Origin: Deltaproteobacteria bacterium HGW-Deltaproteobacteria-12
GTDB taxonomy: Bacteria; Desulfobacterota; Syntrophia; Syntrophales; Smithellaceae
Direction of reading: 5' to 3'
Length of the DNA: 64,000 bases
Assembly (NCBI GenBank): GCA_002840565.1
Contig: PHBK01000010.1
Span: 184,375 to 248,374 of the forward strand
Shown here in pieces: positions 1 through 64,000 of this stretch. Made by a program: the position numbers and the translations under genes. The notes below the pieces were generated by a model. That model was not told where the DNA came from. It ran no database searches and worked only from the letters and a program-made list of their open reading frames with translations. Each line of letters opens with the position of its first letter. Positions within the stretch are counted from its first letter, which is position 1.

Positions 1-335
1 TTGGCCCCGAGGCCGCAAAACCGTTCAACGGAATCATGGTGTTGAATCCGGTCGATGACGGCATGAACGCGATCCATCACCGCGCCCAGATCCACCGGCA
101 GTGCCGGGACTGCGGGAAGGCCGAATTCCTTTGTCCTTTTCATCAGGGCATAAACACCGGCTGTCCGGATCAGTGTTTTTGAAGGCACGCAGCCGTAATG
201 CAGACAGTCACCGCCCAGCTGCGGCGACTTCTCAATCAGGATTGTTTTCGCGCCGAACTGCGCCGCGCCCGCGGCCGCGCTGAGCCCCGCCGCGCCGCCT
301 CCTAAAATGCCCAGATCGTAATCGTAATTTGCCAT
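1..335 (-). CDS. FAD-dependent disulfide oxidoreductase (mercuric reductase / lipoamide dehydrogenase-like), N-terminal part
   Basis: Only the first ~111 residues lie in the window; the gene runs off the left end. The N-terminus has the FAD-binding dinucleotide fold GGGAAG at residues 12-17, followed by the redox-active motif GGDCLHYGCVPSK, whose two cysteines form the active disulfide of the pyridine nucleotide-disulfide reductase family. The ATG at 335 is preceded by AGGAGG at good spacing. It is divergent from a TVP38/TMEM64 membrane gene. Such reductases often neighbour TVP38 genes and thiol or metal(loid) handling genes, so a role in arsenic or selenium chemistry is possible. The substrate cannot be read from the N-terminus. 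The family call is secure; calling it mercuric reductase would be over-reading. Confidence 0.88.
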   Translation of the reverse strand, partial: MANYDYDLGILGGGAAGLSAAAGAAQFGAKTILIEKSPQLGGDCLHYGCVPSKTLIRTAGVYALMKRTKEFGLPAVPALPVDLGAVMDRVHAVIDRIQHHDSVERFCGLGA

Positions 336-510
336 AAAGCCTCCTGTTTGATTTTAAAATCCTTCCCGTCGCCCGGTTTGTCGGCAGATCGCGCTTTTTT
401 TTCTTGCCTGTTTCGTTGCGCCGTCTCCTTCTCCGTGCTATATATCTGCAAAGGAGGCGCTCACCATCGAAAATCGAAAAACCCATATCAAAATTGCCGC
501 CGGAATCGGC

Positions 511-1140
511 GTGATCATTCTTCTGGGAAGCCTCTATGTATTTTTGGTCCAGTCCGGCGCTCTGGAAACGATTTGTGAATGCGGCGCACTCCGTGACCGT
601 ATTCTCGACCGGGGAGTGCTCGGTCCGCTGGCCATTGTCGGCCTCATGACGCTTGCCGTGGTCGTCAGTCCGATTCCGAGCGCTCCGATTGCCCTGGCCT
701 CGGGATTGGCCTACGGCAATTTCTGGGGAACGGTTTATATCGTCATCGGTGCGGTGGCGGGCGCCATCATCGCTTTTTTCATCTCCCGCTCTCTGGGATA
801 TGAGGCCATGCAAAAACGGTTTGGTAAGACTTTGTCCATAGGCCTGCTCGGTTCACAAAATGCCTTGACCGGCCTGGTCATGGCAATGCGCCTGCTCCCC
901 TTCATCTCCTTTGACATTGTCAGTTACGCCGCCGGACTGACGCCTCTTCAGCCGTGGCGCTTTGTTCTGGCAACGCTCATCGGTGTCACGCCTGTAAGTT
1001 TCGCCCTCGCGTATTTCGGCAACGAACTGGCTTCAGCCGACTTTAATCGTATCGAGCTCATCGTTTTAGTCATCGGACTTGTTACCCTCATCCCTGTTGC
1101 CATCGCCTTTTATCGCCGCCGGAAACAGGATAACCATTGA
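511..1140 (+). CDS. TVP38/TMEM64 (SNARE-associated/DedA-like) membrane protein
   Basis: A polytopic inner-membrane protein with the VTT-domain pattern: a hydrophobic N-terminus, the stretch PIPSAPIALASG that resembles the conserved P-x-P/G re-entrant loop, a glycine-rich helix (GAVAGAIIAFFISR), and the late RLLPFISFDIVSYAAG motif typical of the family. The family is linked to lipid scrambling or transport; the substrate here is unknown. The first usual start codon is GTG at 511, but it lies inside the first hydrophobic segment. An in-frame extension has a strong AGGAGG at 452-457 and reads ENRKTHIKIAAGIG before the helix, a normal cytoplasmic N-terminus, yet its only candidate start is ATC at 466. 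The true start is therefore uncertain. A second TVP38 gene lies 1 kb downstream. Confidence 0.85.
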   Translation: MIILLGSLYVFLVQSGALETICECGALRDRILDRGVLGPLAIVGLMTLAVVVSPIPSAPIALASGLAYGNFWGTVYIVIGAVAGAIIAFFISRSLGYEAMQKRFGKTLSIGLLGSQNALTGLVMAMRLLPFISFDIVSYAAGLTPLQPWRFVLATLIGVTPVSFALAYFGNELASADFNRIELIVLVIGLVTLIPVAIAFYRRRKQDNH

Positions 1141-1158
1141 GCCTGAATAAATCCGTCA

Positions 1159-1186
1159 CCATCAGAATTCACCGGGGTGCTGATGG
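1159..1186. terminator. Stem-loop after the first TVP38 gene
   Basis: CCATCAG (1159-1165) pairs with CTGATGG (1180-1186) shortly after the TVP38 stop codon. There is no T-run after it, so it is a weak terminator candidate. Confidence 0.3.
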
Positions 1187-1242
1187 AAGAATAACACCTA
1201 TTCTGAAAAACAGCTTTTAAAGTTTATCACAAAACAAATGGC

Positions 1243-1271
1243 TTGTATATTAAATAACAGGATTGTATAAG
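1243..1271 (+). promoter_or_regulatory. Candidate sigma-70 promoter for the HTH-MEDS regulator
   Basis: TTGTAT (1243-1248) and TATAAG (1266-1271) are separated by 17 bases in an AT-rich leader. They lie about 65 bases upstream of the regulator's start codon. This is the best-spaced pair I see in the gap. Confidence 0.4.
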
Positions 1272-1337
1272 AATATATAAGTAAAAGGGAATGTTTTTAA
1301 TTTCCCTAAAATTGAATTTAAAGGATAGGGGCAGTTG

Positions 1338-2078
1338 ATGGAACAGTTATTAAATATTAAGGAAGCGGCGCGAATTCTCCATGTGACCGAAACGACCATC
1401 CGGCGATGGACCAACACGGGCCTTTTGAATTGCTATCGGATCGGTCGGAAACGGGAGAGGCGCTTCAAGATGGAGGATCTGAAACAATATCTCTTAAGCG
1501 TTAATGATCATTTCAACCGGCAGTCTGCCCATCTGGGATACAAAGACCTGGACGTGCCCGGCGGGGCACACGTGGCTCATCTGAGCCTGGATGAAGCAGA
1601 ATCCCTGGAAATCGGTGTGGCCTATATCAGCAAAGGGCTGCAACTTGGGGAAACCGTCCTGATCGTGGCACCGGTTCAGAAAGCAGAGTCCCTTCTCACG
1701 GCACTCAATGAACGGGGGGCATACTCCGACGCCAACTTGAAATCAGGCCTGTTACGCGTAAGCGCGGGGATGGACAGTCCGGCAAGCCAGATTGCTTATA
1801 TCGCGCGCAATGCCGAGGACGCGCGCGGCGGGCTGCGCCTGTTCAGTGCAATGGTCTGGATGAAGCAAAAGGGATGGTCGCCGGCAGATATGCGCAAACT
1901 CGAAGACTCTACCGGTGCAATACCCTTTGACGGTGTCAATCTGCTGCTTTGCCAGTACACACTGGAAAGTTTTCCCGCTGCGACGGCGATGATGGCGATG
2001 GAGACGCACGAGTACACGCTCTATAAAGGGGCTCTTGTAGCAAGCCCGTATATTCGAAAAAGTGATTTAGCCGCCTAA
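1338..2078 (+). CDS. HTH (excisionase/MerR-type) regulator with MEDS (DcmR-like) sensory domain
   Basis: Residues 1-50 form a helix-turn-helix of the excisionase/MerR type (LNIKEAARILHVTETTIRRW), with the typical basic wing ending in FKMEDLKQYL. The rest, from about residue 70, matches the MEDS domain seen in the DcmR repressor and related sensors (HVAHLSLDEAESLEIGVAYI and the GLRLFSAMVW region). Such proteins sense C1-type or other small molecules and control neighbouring genes. I chose ATG at 1338 rather than TTG at 1335; the purine-rich AAGGATAGGGG lies just upstream. It sits directly before the TVP38-ArsS gene run, so it is a candidate local regulator of that cluster (inference). The gene is intact. 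Confidence 0.8.
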   Translation: MEQLLNIKEAARILHVTETTIRRWTNTGLLNCYRIGRKRERRFKMEDLKQYLLSVNDHFNRQSAHLGYKDLDVPGGAHVAHLSLDEAESLEIGVAYISKGLQLGETVLIVAPVQKAESLLTALNERGAYSDANLKSGLLRVSAGMDSPASQIAYIARNAEDARGGLRLFSAMVWMKQKGWSPADMRKLEDSTGAIPFDGVNLLLCQYTLESFPAATAMMAMETHEYTLYKGALVASPYIRKSDLAA

Positions 2079-2116
2079 AATGAAATTATAAACCTTAACG
2101 GCAAGAAAGGTCTTCC

Positions 2117-2857
2117 ATGTCGCCCGGATTAAAAAAGATTACCCTTTTCGCGGTTTTGGCCTGCCTGGTGGCCGCATTTTTTCTTCTGGATTTAAACCGG
2201 TATTTCACACTTGATTATATCAAGCAGTCCAGGGACAGTTTCGCGCAGTTTTACGCTCAAAACACGATTCTGACGATTGTCATTTATATGCTGATCTATA
2301 TCGCGGTCACGGCACTATCTCTGCCGGGCGCAGCAGTGATGACGCTGGTTGGCGGCGCGCTGTTTGGTTTCGTCATCGGCCTTATTGCCGTCTCTTTCGC
2401 CAGCACCATCGGTGCTACTCTGGCCTGCTTTGTTTCGCGGTATCTGCTGCGCAACTGGGTGGAACATAAATTCGGCGACAAGCTGGACGCGATCAATGCC
2501 GGCCTGGAAAAAGAGGGGGCATTTTACTTGTTTACACTCCGGCTGATCCCCGTTTTCCCCTTTTTCGCGATTAATCTTCTTATGGGACTTACCCGAATGA
2601 AGCTTTGGACCTTTTACTGGGTGTCGCAGATCGGGATGCTGGCCGGCACGGCCGTATATGTCAACGCGGGCAAGGAATTGGGGAAAATTGAATCGCTTTC
2701 CGGCATTCTCTCGCCGACGTTGATCGTTTCCTTCGTCATCCTGGGGTTGTTTCCGCTTGCAGTCAAAAAGACCATGAGTTGGTACAAAAGGCGCTATTCC
2801 GGCGCTAAAGCGGACGACCAAACAGAGGTAAAGCCTGACGGTGATCAACATCAATAA
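2117..2857 (+). CDS. TVP38/TMEM64 family membrane protein
   Basis: A second VTT-domain membrane protein of about 246 residues. Its features are a first helix at ~10-28, LSLPGAAVMTLVGGALFG (the conserved proline/glycine loop), GATLACFVSRYLLR, a late FTLRLIPVFPFFAINLLMG motif, and a charged soluble C-terminus. The family is implicated in lipid or small-molecule movement across membranes; TVP38 genes commonly accompany arsenosugar-type radical SAM clusters. It lies 54 bases upstream of the CMD protein gene and shares the strand, so it probably opens the operon. It is only distantly similar to the protein at 511-1140, so this is not a recent tandem duplication. Confidence 0.88.
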   Translation: MSPGLKKITLFAVLACLVAAFFLLDLNRYFTLDYIKQSRDSFAQFYAQNTILTIVIYMLIYIAVTALSLPGAAVMTLVGGALFGFVIGLIAVSFASTIGATLACFVSRYLLRNWVEHKFGDKLDAINAGLEKEGAFYLFTLRLIPVFPFFAINLLMGLTRMKLWTFYWVSQIGMLAGTAVYVNAGKELGKIESLSGILSPTLIVSFVILGLFPLAVKKTMSWYKRRYSGAKADDQTEVKPDGDQHQ

Positions 2858-2911
2858 CAAAAACAAATTAAATGTTCCATGCTTTTACAATTAAATGAGA
2901 GAGGTGATCAG

Positions 2912-3241
2912 ATGAACTACTATGAACCAAAAGACCTGGACGATTTTCCCAACATCGGCGAATGGGCGGCGCAACAGGGCAATAAGTTCTTTGAATATTA
3001 TGGATCGGCAACCGGACCAGGAAAACTGACTGAGCGGGAAAAATCCCTCATTGCACTGACCGTTGCCATGACACAGAACTGCCCCTACTGCATCGACGCC
3101 TATACCACCAAGTGCCTGTCTTTGGGCGTTTCCGATGAAGAAATGATGGAGGCGGCCCATGTGGGCGCAGCCATGATGGCGGGCGTGACTCTGGCGCACA
3201 CCACCCAGATGAGGAAAATCATCAAAAAGAAGGAGATGTAA
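2912..3241 (+). CDS. Arsenosugar-cluster peroxidase-like protein (carboxymuconolactone decarboxylase / AhpD fold)
   Basis: A 109-residue protein of the CMD/AhpD fold. The signature is NCPYCIDAYTTKC followed by the HVGAAMMAG helix: a CxxC pair plus downstream His that form the redox site in AhpD-like proteins. This short subfamily is the known companion of the radical SAM protein ArsS (the 'rSAM/selenodomain-associated alkylhydroperoxidase'). ATG at 2912 follows GAGAGGTGATCA. Its stop codon overlaps the arsS start (TAATG), showing tight translational coupling. Function is inferred from the family: likely a thiol redox partner in the pathway, with no demonstrated reaction that I can name. Confidence 0.85.
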   Translation: MNYYEPKDLDDFPNIGEWAAQQGNKFFEYYGSATGPGKLTEREKSLIALTVAMTQNCPYCIDAYTTKCLSLGVSDEEMMEAAHVGAAMMAGVTLAHTTQMRKIIKKKEM

Positions 3242-4248
3242 TGGACGCGTCGGAGCAGCTGAAGATTCTGGGCGCAATTGGCCCTATTCCGTCATTTTTC
3301 GAGAAGATTCGCGAAAACGGCAAAGTGCCGCTTGCAGCTAAAAGTATTGATATTTTGCAGATCAATGTCGGGCGTGTTTGCAATCTGGCCTGCCGGCACT
3401 GCCATGTCAATGCCGGCCCGGATCGCAGGGAGAGCATGTCGCGGCCTGTGCTGGAGAAATGCCTGGAGATTCTGGGGTCGTTCCCGATTTCGACCATTGA
3501 CATCACCGGCGGCTCACCGGAGATGAATCCGCATTTTGAATGGTTTGTCACGGAGGCGGCCCGCCTGAACCGCCGCTTGATTGTCCGGTCCAATCTAACG
3601 CTTCTCAAAGAAGAGCCTTACCGGCGCCTGCCGAAAATTTTCTCTGAGAACCGTGTGGAAGTTGTTACGTCGCTGCCGGATTATCTGGAAGGCAAATCAG
3701 ACCGCCAGCGCGGTGCGGGCGTTTTTCGCCAGGTGATCGAGGCGATGCGTGAACTCAACCGCCTGGGGTATGGTATGGAGGGAAGCTCTCTGCTTCTCGA
3801 TATTATTCACAACCCCGTCGGGGCTTATCTGCCCGGTTCACAAACCGCACTCGAGCATGAATACCGCGAACGCCTGCGCGCCGAGCATGACGTGCGGTTT
3901 AATCAGCTTTTCTGTCTCACCAACCTGCCGGTCGGCCGCTACCTGGAGTATCTGCTCGCCTCCGGTAATTTCGAGGACTATCTCTCAACTCTCTGCCACT
4001 CATTCAATCTGATCGCCGTGGATAAAGTAATGTGCCGGACCACGCTATCCGTCGGCTGGAACGGATCGCTCTATGATTGCGATTTCAATCAGATGCTCGA
4101 TCTTAAAGTGGATCACGGCGCGCCGGACCACATTCTTAATTTTGATATGCAAAAGCTTGAGAAGCGCGAGATCGTCATCAACAATCATTGTTACGGATGC
4201 GTGGCAGGCGCCGGTTCTTCCTGCCAGGGAGCGACGACGGGTGTCTGA
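3241..4248 (+). CDS. arsS: Radical SAM protein ArsS (arsenosugar biosynthesis type, DUF3641 C-terminus)
   Basis: The radical SAM motif CNLACRHC (Cys 47, 51 and 54) binds the 4Fe-4S cluster that cleaves S-adenosylmethionine. The DITGGSPEMNP stretch is the usual SAM-contacting 'GGE-like' strand. The C-terminal third is the Cys-rich DUF3641 domain ending in HCYGCVAGAGSSCQGA. This architecture defines ArsS, which is thought to attach the 5'-deoxyadenosyl group to methylated arsenic on the way to arsenosugars; many relatives carry selenocysteine at the first Cys of the terminal motif, but here it is a TGT cysteine codon. The start overlaps the stop of the CMD gene and is preceded by AAGGAGATG. An arsenite methyltransferase gene is not in the window. 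Confidence 0.9.
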   Translation: MDASEQLKILGAIGPIPSFFEKIRENGKVPLAAKSIDILQINVGRVCNLACRHCHVNAGPDRRESMSRPVLEKCLEILGSFPISTIDITGGSPEMNPHFEWFVTEAARLNRRLIVRSNLTLLKEEPYRRLPKIFSENRVEVVTSLPDYLEGKSDRQRGAGVFRQVIEAMRELNRLGYGMEGSSLLLDIIHNPVGAYLPGSQTALEHEYRERLRAEHDVRFNQLFCLTNLPVGRYLEYLLASGNFEDYLSTLCHSFNLIAVDKVMCRTTLSVGWNGSLYDCDFNQMLDLKVDHGAPDHILNFDMQKLEKREIVINNHCYGCVAGAGSSCQGATTGV

Positions 4249-4939
4249 TGCAGTAATTGTTTCGGTCATTATACCGGTGCTGAACGAAGCCGAACGCATC
4301 AGCGAAATGCTTCATTCGCTTAGGTTTTCAGGCGGGAATGTGCCCCGTGAAATTATTGTTGTGGACGCCGATCCGGCGGGAAACACCATCGCCGGTATTT
4401 CCGATCCCCGCGTTATCAAGCTAACCGCGCCCAAAGGCAGAGCAAGCCAGATGAATGCAGGGGCCGCGCGGGCAAGCGGTGACATTCTTCTCTTTTTACA
4501 TGCCGACACGCTCCTGCCGAAAAACGCGTTGAGCAAAATAGCAGCCGCCCTGGTCGACGGGCGTTACGTCGGGGGTGCTTTTGATCTGGGGCTTTCGAAT
4601 CCCCGCTGGATCTTCCGCCTCACCGGTTGGTGCGCGTCGCTCAAACACCGCCTGACGCGCGTACCGTATGGCGATCAGGCGATTTTTATCCGGCGGAACT
4701 ATTTTGAAAGCCTGGGCGGTTATCCGGCAATTCCCGTCATGGAAGATGTGGAACTGATGAAGCGCGTAAAAAGGCAGGGCGGCCGCATTATGATTTTACC
4801 CGAGGCCGTCGTCACCTCTTCGCGCAAGTGGGAGAAAGACGGCGTGGTTTACACGATATTGCGCAACTGGGTTCTCCAGGCGCTTTATCTGTTCGGTGTG
4901 CCGGCTGAACGGCTGGTGAAATATTATTATAAGGAATGA
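4241..4939 (+). CDS. Glycosyltransferase, family 2 (rSAM/selenodomain-associated transferase 2, TIGR04283 type)
   Basis: A GT-A fold glycosyltransferase of 232 residues. It opens with SVIIPVLNEAERI, carries DADP in the first domain, GRASQMNAGA, and the metal-binding region LFLHADT. VPYGDQAIFIRR with GGYPAIPVMEDVEL gives the acceptor-side motifs. This subfamily is the regular partner of ArsS clusters. The start is GTG at 4241, overlapping the arsS stop by 8 bases; nothing upstream in this frame looks like the family. It probably transfers a sugar to the deoxyadenosyl-arsenical or a related intermediate (inference from context). Confidence 0.87.
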   Translation: MSDAVIVSVIIPVLNEAERISEMLHSLRFSGGNVPREIIVVDADPAGNTIAGISDPRVIKLTAPKGRASQMNAGAARASGDILLFLHADTLLPKNALSKIAAALVDGRYVGGAFDLGLSNPRWIFRLTGWCASLKHRLTRVPYGDQAIFIRRNYFESLGGYPAIPVMEDVELMKRVKRQGGRIMILPEAVVTSSRKWEKDGVVYTILRNWVLQALYLFGVPAERLVKYYYKE

Positions 4940-4972
4940 TTGTTTTGTAATTCACGGGCAATTGGAGTTATT

Positions 4973-5686
4973 ATGAAACGTTTGCTGATCATCTTGACCA
5001 TGACCATATTGTTATTTACCCCTTCGCTTCACGCCCAGATGCTGGAGCAGGGCTTTCGCGAAGATTTCGAGACACTTTCGGACTGGAAACCTCTGACCTT
5101 CCCGAAGATCCCGCGTCATACCGAATATCGCATCGAGAAGGAGGGGTCGAAAAATATTCTGGTTGCCGAAGCCAACGCCTCCGCTTCCGGCCTCATCTAT
5201 AACAAGTCCTTCAATATCAATAAAACTCCGATCATTAAGTGGCGCTGGAAGGTATCCAACATCTTTCAGGCCGGTGATGAGAAAAAGAAATCCGGCGATG
5301 ACTATCCGCTACGCATCTATGTCGTGTTTAAATATAATCCGGAAAAAGCCGGGGCTTTCGAAAAAGTCCAATACGCGGCCGTGAAGTTGATTTACGGTGA
5401 ATATCCGCCGCACAGCAGCCTCAACTACATCTGGGCCAATAAAAAGTATCCGGAGAATATTTTGCCCAACACTTACACGGCCAAAGCCCAGATGATTTTG
5501 TTACAGAGAGGCCCGGACCGCACAGGACAGTGGATCGATGAACGGGTGAACGCTCTGGCAGATTACCGCAAGGCCTTTGGAGCGGAGCCGCCCGTCGAGG
5601 CCAGCATCGCCATCATGGCCGATTCTGACAACACCGGAGAAAAATCAAAAGGATACGTGGATTTTATCGAGGTGTCCGCGGATTGA
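4973..5686 (+). CDS. DUF3047 family exported protein
   Basis: A 237-residue protein with a clear signal peptide (residues 1-20, hydrophobic core then SLHAQ). The mature part matches DUF3047: an early FREDFETLSDWKPLTFPKI, a central IKWRWKVSN strand, then the SLNYIWANKKYP and MADSDNTGE segments. It looks like an all-beta, carbohydrate-binding-like fold, but the function is unknown. ATG at 4973 follows TTGGAG. The stop overlaps the next gene (TTGA), so it belongs to the same operon as the arsenosugar-type genes. The family is common in deltaproteobacteria. Confidence 0.75.
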   Translation: MKRLLIILTMTILLFTPSLHAQMLEQGFREDFETLSDWKPLTFPKIPRHTEYRIEKEGSKNILVAEANASASGLIYNKSFNINKTPIIKWRWKVSNIFQAGDEKKKSGDDYPLRIYVVFKYNPEKAGAFEKVQYAAVKLIYGEYPPHSSLNYIWANKKYPENILPNTYTAKAQMILLQRGPDRTGQWIDERVNALADYRKAFGAEPPVEASIAIMADSDNTGEKSKGYVDFIEVSAD

Positions 5687-6342
5687 ATGAAAACGCCTTA
5701 ATAGTTTTTTTGAAGTATCCGGAACACGGGAAAATTAAAACGCGCCTGGCCGCTGATCTGGAAAATGACGTGGTTTACGAAATCTATAAATGTTTTCTGG
5801 CGGATATTGCGGTTACGACCCGTCAGGTCAGGGCGCGTACGATCCTTGTGCATCTGGGTCCGGAGCAGGCAACCTTTGGAGATTTTCCGGATGTCCCGTG
5901 CCTGCGGCAGCGTGGAGATGATATCGGTGAACGTATGTTTTTTGCGCTGAAGGATACATTCTCGCGCGGCTTTGAACGCTGTGTGCTCATTGGCAGCGAC
6001 AGCCCCGATCTGCCGAGGGATATCATCAATGCCGCTTTCGATCTTTTGGACGCGACGGATGTCGTTTTGGGCCCGAGCACAGACGGCGGTTATTATCTGA
6101 TCGGATGCAATGCAAAAACTATCTGCCGTTCGATCTTTGCCGATATTTCCTGGAGCACGGCCAATGTTTTTTCCGAAACACAAAACAGAATCAAAAAGGC
6201 GGGATTGAAAGCGGCTCTGCTTGATCAATGGCCGGACATCGACAATATTGATGATCTGAAAAACTTCTATATGAGAAACAGAGACAGACGGTCGAAGGTC
6301 GTGCAATATTTGGATTCCATAGATTTTTTGCACAAAATGTAA
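5683..6342 (+). CDS. DUF2064 glycosyltransferase-like protein (rSAM/selenodomain-associated transferase 1, TIGR04282 type)
   Basis: A 219-residue nucleotidyl-/glycosyl-transferase fold related to CofC. The N-terminus reads FLKYPEHGKIKTRLA (the NTP-binding Lys/Arg loop), followed by GSDSPDLP and GPSTDGGYYLIG, the two conserved loops of DUF2064. TIGR04282 proteins co-occur with ArsS and the TIGR04283 transferase. The start is TTG at 5683, overlapping the TGA of the DUF3047 gene; the nearby ATG at 5687 is in another frame. It is probably a sugar-activating or transferring enzyme of the arsenosugar-type pathway. Confidence 0.85.
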   Translation: MNENALIVFLKYPEHGKIKTRLAADLENDVVYEIYKCFLADIAVTTRQVRARTILVHLGPEQATFGDFPDVPCLRQRGDDIGERMFFALKDTFSRGFERCVLIGSDSPDLPRDIINAAFDLLDATDVVLGPSTDGGYYLIGCNAKTICRSIFADISWSTANVFSETQNRIKKAGLKAALLDQWPDIDNIDDLKNFYMRNRDRRSKVVQYLDSIDFLHKM

Positions 6343-6410
6343 TTGCCGTTGGAATATGCCGGAAGCCTGAAGAGCGCCGCCTCGGCAACCTGAATTTGGA
6401 GGAGATATAC

Positions 6411-6842
6411 ATGAAAATACTTTTTTGGATGTTCCCTGTTTTATTTCTGATGGCCGGATTATCTTTTGCAGAGCGCTCTGTGCGCCCGCCAGGCAGTCCT
6501 CTGAAAACATGTCCCCATACCCCCAACTGTGTATCTTCGCAGGCCGGTGATCCCGAACACGCGATTGCCCCGTTTCTCTATTCCGGCGGCCGCGCCGAGG
6601 CTTACGCACGGATCAAAGACATCGTAGGCGGTATGAAGCGAACAAAGATAGTTGCGGAAAAAGAGGATTACCTCCATGCCGAGTTCAAATCATTGATTTT
6701 CCGGTTCATCGATGATGTGGAGTTTTACTTTCCGGAGGATCAAAATATCATCCACGTGCGCTCGGCATCGCGCGTCGGCCATTCCGATATGGGTGTCAAC
6801 CGCAAACGCGTGGAAGAAATCCGCAGGATATTTGACAGATAA
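6411..6842 (+). CDS. DUF1499 family exported protein
   Basis: A 143-residue protein with an N-terminal signal peptide (MKILFWMFPVLFLMAGLSFA). The mature part carries the DUF1499 signatures: CPHTPNCVSSQ near the start, YLHAEFKSLIFRFIDDVEFY in the middle, and the C-terminal VRSASRVGHSDMGVNRKRVE. The function is unknown; the family is widespread in photosynthetic and marine bacteria. ATG at 6411 is preceded by GGAGGAGATATAC, an excellent ribosome site. It is co-directional with the cluster, 68 bases after the DUF2064 gene. Confidence 0.85.
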   Translation: MKILFWMFPVLFLMAGLSFAERSVRPPGSPLKTCPHTPNCVSSQAGDPEHAIAPFLYSGGRAEAYARIKDIVGGMKRTKIVAEKEDYLHAEFKSLIFRFIDDVEFYFPEDQNIIHVRSASRVGHSDMGVNRKRVEEIRRIFDR

Positions 6843-6886
6843 TAGAGGGTGTTTTACACAATGAGAATTCAGACGGCGTGCATGCG

Positions 6887-6916
6887 ATCCACCCCCTGCC
6901 CCCTCCGGCGGTGGAT
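6887..6916. terminator. Stem-loop between the DUF1499 and flavoprotein genes
   Basis: ATCCACC (6887-6893) pairs with GGTGGAT (6910-6916). There is no T-run. It could slow or end transcription between the two genes. Confidence 0.3.
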
Positions 6917-6976
6917 AGTCCCAATGAGGCCAAATCTTCATCAATCCATCATAGTTGTTCTTTGTCGTGGAGAATT

Positions 6977-8110
6977 ATGAAAAAACTGATTCTGGCGGGC
7001 GCGGGCCACGCGCATCTTTTTTCTATTCTGCATATCGGTCAACTTATTCGGGCGGGATATTCCGTCACCGTAATCGGTCCCGGCGACTACCATTATTATT
7101 CAGGCATGGGGCCGGGATTGCTGGCCGGCCTTTATCAACCCGGCGAAACGCGCTTCGCCGTGCGCAAAATGACCGAGGCCAGGGGCGGAAAGTTTGTCTG
7201 CGGCTCCATCGAACTCATCCAGCCTGATCTAAACCGCGTCCAACTGTCAGGCGGCCAGTCTCTGGATTATGATGTTCTGTCCTGCAATCTGGGCAGCAAT
7301 GTCGTACCGCTCGCTCCGGCAGAGGACCCCACCCTCCCCGTCAAACCCATTGAAAATCTATATACCGCCGGAAGAGAGATTGCCCGGCGTTTACAGAAGG
7401 AATCGCTGCGCGTCCTGGTGATCGGCGGCGGGGCGGCCGGTGTCGAAATTGCCGGAAATCTTTGCCACCTGGGAGAGTTGACGAAAGGGAGCCTCGACGT
7501 CACCCTTTTGAGCCAGAGCGATATCCTGACACGGTATGTGCCCAAGATGCGCAGACTGGTGCTGGCGTCTTTTACCCGGCGAGGTATTCATGTTTACGAG
7601 CAGGTTTCGATTTCCAGATTTTCGGGCCAGGAAGTCATGCTTGATAATGGAAACACTCTGCCTTTTGATTATGCCATAAACGCGACAGGCATTCGCCCTT
7701 CCCGGGTGTTTCGTTCGTCCGGCCTGCCGGTCAGTAACGACGGCGGGCTTCTGGTTAATCAATATCTCCAGTGTATCAATTATCCGCGAATATTCGGTGC
7801 CGGCGACTGTATCAGTTTCCTGCCGCAGCCGCTGGAACGTGTGGGTGTTTATGCCGTCCGCCAGGGGCCGGTGCTTTATCAAAATCTTCTCGTGGCCCTG
7901 CCCTGCGGATCACTTCGTGCATTCAGGCCCCAGGCGCGCTATCTTTCCATCCTCAATCTGGGGGATGGTTCAGGCCTTCTTGCCTGGCGCTCTTTTGTTT
8001 TCTCCGGCCGATTGGCCTTTCTTGTAAAAAATTATATCGACAAAAAATTCATGAATCGCTTTCAGGTCAGCGGGGAAATCAACTTCGACTTCGGGGGACA
8101 CAACACTTAA
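6977..8110 (+). CDS. NADH dehydrogenase-like flavoprotein of the SelD-fusion type (TIGR03169-like)
   Basis: A 377-residue FAD/NAD(P)-binding oxidoreductase. The FAD motif GAGHAHLFSIL and the second dinucleotide fold VIGGGAAGVEIAG (about residue 150) are clear. FGAGDC (about residue 275) is the C-terminal FAD-contact motif. The HAH signature and the YHYYSGMGPG loop are typical of the pyridine-nucleotide oxidoreductase fused to selenophosphate synthetase SelD in many bacteria; here it stands alone. I chose ATG at 6977 because the HAH motif normally lies close to the N-terminus. Its place at the end of the ArsS cluster suggests selenium or arsenic redox chemistry (inference). Confidence 0.83.
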   Translation: MKKLILAGAGHAHLFSILHIGQLIRAGYSVTVIGPGDYHYYSGMGPGLLAGLYQPGETRFAVRKMTEARGGKFVCGSIELIQPDLNRVQLSGGQSLDYDVLSCNLGSNVVPLAPAEDPTLPVKPIENLYTAGREIARRLQKESLRVLVIGGGAAGVEIAGNLCHLGELTKGSLDVTLLSQSDILTRYVPKMRRLVLASFTRRGIHVYEQVSISRFSGQEVMLDNGNTLPFDYAINATGIRPSRVFRSSGLPVSNDGGLLVNQYLQCINYPRIFGAGDCISFLPQPLERVGVYAVRQGPVLYQNLLVALPCGSLRAFRPQARYLSILNLGDGSGLLAWRSFVFSGRLAFLVKNYIDKKFMNRFQVSGEINFDFGGHNT

Positions 8111-8168
8111 TTTGTTTAAAACAAGGTGCATTCCCCCCGCATTCCCAACTATCAGCCCTCCCTGGTCT

Positions 8169-8567
8169 TCAGGAGGAATACTGGCGCACCTTGTCCATAA
8201 TTTGATCATCGGCCATTTTATCTGCATCTTCAAAGACTACGATGCGGCGGGCCAGATTATTTTTTCCGAGACGGTTTTTCAGTTCGTATTTGGCATCGCC
8301 CGCCCCAAAAATAACAATTTCCCCGGCACTCCAGATGTTGTCAATAATCGCATCATAGTAAGGTCCCAAAACTTCTTCCATCTTGATTTTATTTCTGCGG
8401 GCTGCAGCGGGATCCTGCCTGGCTTCCGAATTCGAGGAAACATTATTGACAGCATGAATTTCATCTTTGATGGCTGATTTAACCTTTGTTATTTCTGCAC
8501 TCATGTTTGTTACCGATACTATCACCGCCTGCCGCTCGTCCAACCATAAACCTATTTTAGCCGCCAT
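8169..8567 (-). CDS. Conserved small protein, eRF1-/host-attachment-like fold
   Basis: A 132-residue protein opening with KIGLWLDERQAVIVSV and ending with a block like IVIFGAGDAKYELKNRL followed by RIVVFEDADKMADDQI. That order matches a small family often named host-attachment-like or eRF1-domain-like (RNase H/baeRF-type fold), where the GPG/GAG-A-KxEL block is the conserved core. No cellular role is established. The ATG at 8567 has AAAGGAG upstream. It is convergent with the flavoprotein gene and is probably monocistronic. Confidence 0.55.
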   Translation of the reverse strand: MAAKIGLWLDERQAVIVSVTNMSAEITKVKSAIKDEIHAVNNVSSNSEARQDPAAARRNKIKMEEVLGPYYDAIIDNIWSAGEIVIFGAGDAKYELKNRLGKNNLARRIVVFEDADKMADDQIMDKVRQYSS

Positions 8568-8838
8568 TGATTTCTCCTTTCTGGTCTAATTCACTTTGTT
8601 TACTAAAAAACCGACAAGAACTTTACAGATTACATCTATCAACAAATTCCATCCCCAAGAAGAATACAGGGGGTTATTTTCTCTGGGATAATGGACAAGC
8701 AACTAGCGTACCACAATGTTATACAATCAATCTCGGTTTTATAGATGATGTAATACATTGATTTTATGTATTAATTTCTGCCATAAAGGAAGCCTAACAA
8801 GAAGAGAAGCTGAGGTAATCATTTTTTCATATAATACA

Positions 8839-8857
8839 TTGTAAAGAATTCCGACAG
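8839..8857 (+). repeat. 19-bp motif copy 1 (TTGTAAAGAATTCCGACAG)
   Basis: It shares TTGTAAA-[G/C]AA-nn-CCGACA with the copies at 8929 and 9685, all in the same orientation. The copies look like binding sites rather than coding sequence. Confidence 0.6.
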
Positions 8858-8928
8858 TTTCAATAAGGATTTAGAGAGGATTTTAGGACAACATCTTGAT
8901 ATTACAATATTTTATAGACAATTCCTAG

Positions 8929-8947
8929 TTGTAAACAAAACCGACAG
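8929..8947 (+). repeat. 19-bp motif copy 2 (TTGTAAACAAAACCGACAG)
   Basis: It starts exactly 90 bases after copy 1, in the same orientation, with 16 of 19 positions identical to copy 1. Confidence 0.6.
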
Positions 8948-9020
8948 TAAAGGAACCCAGGTGTAAATGAAATCCGTATTTTACTGTTATTGGGCGATAA
9001 TATATTGATATTGCAGTATA

Positions 9021-9509
9021 TTACATCAGGTAGGTCTGAAGTGCTTTATAATTCTTAAAATCAGCATCAACAAAGGTGGCGCCGACAAAAATACTGTCTT
9101 CGCCATCAACCACTCTTTGCGATTCATAGGACAATCTTATAGGTTTATTCTCGGCAGGCAAATTGAAAACAATCTCAAATTTGGAACCCTGCGAATCAAT
9201 CACGAGCTGATGTTTGAAATCTTTGGGAATCAAAACTCGGACTCCGCCAAGGGAAATATCCGTGATGGTACCTATGGCCATTTGTCCAGGTTGCTGTTGA
9301 TCAATGACTGCGGGCACAGAAAGAGGCTTTCTAGGATATTGACGTTTTTCATTTCCAACGCCCTGCAATGCTTTTTTTTCTTTCAGATAGGTGGTCAGGG
9401 CTATTTCAATCGTTGACGATAAAGACCGCCGGTCTTTTTTTGCAACTTCCGCAATGGCTTTATGTAAGGCCTTGCTGGTGCGGAAACATATGAGGCTGTC
9501 TTTTGTCAT
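9021..9509 (-). CDS. RHH-PilZ protein: ribbon-helix-helix-like N-terminus plus PilZ domain
   Basis: Residues 1-48 (CFRTSKALHKAIAEVAKKD, then SLSSTIEIALTTYLKEKK) match a ribbon-helix-helix DNA-binding fold: a short strand, then two helices. Residues 56-160 are a PilZ domain: KRQYPRK carries the RxxxR-type c-di-GMP-binding arginines and DISLGGVRV the D/N-x-S-x-x-G motif. The combination suggests a small regulator that reads c-di-GMP and binds DNA. Part of this is inference, since RHH folds are hard to prove by eye. It stands alone between two motif-rich gaps, which may include its own operator sites. ATG at 9509 is followed upstream by AAAGGTTATT. Confidence 0.8.
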   Translation of the reverse strand: MTKDSLICFRTSKALHKAIAEVAKKDRRSLSSTIEIALTTYLKEKKALQGVGNEKRQYPRKPLSVPAVIDQQQPGQMAIGTITDISLGGVRVLIPKDFKHQLVIDSQGSKFEIVFNLPAENKPIRLSYESQRVVDGEDSIFVGATFVDADFKNYKALQTYLM

Positions 9510-9940
9510 AATAACCTTTATTATTAAATAAATATCTAATCTTAATTAAGGTAAGCATAAACCGTACCTAAAAATTACCCCCCGACACATATTGACGTTA
9601 CCATTCGTAATTACTATCTATTTTTGAATAATATATTTTAAATGATATAGATAAATTGCTTTTCTCAGAGAACACCTACATTGTGTTGTAAAGAAGTCCG
9701 ACAATTGTTACTCTCACTTTAAATCTTAATTCTTGCTCTCCAGCAGAGCTGAATTCACTCGAAATTCTTCCTAGAATTTGACATTCGGGTTAGTTTTACA
9801 TATACGGTTAGCGAGTTCGGGGGACATCCAGTTCGTTTGAAGAAAGAGGGGAACTGGTCTATAAGGCTGAAAAAGGACAATGGGTCCGCTTGACAGGATG
9901 GATAGGCGAGGAATAATAAATCAAAAAGGAGAAATGATAA
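9510..9940. other. Intergenic region, one copy of the 19-bp motif
   Basis: About 430 bases, AT-rich near the PilZ gene. It contains the third 19-bp motif copy (9685-9703). No coding frame is supported, and no -24/-12 promoter is visible. Confidence 0.5.
9685..9703 (+). repeat. 19-bp motif copy 3 (TTGTAAAGAAGTCCGACAA)
   Basis: It matches copies 1 and 2 at TTGTAAA.AA..CCGACA in the same orientation. It lies on the other side of the RHH-PilZ gene, about 255 bases before the alpha/beta hydrolase start. Confidence 0.6.
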
Positions 9941-10858
9941 ATGGCCAATTCGGCTCATACAAAGAAATATAGCACAATAAAGAAGATATTCATGGCCTGC
10001 GCATTGATTACAATGAGCTTATCGGCATTTATCCCTGATGGCTTCTGCGGCCAGGATTCTGAAGATACAGATCGACTGATTCAGGTTGACGATATCCGGA
10101 TGGGCTATCGCATCTATGGCAACGGGTATCCCGTTATTATGATTATGGGCTACGGAAGCACCATGAAACTGTGGGACCCTGCTTTGATCCGAGCTCTCTC
10201 CTCGAATTACAAACTGATCATTTTCGACAATCGGGGCATGGGGAATACCGAAGCGGGGCTGCGCCCGTTCTCTATCGAACAGTTCGCTGATGACACTGCC
10301 GGGCTGATGGGCGCGTTAAACATACGACAGGCACATGTTCTGGGTTGGTCCATGGGAGGGATTATTGCCGAGGAGGTTGCACTGCGACATCCCGACAAAG
10401 TTAATAAGCTGATCCTCTATGCGGCCCACTGCAACGCTAATTTATTTCCGCCGGCATCTGAAGTCATTCAGAGGTTGACGGACTTGTCCGGCACCCCTCA
10501 AGAACAGGGGATGAGATTTATCAGTACCCTTTTCCCTCCTGATTGGCTCCGCAACAACCAGGAGCGCATAAAAGAAATCTTCTACCGCCCGCTGGGGAGT
10601 ATTCCTCCTGAGACCATGAACAAGCAGTCCATGGCTATTAGCAAATGGCGAGGCTGCTGTGACCGTCTGGGCAAAATCAACAATTCTGCATTGATTATTA
10701 CGGGAGCCGATGACGTCCTGGTCCCGCCTCAGAATGCACATTATCTGGCGGAAAAAATCCCTCATGCTCGGTTGGTATCGTTTGAAAACGGCGGCCATGG
10801 TTTGATGTTTCAATACCCCGAAAAATTCAGCTGGACGGTGATCGATTTTCTCAGATGA
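9941..10858 (+). CDS. Exported alpha/beta hydrolase
   Basis: A 305-residue protein with an N-terminal signal peptide (basic stretch, hydrophobic core at ~15-31, likely cleavage near GFCGQ). The alpha/beta-hydrolase landmarks are in order: the MGYGST oxyanion strand, FDNRGMGNTE, the nucleophile elbow GWSMGG (Ser137), the acid region ITGADDVLVP, and the catalytic His in GGHGLMF. It resembles 3-oxoadipate enol-lactonase/esterase-type hydrolases, but the signal peptide makes it a periplasmic or secreted ester hydrolase. The substrate is unknown. ATG at 9941 follows AAAAAGGAGAAATGATAA. It is monocistronic. Confidence 0.88.
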   Translation: MANSAHTKKYSTIKKIFMACALITMSLSAFIPDGFCGQDSEDTDRLIQVDDIRMGYRIYGNGYPVIMIMGYGSTMKLWDPALIRALSSNYKLIIFDNRGMGNTEAGLRPFSIEQFADDTAGLMGALNIRQAHVLGWSMGGIIAEEVALRHPDKVNKLILYAAHCNANLFPPASEVIQRLTDLSGTPQEQGMRFISTLFPPDWLRNNQERIKEIFYRPLGSIPPETMNKQSMAISKWRGCCDRLGKINNSALIITGADDVLVPPQNAHYLAEKIPHARLVSFENGGHGLMFQYPEKFSWTVIDFLR

Positions 10859-10868
10859 TACCTAGTCT

Positions 10869-11149
10869 GCATTAGAGGGGCAAAAAGTGCGCGTAGTTTT
10901 GTGCTGACAAAATGACTGGAGTCAGGTCTTGACGACCTGTTACCCTCTCTGTATTGCAGGAAACTCGTGACCTGATCGATAGTCTGCAGATAGTTTTCTT
11001 TATCCTTGAGAATTTGACGGGCATTCCGGGAACGTTTCCTGCCGGCAGGCGAAATAGAGTCGAAGAGTTCGAGAAAACCTTCCCGGGAAAATATTTTATT
11101 GACCAGTTCAATCCCGCGGTCAACCTGAAATGCTTCATAGCCTCACGCC
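10869..11149 (-). pseudogene. Decayed C-terminal fragment of an unrecognised protein
   Basis: On the minus strand one frame reads as a believable protein without a start: GYEAFQVDRGIELVNKIF, then LELFDSISPAGRKRSRN and DKENYLQTIDQVTSFLQ. It is preceded by an in-frame stop, and its far end runs into the hydrolase gene. The even mix of charged and hydrophobic residues suggests a former coding sequence. I do not recognise the family. A chance frame is possible. Confidence 0.3.
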
Positions 11150-11340
11150 TGCAAAAAGCCCTTTAAATAAGGCGCTGCCGGATACGGGGTATTCAGTTGG
11201 GTAAAGGGTGGTGTTACGAGAATTATTTTTATCGGCATAGTTAAATTATGTGATAAAGGTTTATGTCAGCCACTGTAATAATAAATATCATGACAAATTA
11301 ACCTAAACCCACAAGGGTAATAATCTTGTTCTAAAATCCA

Positions 11341-11369
11341 TTGACAGTCAGGAAGCTTATTTCTATAAT
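11341..11369 (+). promoter_or_regulatory. Perfect consensus sigma-70 promoter for the STAS operon
   Basis: TTGACA (11341-11346), a 17-base spacer and TATAAT (11364-11369) match the housekeeping consensus exactly. The start codon of the STAS gene is 48 bases downstream. Such an exact match is uncommon and suggests high, constitutive expression unless repressed. Confidence 0.75.
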
Positions 11370-11417
11370 CAAGTCAATTTACTGAAGCAACCTGATCTTA
11401 ATGCAAAGGAGTAATCC

Positions 11418-11753
11418 ATGGAGATTGCTATCACCCAGGAATCCAATATCTCTGTTTGGTCGATCCGCGGAAGGCTCGACGCCGTCTCCGCCCCGCAGCT
11501 TGAAGAACGGCTCGGCCAGTGGTTTGAAGAAGCAGGTACAAAACTGATCTTCAATCTTGACGAGCTCGAATACATCAGCAGTGCGGGGCTCAGGGTTTTT
11601 CTCACAGCAGCAAAAATAATGAAGACACGCAATGGAAAGCTTGGCATGGCGTGTCTCCGCCAAGGTGTCCGGGAAGTGTTCACTGTTTCCGGCTTCATCG
11701 CCCTCATTCCCGCCTTTGATACGATGGAAGCGGCCGGTAAAGCCGTGCAATAG
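11418..11753 (+). CDS. STAS-domain anti-sigma factor antagonist
   Basis: A 111-residue single STAS domain of the RsbV/SpoIIAA type. It shows the strand-loop WSIRGRLDAVSAPQL, then FNLDELEYISSAGLRVFL, where the second Ser of SSAGLR is the residue phosphorylated by the RsbW kinase in the family. In partner switching, the unphosphorylated form binds the anti-sigma kinase and frees the target. ATG at 11418 has AAAGGAG upstream. The next gene is a broken RsbW-type kinase and the third a SpoIIE-type phosphatase, so the usual three-part module is present but damaged. Confidence 0.9.
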   Translation: MEIAITQESNISVWSIRGRLDAVSAPQLEERLGQWFEEAGTKLIFNLDELEYISSAGLRVFLTAAKIMKTRNGKLGMACLRQGVREVFTVSGFIALIPAFDTMEAAGKAVQ

Positions 11754-11774
11754 CGTTTGCGCGACGGAATTCTT

Positions 11775-11910
11775 ATGTCTATCAGACACATGCCCGCCCG
11801 GATAGTAATCCTGCCGGAACTGCTGGCTTTTATTACGGACCAGACGGAAAAAAACGGATTTTCACAAAAGGGCGTCAACCGCGTCTGTCTGGCTGCAGAA
11901 GAAGCCTAAA
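11775..11910 (+). pseudogene. Truncated RsbW-type anti-sigma kinase (HATPase_c_2)
   Basis: From ATG at 11775 the frame gives 44 residues that match the N-terminus of the RsbW/SpoIIAB-like kinase: LPELLAFITDQTEKNGF, then VNRVCLAAEEA. In intact kinases the EEA motif continues into the N-box Asn region (EEALxNIxxY). Here a TAA follows EEA directly, and the rest of the ATPase domain is absent downstream, so it is a deletion remnant and not a frameshift. It lies between the STAS and phosphatase genes, exactly where the kinase belongs. Confidence 0.7.
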
Positions 11911-11960
11911 CGCACATCCGACAGCGGCAAATACAGACAACGGAAACAATTGTGGTGCAT

Positions 11961-13922
11961 ATGTTCCAGGGAGATAAAAAGAGCGTTACGGATGTGCGAC
12001 CGGGCAGAGGCATCGCTTTTCGTCTGAGTCTGTGGATTTTGCTTTCCAGCGCAATAATCTTCATGATGGTTCTAGGCTACTACTATGCCTTGTCCCGACG
12101 TGCAATCGTGGAGAAAATCGAACAGTATGCCGGCGAAATGGCAAAAGGCAACGCGGCGCGCATCGACACCATTTTAGCAGCCACACAGAAAATTCCCCAT
12201 AACCTCTCCGCTCTGATTTCCGGCGCCCCCTTTGGCGACAGTCGAAAACTCCGGAAACTCATAACAACCTTTGTAGAGCATAACCCGGAAATATATGGCA
12301 TGGCCGTAGCTTTCGAACCTTACGCCTGGGATGGAAAATCCCGGTACTTCTCTCCTTATGTCTACAGAAAACATACCGGCATCGACTCCATGCTGATCAC
12401 CTATGATTACTTTTCCTGGGACTGGTATAAACTGCCGGTTCAACGAAGCCAGCCGCAATGGGCTGAGCCATACTTCGACGAAGGTGCGGGCAATATCATC
12501 ATGTCCACCTATTCCGTACCTTTTTACCGCAGCGTCGCGGGTAGCAGAACGTTGGCAGGGGTTGTTACGGTTGATATATCGCTGGAACGGCTGCAGAAGA
12601 TCATCTCAGAGATCCACAGTGGTGGAACCGGTTATGCGTTTTTAGTTTCTCAAAATGGTACCTTTGTCACGCATCCTGACAAACGCTTGATTATGAACAA
12701 AACTATCTTTGGTCTGGCCGGTGAGCTCGGAGATACGAGCCTTAACCGCCTGAGCGCAAGGATGACGGCGGGCGAGACCGGCGTTGTCGAATCGCGTAAT
12801 GTTCTGGACGGTGACAAATGCTGGTTAGCCTTTGCGCCGCTTTCAACCACCGGATGGTCACTGGGGATTGTGTTTCCGCGCGACGAACTGATGAAGGATG
12901 TCACCAGGCATTCCCGGATAACACTGCTTTTGGGCGCGGCAGGACTCCTTATTCTTTGCAGTATTATTATCTGGATCGCCCGCGGCATCACGCAGTCGCT
13001 GCGGACACTCAATGATGCCGCCAGAACCCTGACTGCAGGTGATCTGAACACCGCAATTCCAGTTATTCATTCGCACGATGAAGTCGGCAGCCTGGCCGTA
13101 TCTTTCTCTGCCATGCGCGAGTCGCTTCAAACCTATATCCGTGACCTGACCCAGACTACGGCCGCCAAGGAGCGGATTGAAAGCGAGCTGAAAATCGCCC
13201 ACGACATCCAGATGGGCATGTTGCCCCGAACATTTCCGCCTTTCCCCCTGCGGACGGACATGGATATTTTCGCAACACTCAAACCGGCGAGGGAAGTGGG
13301 CGGAGACCTCTACGATTTCTTTTTTATGGATGACGACCATTTGTGCTTCACTGTCGGCGATGTTTCCGGCAAGGGCGTTCCCGCCGCTTTGTTGATGGCC
13401 GTTACTAAGATATTGATCAAAAGCAAGGCTGCGCAGGGTTTTACAGCCGATAAAATTATTACACGCGTTAATGAAGACCTGGCTCAAGACAATCCCTCGA
13501 TGATGTTTGTCACGCTGTTTCTGGGCATTCTCAATATCCACACCGGCGAGGTCTTCTATTGCAACGCCGGCCATCCGTCACCCTATATTCTGCGCTCAAG
13601 AGGCGGCGTCGAGGTGCTTCCGGCCACCGGTGGCATGGCACTGGGGGTTGTGGAAGACTTTGCGTATAGCAGTAAGCAGCTCAAGCTTAATGCCCATGAC
13701 AGCGTCTTGCTTTACAGCGATGGGATTACAGAAGCAACCGACTCACAGGGAAATTTTTTTGCGGAAGCCCGTCTGGAGAAGGCCCTGGTTGAATTGTCCG
13801 ACCAGCCGCTCAAAGCACTTGTCGATGGTGTTGTGGAACTTGTTACAGCCTTCGCCGGAGATGCACCACAAGCCGACGACATCACCATCATGGTTATGCG
13901 GTATTTGGGAAACAAGGTTTGA
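11961..13922 (+). CDS. dCache-HAMP-PP2C/SpoIIE-type serine phosphatase (RsbU-like)
   Basis: A 653-residue membrane sensor phosphatase. A first helix (about 15-40) is followed by a periplasmic double-Cache domain (about 50-300, with the FSPYVYRKHTG and VVTVDISLERL segments), a second helix (about 310-335), a HAMP linker, and a C-terminal SpoIIE/RsbU domain. The latter has AREVGGDLYDFF and VGDVSGKGVPAALLMA, the metal-binding Asp motifs, then YCNAGHPSPYI and LLYSDGITEA. It should dephosphorylate the upstream STAS protein in response to an extracellular signal. The start may be ATG 11961 or GTG 11952/11955. A 12-base repeat AACGCACATCCG brackets the gene (11909 and 13922). Confidence 0.9.
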   Translation: MFQGDKKSVTDVRPGRGIAFRLSLWILLSSAIIFMMVLGYYYALSRRAIVEKIEQYAGEMAKGNAARIDTILAATQKIPHNLSALISGAPFGDSRKLRKLITTFVEHNPEIYGMAVAFEPYAWDGKSRYFSPYVYRKHTGIDSMLITYDYFSWDWYKLPVQRSQPQWAEPYFDEGAGNIIMSTYSVPFYRSVAGSRTLAGVVTVDISLERLQKIISEIHSGGTGYAFLVSQNGTFVTHPDKRLIMNKTIFGLAGELGDTSLNRLSARMTAGETGVVESRNVLDGDKCWLAFAPLSTTGWSLGIVFPRDELMKDVTRHSRITLLLGAAGLLILCSIIIWIARGITQSLRTLNDAARTLTAGDLNTAIPVIHSHDEVGSLAVSFSAMRESLQTYIRDLTQTTAAKERIESELKIAHDIQMGMLPRTFPPFPLRTDMDIFATLKPAREVGGDLYDFFFMDDDHLCFTVGDVSGKGVPAALLMAVTKILIKSKAAQGFTADKIITRVNEDLAQDNPSMMFVTLFLGILNIHTGEVFYCNAGHPSPYILRSRGGVEVLPATGGMALGVVEDFAYSSKQLKLNAHDSVLLYSDGITEATDSQGNFFAEARLEKALVELSDQPLKALVDGVVELVTAFAGDAPQADDITIMVMRYLGNKV

Positions 13923-14032
13923 ACGCACATCCGGTGGATACGCTATGCTTCATCCATCCTACATCTGATAATTATGATTATGAGATAGATTTTCTCATGA
14001 CATTTATTCTCTAAGCCATTGCGACAAATTCT

Positions 14033-15121
14033 CTAAGTCCGGATCGACGCCAGAATTTCAGGGATTTCATCATATTCCTTAAACCAGATGGGGTGGACAC
14101 CCAATTGCTCCAGGATAAAGCTCTGCTGGTCCAGATCGACGCGGTGGACTTCATCAATAATGGCGGTAATCTGCTCATGCCATTCGTCATCCTTCGTGTT
14201 GAATTTTGTTTTCCAGCCTGTTTTGATTCCACTGACTTCAAAGCGATAAAAGTAAGACAGGGCTTTTTCATTGATCCGTTGCAATTCGGCCTGATCCGGC
14301 TTTTTCCATGTCGGCTCCTTGAGCAGGGCAAAGTTGTTTGTTTCGACAGGCATCTGCGAAACGGCATCCAGCAGTCGACGCATATTCCTGTCGGATATCG
14401 ACAGGCCGATCATCAGACCGGTGGAACTGGAAAGCGACTGGATTTGCACCAGGTTTGCCCACGAATAGGAGTCTTTGGCGGACTGATGGTATTGATCTTC
14501 AGTAAAGACAATATCTTGTTCGGTTAATTCTGTTACATTCAGCGGCACATATCCGTGAACATGATAAATGGGTAATTTCCCCCTCCCCAGCGGCGTGGAT
14601 TTGCAAATGGCCTGGAAAGGATGATCGGCAAGCGCGATCTCCAGAAGCGAGTCATAGTTATATGTGATGACCGTTCGTACTCCTTGTTTCCCGCTTATGG
14701 AACCACGGCAAAGTTGTGTGATGCCGGCAAGCGTCGGGTTGCCTGTGCATATGGCTGCCGGATCAATGGCTGTGTTGCCGCTGCTGAACCCGTCGAGAAA
14801 TCCGGCATAAAGCGTTTCCCACAGGTGCATCATAAAATCATCGTCATCCTTGTAATACCGGCGAAGCTTTCGCGCCGTAATCTCCAGGGGCTCGTTGCTG
14901 CGCTCCAGATGCCATTCCGCGGTGGCAAACAGATAGCTTGGATACAGATGCCAGGGGCGTTGGGCGTGCTTGCTCAACGCGGAAAAATACATCGCCAGGA
15001 CGAGTTTATCCCAGGTCGGAAGGCCGCTGCCAACTGATACACCCGCACCCAGATAAAGCGAAAGGTTGCCGTTTTGATATGCCTTACGCAAAGAGTCGAT
15101 TGATTTATCTGTTCCGGCCAC
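14033..15121 (-). CDS. Stand-alone SIR2-family protein (candidate defence NADase)
   Basis: A 362-residue protein with SIR2_2-type signatures: SLYLGAGVSVGSGLPTW (NAD-binding GAGxS loop, about residues 21-37), ITYNYDSLLE (the N-D pair of the active site), IYHVHGYVP (the catalytic His region), and GLSISDRNMRRLL. Members of this group occur in anti-phage systems where they destroy NAD+, and also in unrelated contexts. The C-terminal ~80 residues have no recognised domain. There is no obvious partner gene (no HerA, TIR or Argonaute), so a defence role is inferred only from the family. It is convergent with the phosphatase gene. Confidence 0.8.
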   Translation of the reverse strand: MAGTDKSIDSLRKAYQNGNLSLYLGAGVSVGSGLPTWDKLVLAMYFSALSKHAQRPWHLYPSYLFATAEWHLERSNEPLEITARKLRRYYKDDDDFMMHLWETLYAGFLDGFSSGNTAIDPAAICTGNPTLAGITQLCRGSISGKQGVRTVITYNYDSLLEIALADHPFQAICKSTPLGRGKLPIYHVHGYVPLNVTELTEQDIVFTEDQYHQSAKDSYSWANLVQIQSLSSSTGLMIGLSISDRNMRRLLDAVSQMPVETNNFALLKEPTWKKPDQAELQRINEKALSYFYRFEVSGIKTGWKTKFNTKDDEWHEQITAIIDEVHRVDLDQQSFILEQLGVHPIWFKEYDEIPEILASIRT

Positions 15122-15192
15122 AGGCGGTTCCTCTGAAAAGAAGTTTGCGAAAGATTAACATTCACTTTTTTAATGTCAAGGCAAATTAATGG

Positions 15193-15222
15193 AATTAATG
15201 TGGACGGTTGTCCCCATTAATT
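15193..15222. promoter_or_regulatory. 30-bp near-perfect palindrome upstream of the SIR2 gene
   Basis: AATTAATG-T-GGAC-GGTT-GTCC-C-CATTAATT, about 72 bases upstream of the SIR2 start codon. It could be an operator or a REP-like hairpin; the GGACGGTTGTCC core resembles the ends of the 22842-23103 element. Confidence 0.4.
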
Positions 15223-15642
15223 ACCACCCCGTATTTTGTGGTCACTTTTTCATTACAGATGATGCCGACAATGTCTAATTAAATATAAATTCAAAATTTT
15301 CAAAAAGCTTTCAAAGAAAAAATCTTTATTTATCGTTTTTGAATATACCTGCGGTTGTTCTCAGATTATTCAAAGACTCTTTGTTTCCAGCACGAGGATA
15401 TCAATGCCTGCCGGAAAAGATATGATATAAAGTGCTTTGGGCAACAGGCTGCTGAAATATCATTTTTTCTCCCGGAGTCTTAATGACCTTGTCATGCTGG
15501 TTCAATCATTCTGAATGAACCTCCTATTTGATTCCGCAATAAAAGCATCAATCAGAGTTGTATAGTACTGATTAAAAAGGAAGGAATATCGGTTCGTGGC
15601 GGAAAAGTGAGGACATCGCACCGTTTTTCAGTGCGTTTGGTC
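15223..15642. other. Intergenic region, no gene seen
   Basis: About 420 bases of low-GC sequence with many stops in all frames. It contains AATCAG...CTGATT (15556-15578) and no recognisable gene. It ends at an 8-bp inverted repeat, CCGATCAT (15643-15650) / ATGATCGG (15668-15675), which abuts the hydrolase relic and may be that gene's old terminator. Confidence 0.5.
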
Positions 15643-15675
15643 CCGATCATCCTGTATAGCCGGTTTCATGATCGG

Positions 15676-15856
15676 AAAATCAGTCACATCTCTACGTAAG
15701 ACATATGTGCATTGTCCATCAGCAGACACACCTTTGGCGCCGGTGCAATGGCCGGCGTTTCGAAGTTGTCGGTGTCGGCAAAAGCAACTGTGATCCGGAC
15801 GCGGTGCCCCTGCGTGAACTTGTAGGAAGTGGGCAGCATGCTGAAGATCATTGCAA
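15676..15856 (-). pseudogene. 3'-end relic of a CocE-type hydrolase gene (direct repeat of 16719-16899)
   Basis: 181 bases match the 3' end of the intact hydrolase gene with 8 mismatches and no gaps, including the stop codon at 15684. In frame it encodes the last ~57 residues (TSYKFTQGHRVRITVAFADT, then KVCLLMDNAHMSYVEM). Everything 5' of this is missing and is replaced by the 3' end of the MNT gene region. It is either a remnant of a tandem paralogue or a duplication made when the HEPN/MNT pair arrived. Confidence 0.85.
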
Positions 15857-15896
15857 GGGATTAAGTCCGCCGTTGACTTTTGTGCAATCGAGTAAT

Positions 15897-16220
15897 TTAG
15901 TATACCCTGATGCCGGTTTTCATAACCTCTGCCGACATTGGGTTATCTTTTTTAAACTCTGAAATCAGGTAAGGATGCGGTTCGATGTCCGGGTCAATGT
16001 CCCGGGCTATTTTCATCAGAAGAAATTTAAAGTCGAAACTGTCACCAATAAATTCCTTCGTTAATAGCGCCACATCAATGTCACTCCACTGAGTGGCCGT
16101 GCCTTTTACGTAAGAACCGAAAAGATAGGCCTCATCAATTTTTATATTCCTCTTCCTGAGTTCCTCGATATATTGCCTGATATGCTCATAGACTAGCTTT
16201 TTAGTTTTTCTTTGAGCCAT
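15897..16220 (-). CDS. MNT-domain nucleotidyltransferase (antitoxin of HEPN/MNT pair)
   Basis: A 107-residue minimal nucleotidyltransferase. The active-site motif FGSYVKGTATQWSDIDVALL has the GS..KG and SDID pattern in which two Asp residues bind metal. MNT proteins of HEPN/MNT systems neutralise the HEPN RNase, in studied cases by adding AMP residues to it. The gene overlaps the 3' end of the HEPN gene by 28 bases, the usual order (HEPN first on this strand). GC content is lower than the flanking hydrolase gene, consistent with acquisition. Confidence 0.88.
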   Translation of the reverse strand: MAQRKTKKLVYEHIRQYIEELRKRNIKIDEAYLFGSYVKGTATQWSDIDVALLTKEFIGDSFDFKFLLMKIARDIDPDIEPHPYLISEFKKDNPMSAEVMKTGIRVY

Positions 16221-16585
16221 TTTCTTAATCCTTTAATTTTGACTATGTTTTCTTCTGCAAATTTCTTCGTACATTTTTTTCGCATATTTTGTCTGTATTC
16301 ATCGTAACGGGTCTCAATGTTAAACAGTGTAATGTATTGCAGATCATCCTTTTTTTCTTCATCAAGGTCAAGCCCTGTTTTAATAGCAAGTTTAAGGAGA
16401 TCATGAGTTCTTGGAACCTCGGCACTGACTATCTTAACATAATAGGCTTTGAGTAATTTTTCTATAAGAAGGTGCCCGATAAACAATGACCACATGTATT
16501 CCCGCGTTTTCAGCATGTTCATCATTGATTTATAGTTGTTGTCAGAAGAATTAATCCAGGAATCTATATTCTCCTGTTTTCCCAT
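16193..16585 (-). CDS. HEPN-domain protein (toxin of HEPN/MNT pair)
   Basis: A 130-residue all-helical protein. FIGHLLIEKLLKAYYVK (the conserved E-K-xLKA helix), PRTHDLLKLA and LFNIETRYDEYR are the PF05168-type HEPN landmarks. HEPN toxins are metal-independent RNases acting on tRNA or mRNA. The gene is followed immediately by its MNT partner and is AT-rich. The pair lies between the intact hydrolase gene and a relic of the same gene. Whether it is an active toxin cannot be decided from sequence; the classical Rx4-6H motif is not clearly present. Confidence 0.82.
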   Translation of the reverse strand: MGKQENIDSWINSSDNNYKSMMNMLKTREYMWSLFIGHLLIEKLLKAYYVKIVSAEVPRTHDLLKLAIKTGLDLDEEKKDDLQYITLFNIETRYDEYRQNMRKKCTKKFAEENIVKIKGLRKWLKEKLKS

Positions 16586-16726
16586 TTATCAGCCTTTTCG
16601 CCTACTCTAATTCCGGTAGTCTTTATTAATTTGAGTATTAAATTCAATATATAGCAATTATGCCTTTATACCGAAATACACTTTTTTATTCAATATCTTT
16701 TGATGTTCCCCGAATTCCAAAATCGG

Positions 16727-18661
16727 TCACATCCCTACGTAAGACATGTGTGCCTTGTCCATCAGCAGACACACCTTCGGCGCCGGTTCAATGACCGGCG
16801 TTGCGAAGTTGTCGGTGTCGGCAAAAGCAACTGTGATCCGGACGCGGTGCCCCTGCGTGAACTTGTAGGAAGTGGGCAGCATGCTGAAGATCATTGCAAA
16901 AGGTTCACCGGCCGGAATCGGCGTCAGATCGCTCTGGTAATGCGACTGAAACGGAAGTCCGAGGTTGTCGAAGGGGGCCCGGCCCAGTTTGCGGTGAGTC
17001 GCCCGCAGGACGCCCTCCGTAATATACTCGGATTTGCCGCTGGGATCGACATCTTCCAGGTAAACAAAAACGTCCAGGTCCGCGGCATCGGTTGTGAGCC
17101 ACATGTGGACAACCGGATGGCTCGTCACCTCGAGGTCCGCCTTGAGGGGGGCCGTCGTAAAGGTCAGCCCTTTTTTATCGTTGGCCCGCATGTCCGGATA
17201 TTGGCGTGCCCAGTTGACTGCCGACCATCGTGAATGTCTGCCCGTCGACATCGTATAATCCACAGTGTATATGGCGGAGGCGGCGGGGTCAGCCGACGGA
17301 CTTGTCAGGAGGAAGCCGTCGTTGGCAGAATCAATGCTGCCTGTCTTCCCCCCGGCAAAATAGAAGCGGGACGGTTTTCGGCCGGCGGGCGGCCACTCGT
17401 TTGCTGTCCGCCACAGCCCTTTTTTCGCTGCTTCCATCCCATAGTAATGGATGGGCGGCTCCTTCATGATGCCGTTGTCGATTCCTTTGAGCCAGTAATC
17501 GAACCAGCGGTGGGCCTCCGCCCCGAAATCCAGATCGTCCTGGGAGTTCTTCTCGATTTCACTGTGGTCAAGGGGACGGACGATCAGCCTTCGAGGAACG
17601 GTGAGGTTTTGGTACCAGAAGAACATATCTGCCGTGAAAATATCGAACCAGCCGTTGGTCATGTAAATGGGAACGCCGGCGCGGTTGATCCGCTCGATGA
17701 AGGGATAAAGGGCCGATGGCCCTTCCCAGATTTTGATCTTCAGGGATCCCACGCTGTCCCGATAGGGATAGTCTTTCGCGAAATTTATCGTTTCCGGCAG
17801 CGAGCGGGCGCGTTCAGCCCGCGCCCGGGCAAGAAGCTGGCCGTCCTTATCCGAGTCCACCGGTGTGACCGTTTCGGCCTGGAGGAATGTTGTCGCCCAT
17901 TTGAAAAAGGCGTTGAATGCCGTATTGTAAACACCGCCGGGATATGTAATGCCGTTGTACATCTCCATGGGCGCCGATGTGGGAAAGATGGCTTTCAAGT
18001 GCGGATTGCCCTGGGCGGCCGCTGCCATCTGGATCATGGCCTGAAAGGAATCGCCGTACATACCTATTTTCCCGTTACTCCAGGGCTGGGCGGCGATCCA
18101 GTCCATGATGGCGCTTGCCTCCTGACCGCCCGCTTCGTGGGCAGGGTTCCAGGTTCCAAACGATGCACCCGTACCCGGCCGCTCGACGACAATGACGGCA
18201 TAACCGTGTTGGACCATATTCTTCAGCCATGGCGTTCGGAAAAGAGGATCCATGTAACGCCCTTCAGGGGAAAGCCAGTAACGGACGCGCAACATGGCCC
18301 GTTCCGTCCATCCCAGGGCCATGAGATCGGCAATGACATTTCTGCCGTTCCGGTCAAACAGCGTGAATGTCCTCAAGTACGGTGTATATTTGAAAAGAAC
18401 GGGCAGCCCTTCGGCCGCCGGTCTGCCGTTCTTTGTCGGCAGGATGAGGTCATAGGCCAGCTTTGTACCATTCGGAAGCGGCAGGTAATCCGACGAACGC
18501 CGCGAGCCGTCATAGACGGCCTGCGAGTATCCTTTGTATTGTCCGAGCGCGGATGTCTTTCCGGAAGCCGCGTCAGCCCTCACATATGTGAGGACAGCTA
18601 ATGCCAGCAAGACTGCAACGATGACATAGAGAGTCGTTTTTGTGCCGATAATGTGTGCCAT
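16727..18661 (-). CDS. CocE/NonD-family (X-prolyl dipeptidyl-peptidase-like) exported hydrolase
   Basis: A 644-residue alpha/beta hydrolase with an N-terminal signal/anchor helix (residues 10-28). The hydrolase part has the nucleophile motif IGMYGDSFQA (Ser205), an acid/cap region around YMTNGWFDIF, and the His region RPLDHSEIEKN. The C-terminal ~230 residues form the jelly-roll domain of the family (VTSHPVVHMWLTTDAADLDV; the end carries QGHRVRITVAFADTDN). Family members cleave esters or acyl-amino bonds; the substrate is unknown. A sigma-54 promoter lies 35-50 bases upstream, and a sigma-54 activator gene is divergent. The 3' end is duplicated at 15676-15856. Confidence 0.88.
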   Translation of the reverse strand: MAHIIGTKTTLYVIVAVLLALAVLTYVRADAASGKTSALGQYKGYSQAVYDGSRRSSDYLPLPNGTKLAYDLILPTKNGRPAAEGLPVLFKYTPYLRTFTLFDRNGRNVIADLMALGWTERAMLRVRYWLSPEGRYMDPLFRTPWLKNMVQHGYAVIVVERPGTGASFGTWNPAHEAGGQEASAIMDWIAAQPWSNGKIGMYGDSFQAMIQMAAAAQGNPHLKAIFPTSAPMEMYNGITYPGGVYNTAFNAFFKWATTFLQAETVTPVDSDKDGQLLARARAERARSLPETINFAKDYPYRDSVGSLKIKIWEGPSALYPFIERINRAGVPIYMTNGWFDIFTADMFFWYQNLTVPRRLIVRPLDHSEIEKNSQDDLDFGAEAHRWFDYWLKGIDNGIMKEPPIHYYGMEAAKKGLWRTANEWPPAGRKPSRFYFAGGKTGSIDSANDGFLLTSPSADPAASAIYTVDYTMSTGRHSRWSAVNWARQYPDMRANDKKGLTFTTAPLKADLEVTSHPVVHMWLTTDAADLDVFVYLEDVDPSGKSEYITEGVLRATHRKLGRAPFDNLGLPFQSHYQSDLTPIPAGEPFAMIFSMLPTSYKFTQGHRVRITVAFADTDNFATPVIEPAPKVCLLMDKAHMSYVGM

Positions 18662-18695
18662 GGGAATTCCCCCTTTAGATATTTGGTTTTTTCTT

Positions 18696-18711
18696 TGCGT
18701 AAAATGTGCCA
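18696..18711 (-). promoter_or_regulatory. Sigma-54 (-24/-12) promoter of the CocE hydrolase gene
   Basis: On the minus strand the sequence is TGGCACATTTTACGCA: a full TGGCAC -24 element, five bases, and ACGCA with the invariant GC at -12. The spacing between GG and GC is the required 10 bases. It sits 35 bases upstream of the hydrolase ATG. Confidence 0.8.
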
Positions 18712-18771
18712 GATAAAAATGTTAATTATTTCATGATATTGGAAAAAGACAGCTCGCATATAATACCATTA

Positions 18772-18802
18772 TTGACAATTTAATTGCTTTATTTGACAAT
18801 TT
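18772..18802. promoter_or_regulatory. Tandem TTGACAATTT sites, probable activator-binding (enhancer) sites
   Basis: TTGACAATTT occurs at 18772-18781 and 18793-18802, 21 bases apart (two helical turns), 60-105 bases upstream of the sigma-54 promoter. This is the usual place for a sigma-54 activator to bind, and the activator gene begins right beside it. Confidence 0.55.
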
Positions 18803-18845
18803 TCGTCTATATTGCCGAATACGACAAACGTTCCGGGGGGGGCCT

Positions 18846-20378
18846 ATGAGTGTAGATGAAAATATCTTCTTTCGGGAAGCGACCATGCGGATCTGCAGTA
18901 CGCTCGACCTGGAAATTGCCATGTGGCGGACCATCCAGTACATCGGGGAATTTATTCCCGCCGATGAAATGTATGTCCACATTTACGAGCCCGGCCTCGG
19001 CGCCTTGAGGACTATTGCGGGAGCCACGGAAGAAGGGGGGCGAAAGATGAACAGCATCACGCCGCTGCCCGAGGCTATCCGAAAGAGAGTCCTGGAAACG
19101 CCGCAAATGCTGACGATCAACCGTGCAGAAATGGAGCAGGGGTTCAAGTTCATGCTCGACTACTATGGCCGTAAAGACACGTCGGCATTGATGAGGCTGC
19201 TGGACATCGAAGGGGAGAAATTAGGAATGCTGGCTTTACTGGTAAAGGGACGAAACCGTTTTTCTGATGAACAGTCACGTCTGTTTTCCCTCTTGAAGGA
19301 ACCTTTTTCGATGGCCCTTTGCAATACGATGAAGCATCAGGAAGTTCTCCGCCTCAAGGATATGCTGGCTGACGACAACCGCTATCTCCATAGCGAACTC
19401 TACCGCCTGTCGGGAGATGAAATCGTCGGCGCGGCATTCGGGATGAAGGCCGTCATGGAAATGGTGCAGCATGTCGCCCCGCTCAACAGCACAGTCCTGC
19501 TTTTGGGGGAAACGGGCGTCGGCAAAGACATTATTGCCAATGCCATCCATTATGCGTCGCCAAGGAAAGACGGGCCATTCATCAAGGTCAATTGCGGAAC
19601 AATCCCCGAGACGCTGATTGACAGCGAGCTTTTCGGACATGAAAAGGGGGCTTTCACGGGCGCCCTGTTTCAAAAACGGGGACGCTTCGAACGGGCCGAG
19701 CACGGGACGATTTTTCTCGATGAAATTGGCGAACTGCCGGCGCCGGCCCAGGTCAAAATGCTGCGCGTCCTGCAGTACAAGGAAATCGAACGGGTGGGCG
19801 GTACGCAGCCCATTTCGCTTAATATCAGGCTTATCGCCGCAACGAACCGCAATCTGGAAGACATGGTCAAGACAAAGCAGTTCCGCGAAGACCTGTGGTT
19901 TCGCCTTAACGTATTTCCCATTCCGATTCCGCCGCTACGAGAGCGGAAAACCGATATCCCCGCTTTGGTGCATTATTTCATGCAGCGAAAATCCCGGGAG
20001 TTGAAGCTTTCTTCAGCACCGGCGCTGGCGCCCGGCGCTATCGACCGCCTGACAGCCTATCCCTGGCCGGGCAATGTCCGGGAACTGGAGAATCTGATTG
20101 AACGGGCGATTATCATCAGCCGCGGGAAACCGCTTTCCTTCGACCTACTGCTGCCGGGCGGATTGGGAGATGTTAGCGAATCCCCGGAGGCGCCTTCTGC
20201 CTCGCCGAAACTCGACGATGTCGCCGCCCGACACATCCGCCGGATATTATCGCGGACAAAGGGGCGGGTCCACGGCAAGGGCGGCGCTGCCGATATTCTC
20301 GGCATCCATCCCAGCACACTGAGAAACCGGATGAACCAGTTGAGAATTCCCTATGGACGCAAAACCGATTATTCCTGA
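18846..20378 (+). CDS. GAF-AAA+-Fis sigma-54-dependent transcriptional activator
   Basis: A 510-residue enhancer-binding protein. Residues 10-165 are a GAF-like sensor domain, 190-420 the AAA+ domain with Walker A GETGVGKD (221-228), the sigma-54 contact loop GAFTGA (268-273) and FLDEIGELP as Walker B. The C-terminus (about 465-505) is a Fis-type helix-turn-helix ([18 protein letters not shown]). The complete GAFTGA loop marks it as a true sigma-54 activator. It is divergent from the CocE hydrolase, whose sigma-54 promoter and tandem repeat sites lie between them, so it most likely controls that hydrolase in response to a small molecule bound by the GAF domain. The start is supported by GGGGGGGCCT upstream. 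Confidence 0.92.
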
Positions 20379-20451
20379 GGATGGAGACAGTCGTGATAAT
20401 CCTGCAGGAAATCGTTTAAAAAAAGGCAAGAATGGCGACCCAATCTTTCCC

Positions 20452-20481
20452 TTGACAACACATGATTTCTTTTCCTATATT
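20452..20481 (+). promoter_or_regulatory. Sigma-70 promoter of the lipoprotein gene
   Basis: TTGACA (20452-20457), an 18-base spacer, TATATT (20476-20481). The start codon is 54 bases downstream. Confidence 0.65.
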
Positions 20482-20534
20482 GCCACACTGTGAAAGCAAG
20501 GGCTTACCAAAATAACAATAGAGGAGAATACAAT

Positions 20535-21095
20535 ATGAATTCCGTCAGGTTTTTGCGTTTTTCGTTGATTGCTGCCGCAATGTTGTCACTGCTTTTAGTT
20601 GGTTGCGCATCAGCGCCTAAAGTTCTGGATAGTTCGTTTAATGGTCCTCAGATTGTTGCAGCACCCGATGCGATTCCCCTGGCAGTTTCCAGCCTGATGG
20701 ACATGAAAATGGTTATTAAGGGGGCCGGATATAAACCTCAGGATACAGTTTTGATTTCGCTGGTTGATGATAAAAAACTTGATCTGGCAATTACCATGGC
20801 CAAAGTTGCCGATGACGGTACATTCAGTGTTGATTTCTGGAATTCACAGTCGGACAGTTTGGCAAAAGTTTCCGGAATTTTGAGGGCAGGATTCGGGGCA
20901 AATAAAAAGGGTGAAACAATCATTGTAATGGCAGCGGACCCGCTTCCCACGGGTAATTATAAAATTAAGGCAGAAAGTGTCATCGGTTCGCAAGTTGCAG
21001 AGACACCGGTAAAAATAGTTGATGCTCCTTTTTCAGGGAGCCTGAAAGACGCTTTGGGCAAAATGCTCGGAAAAATCGAAGATAAGAGAAAATAA
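20535..21095 (+). CDS. Putative lipoprotein of unknown function
   Basis: A 186-residue protein with a lipoprotein signal: basic N-terminus, hydrophobic stretch, and LLLVGCAS as lipobox (Cys at residue 24). The mature region looks mostly beta, with segments such as VSSLMDMKMVIKGAGYKPQD and VAETPVKIVDAP that resemble an Ig-like or carboxypeptidase-regulatory fold. I do not recognise a named family. ATG at 20535 follows GAGGAGAATACAAT. It has its own promoter and is followed by a strong hairpin, so it is a single-gene unit. Confidence 0.7.
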   Translation: MNSVRFLRFSLIAAAMLSLLLVGCASAPKVLDSSFNGPQIVAAPDAIPLAVSSLMDMKMVIKGAGYKPQDTVLISLVDDKKLDLAITMAKVADDGTFSVDFWNSQSDSLAKVSGILRAGFGANKKGETIIVMAADPLPTGNYKIKAESVIGSQVAETPVKIVDAPFSGSLKDALGKMLGKIEDKRK

Positions 21096-21130
21096 CCCTT
21101 CCTGCAGGATCGCAATCAGATTAATACCCG

Positions 21131-21155
21131 GGGTAACCGGATGCTCCGGTTACCC
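21131..21155 (+). terminator. Stem-loop downstream of the lipoprotein gene
   Basis: GGGTAACCGGA (21131-21141), loop TGC, TCCGGTTACCC (21145-21155): an 11-bp perfect stem 36 bases after the stop. No T-run follows, so it may end transcription with a factor or protect the 3' end. Confidence 0.55.
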
Positions 21156-21183
21156 TGAACAAAATGGTCACGCCGCTGAAACA

Positions 21184-21330
21184 TCAAATTCCCCGCAGTG
21201 TCTGAACGATCTTGCTCACCGTCGTGTAATTGATCCCCCGGATAATCGGCAATCGCTTTCAGCGTATACCCATGCTGGATATGCGCTCGACGGTTTTGCC
21301 TGTCCCTTTGAATTTGGTTTCATCTCTTTA
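21184..21330 (-). pseudogene. Decayed C-terminus of a REP-associated tyrosine transposase (Y1/RAYT type)
   Basis: On the minus strand the frames give HIQHGYTLKAIADY and then, one base shift later, INYTTVSKIVQTLRGI before a stop. Together they match the C-terminal helix-turn-helix of RAYT proteins ('HGYTLKEIADFLGIHYTTVSK'). The frameshift and the lack of the catalytic HUH/Tyr part show that it is dead. Further remnants may extend to about 21,480. A REP/MITE-like inverted-repeat element lies 1.5 kb downstream. Confidence 0.55.
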
Positions 21331-21599
21331 AAAAGCAGGATCGACAGCTTTGGCCGGTTTAGTATCCCTGCTTGCGGCGAATCTCTTTAGCTGTTGCTGG
21401 TGGTGCAACAAAAGTTGCATCGTCCCATTATGCACCCCCTGGTTCTGGTTTTTCGCAGGAATATGGTGACATCGCCTTTCTGCGATCATGAGACCCTGCT
21501 TCCAAACACTTAATATTTTTAAGCGCTTTTTGTCTGGCCTGCCGGGAAAAAACTGTGTATAATTTTACGTGTTGTTTCTCTCAATAGCGAAAGGAAAGC

Positions 21600-22832
21600 A
21601 TGACTTTTCAGAGATTGTCGGACACACAATTGGAAATCCGCGAGGGCGGAGGATGTTTATCTATTTTTGGTCTGCCTTTTTTTGCCGCGGGTATTTTTAT
21701 GCTGCTGGTTGCGGCCGAACTGCTCCCGATACAAAACGCCCCGGATCTGAATTCCTGGATTCGGCTGATTGTCGCGGGAATGGGTATCATCTTTGCGGCG
21801 GTCGGCGGCGGACTGATGTTCGGACGGACTCGTATTCTTATCGATACGACGCAGACAGTCGTCCGTCGAGAGCGCAGGTTTCTTCATCTTCTGCTTCAAA
21901 GCCAATCGTTCGATCTCAAGTTGTTTTCATCCGTTGAACTGGGCTTGGAAGCGGGCGATTCCGATTCGGCGGATTCCTATCCGGTAAATCTCAGGGGAGC
22001 TGCGAATACTCCCCTCAGAGTCACTTCAGTGACGGATTATGTAAAATCCCTGGACCAGGCCCGCCAACTTGCTCTTTTTCTCCATCTTCCCCTTGAAGAC
22101 GCCACCAGCCGTCACAAGACCGTTTGGGCGCCCGACGAAATGGATAAACCTCTTGCGGAGCGGTTACAAATCAACCGAGAAGGCGACGCTTGGGCCGCGC
22201 CGCCGCTCGCCATGCACAGCAAAGCACAGATTCTGTCCGGCCGGCTGCAGATCATAATTCCGCGTGGACGATTGCAGCCGCTTACTCTGCTTCCCGCCCT
22301 GATTCCGTTTGCGATTCTTTATTATTTGATTCCGGGACTCATCGAATTTTTTTATCGTACGCAAACGCCGGAGCAGGTGCAATGGGTTTTCGTGGGGTTT
22401 CTTATGCTGGTTTTAGGTCTTTTCCCCGCCGTGTCATTGCTCAAAAGGATTGTGGAGTCCGGGAGAGGATACACGGAAATCATCATAACCGGCGGAAAGA
22501 TGGAAATAACCGAACAATCCGCCTGGAAAAAAACAGCAGCCGTGATTCAGAAAAAGGACATTGTCGGACTCGATTACGAAACCGTATCAAGCCAATACGA
22601 GCAGGCTGCACAGGGTATTCATCAATACAGGATGAAGCGACCGGGTGCGATGGTAAATACCGGTACTCGTCCGCTCCCCGCCTGGGCCAAAATGCTATCG
22701 CGCCTGGGGCAATCCAAAGGTGTGGCTGTCAAACACCGGGGCGGCATCTATACGTTTGGCGCAGGTCTGCCCGACGATGAGATTAAATACCTTTACAGCC
22801 TTATCCTCCGGGCTATTGCGGGAAAGATTTAA
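21600..22832 (+). CDS. Membrane protein of unknown function
   Basis: A 410-residue protein with two N-terminal helices (about 22-42 and 57-75) and two further helices near residues 230-275. Between them lie two soluble, PH-like segments (RTRILIDTTQTVVRRER and later TEIIITGGKMEITEQSAW). I do not recognise a named family. ATG at 21600 follows CGAAAGGAAAGC. It stands alone: a decayed transposase lies upstream and a short inverted-repeat element starts 10 bases after its stop. Confidence 0.65.
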   Translation: MTFQRLSDTQLEIREGGGCLSIFGLPFFAAGIFMLLVAAELLPIQNAPDLNSWIRLIVAGMGIIFAAVGGGLMFGRTRILIDTTQTVVRRERRFLHLLLQSQSFDLKLFSSVELGLEAGDSDSADSYPVNLRGAANTPLRVTSVTDYVKSLDQARQLALFLHLPLEDATSRHKTVWAPDEMDKPLAERLQINREGDAWAAPPLAMHSKAQILSGRLQIIIPRGRLQPLTLLPALIPFAILYYLIPGLIEFFYRTQTPEQVQWVFVGFLMLVLGLFPAVSLLKRIVESGRGYTEIIITGGKMEITEQSAWKKTAAVIQKKDIVGLDYETVSSQYEQAAQGIHQYRMKRPGAMVNTGTRPLPAWAKMLSRLGQSKGVAVKHRGGIYTFGAGLPDDEIKYLYSLILRAIAGKI

Positions 22833-22841
22833 AGAAAAATT

Positions 22842-23103
22842 AAAGGGGACGGTTCTATTATTCGCTATTCCTCAGGTAATTTGCCTCGTCTTTCACTCAT
22901 ATTCTCTCACCCTCTTCTTGTAAGAGTAAGCTGCCGGCAATCCGCATTCAGCAGAAATCCACAACACCCATCAAACAACTGAGCAGCTGTAACTCAGCTA
23001 GCCTATTAACACTGAACAATCAGTAACAACATTTGACCAGCTCTTACTGATAAATGAGGTGATATTTTCTCATAAAATATCATAAAATAGAACCGTCCCC
23101 TTT
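22842..23103. mobile_element. 262-bp MITE/REP-like element with 17-bp terminal inverted repeats
   Basis: AAAGGGGACGGTTCTAT (22842-22858) is exactly inverted at 23087-23103. The inside has no coding frame. Ends of this GGGGACGGTTCTATT type accompany RAYT-like transposases in other deltaproteobacteria (from memory). It exactly fills the gap between two convergent genes, which suits a non-disruptive insertion. Confidence 0.7.
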
Positions 23104-23106
23104 TCC

Positions 23107-24771
23107 TTACTTCTTTTGTTTTGCCTCCTCTTCTTCGCGGAGAATCTTGCGGAGAATCTTACCGATCGCGGATTTGGGAATCGACTCTCTGAATTCGACC
23201 AGTTTTGGTACTTTGTATGGGGCCAGCTTTTCCTTGCAAAATGAGATTATTTCCTCGGCCGTGCATGATTCTCCCGACTTCAGAACAATATAAGCCTTGA
23301 CAGTCTCGCCACGGTATTCGTCTTTGACACCCAGCGATACCGCCTCGGCCACTTTGGGGTGCTGGAAGAGGACTTCATCGATATCACGCGGATAGATGTT
23401 GAATCCGCCGGCTATAATCATGTCTTTTTTCCGGTCGACGATAAACATATATCCGTCTTCATCGCGGATGGCGATGTCGCCCGTATAAAGCCAGCCGTCC
23501 TTGAGCTGCCCTGCCGTCTCTTCCGGGTTGTTCCAATAGCCCTGCATGATGACGGGCCCTTTCATTATTATTTCCCCCGGCTGCCCCTGAGCAACTTCCG
23601 TGACGCCGTCATCAATGTCCACTAGCTTGACATCGTTGTCGGGGATGGGAATGCCGATGCTCCCAACCTTTTTCATGCCCAGAACCGGGCTGAAGATGCC
23701 AACGGAAGTGGATTCGGACAGCCCGTAGCCTTCGCTGAAATATATGCCCATATCCTTGACCTTATCAATGAGTTCCGCGGCCATGGGCGCCGCACCGGAG
23801 CTCAGCAGGCCTATTTTCTTGGCCAGGTTCAATTCCTCTGCTTTCGGATGGCTGATTAGAGCGTTAATTAATGTCGGCACCGTTGGGAAAAACGTAATTT
23901 CATTTAAGTTGGCCAACAGGCCAATCATCTCGTCGATGTTGAAACGGGGCACCTGAATCTGCGTGGCACAGGAGAACATAGCCCAGTTCATGACAAGAAT
24001 GTTGCCAAAAACATGGAAATAAGGCAGGACGGCCATCACGGTCCGGCGCTCCGGAAGAGTCAGGCTGATGGTGGGATTTCCCCACAAAGCACAGCCCATA
24101 ACCGCCGCAATAACGTTCCCGTGGGTCAATACAGCGCCTTTGGGAACACCTGTAGTACCGCCGGTAAATTGGATCAGGGCCGGGTCACGGGGGTTAACCT
24201 CAACTTTGGAGCGACGCGTAGAGGTCGTTTTGTCGATCAGTTCCGAGAAATGAAGCCACCCTTCCTCCAGATCGAGGCTCTTGGCGGAACTGACCGGAAA
24301 TCCCTTGATATAGTCAGTAACAGCCGTCACTATCACTCTATCTATCTTTACATCCCTGCATAAAGTACGAATTGCCGGGAGAGCCATATCGAAGGTAATC
24401 AGGGTAGTCATTCCCGAAGTATTGGCCATCAGCTTTAACTCATCAGGAGTGTATAAAGGATTGAGGTTGACGATAATGGCGCCAATTGATAAGGCCGCAT
24501 AATAAGCAATCGGATACTGAGGACAGTTCGGCAGGTGAAGCCCTATGCGGTCCCCTTTCTTAATGTCCAGTGCCGCCAGCGCATTGGCAAAACGCAAGAT
24601 CTGGGTACGCAGTTCCCAGAAGGTGACTTCTGTGCCAAAATAGCTCAGTGCAGGTTTATCCGGATACGTGTTGGCTGGCAGTTCAACGAGATTGTGAACC
24701 GCCAGACGAGGATAACGGATGGTTGTGGGAACGTTATAGTCATAATGCTGGTGCCAAGGTTTTGTTTCCAT
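23107..24771 (-). CDS. Long-chain acyl-CoA ligase (AMP-binding, FadD-like)
   Basis: A 554-residue adenylate-forming enzyme. FTGGTTGVPKGAVLTH is the P-loop-like AMP motif, GYGLSES the A5 motif, GWLYTGDIAIRDEDGY the A7 and GGFNIYPRDIDEVL the A8 hinge. The C-terminal PKSAIGKILRKILRE holds the catalytic Lys. It activates a fatty or aromatic acid to the CoA thioester using ATP. In a syntrophic-type anaerobe this would feed beta-oxidation, although no beta-oxidation genes adjoin. ATG at 24771 has AGGAGGTAAT upstream. It is about the usual length for the family. Confidence 0.9.
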   Translation of the reverse strand: METKPWHQHYDYNVPTTIRYPRLAVHNLVELPANTYPDKPALSYFGTEVTFWELRTQILRFANALAALDIKKGDRIGLHLPNCPQYPIAYYAALSIGAIIVNLNPLYTPDELKLMANTSGMTTLITFDMALPAIRTLCRDVKIDRVIVTAVTDYIKGFPVSSAKSLDLEEGWLHFSELIDKTTSTRRSKVEVNPRDPALIQFTGGTTGVPKGAVLTHGNVIAAVMGCALWGNPTISLTLPERRTVMAVLPYFHVFGNILVMNWAMFSCATQIQVPRFNIDEMIGLLANLNEITFFPTVPTLINALISHPKAEELNLAKKIGLLSSGAAPMAAELIDKVKDMGIYFSEGYGLSESTSVGIFSPVLGMKKVGSIGIPIPDNDVKLVDIDDGVTEVAQGQPGEIIMKGPVIMQGYWNNPEETAGQLKDGWLYTGDIAIRDEDGYMFIVDRKKDMIIAGGFNIYPRDIDEVLFQHPKVAEAVSLGVKDEYRGETVKAYIVLKSGESCTAEEIISFCKEKLAPYKVPKLVEFRESIPKSAIGKILRKILREEEEAKQKK

Positions 24772-24983
24772 ATTACCTCCTGCGATAAATGAAATTTATA
24801 CTTGCATCCAATAATAAATGTTACGCTTTAATGTGACCTGCGCCAAATATCATCCCTGCTGCAAAGAACCAACATTAATAGCTTTCAGCTCCTTTCCCAA
24901 GCATTTTACCGCCTGACCCATTTTCTCCTGAAGGCGACCTTGAGGATTATGGTTTTTGACTTCCTTGTGGTTTACCACTAAAA

Positions 24984-25011
24984 AAGAGCAAACTGACAGC
25001 AGTTTGCTCTT
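24984..25011. terminator. Bidirectional intrinsic terminator
   Basis: AAGAGCAAACTG (24984-24995), loop ACAG, CAGTTTGCTCTT (25000-25011), with an A-run on the left and a T-run on the right. It ends the Lys-rich protein gene (minus strand), whose stop codon lies 17 bases away. Confidence 0.85.
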
Positions 25012-25027
25012 TTTCAATCTCTTAATA

Positions 25028-25426
25028 TTATTCTTCTTTTTTCTTACGAGGCTGTTTCTTGGGTTCTGCAGTTTCTGCATTGTCGGTCTTCTTTTTCGGT
25101 TTCGCTTCTTTTTCGGCCCCCGCCGCTTTTTTCTTTTGCTTCGCCTCAGGCACTACCGGCTCTGCTGCTTCCTCTTTTTTCGCCAGGTCTGCCAATTTTT
25201 GCACTTTGGCTTGAGCCAGGGCTGCATTTAGCTGCACAAATTTCTCAATCGCTTTAATTCTTATATTGGTTTCTCTGATTTTAGCTTTTAGATTTTTTAC
25301 AAGAGGATCACTTAATCCTTTTTCTTTGCTTATCCCCTTTTGAGCCAGTTGCTGCAATCGCAGTTCCAGCTTTTTCTCTAAAATCCGGCGCTGTTCAATT
25401 CTCACATCCTTACTTTTCGATGACAT
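25028..25426 (-). CDS. Lys-rich protein of unknown function with a helical core
   Basis: A 132-residue protein. Residues 1-75 form a predicted coiled-coil/helical region (RILEKKLELRLQQLAQKG, then AKIRETNIRIKAIEKF). The last ~55 residues are a low-complexity Lys/Glu/Ala tail (KPKKKTDNAETAEPKKQP) with repeated KKK. Such tails favour nucleic-acid or acidic-partner binding, as in histone H1-like bacterial proteins; that is inference only. ATG at 25426 follows GGGGAGGAAAAA, a better start than the upstream ATG. It has its own terminator. Confidence 0.6.
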   Translation of the reverse strand: MSSKSKDVRIEQRRILEKKLELRLQQLAQKGISKEKGLSDPLVKNLKAKIRETNIRIKAIEKFVQLNAALAQAKVQKLADLAKKEEAAEPVVPEAKQKKKAAGAEKEAKPKKKTDNAETAEPKKQPRKKKEE

Positions 25427-25568
25427 TTTTTCCTCCCCTTGTTTTTTTAAGAAATTGTAGAAAAGAAATATCAATCTTTTCAATCAAAAGCTATAAAAAT
25501 AATTTACGTCTATACACTGAACCGATTTATCAGTGACGCTGGAACCGAGTTGATATACAATTAATTTT

Positions 25569-27293
25569 CTATTCCGCCAGAGAATCGTAACTTTGGAAAT
25601 TATCCCGGCCTTTTTCTTTGACTTTATACATGGCTATATCTGCGTTTTTCTTCAACGCGTCGAAATCCTCACCATCATCGGGATAGACGGCAATGCCAAT
25701 GCTGGCGGTTACCTTCAATTCATAATTTTTCAGAATGAAAGAATCCTGGAAAGACTTAACTATTTTTCTGGCCACAATTTCGGCATCTTTGTTCTGATTA
25801 ATTTCCGGCAGGAGAAGCATGAACTCATCGCCTCCCATCCTGGCCAACGTATCGCTTTTGCGCAGAAGGCCGCGCAGTCGAGTACCGACAGCCTGCAGCA
25901 GCAAATCACCTATGTCGTGTCCCAATGAATCATTAATCAGCTTGAATCTATCCAGATCCACCATCATAACGGCAAATTTTCTATTATTTCGCTTTGCCGC
26001 CGACATAACCACATTCAAGCGGTCATTGAAAAGCAAACGATTCGGCAAATCGGTAAGTGTATCATGATAGGCCATCCGCAGAATTGTCGCTTCCGCCTTC
26101 TTGCGGTCATCAATATCCCTGGCCATACCGCGAAAGCCAATAGGCTTTCCGGCTAGATTCTTCATCAATGATAACGAAATTTCTATCTGCTTTTTAACGC
26201 CGTCCTTGCCGACAATTTCGAAATCCGACCTTTTTTCCGGCTGCCCGGTGCGATAAACCTGCCGGCCCAGTTGGATAAGTTTACCGGCAGTTTCCTTATC
26301 CATGAATTGGCGATGTTTCATTCCTTTTAATTCTTCCCGGTTATAGCCAAAGATTTTACGGCAGGATTCATTAAAGAAAGTCATCCGGCCTTTTAAATCA
26401 AGTTCATAGTAACCGTCTTCAATGTTTTCTAAAATTGACCGATAGCGCTCCTCGCTGTTTCTCAGAGCTTCTTCGGCCATCTTGCGGTCATGGATATCGA
26501 CATAATTGCCGAGTATTTCCCTTTGCCCGTCAAAAACAATAGGAATGACAATTTCCATTGTCCACTTGATCTGGCCGCTTTTGGTAATTGTCCGGAACTC
26601 ATAAGGCACCGGCTGTTGAATTTTGAGCATTTTGACTGCTTTTTCCCGGACTGTTTCCCGGTCTTCCGGATGGACTATATCCATTGAACTCATACCGATC
26701 AGTTCGTTGGCACTGTAGCCGACATATTCCTGAAATTTGGGATTGACGAAACGGAATTTACCGTCACGGAGGATATAAATGCCTACCAGGGAACTGATAG
26801 CCAGTGATTTGTAGAACTCTTTTTCGCGCTCATGCTCAGTTATATCGCGCACAATGCAATGTAAGATCTTTTTCCCTTTTAGTTCCAAACCATTGAAGCT
26901 GACTGCCGCATCAAATACGATGTTGCCTGCTTGAGCCAGCTTCCCTTCAAAATATTGTGATTCGCCGCTCAGAGCATCATTTATGACCTGCCTTATTTTT
27001 TCCCGGGAATCCGAGCCGTCCGGCTGTCTTGGAGGTAAATATTGATCGAGAGAATGGTTGATGATCTGTTCGCGGCTGCACGAAAACATTTCCAGTGTTT
27101 TTTTATTGCAATCAACAACTTTGTCTCCCTCCAGGAAAAAAATGGCATCACTGGCAGACTCAAACAAGGTATAGAAATTGGTTCCTAAAAGTTCTTTGAT
27201 GTTGATTAAATTGTCGGTATTTGCCGATTGTGACGGCGACGGGTTACCTTCGGGCTGATATGAAGGTTGATCAGTTCTCTTGCGATTATTCAT
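25569..27293 (-). CDS. PAS-PAS-PAS-GGDEF diguanylate cyclase
   Basis: A 574-residue soluble signalling protein. Three PAS/PAC units (about 35-155, 165-275 and 285-405) precede a GGDEF domain (about 410-570). The active-site loop reads RMGGDEF, intact, and an inhibitory I-site RKSD lies five residues before it. It should make c-di-GMP from two GTP and be product-inhibited. There is no membrane segment, so the signal is cytoplasmic (redox, ligand or oxygen through PAS). No EAL domain is present. It may supply the second messenger read by the PilZ protein at 9021-9509, though they are not linked. Confidence 0.92.
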   Translation of the reverse strand: MNNRKRTDQPSYQPEGNPSPSQSANTDNLINIKELLGTNFYTLFESASDAIFFLEGDKVVDCNKKTLEMFSCSREQIINHSLDQYLPPRQPDGSDSREKIRQVINDALSGESQYFEGKLAQAGNIVFDAAVSFNGLELKGKKILHCIVRDITEHEREKEFYKSLAISSLVGIYILRDGKFRFVNPKFQEYVGYSANELIGMSSMDIVHPEDRETVREKAVKMLKIQQPVPYEFRTITKSGQIKWTMEIVIPIVFDGQREILGNYVDIHDRKMAEEALRNSEERYRSILENIEDGYYELDLKGRMTFFNESCRKIFGYNREELKGMKHRQFMDKETAGKLIQLGRQVYRTGQPEKRSDFEIVGKDGVKKQIEISLSLMKNLAGKPIGFRGMARDIDDRKKAEATILRMAYHDTLTDLPNRLLFNDRLNVVMSAAKRNNRKFAVMMVDLDRFKLINDSLGHDIGDLLLQAVGTRLRGLLRKSDTLARMGGDEFMLLLPEINQNKDAEIVARKIVKSFQDSFILKNYELKVTASIGIAVYPDDGEDFDALKKNADIAMYKVKEKGRDNFQSYDSLAE

Positions 27294-27407
27294 ATCGGCG
27301 GTATTACCTTTCGAATTGAAGATAATTAGTTATTTAGTACCTTCATCCCTTTAATATGTCAAATAATTTGTGCTCTATTGGCCTTTATCTTTAATACAGT
27401 CAGCTTT

Positions 27408-28571
27408 TTATTCATGTTCGAGCAAGGCAATGACTTCAATATGCTGCGTGTGCGGAAACATATCAAGAGGCAGAATTCGCCTGAGCTTATAGCCGAATCC
27501 GATTAACCGCTGGACATCCCGCGCTTGAGTTCCCGGATTGCAGGAAACATAAATCAGTCTCTGGGGCAATAAGAAAGCAATTTCCTTTAGAACTGTTTCG
27601 CTGCAACCGACACGCGGCGGGTCAAGAATCAGTAAATCAATTCTCCCGACAAGAGTTGAAAATTCGCGTTTCAATAATTCTTCTCCGGCATCGCCGCAGA
27701 TAAACTTTACGTTTTGTATATTTTCCTTCTCGGCGTTTATCCGGGCAAACTTGACCGCTCTGGGGTTTGATTCAATCCCGCAAACGGATTTAGCGAAAGG
27801 CGCCAGAAAAATGGAAAAAAGGCCGCAGCCGCAATAAACATCAACGACTGTATTTACCGGCCCTGATAATGCCAGCATTCTTATTTCATCAACCAGAGTT
27901 TCTGTTAAAAACAGGTTGTTCTGAAAAAATCCATCGGCAGAAACCAAAAATTGCTTGTCTTTGACCACGCGCCTGATTTGCCCCTTTTCAGCTTTATCAT
28001 CGCCCGGCAAATCCGACCAGATAGTCAGACGGGTATCTTCTGCATGACGAATGGATGCATTTTCCCGGAGCCTGCCGATTTTATCATTTATTGTTTCCTC
28101 CATGATTTCACAGCGCTTAATATCGACAATTTTACTGCCGGAAACATCGAGGAATCCCAGTCTGCCGCCGCTACGATGAATTTGCGCTTTCCCCCGGTAA
28201 TGATAGTCCGGCAATGAAGCAGCCACCGATAAAACCGGCGGTGCGTTGATCCGGCCGATCTTTACAAAAGCTTCCTCAACCTGCATTTTTTTTATTTCCA
28301 GCTGCCGACCATAACTTATATGCTGATAACAACAACCCCCGCAGTTTTCATAATAAGAGCACAGCGGACTCACCCGTAAAGGCGAGGCTTTGATAATTTT
28401 TAATATTTTAGCGCGGGCAAAACTTTTTTTGCATTTTTTAATTTCAATCTCCAGTTCATCTCCCGGAGCTGCAAAGGGAACAAAAACAACAAAGTTGTCT
28501 ATGCGGCCGATCCCCTCCCCACCGAAAGCAATTTTATCTATCTGAATAATTTGGCGATCTTTAAGCTTCAA
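27408..28571 (-). CDS. rlmD: 23S rRNA (uracil-5-)-methyltransferase, RlmD/RumA-like
   Basis: A 387-residue TrmA/RlmD-family enzyme. An N-terminal TRAM domain (IDKIAFGGEGIGR) is followed by CSYYENCGGCCYQH, whose cysteines bind a 4Fe-4S cluster, and a Rossmann methyltransferase domain (VVDVYCGCGLFS, then ILDPPRVGCS, then VSCNPGTQARD with the catalytic Cys). It methylates a uracil C5, most likely U1939 of 23S rRNA, though close paralogues act on U747 or tRNA. I chose TTG at 28571 because the family's TRAM domain begins there. An upstream ATG at 28643 would add 24 residues without similarity and would overlap the divergent rhomboid region. Confidence 0.85.
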   Translation of the reverse strand: MKLKDRQIIQIDKIAFGGEGIGRIDNFVVFVPFAAPGDELEIEIKKCKKSFARAKILKIIKASPLRVSPLCSYYENCGGCCYQHISYGRQLEIKKMQVEEAFVKIGRINAPPVLSVAASLPDYHYRGKAQIHRSGGRLGFLDVSGSKIVDIKRCEIMEETINDKIGRLRENASIRHAEDTRLTIWSDLPGDDKAEKGQIRRVVKDKQFLVSADGFFQNNLFLTETLVDEIRMLALSGPVNTVVDVYCGCGLFSIFLAPFAKSVCGIESNPRAVKFARINAEKENIQNVKFICGDAGEELLKREFSTLVGRIDLLILDPPRVGCSETVLKEIAFLLPQRLIYVSCNPGTQARDVQRLIGFGYKLRRILPLDMFPHTQHIEVIALLEHE

Positions 28572-28709
28572 AAGGACACCTTTTCCGAGTGATAGCAAAA
28601 TACTATATAGGATGATTTTACCCCCCGTCAATATAAGTTGCATTTTTCTTTACAACTGTGTTCATTCTTGTTAACCTGTCGGCTAAAATTGAGTATTAAC
28701 AGGTTTAAA

Positions 28710-29564
28710 ATGCCAGCCCAAAGAAATTCCATTCTCTGCCCTAATTGCCGCAAACTGATCAGCGCCGATGAACCTGCCTGCCCTTACTGCGGACTTAAAA
28801 AACCGGGATTGCATAATGCGGCTGGGTTTATCCGCAAACTGTTTCTTACTTTTGACCCGGTAAATGTTATTATCTATACAAATGTTGTTTTTTATCTGTT
28901 TGCGCTTTTCATCAATCCCGGAGAAATATTTTCCAGCCCGGGAGGCCTTTTTGATTTTTTATCCCCATCGAATAAAAGCCTTTTTTTATTAGGCGCAACA
29001 GGCACTATTCCCGTTTTCCAGTTTCATCGCTACTGGACTCTTCTTTCCGCATCTTTTTTGCATGGCAGCATTTTACATATCATCTTTAATATGATGGCGT
29101 TTGCCCAACTCGCCCCTTTCATTCTTCGTGAGTTCGGCCTTTATCGTTTTTTGAATATATACATCCTCAGCGGCATTGCCGGTTTTATTGTTTCTTTGAT
29201 CTTTGGAGTTCCTTTCACCATCGGCGCCTCGGCCAGTCTCTGCGGATTAATCGGTGCAATTATTTATTACGGGAAAAGCCGCGGCGGATACTACGGACAA
29301 GCCATCTACAAACAGGCCATGGGCTGGGTTGCGGGACTTATCATCTTCGGACTATTGATTAGCGGGATTAACAACTGGGCGCATGGCGGCGGACTGCTCG
29401 CCGGATTTTTACTCGCCCTTTTTATGGGCTATAATGACAACAAGCAGGAAACAGCCTGGCATAAACTTCTGTCTGCAGCAGCTGTTTTAATTACCGCCGG
29501 CGTTTTGATCTGGGCAGCAGTTTATTCCCTTGCTTATTTATTCTCTTCACCGGTGTCTCTCTAA
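28710..29564 (+). CDS. Rhomboid intramembrane serine protease with N-terminal zinc ribbon
   Basis: A 284-residue protein. Residues 10-27 hold CPNC...CPYC, a zinc ribbon; the rest has six membrane helices. The rhomboid signatures are HGSILHIIFNMMAFAQL (conserved Asn and His), GASAS (catalytic Ser) and NNWAHGGGLLAGF (catalytic His). It cuts membrane-spanning substrates within the bilayer. ATG at 28710 starts right before the zinc ribbon; a longer frame upstream has no matching features. It is divergent from the rlmD gene. Confidence 0.9.
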   Translation: MPAQRNSILCPNCRKLISADEPACPYCGLKKPGLHNAAGFIRKLFLTFDPVNVIIYTNVVFYLFALFINPGEIFSSPGGLFDFLSPSNKSLFLLGATGTIPVFQFHRYWTLLSASFLHGSILHIIFNMMAFAQLAPFILREFGLYRFLNIYILSGIAGFIVSLIFGVPFTIGASASLCGLIGAIIYYGKSRGGYYGQAIYKQAMGWVAGLIIFGLLISGINNWAHGGGLLAGFLLALFMGYNDNKQETAWHKLLSAAAVLITAGVLIWAAVYSLAYLFSSPVSL

Positions 29565-29727
29565 GAGCCGGATGACGCTTCATGGATGAATAAACAATAT
29601 TGGAATTCCCGGGAAACTGGCTTATTGTCATAAATCACATTGACAGAAAATAGCCGCTCCCTTATGTTAGTGGATAATTGAAAAATTTTGACCTTTTGTT
29701 CTAATAACTTATTTGTGAGGTGAACCC

Positions 29728-30126
29728 ATGAAGAAAAACACTGTCTTTTTACTGCTGATATTTCTGGGTGTCCTGATCGGCTGCGACGCGGCGATCACCA
29801 TGAGGGGGAAAGTTATGAGCGTCAGTTCAGGACAATTTATTTATCAGGATGGCAACTTGATCACCAACTATAAAGCCGACATCGATCTGGTCTGGTCCGC
29901 TTGTGAAAAAACGGTAACACAATTGAAGGGCACGGATGTTAAAAAAGAGCGCAAAATCTCCACGGGCACGATTAAAGCAGTCATTCAAGATGAAAAAGTG
30001 AATATATACGTTGAATATATTACCAAGAATTCTACTTCTGTCTCCATTTTTGTAGGAGTGGCCGGCAATAATATGGCTTCCCGGCTGATTCATGAAAAAA
30101 TTACCGGTAATTTAATCAATCCCTAG
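29728..30126 (+). CDS. DUF3568 family lipoprotein
   Basis: A 132-residue protein with a lipoprotein signal (LGVLIGC, Cys at residue 19). The mature region matches DUF3568: an early YKADIDLVWSACEKTV, a central ISTGTIKAVI, then VYVEYITKNSTSVSI-like strands and a final NMASRLIHEKI. Its role is unknown; the family is found in deltaproteobacteria. ATG at 29728 has GTGAGGTGAAC upstream. A strong terminator follows. Confidence 0.7.
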   Translation: MKKNTVFLLLIFLGVLIGCDAAITMRGKVMSVSSGQFIYQDGNLITNYKADIDLVWSACEKTVTQLKGTDVKKERKISTGTIKAVIQDEKVNIYVEYITKNSTSVSIFVGVAGNNMASRLIHEKITGNLINP

Positions 30127-30161
30127 GCCTTAACTCTTTAAGAATTGCAGAATCTCCATAA

Positions 30162-30192
30162 AAACCGTCAGGGTTTTATCCCCTGACGGTTT
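30162..30192. terminator. Intrinsic terminator between the DUF3568 gene and trpB2 (convergent)
   Basis: AAACCGTCAGGG (30162-30173), loop TTTTATC, CCCTGACGGTTT (30181-30192), with A- and T-rich flanks on both sides. It probably serves both convergent genes. Confidence 0.85.
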
Positions 30193-30212
30193 CTTTATGG
30201 AACTAAAATCTT

Positions 30213-31574
30213 TTATGGTTTCGGAAAATCCTTGATCGCCTTTAATGCTCTTTCTATTTCTTCATCAGGCAATTCATAAGCCTCTAGTTTGCCCGATAAA
30301 TAAGCATCATAGGCGCCAAGATCAACCAGGCCATGACCGCTCCAGTTAAAGAGAATAATTTTTTCCTTGCCTTCTTCTTTGGCGCGCAGCGCTTCATCGA
30401 CAACAGCTGCCAAAACGTGGTTGGTTTCTGGTGCGGGAATAAACCCTTCCGTCCGCGCCCATTTGACACCGGCATCAAATGTTTTCAGCTGGTCATATGC
30501 TCTGGCTTCAATAAATCTCTCCCGAACCAGATGGCTGACGATAGGAGCCATGCCATGGTAACGCAGGCCGCCGGCATGAATTGGCGCCGGAATATAATCA
30601 TGGCCCAGCGTATACATAGGCAAAAGCGGCGTTGTTTTTGCCAGATCACCGAAGTCATAGGCAAACGGGCCTTTGGTCATGCTGGGGCAGGAAGATGGTT
30701 CCGCCCCGACTATATTCACCTGTTTGCCATGAATCTTGTCGCAGACAAACGGCGTGGCAATTCCGGCAAAATTACTGCCTCCGCCGCAGCAACCCATCAC
30801 CACATCAGGATAAATGCCGAGTTTCTGCATTTGTTTTTGTGCTTCCAGACCGATAATCGATTGGTACAGCAAGACATGGTTCAAAACGCTGCCCAGTGCA
30901 TACTTAGTATCTTTGCTGGTGACGGCATCTTCGATGGCTTCACTGATGGCAATGCCCAGGGAACCGGGAGAATCGGGATGCTCTGCCAGAACGTTGCGGC
31001 CGGCCTGGGTCATATTGCTGGGACTGGGAATGCATTCCGCACCCCAGGTGTTCATCATCATGCGACGGTATGGTTTTTGTTCATAGCTGACCTTGACCAT
31101 ATACACACGGCAAACCAGATCAAACATCTGGCAGGCCATGGATAGGGCGCTGCCCCACTGACCCGCGCCGGTTTCCGTGGTGATGCGTTTAGTTCCGGCT
31201 ACTTTGTTGTAGTAGGCCATCGGTATCGCGGCGTTAGGCTTGTGCGATCCGGCCGGGCTGACACCTTCATTTTTATAATAAATCTGTACCGGGCAGTTCA
31301 GTAGTTTTTCAAAATTGCGCGCACGGTACAGGGGAGAGGGACGCCACAGCAGATACTTTTGCAGCACTTCCTCGGGTATGTCGATCCACCTTTGAGTGGA
31401 GACTTCCTGCTCAATTATATTCATGGGGAAAATAGCGGCCAGATCTTCGGCTTGAACCGGCTGTCCTGTACCCGGATGCAGCGGCGGTTTCATCGGCGTG
31501 GGCAAGTCCGCCATAACATTATACCATTGTTTCGGAATTTCCTGATCTTCCAGCTGTACTTTGACCTGTTTCAT
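30213..31574 (-). CDS. trpB2: Tryptophan synthase beta chain, TrpB2 type
   Basis: A 453-residue PLP enzyme, longer than TrpB1 as expected of the TrpB2 group. [10 protein letters not shown] carries the PLP-binding Lys, [12 protein letters not shown] the catalytic Glu region, and [11 protein letters not shown] the phosphate loop. It condenses indole with L-serine to tryptophan; TrpB2 enzymes usually work without TrpA and may salvage free indole. No other trp gene is beside it. ATG at 31574 follows AGGAGAATACTT. The leader encodes an 18-residue peptide with three consecutive Trp codons and an attenuator, which strongly supports a tryptophan-related function rather than another beta-replacement reaction. 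Confidence 0.9.
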
Positions 31575-31614
31575 AAGTATTCTCCTTTTTGAATTGATTG
31601 ATAAAACTAAAAAA

Positions 31615-31719
31615 AAATGCCATGGGTTTTCTTCCCACGGCATTTATATTTTTATAAGTTGAACTCATGGGAAGGATATTCCCTGCCCATGCTCACCTTT
31701 TATTCGAGCTTATGGGCAG
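31615..31719 (-). promoter_or_regulatory. Tryptophan attenuator (alternative hairpins) upstream of trpB2
   Basis: In transcript order five segments alternate. A (31706-31719) ends the leader peptide and contains its stop codon. B is 31683-31694, C 31666-31675, D 31631-31645 and E 31615-31626. A pairs with B (CTGCCCAT/ATGGGCAG plus GCTC/GAGC) and C with D (CTTCCCAT/GTGGGAAG): antitermination. B with C (CATGGG/CCCATG) and D with E (AAATGCCGTGGG/CCCATGGCATTT) form the terminator, followed by a run of about ten U. A ribosome stalled at the Trp codons leaves A free (readthrough); one at the stop codon masks A (termination). Confidence 0.85.
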
Positions 31720-31766
31720 ACTGTTAAAGCCTGCCACCACCAGTTATTATAATTTATTGCGATCAT
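31710..31766 (-). CDS. trpL: trp leader peptide (18 aa, three tandem Trp codons)
   Basis: The frame ATG...TAA encodes MIAINYNNWWWQALTVCP. The TGG TGG TGG run is at 31742-31734, a few codons before the stop, which lies in attenuator segment A. The start is 192 bases upstream of the trpB2 ATG. The ribosome-binding site is modest (GTGATAAAG). Three Trp codons in an 18-codon frame placed exactly before alternative hairpins and a U-run are the hallmark of ribosome-mediated attenuation. Confidence 0.85.
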   Translation of the reverse strand: MIAINYNNWWWQALTVCP

Positions 31767-31821
31767 CTTTATCACTTCATTTTAATTATTCGACTTTTCA
31801 GTAACACAACAAATTAATGTA

Positions 31822-31827
31822 TGTCAA
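31822..31827 (-). promoter_or_regulatory. Candidate -35 element for the trpL-trpB2 transcript
   Basis: On the minus strand TTGACA lies about 56 bases before the leader ATG. The -10 region (TTACTG/TACTGA, 17-18 bases on) is weak. Confidence 0.35.
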
Positions 31828-31836
31828 GCAGAAATT

Positions 31837-33030
31837 TTAATAAAAAAATTCTTTATCCCGCCGATACCAGTAGTTAGGGATCAGACGGTACATTAATCGA
31901 GAGAAAGGACCGATATATTCCTGAGTCCTTTTATCATACTGGCAAGCTTGAATTACGAGATCTTTAATCGCGCTTTTTGTTTCTGCGGTATTAAATATAT
32001 GATGGGCGCAGGAAAAAAGAGGGCTGTACATATTTTTTTTCTCTAAATATTTATAAACGTTCTTAATCGTATTCGGCCCTTCCGGTGTCCCGTCAATCTT
32101 CTCTAATACACGCAGGTTAGTTTCTATCGGATTACCGGTATAGAATTGATAAAAATATTTTCCATAGCGGTAATTCTTGCTGGCCAGAGAAGAAACAGTA
32201 ACATACATGTCACCTACACCGGCCTGGCTATGAAAAGCCTGAAAACTTCCGCCTAAGAGGCGAGACAGCGAGCGGATTTCCACTCCGGAACGCGCAAATA
32301 TCGTGCCGGGAATTGAATCGCCCAATTCCAGCGAATCTGCGAGGCCCTTAATATTTGCTACAATATTTTTCAGGGCGCCGCAGGCCTCCACGCCAACAAT
32401 ATCAAAATTATAGTATGAATTTAATTCCTTGCGATTGAACTTGAACAAATCATCTCGAATAATGCCCGCAATGCGTCTTTTCCCGGCAATGGTAACACAG
32501 ACCGGATTGCCCAGCGCAATATCCATATCAAAAAAAGGGCCTCCGATACAGACCACATCGTATTTATGCTTTATCCTATAAAGGTTGTTGTTGATCAACT
32601 GCGACGGCGTAATTAACTCTTTGGATATTTCATCGGAAATTAAACCTTTAATCGGAGAAATGAGGCATGTATCACCTGCCTTTTTGGCCAGCATCGGCTT
32701 CAGGTAGTTGAGCAGTTCCGGCAAACGGTTCATTGTTACCGCCAGGACAATGAAATCGTTATTTTCAACGATGTGTTCCAAATCGTTGGTTGCGTATAAT
32801 TTAGGAGAAAGCCGCGGAACATTTTCCAGGCCGCCCAATTTGTTCGCTAAATCTTCTGTTAAATGAATAGGATTTAAATGATCCCTGTTTATCGCTTTAC
32901 AAACTTCAGAATCATGGTAATAAATAGCAACTCGCTTGTTGTCACGACCCAGTTTATAGGCAAAGGAAGTGCCCAAACGGCCGGGACCGATGATGGCAAC
33001 TCTCGAGGTGTCTAAATTAGGAATTATCAT
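31837..33030 (-). CDS. NAD-dependent glycerol-3-phosphate dehydrogenase-like protein
   Basis: A 397-residue protein of the GpsA fold. The N-terminal Rossmann motif is VAIIGPGRLGTSFAYKL, GVEACGALKNIVANIKGLADSL contains the catalytic Lys of the family, and AGVGDMYVTVSS matches the C-terminal 'GxGDL' motif. It would interconvert dihydroxyacetone phosphate and glycerol-3-phosphate. It is longer (397 against about 335) and diverged from typical GpsA: the Rossmann loop is GPGRLG rather than GxGxxG/A, and the C-terminus has an extra ~50 residues. It may thus be a paralogue with another substrate. It is upstream of trpL on the same strand. Confidence 0.75.
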   Translation of the reverse strand: MIIPNLDTSRVAIIGPGRLGTSFAYKLGRDNKRVAIYYHDSEVCKAINRDHLNPIHLTEDLANKLGGLENVPRLSPKLYATNDLEHIVENNDFIVLAVTMNRLPELLNYLKPMLAKKAGDTCLISPIKGLISDEISKELITPSQLINNNLYRIKHKYDVVCIGGPFFDMDIALGNPVCVTIAGKRRIAGIIRDDLFKFNRKELNSYYNFDIVGVEACGALKNIVANIKGLADSLELGDSIPGTIFARSGVEIRSLSRLLGGSFQAFHSQAGVGDMYVTVSSLASKNYRYGKYFYQFYTGNPIETNLRVLEKIDGTPEGPNTIKNVYKYLEKKNMYSPLFSCAHHIFNTAETKSAIKDLVIQACQYDKRTQEYIGPFSRLMYRLIPNYWYRRDKEFFY

Positions 33031-33285
33031 TTTTCCTCTTTATCATAGTTTTAAGAAATTATTATAAGAAATAAATTATCCGACTGTCAAATTTTAATCG
33101 CTCTTTTCCCGGGAAAACAATTTAAATGTGCGCTGCGAGTTTGTTTCTTTTTGATTGCAATATGACTGGGGATTGTTTAAAAATTAAATGTAATGTTAAT
33201 TATCAAAGACAGAGTAATATTAAAATGATTACTTGCTTTAGCTGACCGCACTAATATATCGTTAAATACAGGGGTTTTGTTGTTT

Positions 33286-33960
33286 ATGGCCAAAAAAAAT
33301 CAGGACATCAAAGAAAACAAGCAGTTTTTCTCCAATGGCTCCTTGAAAGAAATTAAATTCATTAAAGACGGCCGAATTGACGGTGAATATACTTCTTATT
33401 TTCACAACGGCCAAATCATGACGCAGCTTCATTTTACCCGTGGGAAGAAAAACGGTGAGGCAACTGCATATTATGATCATGGTCAGATAAGGGAAAAAGT
33501 AAATTTCGTCAACGACAACATGGAAGGCCAATATATTTCATATTACGAGGACGGGCAGATCAGGGAGCAGGAAAATTACAAGGACGGGAAACTGGATGGT
33601 CTTTACCGGATTTATTTCAAGAACGGTCAGCTAAAAGAAGAAGAATATTTCAGCAATGGCAAATTCGACGGCCCATATGTTTGTTATTACAAAACGGGAC
33701 AAGTTAAAGAAAAAGGAGCCTTTCAAAACGATAAACGCACCGGTGAGTACATTGCCTATTTTAAAAACGGACAGGTAAAAGAAAAAGCAATGTATAAGAA
33801 TGGCAACCTGGTGGATAAATTTTATACTTACGAGAGCGTTGCTGACGGAACAACTAAAAGCAATGAACATGCCGATGAAAACTCCGGGAATTGGGAAGAA
33901 AAAGATATTGCCGGATTACTTCAGGATTTAGCTGAGTTTGACAGGAAGAAATCACCATAA
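33286..33960 (+). CDS. MORN/YwqK-type repeat protein
   Basis: A 224-residue protein made of about seven 23-residue repeats of the form 'YxxGxxxGxYxxYYxNGQIxxxxxF' (YYDHGQIREKVNF, YYEDGQIREQENY, YFKNGQLKEEEYF, YYKTGQVKEKGAF, YFKNGQVKEKAMY). These MORN-like repeats occur in the YwqK antitoxin and in phosphoinositide or membrane-associated proteins. No toxin gene is nearby, so the YwqK label should not be read as toxin-antitoxin here. The start is ATG 33286. There is no signal peptide. Its role is unknown. Confidence 0.75.
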   Translation: MAKKNQDIKENKQFFSNGSLKEIKFIKDGRIDGEYTSYFHNGQIMTQLHFTRGKKNGEATAYYDHGQIREKVNFVNDNMEGQYISYYEDGQIREQENYKDGKLDGLYRIYFKNGQLKEEEYFSNGKFDGPYVCYYKTGQVKEKGAFQNDKRTGEYIAYFKNGQVKEKAMYKNGNLVDKFYTYESVADGTTKSNEHADENSGNWEEKDIAGLLQDLAEFDRKKSP

Positions 33961-33987
33961 TTTGCTTTTTGGAGGCAATTTGTCGCC

Positions 33988-34827
33988 ATGATAAAGAAAA
34001 TCCTCATTCCTACTGATGGTTCCCCAAACAGCTTTACTGCTTTGGATTATGGAATTTATATTGCCCTTAAACTTAATGCCACTATCAGCGGCCTTCATGT
34101 CCTGGATGTTAATTTACTTCAGGGTCCGATGCTGACGGATATTTCCGGTGCGGTGGGTATGCCTCCTTATGATGGCTTTTTTGATGCCGTGCAAACATCG
34201 CTCAATGAAAAAGCTGATTTCATCGTTAATGATTTTCGCGAGTACTGTCAGAGAGCAGGTCTGAAACCGGAAATAAACAAAGTCATCGGAAAAATCGATG
34301 AGATAATCATTGAAGAGGCCGCAACTGCCGATTTTATCTTGATGGCCAAGAAGGGAGAACATTTTCATTTAAAAGAAGGTGGACTGCTTGGGTCTGTCGC
34401 TGAAGCCGTCATCCGCCATTCCGGCAAGCCCGTTCTGATCGCTCCTGATAAATTCCTGGAAATAGAAAGTATGGGCATCGCCTTTGACGGCAGTCCTCCG
34501 GCCCAAAAGGCTCTTGATTTTTCATTGAGCCTGTCCCAACAGGCTGCCTGGCCCCTGACCGCCATTATTATTACTTCTGATACGGAAAAGGCGACAAGGC
34601 TTACGGCTCAAATTGAAGAAACAGCTGCCAGACTAGACTATGAATGCGAAATTATTGTCTTGCCAGGCAAGGAAGTGAGGGAAATAATAAAATTTATCGA
34701 AGAAGGTGCAGTCGAGTTAATGGTCATGGGAGCATATGGACACAATCGCCTTCGTGACCTATTTCTGGGCAGCACGACTTCTCAGATTATCCGCAAAAGC
34801 TCAATTCCTGTCGTCCTGACTCGTTAG
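33988..34827 (+). CDS. Universal stress protein with two UspA domains
   Basis: A 279-residue tandem UspA protein. Domain 1 opens with ILIPTDGSPNSFTALDYG; domain 2 (about residue 150) opens with GIAFDGSPPAQKALDFSLSL and ends with MGAYGHNRLRDLFLGSTTSQ, the ATP-binding G-x2-G-x9-GS/T motif. In domain 1 the corresponding loop is MAKKGEHFHLKEGGLLGSVAE. Both domains seem able to bind nucleotide; two-domain forms mimic the usual Usp dimer. It may be induced by starvation or respiratory stress. ATG at 33988 follows TTTTGGAGGCAATTTGTCGCC. It overlaps the end of surE by 4 bases (convergent). Confidence 0.9.
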   Translation: MIKKILIPTDGSPNSFTALDYGIYIALKLNATISGLHVLDVNLLQGPMLTDISGAVGMPPYDGFFDAVQTSLNEKADFIVNDFREYCQRAGLKPEINKVIGKIDEIIIEEAATADFILMAKKGEHFHLKEGGLLGSVAEAVIRHSGKPVLIAPDKFLEIESMGIAFDGSPPAQKALDFSLSLSQQAAWPLTAIIITSDTEKATRLTAQIEETAARLDYECEIIVLPGKEVREIIKFIEEGAVELMVMGAYGHNRLRDLFLGSTTSQIIRKSSIPVVLTR

Positions 34828-35588
34828 TAACTGATTGTATCCATTGCGGTCGTCAGCATTCCCAGCATATCATATCTCGTCAAGTCATACTGGATCGGGG
34901 TAATGGTAATGAAGCCTGCCGCCAGAGCACTGACATCCGTGTCTTTCTCCTCCTGCTCTGCCTGCGATTCACCGGAAATCCAGTAATAAACATTATCCCT
35001 GGGATCGCTGCGTTTTTCAAAATGCTCGACAATATTTCCTTTCCCCTGCCGGACAACCCTGACTCCCTTTATCTTTTCCCGGGGCAGGGCTGGAATGTTC
35101 ACATTAATAGCAGTATTTTGCAGCCCGGGATTGCCTGCTAATTCGCGCACCATTTTACGGACAAACTGAGCGGCAAAGGCATAATCAGCATCCTTACGAG
35201 TGTCCAGCGAAACTGCCAGCGCCGGAATTCCCATGATTACTGCTTCGGTCGCCGCAGATACCGTCCCGGAATAAATAACATTGATACCGGCGTTAGATCC
35301 GCGATTTATTCCCGATATAACCATGTCTACCGGGCCGTCGGCAAGCTCTCTGATTCCAATTTTGACGCAATCCGCCGGTGTTCCTAAAACGGCATAGCCC
35401 AGAAAGTTACCGGTTTTCATAGCACGCCGCACCATCAGCGGACGAGAGATAGTAATCGCGTGCCCGACAGCGCTCTGTTCAATTTCCGGAGCGACAATAA
35501 AACAATCTGCTTCCTGGCAAAGCTCATCGTAAAGAGCGCTTAAACCTTTGGCATAAATTCCGTCATCGTTCGTCAGCAAAAATCTCAT
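34824..35588 (-). CDS. surE: 5'/3'-nucleotidase SurE
   Basis: A 254-residue SurE protein. LLTNDDGIYAKGL is the metal-binding N-terminus (Asp-Asp), with VAPEIEQSAVGHAIT and SGINRGSNAGINVIYSGTVSAATEA as the other two conserved blocks. The enzyme removes phosphate from nucleoside 5'- or 3'-monophosphates and from short polyphosphate, and is linked to stationary-phase survival. The length fits the family. It is upstream of nothing else on its strand and overlaps the universal stress protein gene by 4 bases. Confidence 0.93.
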   Translation of the reverse strand: MRFLLTNDDGIYAKGLSALYDELCQEADCFIVAPEIEQSAVGHAITISRPLMVRRAMKTGNFLGYAVLGTPADCVKIGIRELADGPVDMVISGINRGSNAGINVIYSGTVSAATEAVIMGIPALAVSLDTRKDADYAFAAQFVRKMVRELAGNPGLQNTAINVNIPALPREKIKGVRVVRQGKGNIVEHFEKRSDPRDNVYYWISGESQAEQEEKDTDVSALAAGFITITPIQYDLTRYDMLGMLTTAMDTISY

Positions 35589-35640
35589 AACAAATCTTCT
35601 TACCCTCTCACCTTCAGCCTTCAGTCCTCAGCCGATATTC

Positions 35641-36936
35641 CTATTTCACCTGCTCAAGTTTTCCATCTTTAACTTTCAGGATGAAAGCCGTCTTTTGGCT
35701 GACCCTGTCCGGCGAAAAGGATGTATTCCCTGTTGCTCCCTTGTAATTTTTCACCTGCTGAAAACCTGCAACAAACTGTTCGCGCGTTGCAATACTTTTA
35801 TCTTCCAAAACACTGATAATCATTCCCATTGTATCATACGACAGCGCTTCTATATTATCCGGCTCCCGACTGTATGCCGAATAATAGATATCGACAAAGT
35901 CATTTGTTTCCGGATAAAACCCATTGGCAAAAAAGCTGTCGGCAAACACAGCGCCTTCCAGATATTCCGCATCTTTTCTCAACAAATCAGGAGTATTCCA
36001 AAAGCTTGTGCCCAGAAGTTTAAAGTTCTTAACATCATAAAAAGCAAGTTGAGAAACTATCATCTTGACCCTCTGCAATGAATCCGGAATGAACAGGGCT
36101 TCAAAATCCAGCGGCACCGGAGCTTTATTTTCCGTATTACCGGCAATAGTTTCTTTTGCAGAACCAATTTCCTGCCTGGTGACTTTCTTAATCTCCTCCG
36201 TAAAATCAGTCTGAGTTTTACTGTAACCTATGGCATTCTCTACCTTGCCCGCAACGCGACCAGCCTGTGCGCGGAACAATTTTACCATTTCGTTGCCATA
36301 ATCATCTTGGGGATAAAGGATAGAGAAGGTGGCACAATTTAAATCATCCACAGCGTATTTGACTAAAGCTTCGATTTGCTGCGGCGGCGTTAAAAAATGT
36401 TGGAACACATAATTGTTTGCTTTTGTCAGTCCATCTTTTGGCGTTATCAGAATTACGGGAATCTTCCATTTACCGGCCTCCTGGACAATCTCGAAAGCTT
36501 CCAGTGTTCCGGCAACCGCTATGATCGTCATAACATTGCCCTTCTTTGCCAATTGAGCCACGGCATTTCTGGCTCCTTCCGGCAATCCGCGGGAATCTGA
36601 GGCAACTATTTTCCAGGATGTTCTATTTTTCCCATCAAATATTCCCGCGGCAAATAACATTGCATCCAGAGCTTTGTTCCCGTAATCCCCATATCTGCCT
36701 GACAGTGGAAGAACACAACCTATTGTGTTGCGGTCCGGCAGATCAGATGAATATTGAAAAGCAGTGAGATTTTCCTTCTGTTGCCCTGTTCCTGCTGATG
36801 GTATTTTTTGCTTTGCAATGGGCTGTGGCATTTGACGATCCGTTTTTTCAACAGCGAATGCTGCCCTCCCGCCACAGACGAGAAGAAAAACAAGAGCCAT
36901 GATGATAGTTTGGGCAAATATAAGACTGGGATTCAT
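35641..36936 (-). CDS. Periplasmic binding-fold protein (LpoA/YraM- or Leu/Ile/Val-binding-like)
   Basis: A 431-residue exported protein with a signal sequence (residues 8-28, VFLLVCGGRAAFA). The mature domain begins with IGCVLPLSGRYGDYGNKALD, the hallmark of type I periplasmic binding proteins. FSILYPQDDYGNEMVKLFRA and the C-terminal GNTSFSPDRVSQKTAF match the LpoA/YraM and ABC-type amino-acid receptors. With no transporter genes nearby, a role like LpoA (activating a penicillin-binding protein) is plausible, but a stand-alone receptor cannot be ruled out. It overlaps the upstream PLD gene by 4 bases (ATGA), so they are co-translated. Confidence 0.75.
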   Translation of the reverse strand: MNPSLIFAQTIIMALVFLLVCGGRAAFAVEKTDRQMPQPIAKQKIPSAGTGQQKENLTAFQYSSDLPDRNTIGCVLPLSGRYGDYGNKALDAMLFAAGIFDGKNRTSWKIVASDSRGLPEGARNAVAQLAKKGNVMTIIAVAGTLEAFEIVQEAGKWKIPVILITPKDGLTKANNYVFQHFLTPPQQIEALVKYAVDDLNCATFSILYPQDDYGNEMVKLFRAQAGRVAGKVENAIGYSKTQTDFTEEIKKVTRQEIGSAKETIAGNTENKAPVPLDFEALFIPDSLQRVKMIVSQLAFYDVKNFKLLGTSFWNTPDLLRKDAEYLEGAVFADSFFANGFYPETNDFVDIYYSAYSREPDNIEALSYDTMGMIISVLEDKSIATREQFVAGFQQVKNYKGATGNTSFSPDRVSQKTAFILKVKDGKLEQVK

Positions 36937-37520
36937 TTGTCTTCCTTGGCAATTTTGAGAATAAAAGCGCGCGCCTCCCGGGCCAACTCCGGCTGGTTAA
37001 TCAAAATGGAAATTTCATTATTATACTTTAACGCTGCCTGTGTCAGATTATGACTGCCCAGCAGAACAAGTTTCTGATCGACTACAATGATTTTCGTATG
37101 AGTCGTTTTTCGCGGTGAATCGAAATATACTTCCACCCCTTTATCCTGGAGCAGTTGCTTTGTCTTTCTGTTTTGAGCATCCAGCTTCTCGTCACGCCCG
37201 CCTGAATTTTCTAAAATCAGAACAACTTTTACACCTCTCTTTGCCGCCCGGACCAGATGAGCCAAAACTCTGTCAGGATAACTACTTTTGTGTGCCCCGG
37301 CTTTGACCAGGAAAAATGACATAATTATCTCGCTTTTCGCTTCGTCAATAGCCGCTGTCATGGCGGGGAAGTATTCAGAATTCTTTAACAAAATAACCGG
37401 ACAGACCGAATTATCGGTTGATACAATCTTTTTCCCCTCCGCAAAAGAGAGAGAAGAGAAAATTAGTCCGAGCAATAAGCCTAGAAATATTGATCCCTTG
37501 GAAAGAAGAAAATGGTGCAT
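36933..37520 (-). CDS. Phospholipase D-like (HKD) nuclease/phosphodiesterase, exported
   Basis: A 195-residue protein with a signal peptide (about residues 10-27). The single HKD motif is HTKIIVVDQKLVLLGSHN (HxK-x4-D-x6-GSxN), the same as in the Nuc endonuclease and phospholipase D families. Single-motif members dimerise to form the active site. The periplasmic location suggests a role in DNA or phospholipid processing. It overlaps the LpoA-like gene by 4 bases; the pairing might mean a shared cell-envelope task, but that is speculation. Confidence 0.85.
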   Translation of the reverse strand: MHHFLLSKGSIFLGLLLGLIFSSLSFAEGKKIVSTDNSVCPVILLKNSEYFPAMTAAIDEAKSEIIMSFFLVKAGAHKSSYPDRVLAHLVRAAKRGVKVVLILENSGGRDEKLDAQNRKTKQLLQDKGVEVYFDSPRKTTHTKIIVVDQKLVLLGSHNLTQAALKYNNEISILINQPELAREARAFILKIAKEDK

Positions 37521-37572
37521 ATGATTTCCTTTTGTTGGAAATTACAATAAACACTGGATTAAATCCATAAAA

Positions 37573-37605
37573 AAAGCCCGGAGCTTAGTTACAGCCCCGG
37601 GCTTT
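37573..37605 (-). terminator. Terminator downstream of dnaK
   Basis: AAAGCCCGG (37573-37581) pairs with CCGGGCTTT (37597-37605), with an A/T-rich run on the dnaK-distal side. It ends the gmhA-grpE-dnaK transcript 14 bases after the dnaK stop. Confidence 0.8.
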
Positions 37606-37618
37606 ATCAGTTTACTTC

Positions 37619-39547
37619 CTATTTCTTTACTTCCTCAAAATCAGCATCAACAACGTCGTCATCCTTTTTCCCGGATGCTTGTCCGGTCCCGGCTTGCTGA
37701 GAGCCGCTGCCTGCACCGGCTTGGGGACCTCCCTGTGCGTCGGAAGTTTTAGCATACATGGCTTCCGCCAGTTTGTGTGAAACATTCATCAATTCATCCT
37801 GCGCCTTTTTAATGGCATCGACGTCATCGCCCTCCAGAGCCTTCTTCGTTTTAGCGATAGCTTCCTCAATTTTAGTCTTTTCCGCCGCGTCCACTTTATC
37901 ACCGAATTCCTTGATGTTTTTTTCGACGCTGTAAACCATCGAATCCGCCTGGTTGCGGGCTTCAATTAATTCCTTGCGGCGCTTGTCTTCTTCTGCATGG
38001 GCTTCCGCATCGCGTACCAGTTTTTGAATTTCCGCTTCCGATAATCCGCTGGAAGCTGTAATTTTAATGCTTTGTTCCTTGCCAGTACCAAGATCTTTAG
38101 CATGGACATGCACAATGCCGTTGGCATCAATGTCAAAGGTGACCTCTATCTGCGGCACACCGCGCGGCGCCGCCGGTATACCGACAAGTTCGAAACGTCC
38201 GAGAGTTCTGTTATCCGCTGCCATCTGGCGCTCGCCCTGCAGAACATGAATACTGACAGCAGGCTGGTTATCAGCCGCCGTAGAGAAGGTCTGGCTCTTT
38301 TTGCAGGGAATTGTTGTATTCTTCTCTATTAATCTGGTCATGACGCCACCCAGGGTTTCAATACCCAGAGAAAGTGGAGTAACGTCCAGCAGCAGCACAT
38401 CTTTTACATCGCCCGCCAAAACACCACCTTGAATGGCGGCACCGATCGCTACAACTTCATCCGGATTAACACCTTTATGCGGTTCTTTCCCGAAGATTTC
38501 CTTAACTTTCTGCTGAACGCGCGGCATTCTGGTCATTCCTCCGACCAAAATTACTTCATTGATATCTTTAGTGGATAGATTCGCATCCTTGATCGCAGTG
38601 CGGCAGGGATCGACCACTTTATCAATTAACTCTTCGACTAATGATTCCAGCTTGGCTCTGGTCAGCTTAATATTCATGTGCTTGGGGCCGGAAGCATCAG
38701 CTGTGATAAAAGGCAGATTGATATCTGTTTCCATTGTGGTTGAAAGTTCCATTTTTGCCTTTTCCGCTGCTTCTTTCAACCGCTGGAGCGCCATCTTATC
38801 GCTTCTCAGATCAATGCCCTGATCTTTCTTAAACTCAGCCACAAGAAAATCCATTACACGCTGGTCGAAATCCTCACCACCCAAATGCGTGTCGCCGTTT
38901 GTTGATTTGACTTCAAAGACCCCTTCACCCAATTCCAGAATGGATATATCAAAAGTTCCACCGCCCAAATCAAAAACAGCGATCTTTTCATCTTTCTTTT
39001 TGTCCAGACCGTAGGCTAATGCCGCCGCCGTCGGTTCATTAATAATGCGCAAAACGTTTAAACCGGCAATGCGTCCGGCATCTTTTGTCGCTTGACGCTG
39101 CGAATCATTAAAATAGGCCGGTGTAGTAATAACGGCATCGGTTACCTTTTCTCCCAGATAATCCTCCGCCGTCTGTTTCATCTTGGCTAAAATCATCGCT
39201 GATATTTCCGCCGGAGAGTAATTCTTACCTCTGGTCGTAACCTGGGCGTCGCTGTTGGGCGCTTCCGTTATTTTATAAGGAATAATTTTAATGTCGTATT
39301 GGACTTCTTTCGAATTAAATTTTCTGCCGATCAATCTTTTAACCGCATAAATGGTATTTTCCGAATTAGTAATGGCCTGTCTTCTGGCCACCTGGCCTAC
39401 TAAACGCTCCCCGCTTTCTGTTATAGCAACAACAGATGGTGTTGTACGATTACCTTCCTGATTAGCGATAACGACAGGATCTCCTCCTTCCATTATAGCG
39501 ACGCAAGAATTAGTTGTTCCTAAATCAATTCCGATTATTTTTCCCAT
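37619..39547 (-). CDS. dnaK: Chaperone DnaK (Hsp70)
   Basis: A 642-residue Hsp70. The start [40 protein letters not shown] and the substrate-domain [14 protein letters not shown] are all present, as is the C-terminal linker and lid ending in [14 protein letters not shown]. Start ATG at 39547 has AAGGAGGAAAAG upstream; a longer frame to 39592 would run into grpE. DnaK binds unfolded segments with ATP cycling, helped by GrpE just upstream. dnaJ is not in the window. Confidence 0.97.
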
Positions 39548-39557
39548 CTTTTCCTCC

Positions 39558-40169
39558 TTATTCTCCATTTTCCACAATTTGTTCATGTGCACTATTTTCT
39601 TTATTCATCTTTTTGCATACAGAAACTCTGGAAGGCCGCAAAAGCCTGCCGTTAAGTAAATATCCTCTTTGAAATTCACATATCACTTTGTTCGCTTCGT
39701 GATGTTCACTGTCTGTCTGCATCATTGCCTCGTGAAAATTGGGATCAAAATCTTTCCCTGCACATTCAATAGCTTCCACACCATGCTTCTTCAGGCAACA
39801 CAAGAACTGATCCTGAATCAGCTGTAGACCCTCTTTAAAGGCCTTTATATCGCTGCTGCTTCCGACATGTTCCAAAGCTCTATCCAATGAATCAACAAAA
39901 GGCAGAACATCTTTGATAACATCTTCTTTGCCGTATTTTAATATCTCGGTTTTTTCTTTGGCAGCACGCTTTTTATAGTTATCTAATTCAGCAACAGCCC
40001 GCACATATTTATCATAATTTGCTGCCGCCTCTTTTTCCTTTTCAGCAAGTTTTGCCTTTAACTCAATCCTTTCTGAATCACTATCTTCAGCAATACCCTC
40101 CACAGCATGATCTTTGATCTCTTCAGTTTGACCATGCCCGTCTATTTGTCCTTTTTTATGTTTCCTCAC
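39558..40169 (-). CDS. grpE: Nucleotide exchange factor GrpE
   Basis: A 203-residue GrpE: a long coiled coil ([20 protein letters not shown], then [17 protein letters not shown]) followed by the beta wing with the conserved [10 protein letters not shown] and [19 protein letters not shown]. It promotes ADP release from DnaK. The start codon is GTG at 40169 with AGAGGT upstream. It is 10 bases upstream of dnaK and 24 bases downstream of gmhA, so the three genes form one operon. No CIRCE element is visible, and hrcA is absent. Confidence 0.95.
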
Positions 40170-40193
40170 TATTACCTCTGAATTAATTATTAA

Positions 40194-40778
40194 TTATTTT
40201 AAGTCCGGCTTCTGAAAAAGCTTGATATCAACTAAATCACAAATTGCATGACCAGCTGTGATATGTGCTTCCTGGATTCGCGCTGTAACTGACGAAGAAA
40301 CATTGATGGATAAATCAGCCACCTTTCCTATTGCTCCGCCATCCTTGCCGGTAAAAGCGATGGTTACCAAACCTATTTTTTTTGCGACTTCCATTGCCTT
40401 CAAAACATTTGCAGAATTGCCGCTGGTACTGATTCCCCAGGCGATGTCGCCCGCCTGGCCGATAGCGCGTATTTGCTTGCTGAATACTTCGGAAAAATCA
40501 TAATCATTACCAATACTGGTGATTATTGAACTATCCGTGGTCAGTGCTATCGCCGGTAGTGGCGGCCTTTCAATAACAAAGCGGTTCACAAACTCAGCAG
40601 CAAGATGCTGTGCATCTGCCGCAGAGCCGCCATTGCCAAAAATCAAAATTTTATTCCCCGCTTTTAGAGCGGCCGTTAATGCCTCGACAACATTCACCAG
40701 TTTGCTGAGATTTTCATTAACAAAAGTTTCTTTTACGCGGTTGCTTTCTTTGAATATTTTTATTATATGATCTTCCAT
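40194..40778 (-). CDS. gmhA: Phosphoheptose (sedoheptulose-7-phosphate) isomerase GmhA
   Basis: A 194-residue SIS-domain isomerase. GNGGSAADAQHLAAEF, with AAEFVNRF, is the GmhA signature, followed by LTTDSSIITSIGNDYDF and SGNSANVLKAMEVA. It converts sedoheptulose-7-phosphate to D-glycero-D-manno-heptose-7-phosphate for lipopolysaccharide core heptose. It leads the operon with grpE and dnaK. ATG 40778; upstream lies a sigma-70 promoter facing the other way (hsp20). Confidence 0.93.
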   Translation of the reverse strand: MEDHIIKIFKESNRVKETFVNENLSKLVNVVEALTAALKAGNKILIFGNGGSAADAQHLAAEFVNRFVIERPPLPAIALTTDSSIITSIGNDYDFSEVFSKQIRAIGQAGDIAWGISTSGNSANVLKAMEVAKKIGLVTIAFTGKDGGAIGKVADLSINVSSSVTARIQEAHITAGHAICDLVDIKLFQKPDLK

Positions 40779-40924
40779 ACTTACCTATTATTATTCTCTC
40801 AAAAACCCTCTCGCAAAGCGGCACTAATATATTTACGCGCCTATCCCCTGTCAAGGGCAGCAGACGGATTTTTCTCATCATTTTCTTATTTTGAATTTAA
40901 TAAATAATCCTGGGTGGATTAATC

Positions 40925-40952
40925 TTGACAACGAAATTTTGATAAATATATT
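40925..40952 (+). promoter_or_regulatory. Sigma-70-like promoter upstream of the hsp20 genes
   Basis: TTGACA (40925-40930), a 16-base spacer and TATATT (40947-40952), 75 bases before the first hsp20 start. A heat-shock sigma factor may use a site nearby, but none is obvious. Confidence 0.6.
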
Positions 40953-41026
40953 TTTTTTGAATAAAGCTACAATGATTAATGATAGCAAATATTTAGACAA
41001 TATTTAGTTAGAAAGGAGGATTGCTT

Positions 41027-41464
41027 ATGTTCACACCTAGTCTATGGAAGTTTAGGAGTTTCCCAGATGCTGCTCCGGAGATATTACGCCTGCAGCAGGA
41101 GATGAACAGGCTCTTTTCCAATGCAGAGCAGAGAAAATCATATGATTATCCTGCTATTAACATATGGGAAAATATGAAGAGCGCTTTTGTAACTGCAGAG
41201 TTGCCGGGACTTGATCCGGAAAGGATTGATATTGAAGTTACCGGGGATATCCTTACATTATCGGGAAGCAGTCAGATTGAATCTTTAAAAGGGAGTGAAA
41301 GTTATTTGCGTCAGGAAAGAATACAGGGAAGTTTTAAACGAAAAATTCAATTGTCTTTCCCGGTCGATCCGAAAAAAGTGGAAGCACATTATGAAAAAGG
41401 TATCTTGAGTGTTACGTTGCCGCGCTTAGAAGAAAGTTTGCCCAAAAAAATCAAGATAAATTAA
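41027..41464 (+). CDS. Small heat-shock protein, Hsp20/alpha-crystallin (first of three)
   Basis: A 145-residue Hsp20. The alpha-crystallin core runs from about residue 40 (PAINIWENMKSAFVTAELPG) to the conserved KVEAHYEKGILSVTLPR strand and the C-terminal PKKIKIN (I-x-I-type) tail. It holds unfolding proteins in a soluble state. ATG at 41027 follows GAAAGGAGGA. It lies 20 bases before the second hsp20 gene and shares the promoter. Confidence 0.92.
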   Translation: MFTPSLWKFRSFPDAAPEILRLQQEMNRLFSNAEQRKSYDYPAINIWENMKSAFVTAELPGLDPERIDIEVTGDILTLSGSSQIESLKGSESYLRQERIQGSFKRKIQLSFPVDPKKVEAHYEKGILSVTLPRLEESLPKKIKIN

Positions 41465-41484
41465 CTGAAAGGAGGTCAATTGCC

Positions 41485-41877
41485 ATGTCCGAAAAAGACC
41501 TGCATAAAACTGAAAACACCGCCGCCAAAGAAAGAATCCGCAATGTCAAAACTTTTGTACCGCATGTGGATATTTATGAGAATAAAGATGCTATATTTCT
41601 AATTGCGGATATGCCTGGAGTCGATGAAAAGAGTGTGGAAGTAGAACTGGAAAAAAACACTCTAACTATTAACGGCCGCGTGAACGTTGATGAAGCTAAA
41701 GATAAAAGCATCGTGTATTCCGAATACGAAATCGGTGATTACGAAAGAACGTTTACTTTATCTGAAGAAATTGACCGCGAAAAAATATACGCAACCGTAA
41801 AGAACGGTGTATTGCGACTGGAATTACCGAAAGCGGAAAAGGTTAAACCGAAAAAAATCGCTGTCAAAGCGGCGTAA
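41485..41877 (+). CDS. Small heat-shock protein, Hsp20/alpha-crystallin (second of three)
   Basis: A 130-residue Hsp20 with a short N-terminus. FVPHVDIYENKDAIFLIADMPG opens the core and ATVKNGVLRLELPK is the conserved late strand; the tail PKKIAVKAA has the I-x-V anchor. ATG at 41485 has AAAGGAGGTCAATTGCC upstream. It is clearly a paralogue of its neighbours but not a recent copy, being less than half identical. A hairpin (AACCCCGC/GCGGGTT at ~41943-41962) follows and may separate it from the third gene. Confidence 0.92.
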   Translation: MSEKDLHKTENTAAKERIRNVKTFVPHVDIYENKDAIFLIADMPGVDEKSVEVELEKNTLTINGRVNVDEAKDKSIVYSEYEIGDYERTFTLSEEIDREKIYATVKNGVLRLELPKAEKVKPKKIAVKAA

Positions 41878-42051
41878 AGAGGCTCATCAAACTTATGGTT
41901 GACACTACGAAAAATACGCCGAGTAAAGGATTAAAGCAAAAACCCCGCTTGCTGCGGGTTATTTCGACTAACCAATTCTAACTGGTGACTTATAACAAGT
42001 ATAAAGTCAACTCTTGGAACTGGAGTCTCATTAAGAAAGGAGGATATGATC

Positions 42052-42546
42052 ATGAAAACTAAAAGTTTATTGCCAGCAGTGCAAAGACCCATGGGAAGAG
42101 ATGACGATCATCCCTTCTATTCTTTGCAGCGTCAGATGAACAGTTTGTTTGATGATTTCTTCACCGGATTTGATGTCCTGCCTCGCGCACTGGCAGCCGG
42201 AGGATTCGGTTCTTTCTCGCCATCCGTTGACGTCAAAGAAAGCGATAAAGATTTTACCATTCGCGCGGAACTTCCCGGCGTGGACGAAAACGATATTGAA
42301 GTCACCGTGACCAAAGATGCCGTTACCATTAAAGGCGAAAAAAAAGAAGAAAAGGAAGATAAAGGAAAGAATTATTATTACATGGAACGTTCGTATGGTT
42401 CCTTCAATCGGGTAATTCCTCTGGCGTCGGAAACTGAATCAAGTAAAGCTGAAGCCAGTTTTAAGAACGGCGTCCTCAATGTTACAATCCCTAAGAGTCA
42501 GGAGGCCAAAGCAAAAAGAACAAAAGTTCCGATTAAATCAGCCTGA
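42052..42546 (+). CDS. Small heat-shock protein, Hsp20/alpha-crystallin (third of three)
   Basis: A 164-residue Hsp20 of the larger class: FYSLQRQMNSLFDDFF is the N-terminal class-A motif, then SPSVDVKESDKDFTIRAELPG and ASFKNGVLNVTIPK. The tail RTKVPIKSA has the V-x-I motif. ATG 42052 is preferred over 42046, since AGGAGG lies eight bases before it. It follows a 174-base gap with a hairpin and may have its own transcript. Confidence 0.92.
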   Translation: MKTKSLLPAVQRPMGRDDDHPFYSLQRQMNSLFDDFFTGFDVLPRALAAGGFGSFSPSVDVKESDKDFTIRAELPGVDENDIEVTVTKDAVTIKGEKKEEKEDKGKNYYYMERSYGSFNRVIPLASETESSKAEASFKNGVLNVTIPKSQEAKAKRTKVPIKSA

Positions 42547-42552
42547 TAAAAA

Positions 42553-42582
42553 GCCGGCCGCATAATAGAATTTGCGGCCGGC
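42553..42582 (+). terminator. Stem-loop after the hsp20 genes
   Basis: GCCGGCCGCA (42553-42562) pairs with TGCGGCCGGC (42573-42582), a 10-bp perfect GC-rich stem seven bases after the stop, followed by ATAAATTA. It is probably a terminator or mRNA end stabiliser. Confidence 0.7.
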
Positions 42583-42735
42583 ATAAATTAAACCCTCCGT
42601 GGTCAAACTAAAGCGTAATCAAAACATATTCCCTCTATTCTTTATTTTACATAAATTGCCTTGTTTTGCTAAATTTCATTGAAAAATATTGCTTCGGGCA
42701 TTAGAGTGCCGCTTCTGAATAGAAAGGAGGTTTTT

Positions 42736-43704
42736 ATGAGATTCTTCAAGATCACAGCGACGCTTTTAATATTCTGCGTTCTGGGAAGTGCTGCTTATGG
42801 CAACACCAAAGAAATCAACCAACAAGCGGCCATAATGCCGGCGGTAATGAAATTCGGTACTATACCCGTTCTCCAATCGCTGCCTCTTTTCGTTGCTGCG
42901 GAAAAGGGATTTTTCCAGGAACGGGGGCTGAAAGTGGAAATTATTGTTTTTAACTCAGCCATGGAAAAAGATATGGCTCTTGCCTCCGGTCAGATTGCCG
43001 GATACTTTGGGGATATAATGACTCCAATTGTCCTGCAGGCTAACGGCATCGGAGTGAAGATAGTTGCCGCCAATTTCAATACATCCAATGAGCAACGCAT
43101 GTTTGCTATTCTTACCTCCCCTCAATCCAAAAATAAACGTCTGGAGGAAGTCGCTAGAGACGGAATAGCTACCAGTTCTAACACCATATCGGAATATCTT
43201 ATAGCTCGTCTGCTGAATTCCCAGAAAATAAAACAAGACAATATCAAATTGATTGACGTAAAAAATATTCCTATCCGCCTGCAAATGCTTTTGTCTAATC
43301 AGGTCAGCGCGGCACTGCTGCCGGAACCGCTGGCCACTCTGGCGGAGAGAAAAGGCGCCAAAGCGCTTGTCGACGACAGGGCGAAAGGATTATCCACTAC
43401 CGTTCTCGTTTTCAGCGACAAATATATAAATACTTATCCGCACGCAATAAAGTCCTTTCATTCTGGGTTGCTAAAAGCAGCTGATTATATTAACAAGAAC
43501 CCCCAGGAAGTGCGCAACACCATGAATCGAGAATGTAAGATGCCGGAGCCGCTGCAAACGACATTTCCCATACCTGAATTTCCGCAATTGACAATACCTT
43601 CAGAAAAAAGGATCATGGATATCTATAATTGGCTGCGGGAAAAACAGCTCGTCAAAAGAAGAATGACTTACAAGGAAATTGTTGCTGATGGACACCTGCC
43701 ATAA
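42736..43704 (+). CDS. ABC-transporter substrate-binding protein (NMT1/SsuA/TauA-like)
   Basis: A 322-residue exported receptor with a signal peptide (residues 1-22). FGTIPVLQSLPLFVAAEKGFF is the family's opening, then FNSAMEKDMALASGQIAGYFGD; NTISEYLIARLLN and VSAALLPEPLATLA follow. Homologues bind sulfonates, nitrate, pyrimidine precursors or similar small molecules. It is followed by an ATPase gene (17-base overlap) and a permease. ATG at 42736 has AAAGGAGG upstream. The next genes downstream make menaquinone, so a link to quinone precursor handling is possible but unproven. Confidence 0.88.
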   Translation: MRFFKITATLLIFCVLGSAAYGNTKEINQQAAIMPAVMKFGTIPVLQSLPLFVAAEKGFFQERGLKVEIIVFNSAMEKDMALASGQIAGYFGDIMTPIVLQANGIGVKIVAANFNTSNEQRMFAILTSPQSKNKRLEEVARDGIATSSNTISEYLIARLLNSQKIKQDNIKLIDVKNIPIRLQMLLSNQVSAALLPEPLATLAERKGAKALVDDRAKGLSTTVLVFSDKYINTYPHAIKSFHSGLLKAADYINKNPQEVRNTMNRECKMPEPLQTTFPIPEFPQLTIPSEKRIMDIYNWLREKQLVKRRMTYKEIVADGHLP

Positions 43705-44446
43705 GTTTCTGCAAGTAGATGGATTACATAAATCCTTTGAATCAGAAAATGAAATAAAAAAAGTACTGCAGGATGTGAGTTTTGAAATGACTTTTCACGA
43801 CTCGCTGGCTATTGTCGGACCATCGGGCTGCGGTAAGACAACCGCCCTGCTCGCTATTGCCGGACTTCTCGCGCCCACAAAAGGGACGGTCTGTTTTCAG
43901 GATCGTATCATCACCGGCCCGAACCGCAGCATTGCCCTGGTCTTACAGGAATACGGTTTATTCCCCTGGAAAACAGTCAAGGCCAACATTTTGCTCGGAG
44001 CAAAATTGCAAAAAATAAATTTTTCCGATCGCTGGTTGGAAGCTGTAAAAAATGAGCTGGATATCGGGGGTCTCGATGATCTTTATCCCGCGCAATTAAG
44101 CGGCGGACAGCGGCAAAGAGTGGCATTAGCCAGGGCGCTTCTTTTGAATCCCCAGCTGCTTTTATTGGACGAACCTTTTGCCGCAATTGATACTGTCACC
44201 CGGGAGCGTCTCCAGAATCAGCTGCTGAAGATATTCCAGCAGCGCCGGTTCAGCTATATTATTGTCACTCATAATATTGAAGAAGCCGTTTTTCTCGGCA
44301 AGCGAATTATGGTTCTCAGCAATGGCGTTCCCAGCATTAATAAAATCATCCATAATCAGGGAATGGGTGAAATTGACTACCGCAACAAACCGGAGTTTTT
44401 CGATCGAACTAAACAATTGCGGACAATCCTCGAGGAAATGCCATGA
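43688..44446 (+). CDS. ABC-transporter ATP-binding protein (SsuB/TauB-like)
   Basis: A 252-residue ATPase with all motifs: Walker A GPSGCGKTT, Q-loop VLQEYGLFPWKT, signature LSGGQRQRVALARALL, Walker B LLLLDEPFAAID, and the H-loop VTHNIEEA. It powers import with the upstream receptor and downstream permease. The start ATG 43688 lies inside the receptor gene and the stop overlaps the permease start (ATGA), so expression is tightly coupled. Confidence 0.93.
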   Translation: MDTCHKFLQVDGLHKSFESENEIKKVLQDVSFEMTFHDSLAIVGPSGCGKTTALLAIAGLLAPTKGTVCFQDRIITGPNRSIALVLQEYGLFPWKTVKANILLGAKLQKINFSDRWLEAVKNELDIGGLDDLYPAQLSGGQRQRVALARALLLNPQLLLLDEPFAAIDTVTRERLQNQLLKIFQQRRFSYIIVTHNIEEAVFLGKRIMVLSNGVPSINKIIHNQGMGEIDYRNKPEFFDRTKQLRTILEEMP

Positions 44447-45213
44447 GCAGTGGACGGCAGATTCTTACATACAGTGCCACAATCATTATCATCTTTGTAC
44501 TCTGGTATATTCTTTCTCTTGTTTTAGGCAGCAGTCTTCTTCCTGATCCATTTGTTGTTTTTCTCCGCGGCTTCCAGGAAATTGCCACAGCTGATTTCTG
44601 GTTGCATGTAGAGGCCAGCAGCTTCCGGCTTTTAGCCGGTTTGAGTATTGCATTTATCCTGGCTGTGCCGGCCGGACTGGTCCTGGGCAGCAATCCAAAA
44701 CTTGACAACCTGTTCGCACCGCTTATTTACCTGGGCTATCCCATCCCCAAAATTGTCCTGATGCCCATTATATTTGTTATTTTTGGCCTGGGTGATACCG
44801 GGAAAATTGTACTTCTGACCATGATAGTTTTTTTTCAGTTGCTGATCACAACACGCGACAGCGCCCGTAAAATAACCAAGGAAATAGCTTTGTCCTTCCA
44901 ATCACTGGGTGGAACAAAATGGGATTATTATCTTCATGTTGTCTGGCCGGTAAGCCTGCCCGGCGTATTTACCTCACTGCGTATCGGCACGGGAACTGCT
45001 GTTGCCGTTTTATTTTTTATCGAATCCATTGCCACAAGCCGTGGACTGGGGGCATATATTATTGATTCCTGGGGTCGTGCGGATTATGCAACCATGTTTG
45101 TGGGAATTATTGCGCTTTCCAGCATCGGTATTGTGTTGTATGAGTTCTTCGATCTTCTGGAAAGGAAGTTCAGCAAATGGAAAATAGAACAAAACGCAAA
45201 TACCCGCAGGTAA
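44443..45213 (+). CDS. ABC-transporter permease (SsuC/TauC-like)
   Basis: A 256-residue protein with six predicted helices. The EAA-like loop IALSFQSLGGTKWDYYLHVVWP is in the usual place for coupling to the ATPase. YPIPKIVLMPIIFVIFGLG is the family's central motif. It overlaps the ATPase gene by 4 bases and the UbiE gene by 37 bases. The full transporter is thus receptor, ATPase and permease in one coupled operon. Confidence 0.92.
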   Translation: MSSGRQILTYSATIIIIFVLWYILSLVLGSSLLPDPFVVFLRGFQEIATADFWLHVEASSFRLLAGLSIAFILAVPAGLVLGSNPKLDNLFAPLIYLGYPIPKIVLMPIIFVIFGLGDTGKIVLLTMIVFFQLLITTRDSARKITKEIALSFQSLGGTKWDYYLHVVWPVSLPGVFTSLRIGTGTAVAVLFFIESIATSRGLGAYIIDSWGRADYATMFVGIIALSSIGIVLYEFFDLLERKFSKWKIEQNANTRR

Positions 45214-45941
45214 GCACCATCAATGACCGGGAGCGGGTTGCCATAGTCAAAGAAATTTTTTCGACAATTCCCGGCAGGTATGACTTTCTAAATCATTTTC
45301 TCAGCCTCAGGCGCGATATCGCCTGGCGGCGTTTTGCCCTCTCCAAAATGGTTTTTCCCCGGGAAGGCCGGTTTCTTGATGTCGCCTGCGGCACTGGTGA
45401 CTTGTCCATTGGCGCCGCCCTTAGCTATCCTTCAATTTCTGTCACCGGTATTGATTTCGTAAGGGAAATGGTACAAACTGGAAAAAGCAAAGTATCAGAA
45501 AAAGGTCTTTTTAATAGAATGGCTCTTCTGCAGGCCGATGCCTTGAAATTACCTTTTGATGATAATACTTTTGACGTCACGGCGATAGCCTTTGGAATCA
45601 GAAATATTCCGGACAGGAACCAGGCCTTAAAAGAAATGCGACGCGTCACTGTGCCGGGGGGACAAATGATGGTATTGGAGATGACATTCATCCAGAACCG
45701 TCTCTTCAAGATGCTTTACTATATTTATTTGAACTACCTGCTTCCTCTCTTTGCCCGAATATTTTCGACAAATCCCGCCGCTTATCATTATCTGGCCGAT
45801 TCCATCATGACTTTTCCCACACCAGAGGCATTTGCCCGGCTCATGGAAAATGTAGGTATGGTAAATGTCAAAAAATATCCGCTCACTTTCGGGATCACCT
45901 ATCTCCATGTTGGAGAAAAACCACATATGGAGCTTCTGTGA
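45177..45941 (+). CDS. ubiE: Demethylmenaquinone methyltransferase (UbiE/MenG)
   Basis: A 254-residue class I SAM methyltransferase. IPGRYDFLNHFLSLRRDIAWRR is the UbiE signature, DVACGTGDLS motif I, FDVTAIAFGIRNIPDR the family-specific region. It adds the last methyl to demethylmenaquinone (or the equivalent benzoquinol). The start lies inside the permease gene (37-base overlap) and the stop overlaps menA by 4 bases. In a strict anaerobe the product would be menaquinone. Confidence 0.92.
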   Translation: MENRTKRKYPQVSTINDRERVAIVKEIFSTIPGRYDFLNHFLSLRRDIAWRRFALSKMVFPREGRFLDVACGTGDLSIGAALSYPSISVTGIDFVREMVQTGKSKVSEKGLFNRMALLQADALKLPFDDNTFDVTAIAFGIRNIPDRNQALKEMRRVTVPGGQMMVLEMTFIQNRLFKMLYYIYLNYLLPLFARIFSTNPAAYHYLADSIMTFPTPEAFARLMENVGMVNVKKYPLTFGITYLHVGEKPHMELL

Positions 45942-46831
45942 TTAATAATAAAATACAAGCATGGATTCAGGCCAGCCGCATTCATTTTTTTGTTGCGACT
46001 TTTATTCCTCTGCTCATTGGATGGTTTCTGGCAATTCAGGAGTACGGACAAAGTCATCCGCTGCGATTTCTGCTGGTGTTATCCGGCTCCCTGATTGTGC
46101 ATCTGATAACAAACCTGGCCAATGACTATTTTGAATATAACACGGGAACTGACGCAGGCGAGGCCATTGGCGGATCGCGGGTAATTCAGGAAGGGAAGAT
46201 AGCTCCGCAAACAATGTTGAAAGTCATTATTGTGCTTTATGCCATTGCCTTTGCTATTGCCCTGATTATAATTTTTAATTTCCGGTTGTATTTACTGTCC
46301 ATTCCCATCTTATTTGCCGCCTTTAGCAGTCTTTTTTATGTGGCGCCGCCCATCCGTTACGGCTATCACGGACTGGGAGAACTTTTCGTTGGAATCAACA
46401 TGGGGCCGATAATGGTCATTGGCACTTACTGGGTTATTGCGGGGCATCCGGGCTGGGTACCTTTTTTTGTCTCTCTTCCGGTAGGACTCATGGTGGCGTT
46501 GATTCTTTACTATCAAAGCCTGCCCGATATGATAACCGATTACCGGGCACACAAATTCACTTTGGCTGTGAGGCTGGGCAAGAAGGGTGCGTATCGCTTG
46601 CTGCTTTTGTTTTTCCTGGTGATTTACCTGAGCATCTTTCTGCTGATTATTTCCGGACTTCTTTCCTGGTGGAGTTTCAGCTTCCTGCTGAGCCTGCCTC
46701 TGATCATCAAATTGACCGCAATTATCAAGAGAACGGAGAATTGGGTTTTGCTTGATCAACACGGCAAATATGTGCGGATGATTTATTTTATCTGCGGACT
46801 GGCGATCATTGCCGGCATCCTTTTGAGATAA
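45938..46831 (+). CDS. menA: 1,4-Dihydroxy-2-naphthoate prenyltransferase (MenA, UbiA superfamily)
   Basis: A 297-residue membrane prenyltransferase with about eight helices. The first Asp-rich motif is NDYFEYNTGTD (loop 2-3), the second PDMITDYRAHKFT; GGSRVIQEG is typical of MenA rather than UbiA or ChlG. It joins a polyprenyl chain to the naphthoate head group and releases CO2. It overlaps ubiE by 4 bases. Transporter, ubiE and menA form one chain of overlapping genes, so they are likely one operon. Other men or mqn genes are not in view. Confidence 0.9.
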   Translation: MINNKIQAWIQASRIHFFVATFIPLLIGWFLAIQEYGQSHPLRFLLVLSGSLIVHLITNLANDYFEYNTGTDAGEAIGGSRVIQEGKIAPQTMLKVIIVLYAIAFAIALIIIFNFRLYLLSIPILFAAFSSLFYVAPPIRYGYHGLGELFVGINMGPIMVIGTYWVIAGHPGWVPFFVSLPVGLMVALILYYQSLPDMITDYRAHKFTLAVRLGKKGAYRLLLLFFLVIYLSIFLLIISGLLSWWSFSFLLSLPLIIKLTAIIKRTENWVLLDQHGKYVRMIYFICGLAIIAGILLR

Positions 46832-46962
46832 TTAGATTATAGCGGCAAACCAGCCGTTCTTAAATATGAGATATTTAATGCAACCTTGCTCGGCCTGATG
46901 GCGCAGCATTGATGGCTGCTCCTCATGTTCAGCTCAAGTCCTTTATTGTCAGGGGATTAAGA

Positions 46963-47367
46963 ATGGATATTACCGATATTGTTAAGATTGTAAGTTTATA
47001 TATTCTCGTTGCCTCCGGAGAAACCTTAAATGGTATTGCCAGAACTGTCTACCTTAATAAACGAATTGGCACACGGAAAGCGAAAAGGATATCCATGTTA
47101 TCTGGTTTGTTGCTTTGCTTACTCATCTGTTATCTTTACGTCCCCCAGATGAACATTAATTCGGATAAAAATCTTTTATTCCTGGGTATATCGTTGTCAT
47201 TATTTATGCTTACTTTTGATATTGTACTGGGGCGTTTTGTTATGAAGGCAAAATGGTCAACAATTTTAGCAGAATTAAATATTTTCAGAGGCAATTTGCT
47301 GGCAGTTGGCGCGATTGTTATGGCGTTTTGTCCATTGCTCTCATCTAAGATACCGCGTTTTTTCTAA
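46963..47367 (+). CDS. Small membrane protein of unknown function
   Basis: A 134-residue protein with four predicted helices (about 3-22, 46-63, 71-93 and 105-127). I do not recognise a family. The start ATG 46963 follows AGGGGATTAAGA. A longer frame begins at 46912 but adds a non-hydrophobic start without a better ribosome site. It follows menA by 131 bases on the same strand; whether it belongs to the operon is unclear. Confidence 0.55.
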   Translation: MDITDIVKIVSLYILVASGETLNGIARTVYLNKRIGTRKAKRISMLSGLLLCLLICYLYVPQMNINSDKNLLFLGISLSLFMLTFDIVLGRFVMKAKWSTILAELNIFRGNLLAVGAIVMAFCPLLSSKIPRFF

Positions 47368-47574
47368 CCAGTCTACATTGTGGCCCAATCTTATTGGTTG
47401 AAACATACAGCTCTGGGAGGATAATGGTTGGGATGGTTGGGGTGTGGGCTCCTTCCTGTAACAACCAAATCGTCAACTGTAATTAAAATGCTAGATTTCA
47501 ATCAGGATTAAATGAGGATATGTATTTCTCTCTTTTAAAAAAAAGGAATAGTGCTATTATGATAATCAACTCAA
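47368..47574. other. Intergenic, start of AT-rich patch
   Basis: About 200 bases with no gene. Base composition falls to clearly AT-rich from about 47,500, marking the left edge of the accessory patch. Confidence 0.4.
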
Positions 47575-48393
47575 ATGGACTCAACAATTCTATCAATAAT
47601 TGAAAAAAGAAAGCTGCTTAATTGGTCAGCGAAAAAATTGGCAGAAAAAGCAAAGGTGCCATTTAGTGCAGTGTTGCGCATGGAGAAAGGCAGAGGAATA
47701 TGGCCGGAATATGTAACTACTATTAAATGCATCCTAGATGTGGAAATAGAAAAATCCATAAATCAGTATGAAAAAGGCGGTAAATTGTTTTTCGATGAGA
47801 TTAAAGCAGGAGCCGAGGTAAACAATGTTGCAATATCTTCAAAATATCAAATTTATATTGATGACATTGACATAAAAACATATTTCCCTAATTTAGACAG
47901 AACCGAAATAGAAAGACTTTTTGGTGAAAAAAGAATAAATATAAATCAAGAAAATAATAAAAAAATACCCATAATCAAATTTAGAAAATTTCGTAATTTT
48001 GACAACAGACTTCAACGGGCATTGGACTATGCTAACGAATTGGTAGGTTCATTTCCGGTAAAGAAAAAAGGCTTTAATAAACAAAAATTCATTCCCAATT
48101 TTAATGCTATTGCTTGCCGTTGGTTTGAAGAATTTGATAAAGTAAATAATACAAAAGGCTTTCATGCTACAAGTGAAGGTGAATTTTATATTGAAGAATT
48201 AGGATTTTTCCCTGATTATTTTAATCCTCAAATAAGATTAATCATGGAATGGGATGAGGCTCATCACTATACTGAAAAGGGAGAGTTATTCTCAAAGGAC
48301 AAGGAAAGGCAAAAAGCTATTCAGGCTTTATTCCCTGATTACCAATTTATAAGAATTAATGAAGAAGATTTAAAAGAATATTTAGACTTGTAG
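47575..48393 (+). CDS. XRE-type HTH protein fused to a PD-(D/E)XK nuclease-like domain
   Basis: A 272-residue protein. Residues 12-48 form a Cro/XRE-like helix-turn-helix (KLAEKAKVPFSAVLRMEKG). The C-terminal ~85 residues look like a Vsr/DUF559-type nuclease: GEFYIEELGFFPDYFNP, then LIMEWDEAHHY, a later ...KDKERQKAI and FIRINEEDL. The D..E-x-D order with the following R/K-Q helix is the PD-(D/E)XK pattern. A middle segment (90-180) is unassigned. The fusion and AT-rich, Ile/Lys-rich composition suggest an acquired gene, perhaps a restriction or anti-phage nuclease. Nuclease activity is inferred, not shown. Confidence 0.6.
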   Translation: MDSTILSIIEKRKLLNWSAKKLAEKAKVPFSAVLRMEKGRGIWPEYVTTIKCILDVEIEKSINQYEKGGKLFFDEIKAGAEVNNVAISSKYQIYIDDIDIKTYFPNLDRTEIERLFGEKRININQENNKKIPIIKFRKFRNFDNRLQRALDYANELVGSFPVKKKGFNKQKFIPNFNAIACRWFEEFDKVNNTKGFHATSEGEFYIEELGFFPDYFNPQIRLIMEWDEAHHYTEKGELFSKDKERQKAIQALFPDYQFIRINEEDLKEYLDL

Positions 48394-48509
48394 ATAAAGT
48401 CTATAAATTTGAATTAGAGATAAAATCAGATGTTGGCAAATATTGCCCATACTCACTTCTAACCAGTAATCCTTGGAAATTAACTGATGATCATATGCTT
48501 GATAAGTAG
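48390..48509 (+). pseudogene. Relic coding fragment after the HTH-nuclease gene
   Basis: In a frame shifted by one from the HTH-nuclease gene, and overlapping its end, 39 codons read as natural protein (VDKVYKFELEIKSDVGKYCP, then SLLTSNPWKLTDDHMLDK) before a stop. There is no start codon. It looks like the C-terminus of a lost neighbour or of a longer nuclease gene split by a frameshift. The family is not recognised. Confidence 0.35.
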
Positions 48510-48719
48510 GTGGATTTTACGCAAGCTGTACTTCCTGAAGTCTTCAATTGACTATTTTTGACGAATATGATGATTAAAAACAATAATAATCATTATTCGC
48601 AATCTATTATCAGTAGAACTGAATGCAACTATTGAACGTCAATTAATAAAGAAAAGGTCCGGTCTTTTTTTCTTGCTATGAATTGTCTTTTTCTAAATAA
48701 AAAAAATAAGGGGAAGATA
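48510..48719. other. AT-rich gap, no gene seen
   Basis: About 210 bases, very AT-rich, with a near-symmetrical AATAATAATCATTATT at about 48,583-48,598. There is no supported gene. Confidence 0.4.
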
Positions 48720-49574
48720 ATGGGAATAATAATAGTTCTTATAAGTGTTGTCCTCTTTGTAATTGGAATTGCTTTATTTCAATATCGTAATGACTCTTTT
48801 CTAAAAAATGAGCATATTCAAATTTTAATTTTCATAGCTATATTTTGCCAGGCATTGTTTTTATACTACCAAAATCAGACACTAAAAGACCACTTTCGAA
48901 TTCAACAGCGCCCAGTGGTCGTTGTATCTGATATTAAATCAATAGTTCTTTCAGATGGAAACCTCCAAACAAAGATAGTTGATACTGATGAGTTCCTCGT
49001 TAATATTACATTTAAAAATATCGGCCAATCACCAGCATTTGTGGATTATGTTAAAGTGAAAGTCTTCTATGGGTATTTTTTAAGAGATGGAGATGAGGTG
49101 CGTTTTAGATTGCAGAATTTGACAGGCACGCAAACTATGCCACACAAATCATTGGCAGAAGAGGTTCCATTTAGCAGTCTTACAATATTTAAGGATTCTA
49201 TTTTTTCACCAAACCAACAAGAATCATATTCAACAATGGTTGATGCTAAGAAATTAATGGATAATATTCGACGTTATACAACGAGTCGTGAAGCACCAAT
49301 ATTTATTGAATGTGAAATGAAATATTCATCTTCCATTGATAAGACAGAGACATATAAGTATAATTGCATATATGAATTACAATGGCCAGAAGCCAAGCAC
49401 ATAAACATTTACTCATTGTTAAATGGGAGCAATTCAAAAAATGAACCTCTTCACTTAACTCTTGCTGGATTAATTCAAATTGTTGCTGAACGTCAAAAAG
49501 TAGAATCAGTAACAAAAGCTCTTGAAAGTGGTGGTGAAGTTCTGAAGAAAAAGTTGGAAGAAATATTTAAATAA
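48720..49574 (+). CDS. Membrane-anchored protein of unknown function
   Basis: A 284-residue protein with two N-terminal helices (residues 1-20 and 31-48), then a mainly beta soluble domain (about 60-235; RPVVVVSDIKSIVLSD, LVNITFKNIGQSPAFVDYVK) and a helical C-terminus (VTKALESGGEVLKKKLEEI). The soluble part looks like an Ig-like or lectin-like fold found in bacterial accessory membrane proteins. I do not recognise a named family. ATG at 48720 follows AAGGGGAAGATA. Its AT-rich composition matches the HTH-nuclease gene and differs from the flanking core genes. Confidence 0.55.
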   Translation: MGIIIVLISVVLFVIGIALFQYRNDSFLKNEHIQILIFIAIFCQALFLYYQNQTLKDHFRIQQRPVVVVSDIKSIVLSDGNLQTKIVDTDEFLVNITFKNIGQSPAFVDYVKVKVFYGYFLRDGDEVRFRLQNLTGTQTMPHKSLAEEVPFSSLTIFKDSIFSPNQQESYSTMVDAKKLMDNIRRYTTSREAPIFIECEMKYSSSIDKTETYKYNCIYELQWPEAKHINIYSLLNGSNSKNEPLHLTLAGLIQIVAERQKVESVTKALESGGEVLKKKLEEIFK

Positions 49575-49952
49575 ACATCGAAGCCTCCAAATGGTAATCC
49601 TTAATTAGTTTTTATCCGAACGTTATTGACTCGTAGGTGACAGAGATAACCGGCACAGTTCATATTTAGCGTAATCTTGCCTGCACAGTACGGGTTGAAA
49701 GCTGCTACGCAAGATCGTTTCCAACAAATCTCGACTTCAATCAATAATTGGTAACATCTCACGATGATAGTATTTATAATAATTAGGCGTAGGCTATTTT
49801 GGGGGTTCCATGCATGCTAGAATAATGTAGCACTCATATATTTATCCCGTTTTATAGAGAGGATAAACGCTGTCTGCAACGTCTTGACAAATTGCCGCGC
49901 CGGCGGCGGCTGCTGCACAATCACTGCATACAGACTGCAGAATTCTCTTGCG
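49575..49952. other. Intergenic, no gene seen
   Basis: About 380 bases between convergent genes. There is no supported reading frame, no tRNA and no clear terminator. Composition returns to that of the core genome towards nrdD. Confidence 0.4.
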
Positions 49953-52034
49953 CTACTTACTAAAATTATCGTTCGTTTTTCTGTTTTTCAGCTCGGCGAG
50001 TTTGCCTTTGTTCCAACCTGATGTTTTGCTGTAGTATTTGGTGAGGCGCGCTATGCTCTCGACGTCAGCCGATCCGCAATAGATACAACTTTCATTTAAT
50101 CCCGGGGCAGTTTTATCGCAGGATGCACAGGAAGTGAATTCCGGCGTAAAATCAATCTGCTTATTGACCGATTCATAAAAGACACTTTTTACAAAACTCA
50201 AGATTGCTTCTTTTTCGGGCTCAACACTGCCCAGCTGCAAGTGCGTGACAACCTCTCCTTCCAGATACTTATGGAAACGCCCCTCCTGGATAACTCTTTC
50301 TTCCGGTGTAATTTCCGCGGCAGCATTAAGGTGCGTGGAGTTAGTGTAATAAACGGCCCCCTCGGCAATATCGCCCTTCACATAGCGCCCGGCCGCCGGA
50401 GAATGATATTTTAGATCCAGTCTGGCAAAACGGTAAGCCGTTGTCTCCGCCGGTGACTGCTCGAGCACAAATTTAATGCCGGCCTCGACACTCCAGCGCC
50501 GAATCTCATTATGCAAATACTCTACAACTTTCAAACCAAACTCCAGCGCTTCCGGCGTCTGATGAAACTGACTGCCCAGATGGATTTGGACCAGTTCATT
50601 TAAACCGACAAGTCCAACAATATAAAAAGCGTGGTTCATTCTCAAATAGGGGAAACCATCATTGTTCATGGCCAGGGCGGCGAGCGGCCCCTGATCGGCA
50701 TAAGAAAGAAGTTTCTCTAAAAAGTCCTTTTTCTGAATATGCGCTTTGACTGCCTCCGCGGTAATTGCCCGCAGCAGCACCCACAACTTCTTTTCGTCTC
50801 CTGCCGCCTTGTACGCAACACGCGGTAGATTTAAAGTAATGCTCTGAACAGCAGCGGTGCGGATCAGCCAGGGCTTGTCCAATTCGCCATTGCATTCGGC
50901 GCTATTCCGATAACAGGCCTTACAGCAGACAAAGGAACGGGCATCTTCATCCCGGTCAAACACGAAACCTATATTACCCTTCAAACTGGCAACTTCACAG
51001 GCCAGGCCTAAAAGTTCTGTCGCTATTTTATTTTTCAAAAAAGATTCCGTTATATGCAACAGGGGCCACGGCAAGATGAACGGCTTCCCGGTGGCGTCAC
51101 CTTTCTTGAATACTTCCATGATCGCCCGGGCGAAACGAATAGCATCCTGGGCGTAATCGCCGTATTTTTTTCCGGTCGGTTTCCCTCCGGAACCTACCGC
51201 AGGAATTCCGGCCCAGTGCTCCGGAACTTCACAATACAAGTGAATATCGGTATAGAGAGCCTGACCGCCCCGTGTGGCCGTCAACTGGGAAAAATCATAG
51301 ATCAGCATCTGGGCAAACTGCATCATCTCTTTATCGGTCATTGCGGTCAGATAAGGTGCAAAAGAGATGTTGAGCGCATCCCAGCTTATTGTTCCGGTAA
51401 AATGTCCCTGCAGAATAGCGCTGAAACGTAACATATGCGCCAGCAGTACTTCTGCATGTTTGGCGGGCTTCGCCGAATTGATCGCCTGCGGCAATCTTAA
51501 GCCGTTTATTTTAAGATATTCCAGTGATTGGCAGCAACTGTAAGGACGGTCGATATAGCCCAGGCCATGGATGTGCATGTCACCGGCTGCATGAGCCTCG
51601 CCCACCTCCTGGGAGAAAACATCATACAGAGAAAATTCCTTTTTGATGCCTTCGGCGAAGAGCAGGTTTGTGCCTTCCGGAGAATGAGGGATATTGGCGT
51701 TTTCTTTATTTTGATGCAGGATCAACTGGCGGACATCATACAGGGGGAAACCCAGCCGGCCGTGCAGCCTGCGTTCTTTTTCCAGTCCCCTTTCAATAAG
51801 CCGGGCATTAACCAGTTCGCGAATCAGGGCGGTTGTAAGTGTTCCGATCCCGGAAGAGAATATCTGCTTCTCCACTTCCTTTGATATTTCTTCAGCCAGG
51901 AGGTACTCTATCTCTGCTTCCCGCACCAGTGCATCCACAATGCGCTGCCGGTTCCAGCTGGCAATCTCTTCGCCGGAAGTACGGACAAAAAGAGTTAAGT
52001 CTGTTGTTTCAGGATTTTCAGCCATATCATACAT
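49953..52034 (-). CDS. nrdD: Anaerobic (class III) ribonucleoside-triphosphate reductase NrdD
   Basis: A ~693-residue class III reductase. An N-terminal ATP-cone (residues 10-95, WNRQRIVDALVREAEIEY) controls overall activity; the barrel carries HIHGLGYIDRPYSCCQ and FTGTISWDALNISFAPY. The C-terminal zinc site is CASCDKTAPGLNESCIYC. It makes deoxyribonucleotides without oxygen, using a glycyl radical generated by NrdG, which is not in the window. The expected glycyl-radical motif RxxGY reads RLTKYYS here; the only nearby glycines are in SGWNKGK. The start may be ATG 52034 or 52025; both overlap or abut the end of the HD-domain gene. Confidence 0.92.
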   Translation of the reverse strand: MYDMAENPETTDLTLFVRTSGEEIASWNRQRIVDALVREAEIEYLLAEEISKEVEKQIFSSGIGTLTTALIRELVNARLIERGLEKERRLHGRLGFPLYDVRQLILHQNKENANIPHSPEGTNLLFAEGIKKEFSLYDVFSQEVGEAHAAGDMHIHGLGYIDRPYSCCQSLEYLKINGLRLPQAINSAKPAKHAEVLLAHMLRFSAILQGHFTGTISWDALNISFAPYLTAMTDKEMMQFAQMLIYDFSQLTATRGGQALYTDIHLYCEVPEHWAGIPAVGSGGKPTGKKYGDYAQDAIRFARAIMEVFKKGDATGKPFILPWPLLHITESFLKNKIATELLGLACEVASLKGNIGFVFDRDEDARSFVCCKACYRNSAECNGELDKPWLIRTAAVQSITLNLPRVAYKAAGDEKKLWVLLRAITAEAVKAHIQKKDFLEKLLSYADQGPLAALAMNNDGFPYLRMNHAFYIVGLVGLNELVQIHLGSQFHQTPEALEFGLKVVEYLHNEIRRWSVEAGIKFVLEQSPAETTAYRFARLDLKYHSPAAGRYVKGDIAEGAVYYTNSTHLNAAAEITPEERVIQEGRFHKYLEGEVVTHLQLGSVEPEKEAILSFVKSVFYESVNKQIDFTPEFTSCASCDKTAPGLNESCIYCGSADVESIARLTKYYSKTSGWNKGKLAELKNRKTNDNFSK

Positions 52035-53445
52035 TCGTCGGCATTGCCGTCTCTTGCCAATTGAGTGCATTTTCCGCAGCACAAGAGATTGCTTCATCAT
52101 AGTCATGGTTTAAGGCAAATACCCGGAAATGCATGACTCTGGCAGGAATAAAACGATAAATTTCTTCCAGCGGTTCCTGCGATGTAAGACCTGTTGCGGG
52201 ATTAAAAATATTGACTCTTTTACCCGGCTCGGCCATTGGATTGAGCGGCCGCGGGTCCTGGGTGGCCAGATCAACTTTCAAAGCCATCCTTTTAAGCTTT
52301 GCCGGCAGGCTCTCCCGTATTTTAACTTCGTAATCTTTCGCCTGCGCAAAACCGGTACCACGAGAAATCCGCGCCAGGGAAATTTCCGTAGAAAACGCCA
52401 TCTTCCATTTTACTGTCCGGTCATAAAGCTTTTTCCACTCACGGGCCAACTTTCTTTTTGTCGCATCTTTTGCCGTCAGCCAGCTTTGCACTTCATTGAA
52501 TAAAAACCATTCATCACAGCGCAGGTAGTCCTCCAGATTTCTCAACGGGTTGCCGGGAAAGATCAGTGTTATTGTATCCCGGAAAATTTCCTGCAGGTGC
52601 AAATCCAGAGCTCGGGTTGTCCGGTGGAAATAAACATTACTGTAAAGATTTAAGCGGGCATTGAGAAACCGCCCCAGAGCGGATATGCCCGATTGATGAA
52701 GGGTAATGCCTTCATCGGTAAAAAAAGTATAATAGCGCAGGCGGGGAATATCGACCATGTCGAGAGAAAATCCGGTCATGTAGGCATCGCGCTGAACATA
52801 GTCAAGATTATCCACCGTATAAACGCCGGAAAAAAGCTGCCGCAATAATTGCAGCCAGCGCGGCTGATTTTCTTCGCCGGCATCCGGCGCCTTTATTAAA
52901 AAGGCAACCTGCCGGGGATCTAAAATTTCCCGCTCCGTAAAAGCGCCGGTCGGACTGCGTTTTATGCGTGAGATCGTGCTTCCGAGTTTTTTAATGATAA
53001 TCTGCTGGCCGATTAACTCATGCGTTAAATTCCAGTTGCTCAAATAGTGCTCATCAAAGAAGTGCCCGTATGGTCCATGCCCCACATCGTGCAGTAATCC
53101 GGCAATCCGCATCAACTCCTCGATATAATTAAAAGAAGGTGCATCCCGGCAAACTGCACACAAACTTGGATAAAGGTGCTTGGCGAACTCACCGGCGACA
53201 TGCATTGTCCCCAGGGAATGCTGGAAACGGGAATGCTCCGCCGCGGGATAAACCCAGCGGGCGCTTTGCAGCTGATAAATCCTTCTTAACCTTTGCAACC
53301 AGGGTGAATCAATCAGGTCTTTTTCCGTGGTTTCTTGGGGGTCATTATCTTGCGGGACGGTGAAAAAGGCATACTGATGGATAGGATCAGCAATCAGCGC
53401 CATGCCCTTATAAACATTAAGATTAAGGGTAACTGTTTTTTTCAT
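52027..53445 (-). CDS. HD-domain phosphohydrolase (dGTPase/SAMHD1-like)
   Basis: A 472-residue HD-superfamily protein. RFQHSLGTMHVAG provides the first metal His, GLLHDVGHGPYGHFFDEHY the central HD motif, and VYTVDNLDYVQRDAYMTG the last Asp region. This order matches YdhJ/SAMHD1-type dNTP triphosphohydrolases. It overlaps nrdD by about eight bases, so dNTP breakdown and dNTP synthesis would be co-translated; that context supports a dNTPase role, but substrate specificity is unproven. Confidence 0.85.
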   Translation of the reverse strand: MKKTVTLNLNVYKGMALIADPIHQYAFFTVPQDNDPQETTEKDLIDSPWLQRLRRIYQLQSARWVYPAAEHSRFQHSLGTMHVAGEFAKHLYPSLCAVCRDAPSFNYIEELMRIAGLLHDVGHGPYGHFFDEHYLSNWNLTHELIGQQIIIKKLGSTISRIKRSPTGAFTEREILDPRQVAFLIKAPDAGEENQPRWLQLLRQLFSGVYTVDNLDYVQRDAYMTGFSLDMVDIPRLRYYTFFTDEGITLHQSGISALGRFLNARLNLYSNVYFHRTTRALDLHLQEIFRDTITLIFPGNPLRNLEDYLRCDEWFLFNEVQSWLTAKDATKRKLAREWKKLYDRTVKWKMAFSTEISLARISRGTGFAQAKDYEVKIRESLPAKLKRMALKVDLATQDPRPLNPMAEPGKRVNIFNPATGLTSQEPLEEIYRFIPARVMHFRVFALNHDYDEAISCAAENALNWQETAMPTNV

Positions 53446-53542
53446 GGCGCATTATGTACAATATTCCCGATAAAAGATCAATTTTAATCAGGTTACATCC
53501 AAGCTTTCACCGGCAGAAAAACCTCACCGGGCACAGTATATA

Positions 53543-54226
53543 TTACGCCCCCGGTAAATTTTGTTGCAGGCTCACCAGATTGCTGCGCATGCCCCTTTTG
53601 ATTATGGTATAAGTTTTACGATTCTTCTGGGCGAGGAATTGGGCCATTTCCAGAGCTTTAGGGAAGAGAGTCTCCTCCGGATAAATTGCCGAAACAATTT
53701 TCATCTTTAACGCTTCTTCTCCGCCGATTCTTCTTCCGGTTAAAGCCAGTTCCGCAACAGCCTGATGATCGGGCAATAATTTTAAAATCTGCTGCATAAC
53801 CGGCGTAAAGGGAATATTAATATCGACCTCCGGATAACAAAAAAATCCGCGATCGGCGCGCATCAGACGGAAATCAAAAGCGGCAGCGAGAATCGCGGCA
53901 CCGGCATATGTATGTCCGTTCAGGCAGCCGATGGTCGGCATGTTCAGCAAGGCCAGACGCAGGTATAGCTTGTCCAGCAGGCAGCCAAACTGGAACCAGT
54001 AACTGCTGGGCTTGGTCACAATCCATTCCAGGTTAATGCCGTTGGACCAGAATTTGGGATCGGTGCTGGTGATGACCAGCGCGGCATTGTCCTGGGAAGC
54101 CTCCAGTTCATCAAAAACAGAGTTATATTCGTTAATTATATCTTCGGTAAAGGTGTTGGCCTTGGCTCCATTAGTCAGGCTGAGAATGTATACCGCACCT
54201 TCTTTTTTCAATTCCATCGTGGACAT
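53543..54226 (-). CDS. Enoyl-CoA hydratase/isomerase family protein (crotonase fold)
   Basis: A 227-residue crotonase-fold protein, slightly shorter than the usual ~260. NGAKANTFTEDIINEYNSVF, WSNGINLEW (the oxyanion loop), GHTYAGAAILAAAFDFRLM and YPEVDINIPFTP are the family landmarks. The normal catalytic Glu of hydratases (in the GGG.E/A-type region) is not seen, so it may be an isomerase or another crotonase type. ATG 54226 follows AAAGGAATAGCC. It lies 14 bases from the ferritin-like gene. Confidence 0.85.
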   Translation of the reverse strand: MSTMELKKEGAVYILSLTNGAKANTFTEDIINEYNSVFDELEASQDNAALVITSTDPKFWSNGINLEWIVTKPSSYWFQFGCLLDKLYLRLALLNMPTIGCLNGHTYAGAAILAAAFDFRLMRADRGFFCYPEVDINIPFTPVMQQILKLLPDHQAVAELALTGRRIGGEEALKMKIVSAIYPEETLFPKALEMAQFLAQKNRKTYTIIKRGMRSNLVSLQQNLPGA

Positions 54227-54240
54227 GGCTATTCCTTTCC

Positions 54241-54720
54241 CTAAGCGCAATATCTTTTTTTAACTTCGGTTAACAGGGAATAATGCTTTCTTTCTTCATC
54301 AATAATCTGCTCTATCGCTTCATGCTGGGCCGGCGGCACAAGCCTTTTGATTTCGTGGTAATAAAGAATCGAATCCAGCTCACGGCGAATAGCGAAATCA
54401 ATTGCCGTTACCGTATCCTTAACTTTCGCCAGTTCCTTATCCATGGCTTCCTTGGTAAATATGATATTGTTGTCGACATAATTCCGCAGATATGAGCCAT
54501 ATTCGCCATCATAGCTTTCCGTCGGGTTGTGTTTTTCCATTTTGGCAAAAATACCCTCAAAAAACTTTTTGTGGGCAACTTCCGCCTTAGCCAAATCGGC
54601 AAAAAGTTTCTTTGCATCTTCCTGTTTGGCGATCTGCTCGGCAAACTTGTAGAAGTTAGAGCCGTTTTCTTCGATCCTAATTGCTATTTCCACTATGTCG
54701 CTTGCTTCAAATGAATTCAT
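54241..54720 (-). CDS. Ferritin-like / rubrerythrin-domain protein
   Basis: A 159-residue four-helix diiron protein. AIRIEENGSNFYKFAEQ (E and E), AEVAHKKFFEG (E-x2-H), ELDSILYYHEI and IDEERKHYSLL (E-x2-H) provide the iron ligands. Rubrerythrin's C-terminal rubredoxin domain is absent. It probably reduces peroxide or stores iron in anaerobic cells. ATG 54720 is followed upstream by TAGGAGGCATCGAAT. It lies 14 bases upstream of the crotonase gene. Confidence 0.88.
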   Translation of the reverse strand: MNSFEASDIVEIAIRIEENGSNFYKFAEQIAKQEDAKKLFADLAKAEVAHKKFFEGIFAKMEKHNPTESYDGEYGSYLRNYVDNNIIFTKEAMDKELAKVKDTVTAIDFAIRRELDSILYYHEIKRLVPPAQHEAIEQIIDEERKHYSLLTEVKKRYCA

Positions 54721-54792
54721 ATTCGATGCCTCCTAAAAATTATTATACTCCAATACCCGAGTGTTTTTACGCCCTGATCATTTGGTGAATTA

Positions 54793-54814
54793 CCGAATTA
54801 GAGTGCCAATTCGG
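54793..54814. promoter_or_regulatory. Inverted repeat upstream of the ferritin-like gene
   Basis: CCGAATT (54793-54799) and AATTCGG (54808-54814) flank AGAGTGCC, about 75 bases upstream of the ferritin-like start. It may be an operator for a redox or iron regulator. Confidence 0.35.
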
Positions 54815-54897
54815 AAATTAATTTGGCGCACTGCCCAATGTCAATGGGCATTTCAATTGATCATATTTTCATTACTATTGCAATCATTTTGCTCCTG

Positions 54898-55959
54898 CTA
54901 GAACCATTTTTTCCTCTTAAAATAAAATACCATTAATAAGGCTATGACCAGCATAAGTCCCAAAACACCGAAATAACCCCACCGCCAATCCAGCTCGGGC
55001 ATATACTTGAAATTCATACCATACACACCGGCCAGAAAAGTCAAAGGCATGAAAATAGTGGCAATGATGGTCAGGACTTTCATGACTTCATTAAGTTTGT
55101 TGCTGACTGAAGAAAGGTAAATATCCAGCATGCCGGAGAGCATATCACGGAAAGTGTCGACAGTATCAATAATGGCAATGGCATGGTCAAATATATCCTT
55201 GAAATAAACCCCTGTTGACTCACTGATTAACTGAGATTCGGACCGCTCCAGCGCACTGATTGCCTCCCGCAGCGGCCAGAGTGACTTGCGCAGGAGGATC
55301 AATTCTCTTTTCAGCTCATGAATTGTCCGCAGCGTTGCGGGCGTCGCTCGTTTCACTAAATCATCTTCAAGTAACTCTATTTTTTCCTCCAGCTTTTCCA
55401 GGACAATAAAATAGTTGTCCACGATATTATCAATGATGGCATGCGCCAGATAGTCGGCGCCGGATTTTCGGATACGTCCTTTGTTGCGCGAAATCCTTTC
55501 TTTTATCGGTTCAAAGATAGAGCTCTCTTTTTCCCGGAAAGAAATGACATAATTGCTCCCCAGAATAATGCTGATTTGTTCGGAGACTAAATCACCGTTG
55601 CTCTGTCCGCTGAAGTTGCGCAGGACAACATAAAGGTAATCACAATAATCTTCCATTTTGGGACGTTGATCGGCATTGAGAATATCCTCCAGAACTAGAG
55701 GGTGCAGACCATAAATGTTACCTATTTCCTCCAGTAATTCCGTGTTCTGCAATCCGTCAATCGTTATCCAGGTAGTCACCTGCTCATCTTTTGGGGCGCC
55801 AAGCTCAGCCAGCGAGCTGATTTCCGTTTCCGTATAGGAAGTTTCATTGTAACGGGTAACTGTAATTTTTGATTTCTCGGCATATGTTTTGCCGACATGA
55901 ATCAAACTGCCCGGGACAAGGCCCGCCTTCTTTGATCTTTTTAAATGACCCGGACGCAT
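54898..55959 (-). CDS. corA: Magnesium/cobalt transporter CorA
   Basis: A 353-residue CorA. The cytoplasmic domain is followed by two C-terminal helices with the signature YGMNF in the first-second helix loop (VYGMNFKYMPELDWRWGY) and the RKKWF basic end. It forms a homopentameric Mg2+ channel. It lies two bases after the stop of the diadenylate cyclase gene on the same strand, so the two are translationally coupled. c-di-AMP governs ion and osmotic balance, so the link is plausible. Confidence 0.93.
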   Translation of the reverse strand: MRPGHLKRSKKAGLVPGSLIHVGKTYAEKSKITVTRYNETSYTETEISSLAELGAPKDEQVTTWITIDGLQNTELLEEIGNIYGLHPLVLEDILNADQRPKMEDYCDYLYVVLRNFSGQSNGDLVSEQISIILGSNYVISFREKESSIFEPIKERISRNKGRIRKSGADYLAHAIIDNIVDNYFIVLEKLEEKIELLEDDLVKRATPATLRTIHELKRELILLRKSLWPLREAISALERSESQLISESTGVYFKDIFDHAIAIIDTVDTFRDMLSGMLDIYLSSVSNKLNEVMKVLTIIATIFMPLTFLAGVYGMNFKYMPELDWRWGYFGVLGLMLVIALLMVFYFKRKKWF

Positions 55960-55961
55960 AT

Positions 55962-57428
55962 TTACCTCCCGTAAGCAGCTTTCTTTTTCACCCTTATAAG
56001 GGCATTTATGGAAGGAACCTTGCCGTCGGGAAAAGAAACGCCGACCGGCGGAATAACATTTATATTTACCGAAGCTGTTTTTGTTATTTTTTGCAGATCA
56101 ATAGGCTCCGTTTCAATCCTGACTTGATCCGGACGCAAACGGGAATCAATCAATACTTTTGCGGTAGATGGCGTAAGAGTAATTTTTTGCAGGGAAAGAT
56201 CACTGGGCAGGGAATTAACTGTAACAACATTTACAGGCAGTGTAGAGGACAGAAGTCTGGAAGCATAAACGCGAATTCGCGCCGGTGTTATTTCTGTTAC
56301 AGCCAAGTTGGACGGCGCATTGAGCATATCTTTGGCCAATGTAAATTCCCGCTTTTTTTCAGCCAGATCCGACAGATCCAATGATAATTTCAAAGAGCGT
56401 TCATCGAACAACTGAAATGCCTGTGCCGGCCCCTGAAGAATAACCTTCACCTCTGCTGCCTGCGGCTCATCAATTTTCCAGTTGGGAGGAATATTTTTAT
56501 AATCGATAGGTATGATAAAATCGCGGCGCAAAATATCCCGCTGATAACCAAAGGCAACCCATAAAATACAGGCCAGGCCGATGGCGATAATTTTTTCCCG
56601 CGTATTTTCCTTCAGCCAACTCATAGGAATAGACGATTTCTCAACCGGAGCATGGCGGATATAAAATCTTTCCAGCGCCTCATGCAGGGCTGCCGCATTT
56701 TTAACTCCGCTCAACTCCTCCTGCTGGGCTAATGATATGGTTCCCTTTTCCTCGGAAACAACTATGCACAGGGAGTCAGAACGTTCCGCTATGCCCAGAG
56801 CCGCAGTGTGGCGTAAGCCCAAACTGCCGTATTTTGCCGTGTTGATGGAGAGCGGCAAATGACAACCGAACATAGCTACCCGATCTCTGTTGATGATAAC
56901 TGCGCCGTCGTGGCCGATGGAATGAGGATCAAAAATGCTCGCGAGCAGCGGTTCACTGACAATTCCATCTAAAGGCGTGCCACCGTTGATATGACGATCC
57001 AGAGGATCATCGCCCTGCAGAACAATTAATGCGCCGATATTTTTTTTGGCCAGATTGACGGCAGCCTGGGCGATTATTTCCGCTGTCCCTTCCAAAGCAG
57101 ACAAAGGCTTGATTATTTTACGAATATTGCCAAACATGGCCAGTCTTTCAAAGAAACCGCGGAGATCTTCCTGAAAAATGACGACTAAAACGAAAAGCAA
57201 AATGGCAAAGAAACCCTGCAGGACAATGGTTGTAAGATAAAGCTGGAAAAAACGTGCAGCGACATAAATACCGCCGAGAAGAATTATACCGATAAGGACA
57301 AAACGGGATGCCCTGGTTTTAAACCACGTCAGCACAGCGAAGATCATCACGGCAATGATCACTATATCCAGGATATCTTGAATCCTGACGCTCTTGATAA
57401 AAATCAATATGGAATCGATAAGTGACAT
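55962..57428 (-). CDS. Fused diadenylate cyclase (CdaA-like) and YbbR-domain protein
   Basis: A 488-residue protein joining two partners usually encoded apart. Three N-terminal helices (about 18-35, 43-60 and 66-85) precede the DAC domain with DGA (174-176, HDGAVIIN) and RHT (206-208, GLRHTAALGIAE), where the family usually has RHR. A fourth helix near 305-320 leads to periplasmic YbbR/CdaR repeats (DYKNIPPNWKIDEPQAAEVK; later STLPVNVVTVNSLPSD). It should make c-di-AMP from ATP with built-in regulation. The start ATG 57428 lacks a strong ribosome site. corA follows by two bases. Confidence 0.9.
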   Translation of the reverse strand: MSLIDSILIFIKSVRIQDILDIVIIAVMIFAVLTWFKTRASRFVLIGIILLGGIYVAARFFQLYLTTIVLQGFFAILLFVLVVIFQEDLRGFFERLAMFGNIRKIIKPLSALEGTAEIIAQAAVNLAKKNIGALIVLQGDDPLDRHINGGTPLDGIVSEPLLASIFDPHSIGHDGAVIINRDRVAMFGCHLPLSINTAKYGSLGLRHTAALGIAERSDSLCIVVSEEKGTISLAQQEELSGVKNAAALHEALERFYIRHAPVEKSSIPMSWLKENTREKIIAIGLACILWVAFGYQRDILRRDFIIPIDYKNIPPNWKIDEPQAAEVKVILQGPAQAFQLFDERSLKLSLDLSDLAEKKREFTLAKDMLNAPSNLAVTEITPARIRVYASRLLSSTLPVNVVTVNSLPSDLSLQKITLTPSTAKVLIDSRLRPDQVRIETEPIDLQKITKTASVNINVIPPVGVSFPDGKVPSINALIRVKKKAAYGR

Positions 57429-57651
57429 TGTTTCTTCCTGCCGGCGATTATTGCATACGGAAAAACTTATATAGAATATGCCGGACAAGTGTCAAGTAAG
57501 ATTAAATTAATGCCGGATATCGTCGCGACTGCTTCCGCCGGCCACGCCCAGCCGATAATCAATATCTGAGTTCGATTTTCTTTTGACACGCCTATCTTTT
57601 CCCAATATGATCAGGGGAAAGGTTCCGGCAAAAGAGAGGAGACCAGATTAT

Positions 57652-57990
57652 ATGGCGGCAAGACAACTCTGCGTGCTGATAATATTGACAACGTTTATAA
57701 TGTCCTGTGCAACAACAAAATTATGGGAGGTAACGGATCCGTATAAGTACATAGAAATAAATATGGTCGACATTACGGAAAAAGAACTTATCGATAAAAA
57801 AGTCCGCTATTACAAAGATGCGCAAAAGAGAGTCTATTATGTCGAAAAAAGCGGGGCGGAGAAGTTTCAAGGTTACGCGTTAAGAATTTTGGCCACTCCT
57901 CTGACGATAGCGGTCGATGCAGCCACGGTTATTCTGGTAATCGGCTTGCTTCATGGTCATGGCCATTACCGGCACATCCATGTTAAATAA
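57652..57990 (+). CDS. Small lipoprotein of unknown function
   Basis: A 112-residue protein with a lipobox (LTTFIMSC, Cys at residue 19). A short mostly charged domain is followed by a hydrophobic segment near the C-terminus (LRILATPLTIAVDAATVILV) and a His-rich end (HGHGHYRHIHV), which could bind metal. I do not recognise a family. ATG 57652 follows GAGAGGAGACCAGATT. Confidence 0.6.
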   Translation: MAARQLCVLIILTTFIMSCATTKLWEVTDPYKYIEINMVDITEKELIDKKVRYYKDAQKRVYYVEKSGAEKFQGYALRILATPLTIAVDAATVILVIGLLHGHGHYRHIHVK

Positions 57991-58023
57991 TATATGGTTG
58001 CTAACGATTAATCCCCGTAAACC

Positions 58024-58143
58024 GATCAGCCTTGTATCATCCTGATGCAACGGTCAGGCTCTGCCTGGTATGGCGCTCCAGGAATGATCGCGGCACATTT
58101 ACAGAAAGCGCCCGCCGCGTGGCAAAGTTCAGGAGATGGTCAC
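58024..58143 (-). pseudogene. 3'-end relic of a DUF169 paralogue
   Basis: About 120 bases are similar (roughly four-fifths identical, with one ~12-base deletion) to the 3' end of the intact DUF169 gene at 59328-60143. In frame it reads GDHLLNFATRRALSV and VPRSFLERHTRQSLTV, matching the intact GDNLLTFAVPWALFV and VPGSFLERHTWQSLTV. The rest of the paralogue has been lost. It lies on the same strand as the intact gene, with an SDR gene between them. Confidence 0.7.
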
Positions 58144-58317
58144 CGGCCTACAGTGTTTCGTTTTTCCGGGCAGGGTGGCTTTTCATTTTATCCGCCACCG
58201 TTTCCCCGCTTGCAAACCCTTTATGAAAAGCTTATAAAAGAATGCCATTTTCTTGTATCCGGCGGCTGGTTGATAGCATTGCTGCGGGCGCATAATAATT
58301 ATGAGGAGGGTGAAATC

Positions 58318-59079
58318 ATGGGCGATGTTTTAAATTTTTCCGGTAAAACAGCGGTGGTTACGGGTGCGGGTCGCGGCATCGGACGGGTCATTGCTTTGGG
58401 TCTGGCCGAAGCGGGCGCCAACGTGGTTCTGGCCAGCCGGACGCAGGCCGAAATCGATGCCGTTGCCGAGGAGATTCGCGCCAAAGGCAGCAAAGTGCTT
58501 GCGGTGGCAACGGATCTGACGGTTCATGAACAGCTGGAAAATCTGGTCAATGAGACGATAAAAACATTCGGCCGGATCGACATTCTGGTCAACAATGCAG
58601 CCAGAAGTTTTCTGCGAAGTCTTCTGGATCTGCGCGAGGATGGATGGGACAAGTGTTTCGATACCAATGTAAAGGCTGTCTGGTTATTGAGTCGTCTGGC
58701 CGCCCGCAAAATGATTGAGCAAAAATACGGCAGGATCATTAATATCACGACGGTTGGCGCGGACAAGGCCGAAGCGGGCATGGGCGCCTATGGATGCAGC
58801 AAGGCGGCACTGAAGCACCTCACCCGCTGCATGGCGCGCGAATGGGCACAACTGGGCATCAATGTTAATGCAGTCGCGCCCGGATTCACGCGCACTGATT
58901 TCAGCAAGCCGATCTGGTCCAATCCCGACCTCGAGAAGATGATTTGTCAAATCATTCCCAAGGGGAAAATCGCCGAACCGGAGGATGTTGTGGGGGCGGT
59001 GCTATTTCTGGCCTCGGACGCCGCCGGTTATATCACCGGCAACACGATCTATGTGGACGGCGGAACCATGACGAGTTGA
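58318..59079 (+). CDS. Short-chain dehydrogenase/reductase (FabG-like)
   Basis: A 253-residue classical SDR. VTGAGRGIGRVIAL binds NAD(P), NNAARSF is the NNAG-like motif, and YGCSKAALKH carries the catalytic Tyr-x3-Lys, with a Ser/Thr nearby (NITTVGADKAE). The C-terminus YITGNTIYVDGGTMTS is typical of 3-oxoacyl-ACP reductase or sugar/alcohol SDRs. ATG 58318 follows GAGGAGGGTGAAATC; a longer upstream frame overlaps the DUF169 relic and should be ignored. It lies between a DUF169 relic and the intact DUF169 gene. Confidence 0.88.
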   Translation: MGDVLNFSGKTAVVTGAGRGIGRVIALGLAEAGANVVLASRTQAEIDAVAEEIRAKGSKVLAVATDLTVHEQLENLVNETIKTFGRIDILVNNAARSFLRSLLDLREDGWDKCFDTNVKAVWLLSRLAARKMIEQKYGRIINITTVGADKAEAGMGAYGCSKAALKHLTRCMAREWAQLGINVNAVAPGFTRTDFSKPIWSNPDLEKMICQIIPKGKIAEPEDVVGAVLFLASDAAGYITGNTIYVDGGTMTS

Positions 59080-59088
59080 CAACTTATG

Positions 59089-59145
59089 AACTGGGGCATG
59101 AACTGGGGTCAAATCTTTCTCAAATCTTTACTCTTGACAATTGGG
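59089..59145. repeat. REP-like sequence (GAACTGGGG repeat, GGGGTCAAATCTTT)
   Basis: GAACTGGGG occurs twice (59086-59094 and 59101-59109), followed by GTCAAATCTTTCTCAAATCTTTACTCTTGACAA. The word CTGGGGTCAAATCTT followed by ACTCTTGACA is of a kind I associate with RAYT-type repeats in deltaproteobacteria (from memory). It lies right after the SDR gene. Confidence 0.4.
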
Positions 59146-59327
59146 AGAACGAAGAAAACAAGTTAAGAAAAGACTGGAAGGAACAATGGGAACGGTCGTC
59201 ATGCTCACTAATTGAGTAACTCTTCTGGTAAAATCAGTACAAGAAGAAACGGCCAAAGGAGATAAGGATGAAACATGAACAATAGGCGGTCATTGTGCGC
59301 CGGATAACGATCAGCCCTGTATCATCC

Positions 59328-60143
59328 TCACGCGACGGTCAGGCTCTGCCAGGTATGGCGCTCCAGAAATGATCCCGGTACATTTTGCTCCATTTCGACA
59401 AAAAGCGCCCAGGGCACCGCAAAGGTCAGGAGATTGTCCCCCAGTTGTTTGCGGATAAAGACTCGCGCCGACAAATCGGTAAGACCGACGACCGCCCGCG
59501 GTTTTGCCGATTTGGCTTCCTGATAAGGATAGATGCCGATTGTCTGGCAACCGGCGGCAAAGGGAATGATCACGTTTTCAAAACTGCCTCTCCCGTAATT
59601 GGCCAAAACTACAAGTGCGGAAAGGGCATCGGGATTAACGAAAAATATGATCGTCTGCGGTTTTTCGAATTCCTCATCGACAGCAGCTAACGGTTTAAAC
59701 ACTACGTATTTTGTCGGAATTTCCATCATCGGCAGAGTTTTAATAAATGTCTGCACCTGCTCCGGGTTCTTAATGTAACGCTCCCCGTTCACAAAATCAT
59801 CATGAGCTTCAGCGCGCATAAAGGGTTTAATTTTTTCGGCCAGTTCTAAGCCCCCGGGCCTCAGCGAATTGCCCGAGGAGAGAAAATGGCAGAAACCCTC
59901 CTCACCGCCGGGAAAACTTTTATATTGATTGCCAAAGCCCAGACCCACACCGCCGCCAAAGCAGCCAAATGTCCGGGAGTCCGCTACCGCAACTTTACCT
60001 TTGGCTGCATTCGCAACAAGCCACATGACACAGCCCCACTTCTTTTCCTGAAACTGCATTGCACCAGCCGGCTTTTCATCCGACCAGATGATCGCTACAG
60101 GCTGGTACTGCGGATGAATTGCTTTTGCTATTTGACTTTCCAT
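59328..60143 (-). CDS. DUF169 family protein
   Basis: A 271-residue protein matching DUF169: an early YQPVAIIWSDEKP, then GCVMWLVANAAKGKVAVAD, CFGGGVGLGFG, a glycine-rich GGEEGFCHFLSSG, and KPLAAVDEEFEKPQTIIFFV. The family is common in methanogens and anaerobes and its role is unknown. Cys residues in the CFGGG and FCHF segments could bind a metal or cofactor. ATG 60143 follows GGGGAGAAGCACT. A paralogue relic lies at 58024-58143. Confidence 0.8.
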   Translation of the reverse strand: MESQIAKAIHPQYQPVAIIWSDEKPAGAMQFQEKKWGCVMWLVANAAKGKVAVADSRTFGCFGGGVGLGFGNQYKSFPGGEEGFCHFLSSGNSLRPGGLELAEKIKPFMRAEAHDDFVNGERYIKNPEQVQTFIKTLPMMEIPTKYVVFKPLAAVDEEFEKPQTIIFFVNPDALSALVVLANYGRGSFENVIIPFAAGCQTIGIYPYQEAKSAKPRAVVGLTDLSARVFIRKQLGDNLLTFAVPWALFVEMEQNVPGSFLERHTWQSLTVA

Positions 60144-60235
60144 AGTGCTTCTCCCCCGGATAATCACTTTCTTCCCGCCATTTATCCTGATGCTCACAAC
60201 TTACCGATGATGCACTTATCCCGGCAGAAAACCTT

Positions 60236-60793
60236 TTACCGGAACGATCTGTCGAATAATTCTCTGATTGCTGTTTTGCCGTTTTCATCCAGGATGCGTG
60301 TTCCGCCGCCGGTAAAATGAGTCCTGTCGATTATCGGTTCGTCGCCTTTCTTGCGCTCTATCCAATCCATTTTATTCCAGGTAAACCAGGAATTGTTTTT
60401 TTGATCGAACACATGCAGCGGTTTGTTGCAGATTTTGCTGAATTCCGCCCCCCAACCAGTCCCGCCCTTCACAGTCTTATCCTTCATAATTTCACCGATA
60501 ACAAACACTTCCTGTCCGTTGTTAATCTGATACCAGATTGTCTGGAGAATTTTGCGGAAAGTCGTGTTGTCGGTGTAGCGTCGATTCATCAGTTTCGAAA
60601 TGTACTCCAGAGAAACATCGCCATTTCTCAATTCCTCGTGATTTAAAACCCGCAATCCTCTTTTGCGCATTATAGTATGCCCTTCAAAAGTAAAGTTAAT
60701 TTCCTCAATTCCCAGCCTCTCGGCGTTTGTTCCAAATTCCGCTTCCGCTCCCTGAGCGCCTCCGCTAAAGAGAATAAAATCTTCCTTATTCAT
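60236..60793 (-). CDS. SLOG-like protein of unknown function
   Basis: A 185-residue protein starting with FILFSGGAQGAEAEFGTNAE, a SLOG/DUF2493-like Rossmann opening (SGGA-GA-E). Later it has EVFVIGEIMKDKTVKGGTGW and HVFDQKNNSWFTWN, then FTGGGTRILDENGKTAIREL. SLOG domains bind nucleotide-derived signals in defence and stress systems, and the GGxxGA opening is the reason for the call. I do not recognise the exact family. It is 92 bases upstream of the DUF169 gene on the same strand. Confidence 0.5.
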   Translation of the reverse strand: MNKEDFILFSGGAQGAEAEFGTNAERLGIEEINFTFEGHTIMRKRGLRVLNHEELRNGDVSLEYISKLMNRRYTDNTTFRKILQTIWYQINNGQEVFVIGEIMKDKTVKGGTGWGAEFSKICNKPLHVFDQKNNSWFTWNKMDWIERKKGDEPIIDRTHFTGGGTRILDENGKTAIRELFDRSFR

Positions 60794-61063
60794 TACTGCT
60801 CCTTTCCATAAGTGTGTAAATTAAGTTCAAATTAGGTTATATAAATTTTGACAGATCTTCCGATTTTCTGAATAATCAGCTTTTGCCCAGTTTTCGCCTC
60901 CTGTGAACCATTAAAAAGACTGACTGTCAAGAAGAAAATATCGCCGGTCATTGACAGTTCGCTTTTTGATTTTAATGACTTATATAATGAATTAACTTGT
61001 CATTATGCTTGACAGACTATCCGACTTTATAATAACTTATTGACACAGAGGGATGGACTATAA
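60794..61063. other. Intergenic region upstream of the cyclase gene
   Basis: About 270 AT-rich bases between divergent genes. TTGACA-type hexamers occur at about 60,957 and 61,015, but neither has a well-spaced -10. No gene is seen. Confidence 0.35.
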
Positions 61064-63652
61064 ATGACGCCAAAAACTATCTTGGACAATCTATCGCTGA
61101 AAAATAAAAGTCTTTATTCCCGGCTGAGCATTATCTTTGCGTTGTTTTTCCTTTTCCCGGTGCTGGCCTTTGGCTATTTTGCCTACAAGTACAATATCCT
61201 GTCCGATGAGCTCTCCCCCCTGCTTGCTCTTGCTTTGCTGGTGGCCGCATTTTTCGGATATACGATCATCCGGAAAATATTTGACGATATAAGCGCTACC
61301 TCAAGCAGCATGAGCAAGACCATCGCGAGGGACATGAAAGGCAGCGCTCCGGAATCCGCCGCAAATGAATTGCAGGGGATCGCCCGCTCCTTTCATACTC
61401 TGCAGGAGGAGCTTCTCACCAGTTTCCGCAGCCTGGACAGGCGCATGTCTCAGATTTCTGTTTTGAAAGAGCTTTCCGACCTCTGCTACGTAACCTTTGA
61501 TCCGGAAGATCTTTTTCATGTTACGCTGGAGAGGGCACTGAAACTGGTCAATGCCGACATCGGCTCCGTAATGATACTGGAACAGCCCAAGCGGGATGTC
61601 TTTATTGTCCAGGCCGGCATCGGCCTGGGGGAGATCCTGAACAAGGCGGATCGCATCGATTTTGCATCCAGCATCGCTAAATATGCCGTCATCAACAAAT
61701 CGCCGCTCTTGGTTGAAGATATTGAAAATGATATCCGCTTCCAGCGAGTCAACCGCCCCCGTTACGGGACGAAATCATTTCTTTGTATGCCGCTAAAAGG
61801 CAGCAGGGATGTCATCGGCGTCCTGAATCTGTCCCGGCGCGCTACGGATCTGCCATTCACGCAGGATGACGTGGATGTCCTGACCCCGCTTTTGAGCAGC
61901 GCCTCCTTCAGTTACGACAATTTAAGACTGATGAAAAAGAATGACCTGAATGATCAGCATTTTAACGTCTTTGATTCCCTGCAAAATATCATGAGCTCCA
62001 GTCTCCGGAACAGCGAGCTGTTGATCACCCTCTTAAAAGAGATACAATTGAATGTTCCCTTTGACGTCGCCATGATTTTGGTGGAGAATGAAAACAACCC
62101 CGCCCATCTGAACCTGGTCAATTTTCTGACTGAGCATGCCAGCAAGCTTTCCCGGCAGTCGAATTATGCTTTCGGCGGCAGCTTATTTGAACAGGTCATC
62201 AAACAGGGAAGCACGATCCTGGCCGATGATCCAAAGCAGTGGATTCATCCCATTGAAGAGACGCTTTTATTAGATCAGAGCCTCAAGTCCTGCCTGTTGT
62301 GTCCCCTGAAGGTGAACGGACTGATCAAAGGGGTTCTGGTGTTTGGATCCAGGCAATCGCATATCTTTGCCGACGTCAAGGAACAAACCGAACGCCTGGC
62401 ACATTTCATTGCCCAGGCCCAAGAAATGAACCGCCTCTCGGCATCCGTAGTGAAGCGCGATCAACAAATGGCCCTGGTTAAGCAAATTGGCAGCCTGCTG
62501 GCCGCTTCGACCTTTGATATGCAGGAAGTCCTCAAGCACACTATGGATCTTATCCGGGCAAGCCTGGAGGTGGAGGCCGGATGTCTGTTAATGCTGGAGA
62601 ATGATGAACTGGTGTTTAATGTAACTTTCAACAGCGACGACAAGGTCAACACGGAAAACCTACGGAATGTCAGGCTGAAACTGGGACAGGGAATAGCTGG
62701 TTATTGCGCCGCGCGCGGTGAACCGATGATCGTTTCTGATGTCCGGGAATCGAAACAATTTTCTGCCGAATATGATCGGCTAACCGGCTTCACCACGCGC
62801 TCGGTTCTCTGTGTTCCGCTCATTTCCCAGGGTCGCGTGATCGGGGTTATCGAGATCATCAACAAACTGGGGGACGAATTCAACAATAATGACCTGCAGC
62901 TCCTTCATTCTATAGCCACTTCCATGAGTATTGCCATGGAGAACGCCAGGCTTTACCAGGAGACTCTTTCGATGGCCGAGCAGGAACGGGACATTCGCAA
63001 TATGTTTCAGAAGTTTGTGCCCAAGGAAATTGTGGACAAGATCACCCATACCGCCCACGGGACAAAACCGGTTATCAACGAGCTGAAAACCCTGACGTTT
63101 ATGAATATAGATATCCGTGGTTTCTCCCTCCTTTCCCGTGCGCTCGGACCGCAGAAGACCGTTGCCGTTCTCAATCATTTCTTCGGCATCATGGGCGAGA
63201 TTGTCATTAATCACGGCGGTATTGTGGACAAATATCTGGGGGATGGTTTTTTGGCATTATTCGGCGCCCCTGTTTCCGGCATCAATGATGCGGATCATGC
63301 CGTGGCGGCGGCTCTGGAGATGCAAGCGGCCATCGTATCCATTAACAACCATTTTGCCGGCGAGCTTGGCAAGCCGCTGACGATCGGCATCGGCGTCCAT
63401 ACCGGAGAAGCGGTCATCGGCAACATCGGCTTTGAAAAAAAGATGGATTATACCGTCATCGGTGACTCGGTGAACGTGGTTTTTCGCCTCCAGGATTTAA
63501 CAAAAACATTGCCGAACGGCATCCTGATCAGCGACAATACACTCCGCGCTCTTACCACAACTCGTCCTTTGGTTCGGGAAATTGGCTGTTGCAGTGACGG
63601 ACAGGTTTTCGGTGAATTGAAGATTTATGAACTTATGGGACGGGAAAAATAA
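61064..63652 (+). CDS. Membrane GAF-GAF-GAF class III adenylate cyclase
   Basis: An 862-residue signalling protein. Two N-terminal helices (about 22-42 and 50-70) lead to a HAMP-like linker and three GAF domains (about 155-295, 320-460 and 480-640). The C-terminal cyclase domain (about 665-850) has both metal Asp residues (NIDIRGFS and DKYLGDGFLALFG), the purine-specific Lys in DKYLGDG and Asp in DYTVIGDSVNVVFRL, which favour ATP over GTP. It makes cAMP under GAF control. The length is typical for GAF-rich cyclases. The start ATG 61064 lacks a strong ribosome site (GGATGGACTATAA). Confidence 0.9.
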   Translation: MTPKTILDNLSLKNKSLYSRLSIIFALFFLFPVLAFGYFAYKYNILSDELSPLLALALLVAAFFGYTIIRKIFDDISATSSSMSKTIARDMKGSAPESAANELQGIARSFHTLQEELLTSFRSLDRRMSQISVLKELSDLCYVTFDPEDLFHVTLERALKLVNADIGSVMILEQPKRDVFIVQAGIGLGEILNKADRIDFASSIAKYAVINKSPLLVEDIENDIRFQRVNRPRYGTKSFLCMPLKGSRDVIGVLNLSRRATDLPFTQDDVDVLTPLLSSASFSYDNLRLMKKNDLNDQHFNVFDSLQNIMSSSLRNSELLITLLKEIQLNVPFDVAMILVENENNPAHLNLVNFLTEHASKLSRQSNYAFGGSLFEQVIKQGSTILADDPKQWIHPIEETLLLDQSLKSCLLCPLKVNGLIKGVLVFGSRQSHIFADVKEQTERLAHFIAQAQEMNRLSASVVKRDQQMALVKQIGSLLAASTFDMQEVLKHTMDLIRASLEVEAGCLLMLENDELVFNVTFNSDDKVNTENLRNVRLKLGQGIAGYCAARGEPMIVSDVRESKQFSAEYDRLTGFTTRSVLCVPLISQGRVIGVIEIINKLGDEFNNNDLQLLHSIATSMSIAMENARLYQETLSMAEQERDIRNMFQKFVPKEIVDKITHTAHGTKPVINELKTLTFMNIDIRGFSLLSRALGPQKTVAVLNHFFGIMGEIVINHGGIVDKYLGDGFLALFGAPVSGINDADHAVAAALEMQAAIVSINNHFAGELGKPLTIGIGVHTGEAVIGNIGFEKKMDYTVIGDSVNVVFRLQDLTKTLPNGILISDNTLRALTTTRPLVREIGCCSDGQVFGELKIYELMGREK

Positions 63653-63676
63653 ACCACGGCAGGATGCGGTTGTTTA

Positions 63677-63830
63677 AACCCAGATTACGCAATAGAAAAA
63701 AATTTATAAAACAACGGTCTTTGGAACGAAGTGACGAAGCAATCTCATATAATCAATTGCTTAGATTGCTTCGCTTTGCTCGCAATGACAATCTCTCTAA
63801 AGCTTTATACCCTATTGCGTAATCTGGGTT
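63677..63830. mobile_element. 154-bp MITE-like element with 19-bp terminal inverted repeats
   Basis: AACCCAGATTACGCAATAG (63677-63695) is exactly inverted at 63812-63830. The inside holds GAAGTGACGAAGCAATCTC and ATTGCTTCGCTTTGCTCGC, a palindromic core of the kind common in Syntrophus-like genomes (from memory). There is no coding frame. Confidence 0.7.
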
Positions 63831-63871
63831 AAAATCATCTGTGCGGCGAACTTTACTATAACTTTCAGAAA

Positions 63872-64000
63872 TTACAATGCCGCAGAAGCCTGCTCAATCT
63901 CATCCCTGACGATGCCTGTGCTGCTTTGGTGAAATTGTTCCAGCGCTTCTTCGGCCTTCCGGCCTCCGATGCGGCCCAGAGCCCAGGCGATCATACTTTG
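63872..64000 (-). CDS. HEAT-repeat protein, C-terminal part
   Basis: The last 42 residues of a gene running off the right end. MIAWALGRIGGRKAEEALEQF is a PBS-lyase-type HEAT repeat (A-x-G-x-I-G-x4-A motif), followed by GIVRDEIEQASAAL and the stop. HEAT repeats mediate protein-protein contacts or, in some families, phycobilin or metal-enzyme maturation. The rest is outside the window. Confidence 0.7.
   Translation of the reverse strand, partial: QSMIAWALGRIGGRKAEEALEQFHQSSTGIVRDEIEQASAAL

Follow-up and report, generated by a model that had tools for sequence, protein, structure and literature searches.

Within the 64-kb window (i.e., the whole stretch of DNA that was analysed), two minus-strand genes lie behind a small set of repeated sites. 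One encodes a 162-aa protein with a PilZ domain and a putative RHH domain (RHH-PilZ), and the other a 132-aa protein. The features are the following, in the order of the minus strand:

9686-9703, minus strand: predicted PrsR/PEP-CTERM box, predicted enhancer of the RHH-PilZ gene (TGTCGGACTTCTTTACAA; exact); box and promoter are kept in the congener and in other species
9554-9569, minus strand: predicted sigma-54 promoter (AGGTACGGTTTATGCT; GG-N10-GC; 9 of 12 consensus positions)
9021-9509, minus strand: RHH-PilZ gene, 162 aa, with the c-di-GMP motifs RxxxR (56-60) and DxSxxG (84-89)
8929-8946, minus strand: predicted distal PrsR box (TGTCGGTTTTGTTTACAA; exact), 216 bp from the 8698-8713 promoter, conserved in the congener
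8839-8856, minus strand: predicted proximal PrsR box (TGTCGGAATTCTTTACAA; exact), 126 bp from the 8698-8713 promoter
8698-8713, minus strand: predicted sigma-54 promoter (TGGTACGCTAGTTGCT; GG-N10-GC; 11 of 12 consensus positions)
8600-8617, plus strand: weak fourth site of the sequence-only reading (TTTACTAAAAAACCGACA; four mismatches at the canonical spacing), in the leader of the 132-aa gene
8169-8567, minus strand: gene of the 132-aa protein, with an aeRF1/Pelota/Balon-like fold according to its AlphaFold2 model and PDB matches, second predicted target

The sequence TTGTAAANNNNNCCGACA is found exactly three times in the window, always on the plus strand (8839-8856, 8929-8946 and 9686-9703), and not once in 100 dinucleotide shuffles of the window. 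The sequence-only reading had pointed out three near-identical sites in the same orientation. All three are indeed exact; the third starts at 9686 as an 18-mer, the earlier value of 9685 being that of a 19-mer. The interval of 90 bp between the starts of the first two (8839 and 8929) is confirmed and is typical, since neighbouring boxes are 88-93 bp apart in 21 of 60 cases among the fetched stretches. Read on the minus strand, the boxes are three exact copies of a 17-nt sequence, TGTCGG-N5-TTTACA. With up to three mismatches, TTGTAAANNNNNCCGACA has 32 matches in the window vs. 19.5 expected, thus only near-exact matches are informative.

The weaker fourth site, formerly placed at 8596, was rejected as a box: with its four mismatches it is not among the window's matches of up to three, and it lies downstream of the predicted promoter of the 132-aa gene. 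The leader of this gene (8592-8632) contains a cluster of TGTAAA, TGTCGG and TAAACA half-sites and no canonical box. This cluster is nearly identical in the congener; the stretch around the fourth site being so well conserved, it may have some role.

It had been stated that no -24/-12 promoter is visible here; two are found on the minus strand. The promoter at 9554-9569 is 117 bp away from the 9686 box, and the ATG of the RHH-PilZ gene (9509) follows 44 bp after it; the predicted transcript start is at about 9543 on the minus strand. For the promoter at 8698-8713, the distances are 126 and 216 bp to the boxes at 8839 and 8929 and 130 bp to the following ATG, that of the 132-aa gene (8567). Boxes and promoters are retained at both genes in the congener (G002), where the proximal box has one mismatch and a spacer of 127 bp and the counterpart of the 8698-8713 promoter is TGGTACAATAATTGCT. 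The earlier remark that no PEP-CTERM gene is present holds for the two genes behind the sites, neither of which is PEP-CTERM.

The window also contains the near-palindromes ATATTGTAATATC and ATACTGCAATATC at 8898-8910 and 9007-9019, which are found with small changes in the congener too. This near-palindrome, also written ATAYTGYAATATC, was tried as an operator of RHH-PilZ. Copies of GATATTG joined to its reverse complement, at three mismatches or fewer, were counted and compared with 210 permuted palindromes. Four copies lie in PrsR promoters of this genome (count matched by 3 of the 210 permutations, enrichment over the rest by 37) and one in those of the relatives (count matched by 163, enrichment by 153). 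This candidate, picked post hoc and not clearly enriched, was rejected.

The sections of Haft et al. 2006 (PMC1569441) that concern the motif describe a 17-nt motif 1 which ends in TTTACA, is sometimes repeated and is followed by a sigma-54 -24/-12 promoter. The spacer from its 3'-most copy has a mean of 62.8 bp (range 32-92 bp), and its phylogenetic profile matches PrsR, PrsK and PrsT. Compared with the published description and not with the logo, the present box fits motif 1: it ends in TTTACA and agrees in length, orientation, repetition and context. The likeness extends to the orientation relative to -24/-12, the non-coding location, the PEP-CTERM targets and the presence of PrsR, PrsK and exosortase. 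The difference is that the two targets of the window are not PEP-CTERM.

PrsR is encoded on contig C8 of this genome at 15945-17285 (TIGR02915, 633 bits for a cut-off of 502.6). PrsK (398 bits for a cut-off of 300) and exosortase (E 2e-45, over the curated cut-off) are immediately upstream of prsR, i.e., the three genes whose search had been proposed form one cluster. The likeness to sites of the PrsK/PrsR system, pointed out in the sequence-only reading, is supported: the three proteins are over curated cut-offs and the boxes fit the literature description. Two boxes (C8:17548 and C8:17736) are just downstream of prsR, and boxes adjoin prsR in G053 also.

In the 3.99-Mb genome, 52 sites match the 18-mer with no more than one mismatch (14 of them exactly), vs. 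12 for the reversed control pattern. The exact 17-mer boxes number 34, and 33 of them are contained in the window and the 20 fetched stretches. Among these, 32 of 33 lie outside ORFs of at least 100 aa; of the 6997 positions of a 37-bp grid, 5797 fall within such an ORF. A sigma-54-like site (score of at least 9 of 12) is found within 140 bp on the TTTACA side of 18 of the 33 boxes, vs. 1 of 33 on the opposite side and 593 of 24032 random positions.

This genome-wide search, which had also been suggested, places the same box before PEP-CTERM genes elsewhere. Among 22 box-linked promoters of this genome, 15 enter proteins over the TIGR02595 PEP-CTERM cut-off, and one more enters a gene (L047) with a PEP-CTERM tail in another frame. 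The remaining six enter (i) the RHH-PilZ and 132-aa genes of the window; (ii) a second RHH-PilZ gene; (iii) the gene of a 209-aa NWCAPTA protein; (iv) a 71-aa Cys-rich ORF; (v) a stretch in which no ORF of at least 60 aa starts within 700 bp on the same strand. The set of 22 excludes another, low promoter of L047 at a distance of 206 and includes one promoter (L044) whose ORF begins 488 bp downstream. For the second RHH-PilZ gene (L031), the nearer 166-aa ORF was counted and not the longer following gene, presumed from its sequence to be htpG.

Three loci of this genome deserve a separate mention. The gene behind the box promoter of L047 (contig C53, 5544-6212), with its PEP-CTERM tail out of frame, may point to a sequencing error, a pseudogene or a phase-variable gene. 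The 209-aa NWCAPTA protein (L036, contig C15, 9581-10210) is peptidase-like and secreted as judged by eye and has no Pfam or NCBIfam match; a weak sigma-54-like site is upstream of its gene, 232 bp from a box. A PilZ-like ORF (L040, 6577-6975, minus strand; E 5e-4, just under the cut-off) lies on contig C34, flanked by the two box promoters found there.

The distance between box and promoter was studied with the best site of score at least 8 at 40-140 bp, which yields 46 promoters from ten relatives and this genome, orthologous promoters included. In another scan, 18 strand entries have no promoter of score at least 8. The distances are 61-65, 73-75, 85, 93, 96-97, 106-109, 117-119, 126 and 128-132 bp. 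Their period is 11.1 bp (R 0.72), and none of 1000 uniform sets is as strong. In this genome alone, outside the 61-65 cluster, the phasing does not reach significance (113 of 1000 null sets). A phasing of about 11 bp is compatible with activation from a single face of the helix.

The spacers of this genome, for PEP-CTERM and other targets, are 61-65, 73-74, 85, 96, 117-118 and 126-131 bp. Those of the window (117 and 126 bp) are outside the range of 32-92 bp given in the 2006 description, and the largest of the 46 reach 132 bp in steps of about 11 bp. Since the same genome uses spacers up to 126-131 bp, these values are taken as a wider range and not as a failure of the definition.

PrsR is over the cut-off in 17 of 119 genomes, this one included. 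At least three exact boxes are found in 14 of these 17 genomes vs. 15 of the 102 others (Fisher p 6e-8), and the total over the 119 genomes is 240 boxes vs. 35 control matches. Two of the 15 box-rich genomes (G048 and G050) contain PrsR fragments; when fragments are counted as PrsR, the figures become 16 of 19 vs. 13 of 100. Within one genus, the congener G002, which has PrsR, has 15 boxes, whereas G001 and G003, which do not, have 0 and 1, respectively.

The genomes can be divided further according to RHH-PilZ, with fragments again counted as PrsR. At least three boxes are found in 10 of 12 genomes with PrsR and RHH-PilZ and in 6 of 7 with PrsR only (3-18 boxes), vs. 5 of 13 with RHH-PilZ only and 8 of 87 with neither; boxes thus track PrsR first. 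The 5 of 13 either speak for RHH-PilZ as the regulator or reflect a loss of PrsR from incomplete assemblies, and one of the five (G042) has an exosortase. Two near-complete genomes with RHH-PilZ and no PrsR (G013 and G016) have zero boxes.

There are exceptions on both sides. No exact box is found in G012 and G030, which have PrsR. In G085, 23 boxes are found together with sigma-54-like promoters and PEP-CTERM genes, and its 89%-complete assembly contains neither PrsK nor exosortase nor a PrsR over the cut-off; the lack of exosortase may point to an assembly gap. These three proteins are likewise not found in the assemblies of G019 (5 boxes) and G102 (6 boxes). The other exceptions free of PrsR fragments are ten genomes with 3-6 boxes.

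The RHH-PilZ protein of the window matches PilZ (PF07238, E 2e-8), as do all 23 homologues compared (23 of 23), and R56, R60, S86 and G89 are invariant in the 23 aligned sequences. As to an N-terminal RHH domain, at E up to 1 RHH_5 is matched in 7 of the 23 homologues, Arc in 6 and RHH_1 in 4 (best 9e-5), and the sole RHH-type match of the window protein is HicB (E 0.07). The AlphaFold2 model (pLDDT 83.5) has two helices, and its PilZ part matches MotI, MapZ and others in the PDB. RHH-PilZ is predicted to sense c-di-GMP.

There are 34 RHH-PilZ matches in 25 of the 119 genomes. Twelve of these 25 genomes have PrsR, out of 19 with PrsR or a fragment (p 1e-5). The upstream regions of 30 matches were examined, those of G110, G065, G022 and G044:C124 having no usable 5' end; the start in G093:C104 is an estimate. 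A box (up to two mismatches) and a sigma-54-like site (score of at least 8) precede 14 of the 30 genes, with spacers of 116-120 bp in 11 (this genome included) and 63-64 bp in three. The gene of G050 is counted as positive (spacer 118); its entry shows no pair because the chosen start falls inside a broken N-terminus. Under a stricter rule (box with up to one mismatch), the pair is found before 13 of 30 homologues vs. 452 of 20000 random 330-bp stretches, taken from a pool rich in true sites.

In this genome, the second RHH-PilZ gene (L031, contig C4, 4676-5176), directly upstream of the presumed htpG, is preceded by two boxes, at 4444 and 4547, and by a sigma-54-like promoter (spacer 63). A third paralogue (L086, contig C1) has no box. 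It is one of the 16 of 30 homologues without a qualifying pair, which also include those of G045, G037 and G053, where PrsR is present. In G045 and G037 the promoter is kept 41 bp before the ATG and no box of up to two mismatches is found. For the gene of G021, a box is found together with a promoter that is weak (score 7, spacer 117). Upstream of the gene, no sigma-54-like site is found in G013, and the one of G016 is at 257 bp, well removed from its usual position.

Twelve upstream regions were aligned out of 18, six without a readable box being excluded (L062, one of the 12, is also without box). The box and the -24/-12 elements stand out and the letters of the spacer vary.

A more distant PilZ protein (30% identity over 124 aa) is encoded on the plasmid of Nitratidesulfovibrio vulgaris DP4 (L170, NC_008741.1, 5857-6420), near THxN PEP-CTERM genes and an XrtA cluster. 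A sigma-54-like sequence, TGGCATGAATGTGGCA, is seen by eye upstream of its gene, and no box of up to two mismatches is found before TGGCATGAATGTGGCA.

For the 132-aa protein, neither Pfam nor NCBIfam gives a family over the cut-off. The best PDB matches of its AlphaFold2 model (pLDDT 79.9) are eRF1, aRF1, Pelota and Balon (E down to 5e-6; Foldseek TM, query, up to 0.67). Matches to this protein are found in 7 of the 119 genomes, its own included, and a paralogue is on contig C62. A role linked to the ribosome may be guessed from the modelled fold.

The stretch without ORF mentioned above is on contig C34 (L040, 7440-7733). A box promoter is followed there by 267 nt without a long ORF (none of 60 aa), with a fold z of -3.4 and, by eye, a terminator-like hairpin then Ts at the end. 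A homologous stretch is found in G085 (L125, contig C121, 329-570), where the box promoter is at 329 and no ORF of at least 50 aa starts within 350 bp. The two share 26 nt at 92%, an alignable core and the end hairpin. They are a candidate PrsR-dependent small RNA, represented by two sequences in which a short ORF is possible. The Rfam scan of the candidate gives nothing over the gathering score. With a covariance model on 81 sources, the two founders alone are below E 0.05, the next match being at E 0.051.

The sites of the window are very probably upstream activating sequences of PrsR, predicted to drive the minus-strand RHH-PilZ and 132-aa genes. In the sequence-only reading they were taken for operators of RHH-PilZ itself. 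RHH proteins often autoregulate, and the boxes do flank the gene; moreover, the RHH-PilZ genomes overlap those with PrsR and, among genomes without PrsR, box-rich ones are 5 of 13 with RHH-PilZ vs. 8 of 87 without. This claim is given up here, since the same box also precedes PEP-CTERM genes at other places of the genome, with a constant helical phase relative to sigma-54-like promoters, and since 6 of the 7 PrsR genomes without RHH-PilZ are box-rich, i.e., no different from those with it (10 of 12); G013 and G016, with RHH-PilZ and no PrsR, have no box at all. Such operators are thus extremely unlikely. The PEP-CTERM targets and the genome profile of PrsR, with or without RHH-PilZ, lead to the conclusion that the sites are most likely PrsR enhancers and that RHH-PilZ is a target.

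Another sigma-54 activator of the same specificity could replace PrsR on these enhancers: this genome has 24 other matches of at least 280 bits to the PrsR model (other sigma-54 activators), and at least three boxes are found in 13 of the 100 genomes that have neither PrsR nor a fragment of it. However, the number of boxes follows PrsR genome by genome, the same-genus contrast included, boxes adjoin prsR here and in G053, and the sections on the motif in PMC1569441 link it to PrsR; this explanation is very improbable. It is equally hard to believe that the sites serve PEP-CTERM genes only, the match at RHH-PilZ being a side effect of such neighbours, even though PEP-CTERM genes with their own boxes adjoin RHH-PilZ in G041, G042 and G050. 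Neither gene behind the sites of the window is PEP-CTERM, and RHH-PilZ has its own box and -24/-12 promoter, with a spacer kept at 116-120 in 11 genomes while the intervening letters vary; two paralogues at separate loci of this genome have both elements.

Control by PrsR being preferred, the PEP-CTERM control system appears to switch on RHH-PilZ here and in several relatives. Computation gives the boxes, the promoter-like sites with their spacings and targets, their conservation and their co-occurrence with PrsR. Beyond this, the following chain of events may be proposed. The membrane kinase PrsK would phosphorylate PrsR, which would bind the boxes, and the DNA would loop to the sigma-54 RNA polymerase at -24/-12. 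ATP hydrolysis by PrsR would open the polymerase, and the genes of PEP-CTERM surface proteins and RHH-PilZ would be turned on together. RHH-PilZ would then sense c-di-GMP and bind operators of its own, which would make a loop that runs from the exosortase programme into c-di-GMP.

The element is of an ordinary kind, i.e., a PrsR enhancer and a sigma-54 promoter, with new conserved targets, chiefly a predicted c-di-GMP-reading regulator. What would be new, judging from the upstream regions, is RHH-PilZ as a target of the PrsR box (14 of 30 homologues in the order with box and promoter, including the second paralogue here). In the parts of the reports that deal with it, pepA of Zoogloea and Aquincola is similar, with a sigma-54 PEP-CTERM promoter dependent on RpoN or PrsK-PrsR; unlike here, no c-di-GMP receptor gene is named there among the targets (PMC9850573, PMC9012009). 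The same parts link PEP-CTERM and exosortase to the matrix of flocs and biofilms of environmental bacteria. According to the portion of PMC3333781 on the plasmid-encoded D. vulgaris regulator DVUA0057, five predicted PEP-CTERM targets are enriched in DAP-chip.

As to the protein, CdbA of Myxococcus xanthus is an RHH DNA-binding protein that binds c-di-GMP (PMC7156744). MrkH, which is a PilZ match to the RHH-PilZ model, is a c-di-GMP-dependent PilZ transcription activator (PMC3828302). Unlike in CdbA, a separate PilZ domain would read c-di-GMP here. CdbA is not known to have a PilZ domain, nor MrkH a DNA-binding part of the RHH type. No literature linking PrsR to a PilZ regulator was found in the accessible parts of open-licence PMC articles.

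A predicted c-di-GMP-reading DNA-binding protein under predicted PrsR/sigma-54 control would be a concrete link from PEP-CTERM to c-di-GMP, in several families of the order. c-di-GMP is a usual biofilm messenger, and no description of its connection to PEP-CTERM/exosortase was found in the same parts of open-licence PMC. A broader proposal, to which we give about an even chance, is that the PrsR regulon of Syntrophales, and possibly of Desulfovibrionales, includes RHH-PilZ (two paralogues here), the aeRF1-fold protein and the structured small RNA, in a feed-forward network acting via one-face enhancers. If this is true, exosortase signalling would be joined to c-di-GMP and to post-transcriptional control, and the PrsR regulon would extend beyond a switch for surface proteins.

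Follow-up and report, generated by a model that had tools for sequence, protein, structure and literature searches.

The element just upstream of trpB2 in the window (the whole stretch of DNA analysed here, 64,000 nucleotides of a Smithellaceae genome) is read by us, with high confidence, as a ribosome-mediated transcription attenuator that ties trpB2 expression to charged tRNA-Trp. Since the switch is conserved in most relatives, trpB2 is very probably switched on by tryptophan shortage; its physiological role is most likely the conversion of indole to tryptophan under such shortage. A tryptophan-regulated role of the gene had been put forward in the original prediction; this reading is supported by sequence, conservation, and two-state folding, and the physiological role is what we infer. 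The mechanism is classical, and the interest lies in the gene that is controlled and in the breadth of conservation. The role of a second, stand-alone TrpB in tryptophan supply is often left open, and a leader that most trpB2 genes of an order possess, next to a trp operon with an attenuator of its own, would mean that the gene is wired to tryptophan shortage.

Leader frame, competing arms, and promoter-like element

The leader frame opens with an ATG at 31766 and closes with a TAA at 31710 of the minus strand (57 nt), and its direct reading gives MIAINYNNWWWQALTVCP. A series of inverted repeats comes next in the 3' direction and leads into an intrinsic terminator with its U-tract; then come the Shine-Dalgarno sequence and, 34 bases past the end of the terminator, the start codon of trpB2. 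The features are as follows.

31822 to 31827, minus strand: TTGACA, a -35-like sequence just past the stop codon of the upstream gene, with a -10-like region around TGTGTTAC 17-18 nt later
31710 to 31766, minus strand: leader peptide ORF MIAINYNNWWWQALTVCP, read directly, with the start codon in frame in all 49 aligned homologues
31734 to 31742, minus strand: three tandem Trp codons, the putative sensor, conserved as WWW or WWWW
31729 to 31735, minus strand: arm A (GGCAGGC), starting inside the third Trp codon and pairing with B if free of the ribosome (A:B -12.2 kcal/mol; 92.3% of cells of the helix paired in 49 sequences)
31706 to 31721, minus strand: arm B, which holds the stop codon and pairs with A or C (B:C -19.1 kcal/mol; 86.3% of cells paired)
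31681 to 31694, minus strand: arm C, pairing with B or D (C:D -14.3 kcal/mol; 79.5% of cells paired)
31661 to 31674, minus strand: arm D, pairing with C or, as the antiterminator, with E (D:E -13.8 kcal/mol; 92.5% of cells paired)
31631 to 31643, minus strand: arm E, the 5' half of the terminator, pairing with D or F
31609 to 31626, minus strand: arm F with the U-tract, the 3' half of the terminator (arm F alone 31626-31617; E:F -16.0 kcal/mol)
31582 to 31589, minus strand: Shine-Dalgarno AAAAGGAG of trpB2, from the sequence
30213 to 31574, minus strand: trpB2, the regulated gene, a TrpB-like PLP enzyme with its ATG at 31574 (NF009057 and TIGR01415)

The leader is a short ORF whose tandem codons specify the amino acid of the downstream gene, a terminator lies 5' of the structural gene, and a predicted promoter with a weak -10 lies 5' of the leader, as one would expect of an attenuator. 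The hairpin at 31645-31615 is the sole terminator-like hairpin with a U-tract in 31500-32000, and the folding energy of the 191-nt region is -55 kcal/mol, whereas dinucleotide shuffles average -37.1 (z -4.86), none of the 200 shuffles doing as well. The frame reads exactly as the original prediction gave it, and the mutually exclusive hairpins that it described as ending in a U-run terminator agree with this hairpin and with the conserved alternative pairings. Its five arms are all present (B to F here), but a sixth, 5'-most arm (GGCAGGC, 31735-31729) had been missed; once its arms A-E are renamed B-F, its stall and read-through logic is correct, and both folding states were reproduced.

The -10 region in the window is a poor match to TATAAT and is absent from the output of the automatic promoter scan. 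Across relatives, 52 of 56 loci carry TTGAC no more than 150 nt 5' of the Trp run, usually at -84 to -98, and a TGTGyTAC-like sequence follows it. A transcription start 3' of the leader had been named beforehand as a finding that would speak against attenuation; the conserved promoter-like element sits 5' of the leader, not downstream of it.

Conservation in relatives and two-state folding

Relatives of the trpB2 protein were located at 80 loci in a scan of species genomes, mainly in Smithellaceae/Syntrophaceae and other former Deltaproteobacteria. TGGYGGTGG is present in 56 of 79 trpB2 upstream regions (window included), whereas shuffles give 0.24 on average and 3 at most; the Trp-run count is so far above the shuffles across relatives that chance is excluded. 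A short Trp-rich frame precedes the gene in most loci, usually ending in ..VCP or ..ICP, and in the 49-leader alignment the length of the Trp run changes by whole codons (WWWW in five), with WRW in place of WWW in three leaders. There are also loci in which a Trp codon has turned into CGG (L013, L034, L051, L159, and L150; WRW, WRR), and others (L068, L069, and L071) whose leaders have no Trp run (MAIIRWCESKNRRWRPRARGMPL). The CGG-bearing leaders and the MAIIRWCESKNRRWRPRARGMPL group are possibly decaying attenuators; the genus that apparently holds the latter group (g34) carries TrpR.

In the terminator state, 88.5% of the helix cells are standard pairs versus 40-49% when the partners are slid by 1-3 columns, and 62 cells show two-sided changes; in the antiterminator state, the corresponding values are 88.7% versus 41-50%, with two-sided changes in 37 cells, where the number of pairs with such changes is not above that in shuffles. 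Please note that many pairs are invariant owing to strong sequence conservation, and such pairs give no covariation information. In the E:F helix of the terminator itself, 97.8% of the cells are paired, and 18 sequences have a two-sided change at one pair. All five helices, as predicted from the sequence, are kept, with compensatory changes. An unconserved TGG run or unconserved stems had likewise been listed as evidence that would count against the original prediction; both the Trp run and the compensatory stem changes turned out to be conserved in relatives.

One could alternatively take the hairpin as a constitutive intrinsic terminator of the upstream glycerol-3-phosphate dehydrogenase-like gene (33030-31837), with trpB2 served by its own downstream promoter and the Trp-rich frame being incidental. 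Terminators between co-directional genes are common and one is present here, and a few relatives have up to ~330 bases from terminator to gene, which would leave this reading some room; however, the gap between the U-tract and the trpB2 ATG of the window is only 34 bases, the conserved promoter-like element is placed between the stop codon of the upstream gene and the leader, and the Trp run, the frame, and the mutually exclusive arms are all conserved. On account of the position of the promoter-like element, the short gap, and the conserved leader features, we rejected the constitutive terminator as very improbable.

The leader is closely associated with trpB2 genes. A covariance model of the leader has a match in 139 of the 155 genomes of the order, and a gene search found trpB2 in 130 genomes of the same order. 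Among the 123 trpB2 genes of the order with a usable 5' end, 100 have the leader 26-331 bp upstream on the same strand, and at 23 it was undetected. In the phylum sample, the model matched 58 of 395 genomes at E 1e-5. Outside the order, at least four families (f90, f109, f31, and f59) have Trp-run leaders preceding trpB2, e.g., MRRYAVQERTTPVRWSWWWQAWP and MGKVVGSNAWWCWWWKTESVH, some of them with the same three-hairpin layout. Ten genomes with both the leader and trpB2 have no detected trpA; these could be salvage-only, although their assemblies are incomplete and at least one of them (L156) still has trpE.

The alternative pairings were then followed by folding. A stall was mimicked by folding the RNA between the start of B and the end of E, which gave B:C and D:E; for a ribosome at the stop, folding began at C, and here C:D formed and E was left free for F. 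With F included in the fold, E:F prevails even in the stalled state, so antitermination requires, like in known attenuators, that D:E has formed by the time F is transcribed; in the same way, the equilibrium energies of terminator (-16.0 kcal/mol) and antiterminator (-13.8 kcal/mol) mean that the switch must act co-transcriptionally. For 49 leaders, we calculated the probability that arm E is paired before F exists, for a ribosome placed either at the Trp run or at the stop codon. Folding of both states had been suggested along with the original prediction, and in the window the two alternatives were obtained, with arm E 98% paired in the stalled state and 10% at the stop (0.98 versus 0.10; difference 0.87, as against at most 0.09 in the null). 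Taken over the 49 leaders, the median of this difference is 0.47, and for spacer-shuffled leaders 0.02; 24 of the 49 exceed 0.5, and about half switch by less than 0.5 in this simple model, several GC-rich ones barely (e.g., L050, L051, L057, L064, and L067). In silico folding and conservation together give exclusive terminator and antiterminator structures with the position of the ribosome selecting between them, which is the behavior that defines an attenuator.

Terminator and antiterminator alternatives by themselves would equally suit a riboswitch or a protein-bound leader in which the peptide plays no part, and Rfam does hold a riboswitch candidate named trpB (RF04312), which reaches 24.1 bits here against a gathering threshold of 59. 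The description of this family is, however, confined to Firmicutes and Fusobacteria (PMC11109978), and 20 related loci that were compared with Rfam all stay below every threshold. Beyond the competing arms no compact aptamer is conserved, and what is conserved instead is a UGG run in an open frame that tolerates insertion of a whole codon. On these grounds we rejected the riboswitch reading, to which we give hardly any weight.

For the attenuator, we propose the following scheme. Transcription would begin at the promoter just 5' of the leader, and the leader peptide would be translated while the RNA is being made. With ample tryptophan, the ribosome would reach the stop codon in arm B and cover A and B; C:D and E:F would then pair, and RNA polymerase would terminate. 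When charged tRNA-Trp is scarce, the ribosome would halt on UGGUGGUGG and cover A, leaving B to pair with C, and D would pair with E before F is transcribed, so that the polymerase would continue into trpB2. If the leader is not translated at all, A:B, C:D, and E:F would form and transcription would end. Leader translation, ribosome stalling, and termination in the cell are what we infer from these structures.

The trpB2 gene, its genome, and related leaders

The trpB2 product scores 732 bits with NF009057 (cut-off 366) and 641 bits with TIGR01415 (cut-off 518.85), versus 146 bits with the TrpB1 model TIGR00263, below its cut-off of 392; being above the curated cut-offs and higher than with the TrpB1 model, these scores place it among the TrpB2/TrpB-like proteins. 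The nearest solved chains (6hul_B, 4qys_B, and 6hte_B) are labelled tryptophan synthase beta chains. Because the downstream neighbor is convergent, trpB2 appears to stand alone; a transcription terminator 3' of trpB2 was sought, and none was found.

Also present in this genome is a complete trp operon that includes trpB1 and trpA; its leader MAKIITTMSLNGWWWSLMGRSVRR (L084 2164-2238) contains a Trp run and is followed by two successive terminator-like hairpins before trpE. A further leader of this genome, the Phe/Tyr/Trp-rich MDRQLNANISFYGYWFYTYFASVCPLLRTC (L084 9057-9147, contig C25), lies with terminator hairpins directly before the DAHP synthase gene (L084:9266) and shares with the trpB2 leader the SVCP tail and the CATGGGCAG/CTGCCCATGG arms; it is likely a mixed-codon Phe/Tyr/Trp attenuator, and a relative of the same family (L161) has MMDRKLTANNNIYGYWFYTYFVLVCPSLRRTC at the matching place before DAHP synthase. 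No TrpR was found in this genome. Given the separate trp operon leader, the DAHP synthase leader, and no TrpR being found, trpB2 is probably one of several genes of its genome that respond to aromatic aminoacyl-tRNA supply. As for the source of indole, the genome has weak PF01212 matches alone (best 43.7 bits), so a tryptophanase is unlikely. Over the order, TrpR is present in 6 of 100 genomes with the leader versus 6 of 23 without it (p 0.01), an apparent anti-correlation to which we give no weight since the genomes are not independent (mostly one family).

Is the gene controlled by the attenuator indeed one for tryptophan supply? TrpB-like families include enzymes of other preferences, the genome already has a complete, separately attenuated trp operon, and in relatives some Trp-rich leaders precede genes other than synthases (iorA-like and paaK-like), all of which would fit a TrpB2 that makes another product or uses another substrate needed in tryptophan shortage. 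The protein is nevertheless clearly within the TrpB-like families, its nearest solved chains being those named above, and the simplest reading of control by charged tRNA-Trp is a function in tryptophan supply; a real attenuator in front of a TrpB2 with such another role is thus considered unlikely, and the tryptophan-supply role is preferred.

Other leaders were seen in passing. In the own genome, candidate attenuators are a Leu-rich leader before a leuA-like gene (L124), another Leu-rich leader before a 2-oxoacid oxidoreductase gene (L123), a Tyr-rich leader (NYYGYYYYCNIRY) before a LivK-type transporter gene (L126), and a Lys-containing frame before a dapA-like gene (L122), which may be due to chance. 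Trp-run leaders were observed before an indolepyruvate-ferredoxin-oxidoreductase-like (iorA-like) gene at L160 and L163 (MNIKNDSLTFWWWQSINKRGKTVRCLQEF), and paaK-like (phenylacetate-CoA-ligase-like) genes at L162 and L169 have one a Trp-run leader and the other a Phe-run leader, these gene names being assigned by inspecting the sequences. Such leaders suggest that the iorA-like and paaK-like genes may serve aromatic amino-acid synthesis from arylacetates. Phe-run leaders (FFVFFSFF and RFFSFFSFF) lie before LivK-type periplasmic binding protein genes at L164 and L165 and are possible phenylalanine attenuators of an amino-acid transporter; at L168, a YFYYFWYYWF leader precedes an aldolase-like gene, maybe an aromatic-pathway ADH synthase.

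It is conceivable, although we hold this tentatively and with some doubt, that one relay-type RNA scaffold is reused across Syntrophales and related Desulfobacterota with differing leader codons, i.e., Trp for trpB2, trpE, iorA-like, and paaK-like genes, Phe/Tyr/Trp for DAHP synthase, and Phe for the LivK-type transporter and paaK, and that this attenuator family replaces the Trp repressor for aromatic supply. If so, the presence of Trp leaders at iorA and paaK would imply a biosynthetic direction for these "degradation" genes, with arylacetates being salvaged.

Comparison with known attenuators and RNA families

The Rfam searches at gathering and permissive thresholds gave no family of which the trpB2 leader is a member at threshold. 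His_leader (RF00514) scored best in a focused search, with 25.6 bits, below its cut-off of 49, and Trp_leader (RF00513) has no gathering-threshold match in the window and is absent among the matches up to E 10. With the leader family below the Rfam thresholds, annotation pipelines miss the trpB2 leader. The "trpB ncRNA motif" RF04312 (PMC11109978) resembles it in having a cis hairpin, an antiterminator region, and a terminator, sometimes before trpB, but comes from Firmicutes and Fusobacteria and is described with no leader peptide.

A literature search of partial coverage found no published trpB2 attenuator in this phylum. In Geobacter, conserved sequences before iorAB-paaK have been assigned to tryptophan and those before a DAHP synthase gene to aromatic amino acids, and the passages concerned propose no leader peptides for them (PMC2700814). 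The original prediction had stated that attenuators are known for trpE-led operons; a Trp attenuator has, however, already been predicted before the trpB2A operon of Corynebacterium diphtheriae (PMC1262725), so trpB2 is not a wholly new type of gene as an attenuation target. As in the window, the attenuator there is predicted and the operon begins with a gene called trpB2; unlike in the window, the host is an actinobacterium, trpA follows trpB2, which thus belongs to an operon and is no stand-alone gene, and the prediction was made in one genome.

The first cases of ribosome-mediated attenuation were the trp operon of E. coli and the his operon of Salmonella (PMC1183508). The E. coli trp attenuator (RF00513) likewise has tandem Trp codons in a short peptide, with a stall leading to antitermination and the stop to termination, but it has four segments, heads trpE operons, and acts alongside TrpR, whereas the trpB2 leader has six segments in a genome where no TrpR was found. 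With six segments, the layout is his-like rather than E. coli-trp-like: the his attenuator of Salmonella and E. coli (RF00514) has the same chain of alternatives, with an extra hairpin between the pause hairpin and the terminator, and differs in its His codons, in the gene controlled, and in a sequence unrelated beyond the hairpins. This extra hairpin has been argued to lower basal read-through and to be unneeded in the TrpR-controlled trp operon (PMC1183508). Judged from its sequence, the trpB2 leader unites Trp codons and a his-type layout, and no TrpR was detected in its genome; a Trp attenuator with an extra his-type relay hairpin, in lineages mostly without TrpR, fits this basal-leak argument.
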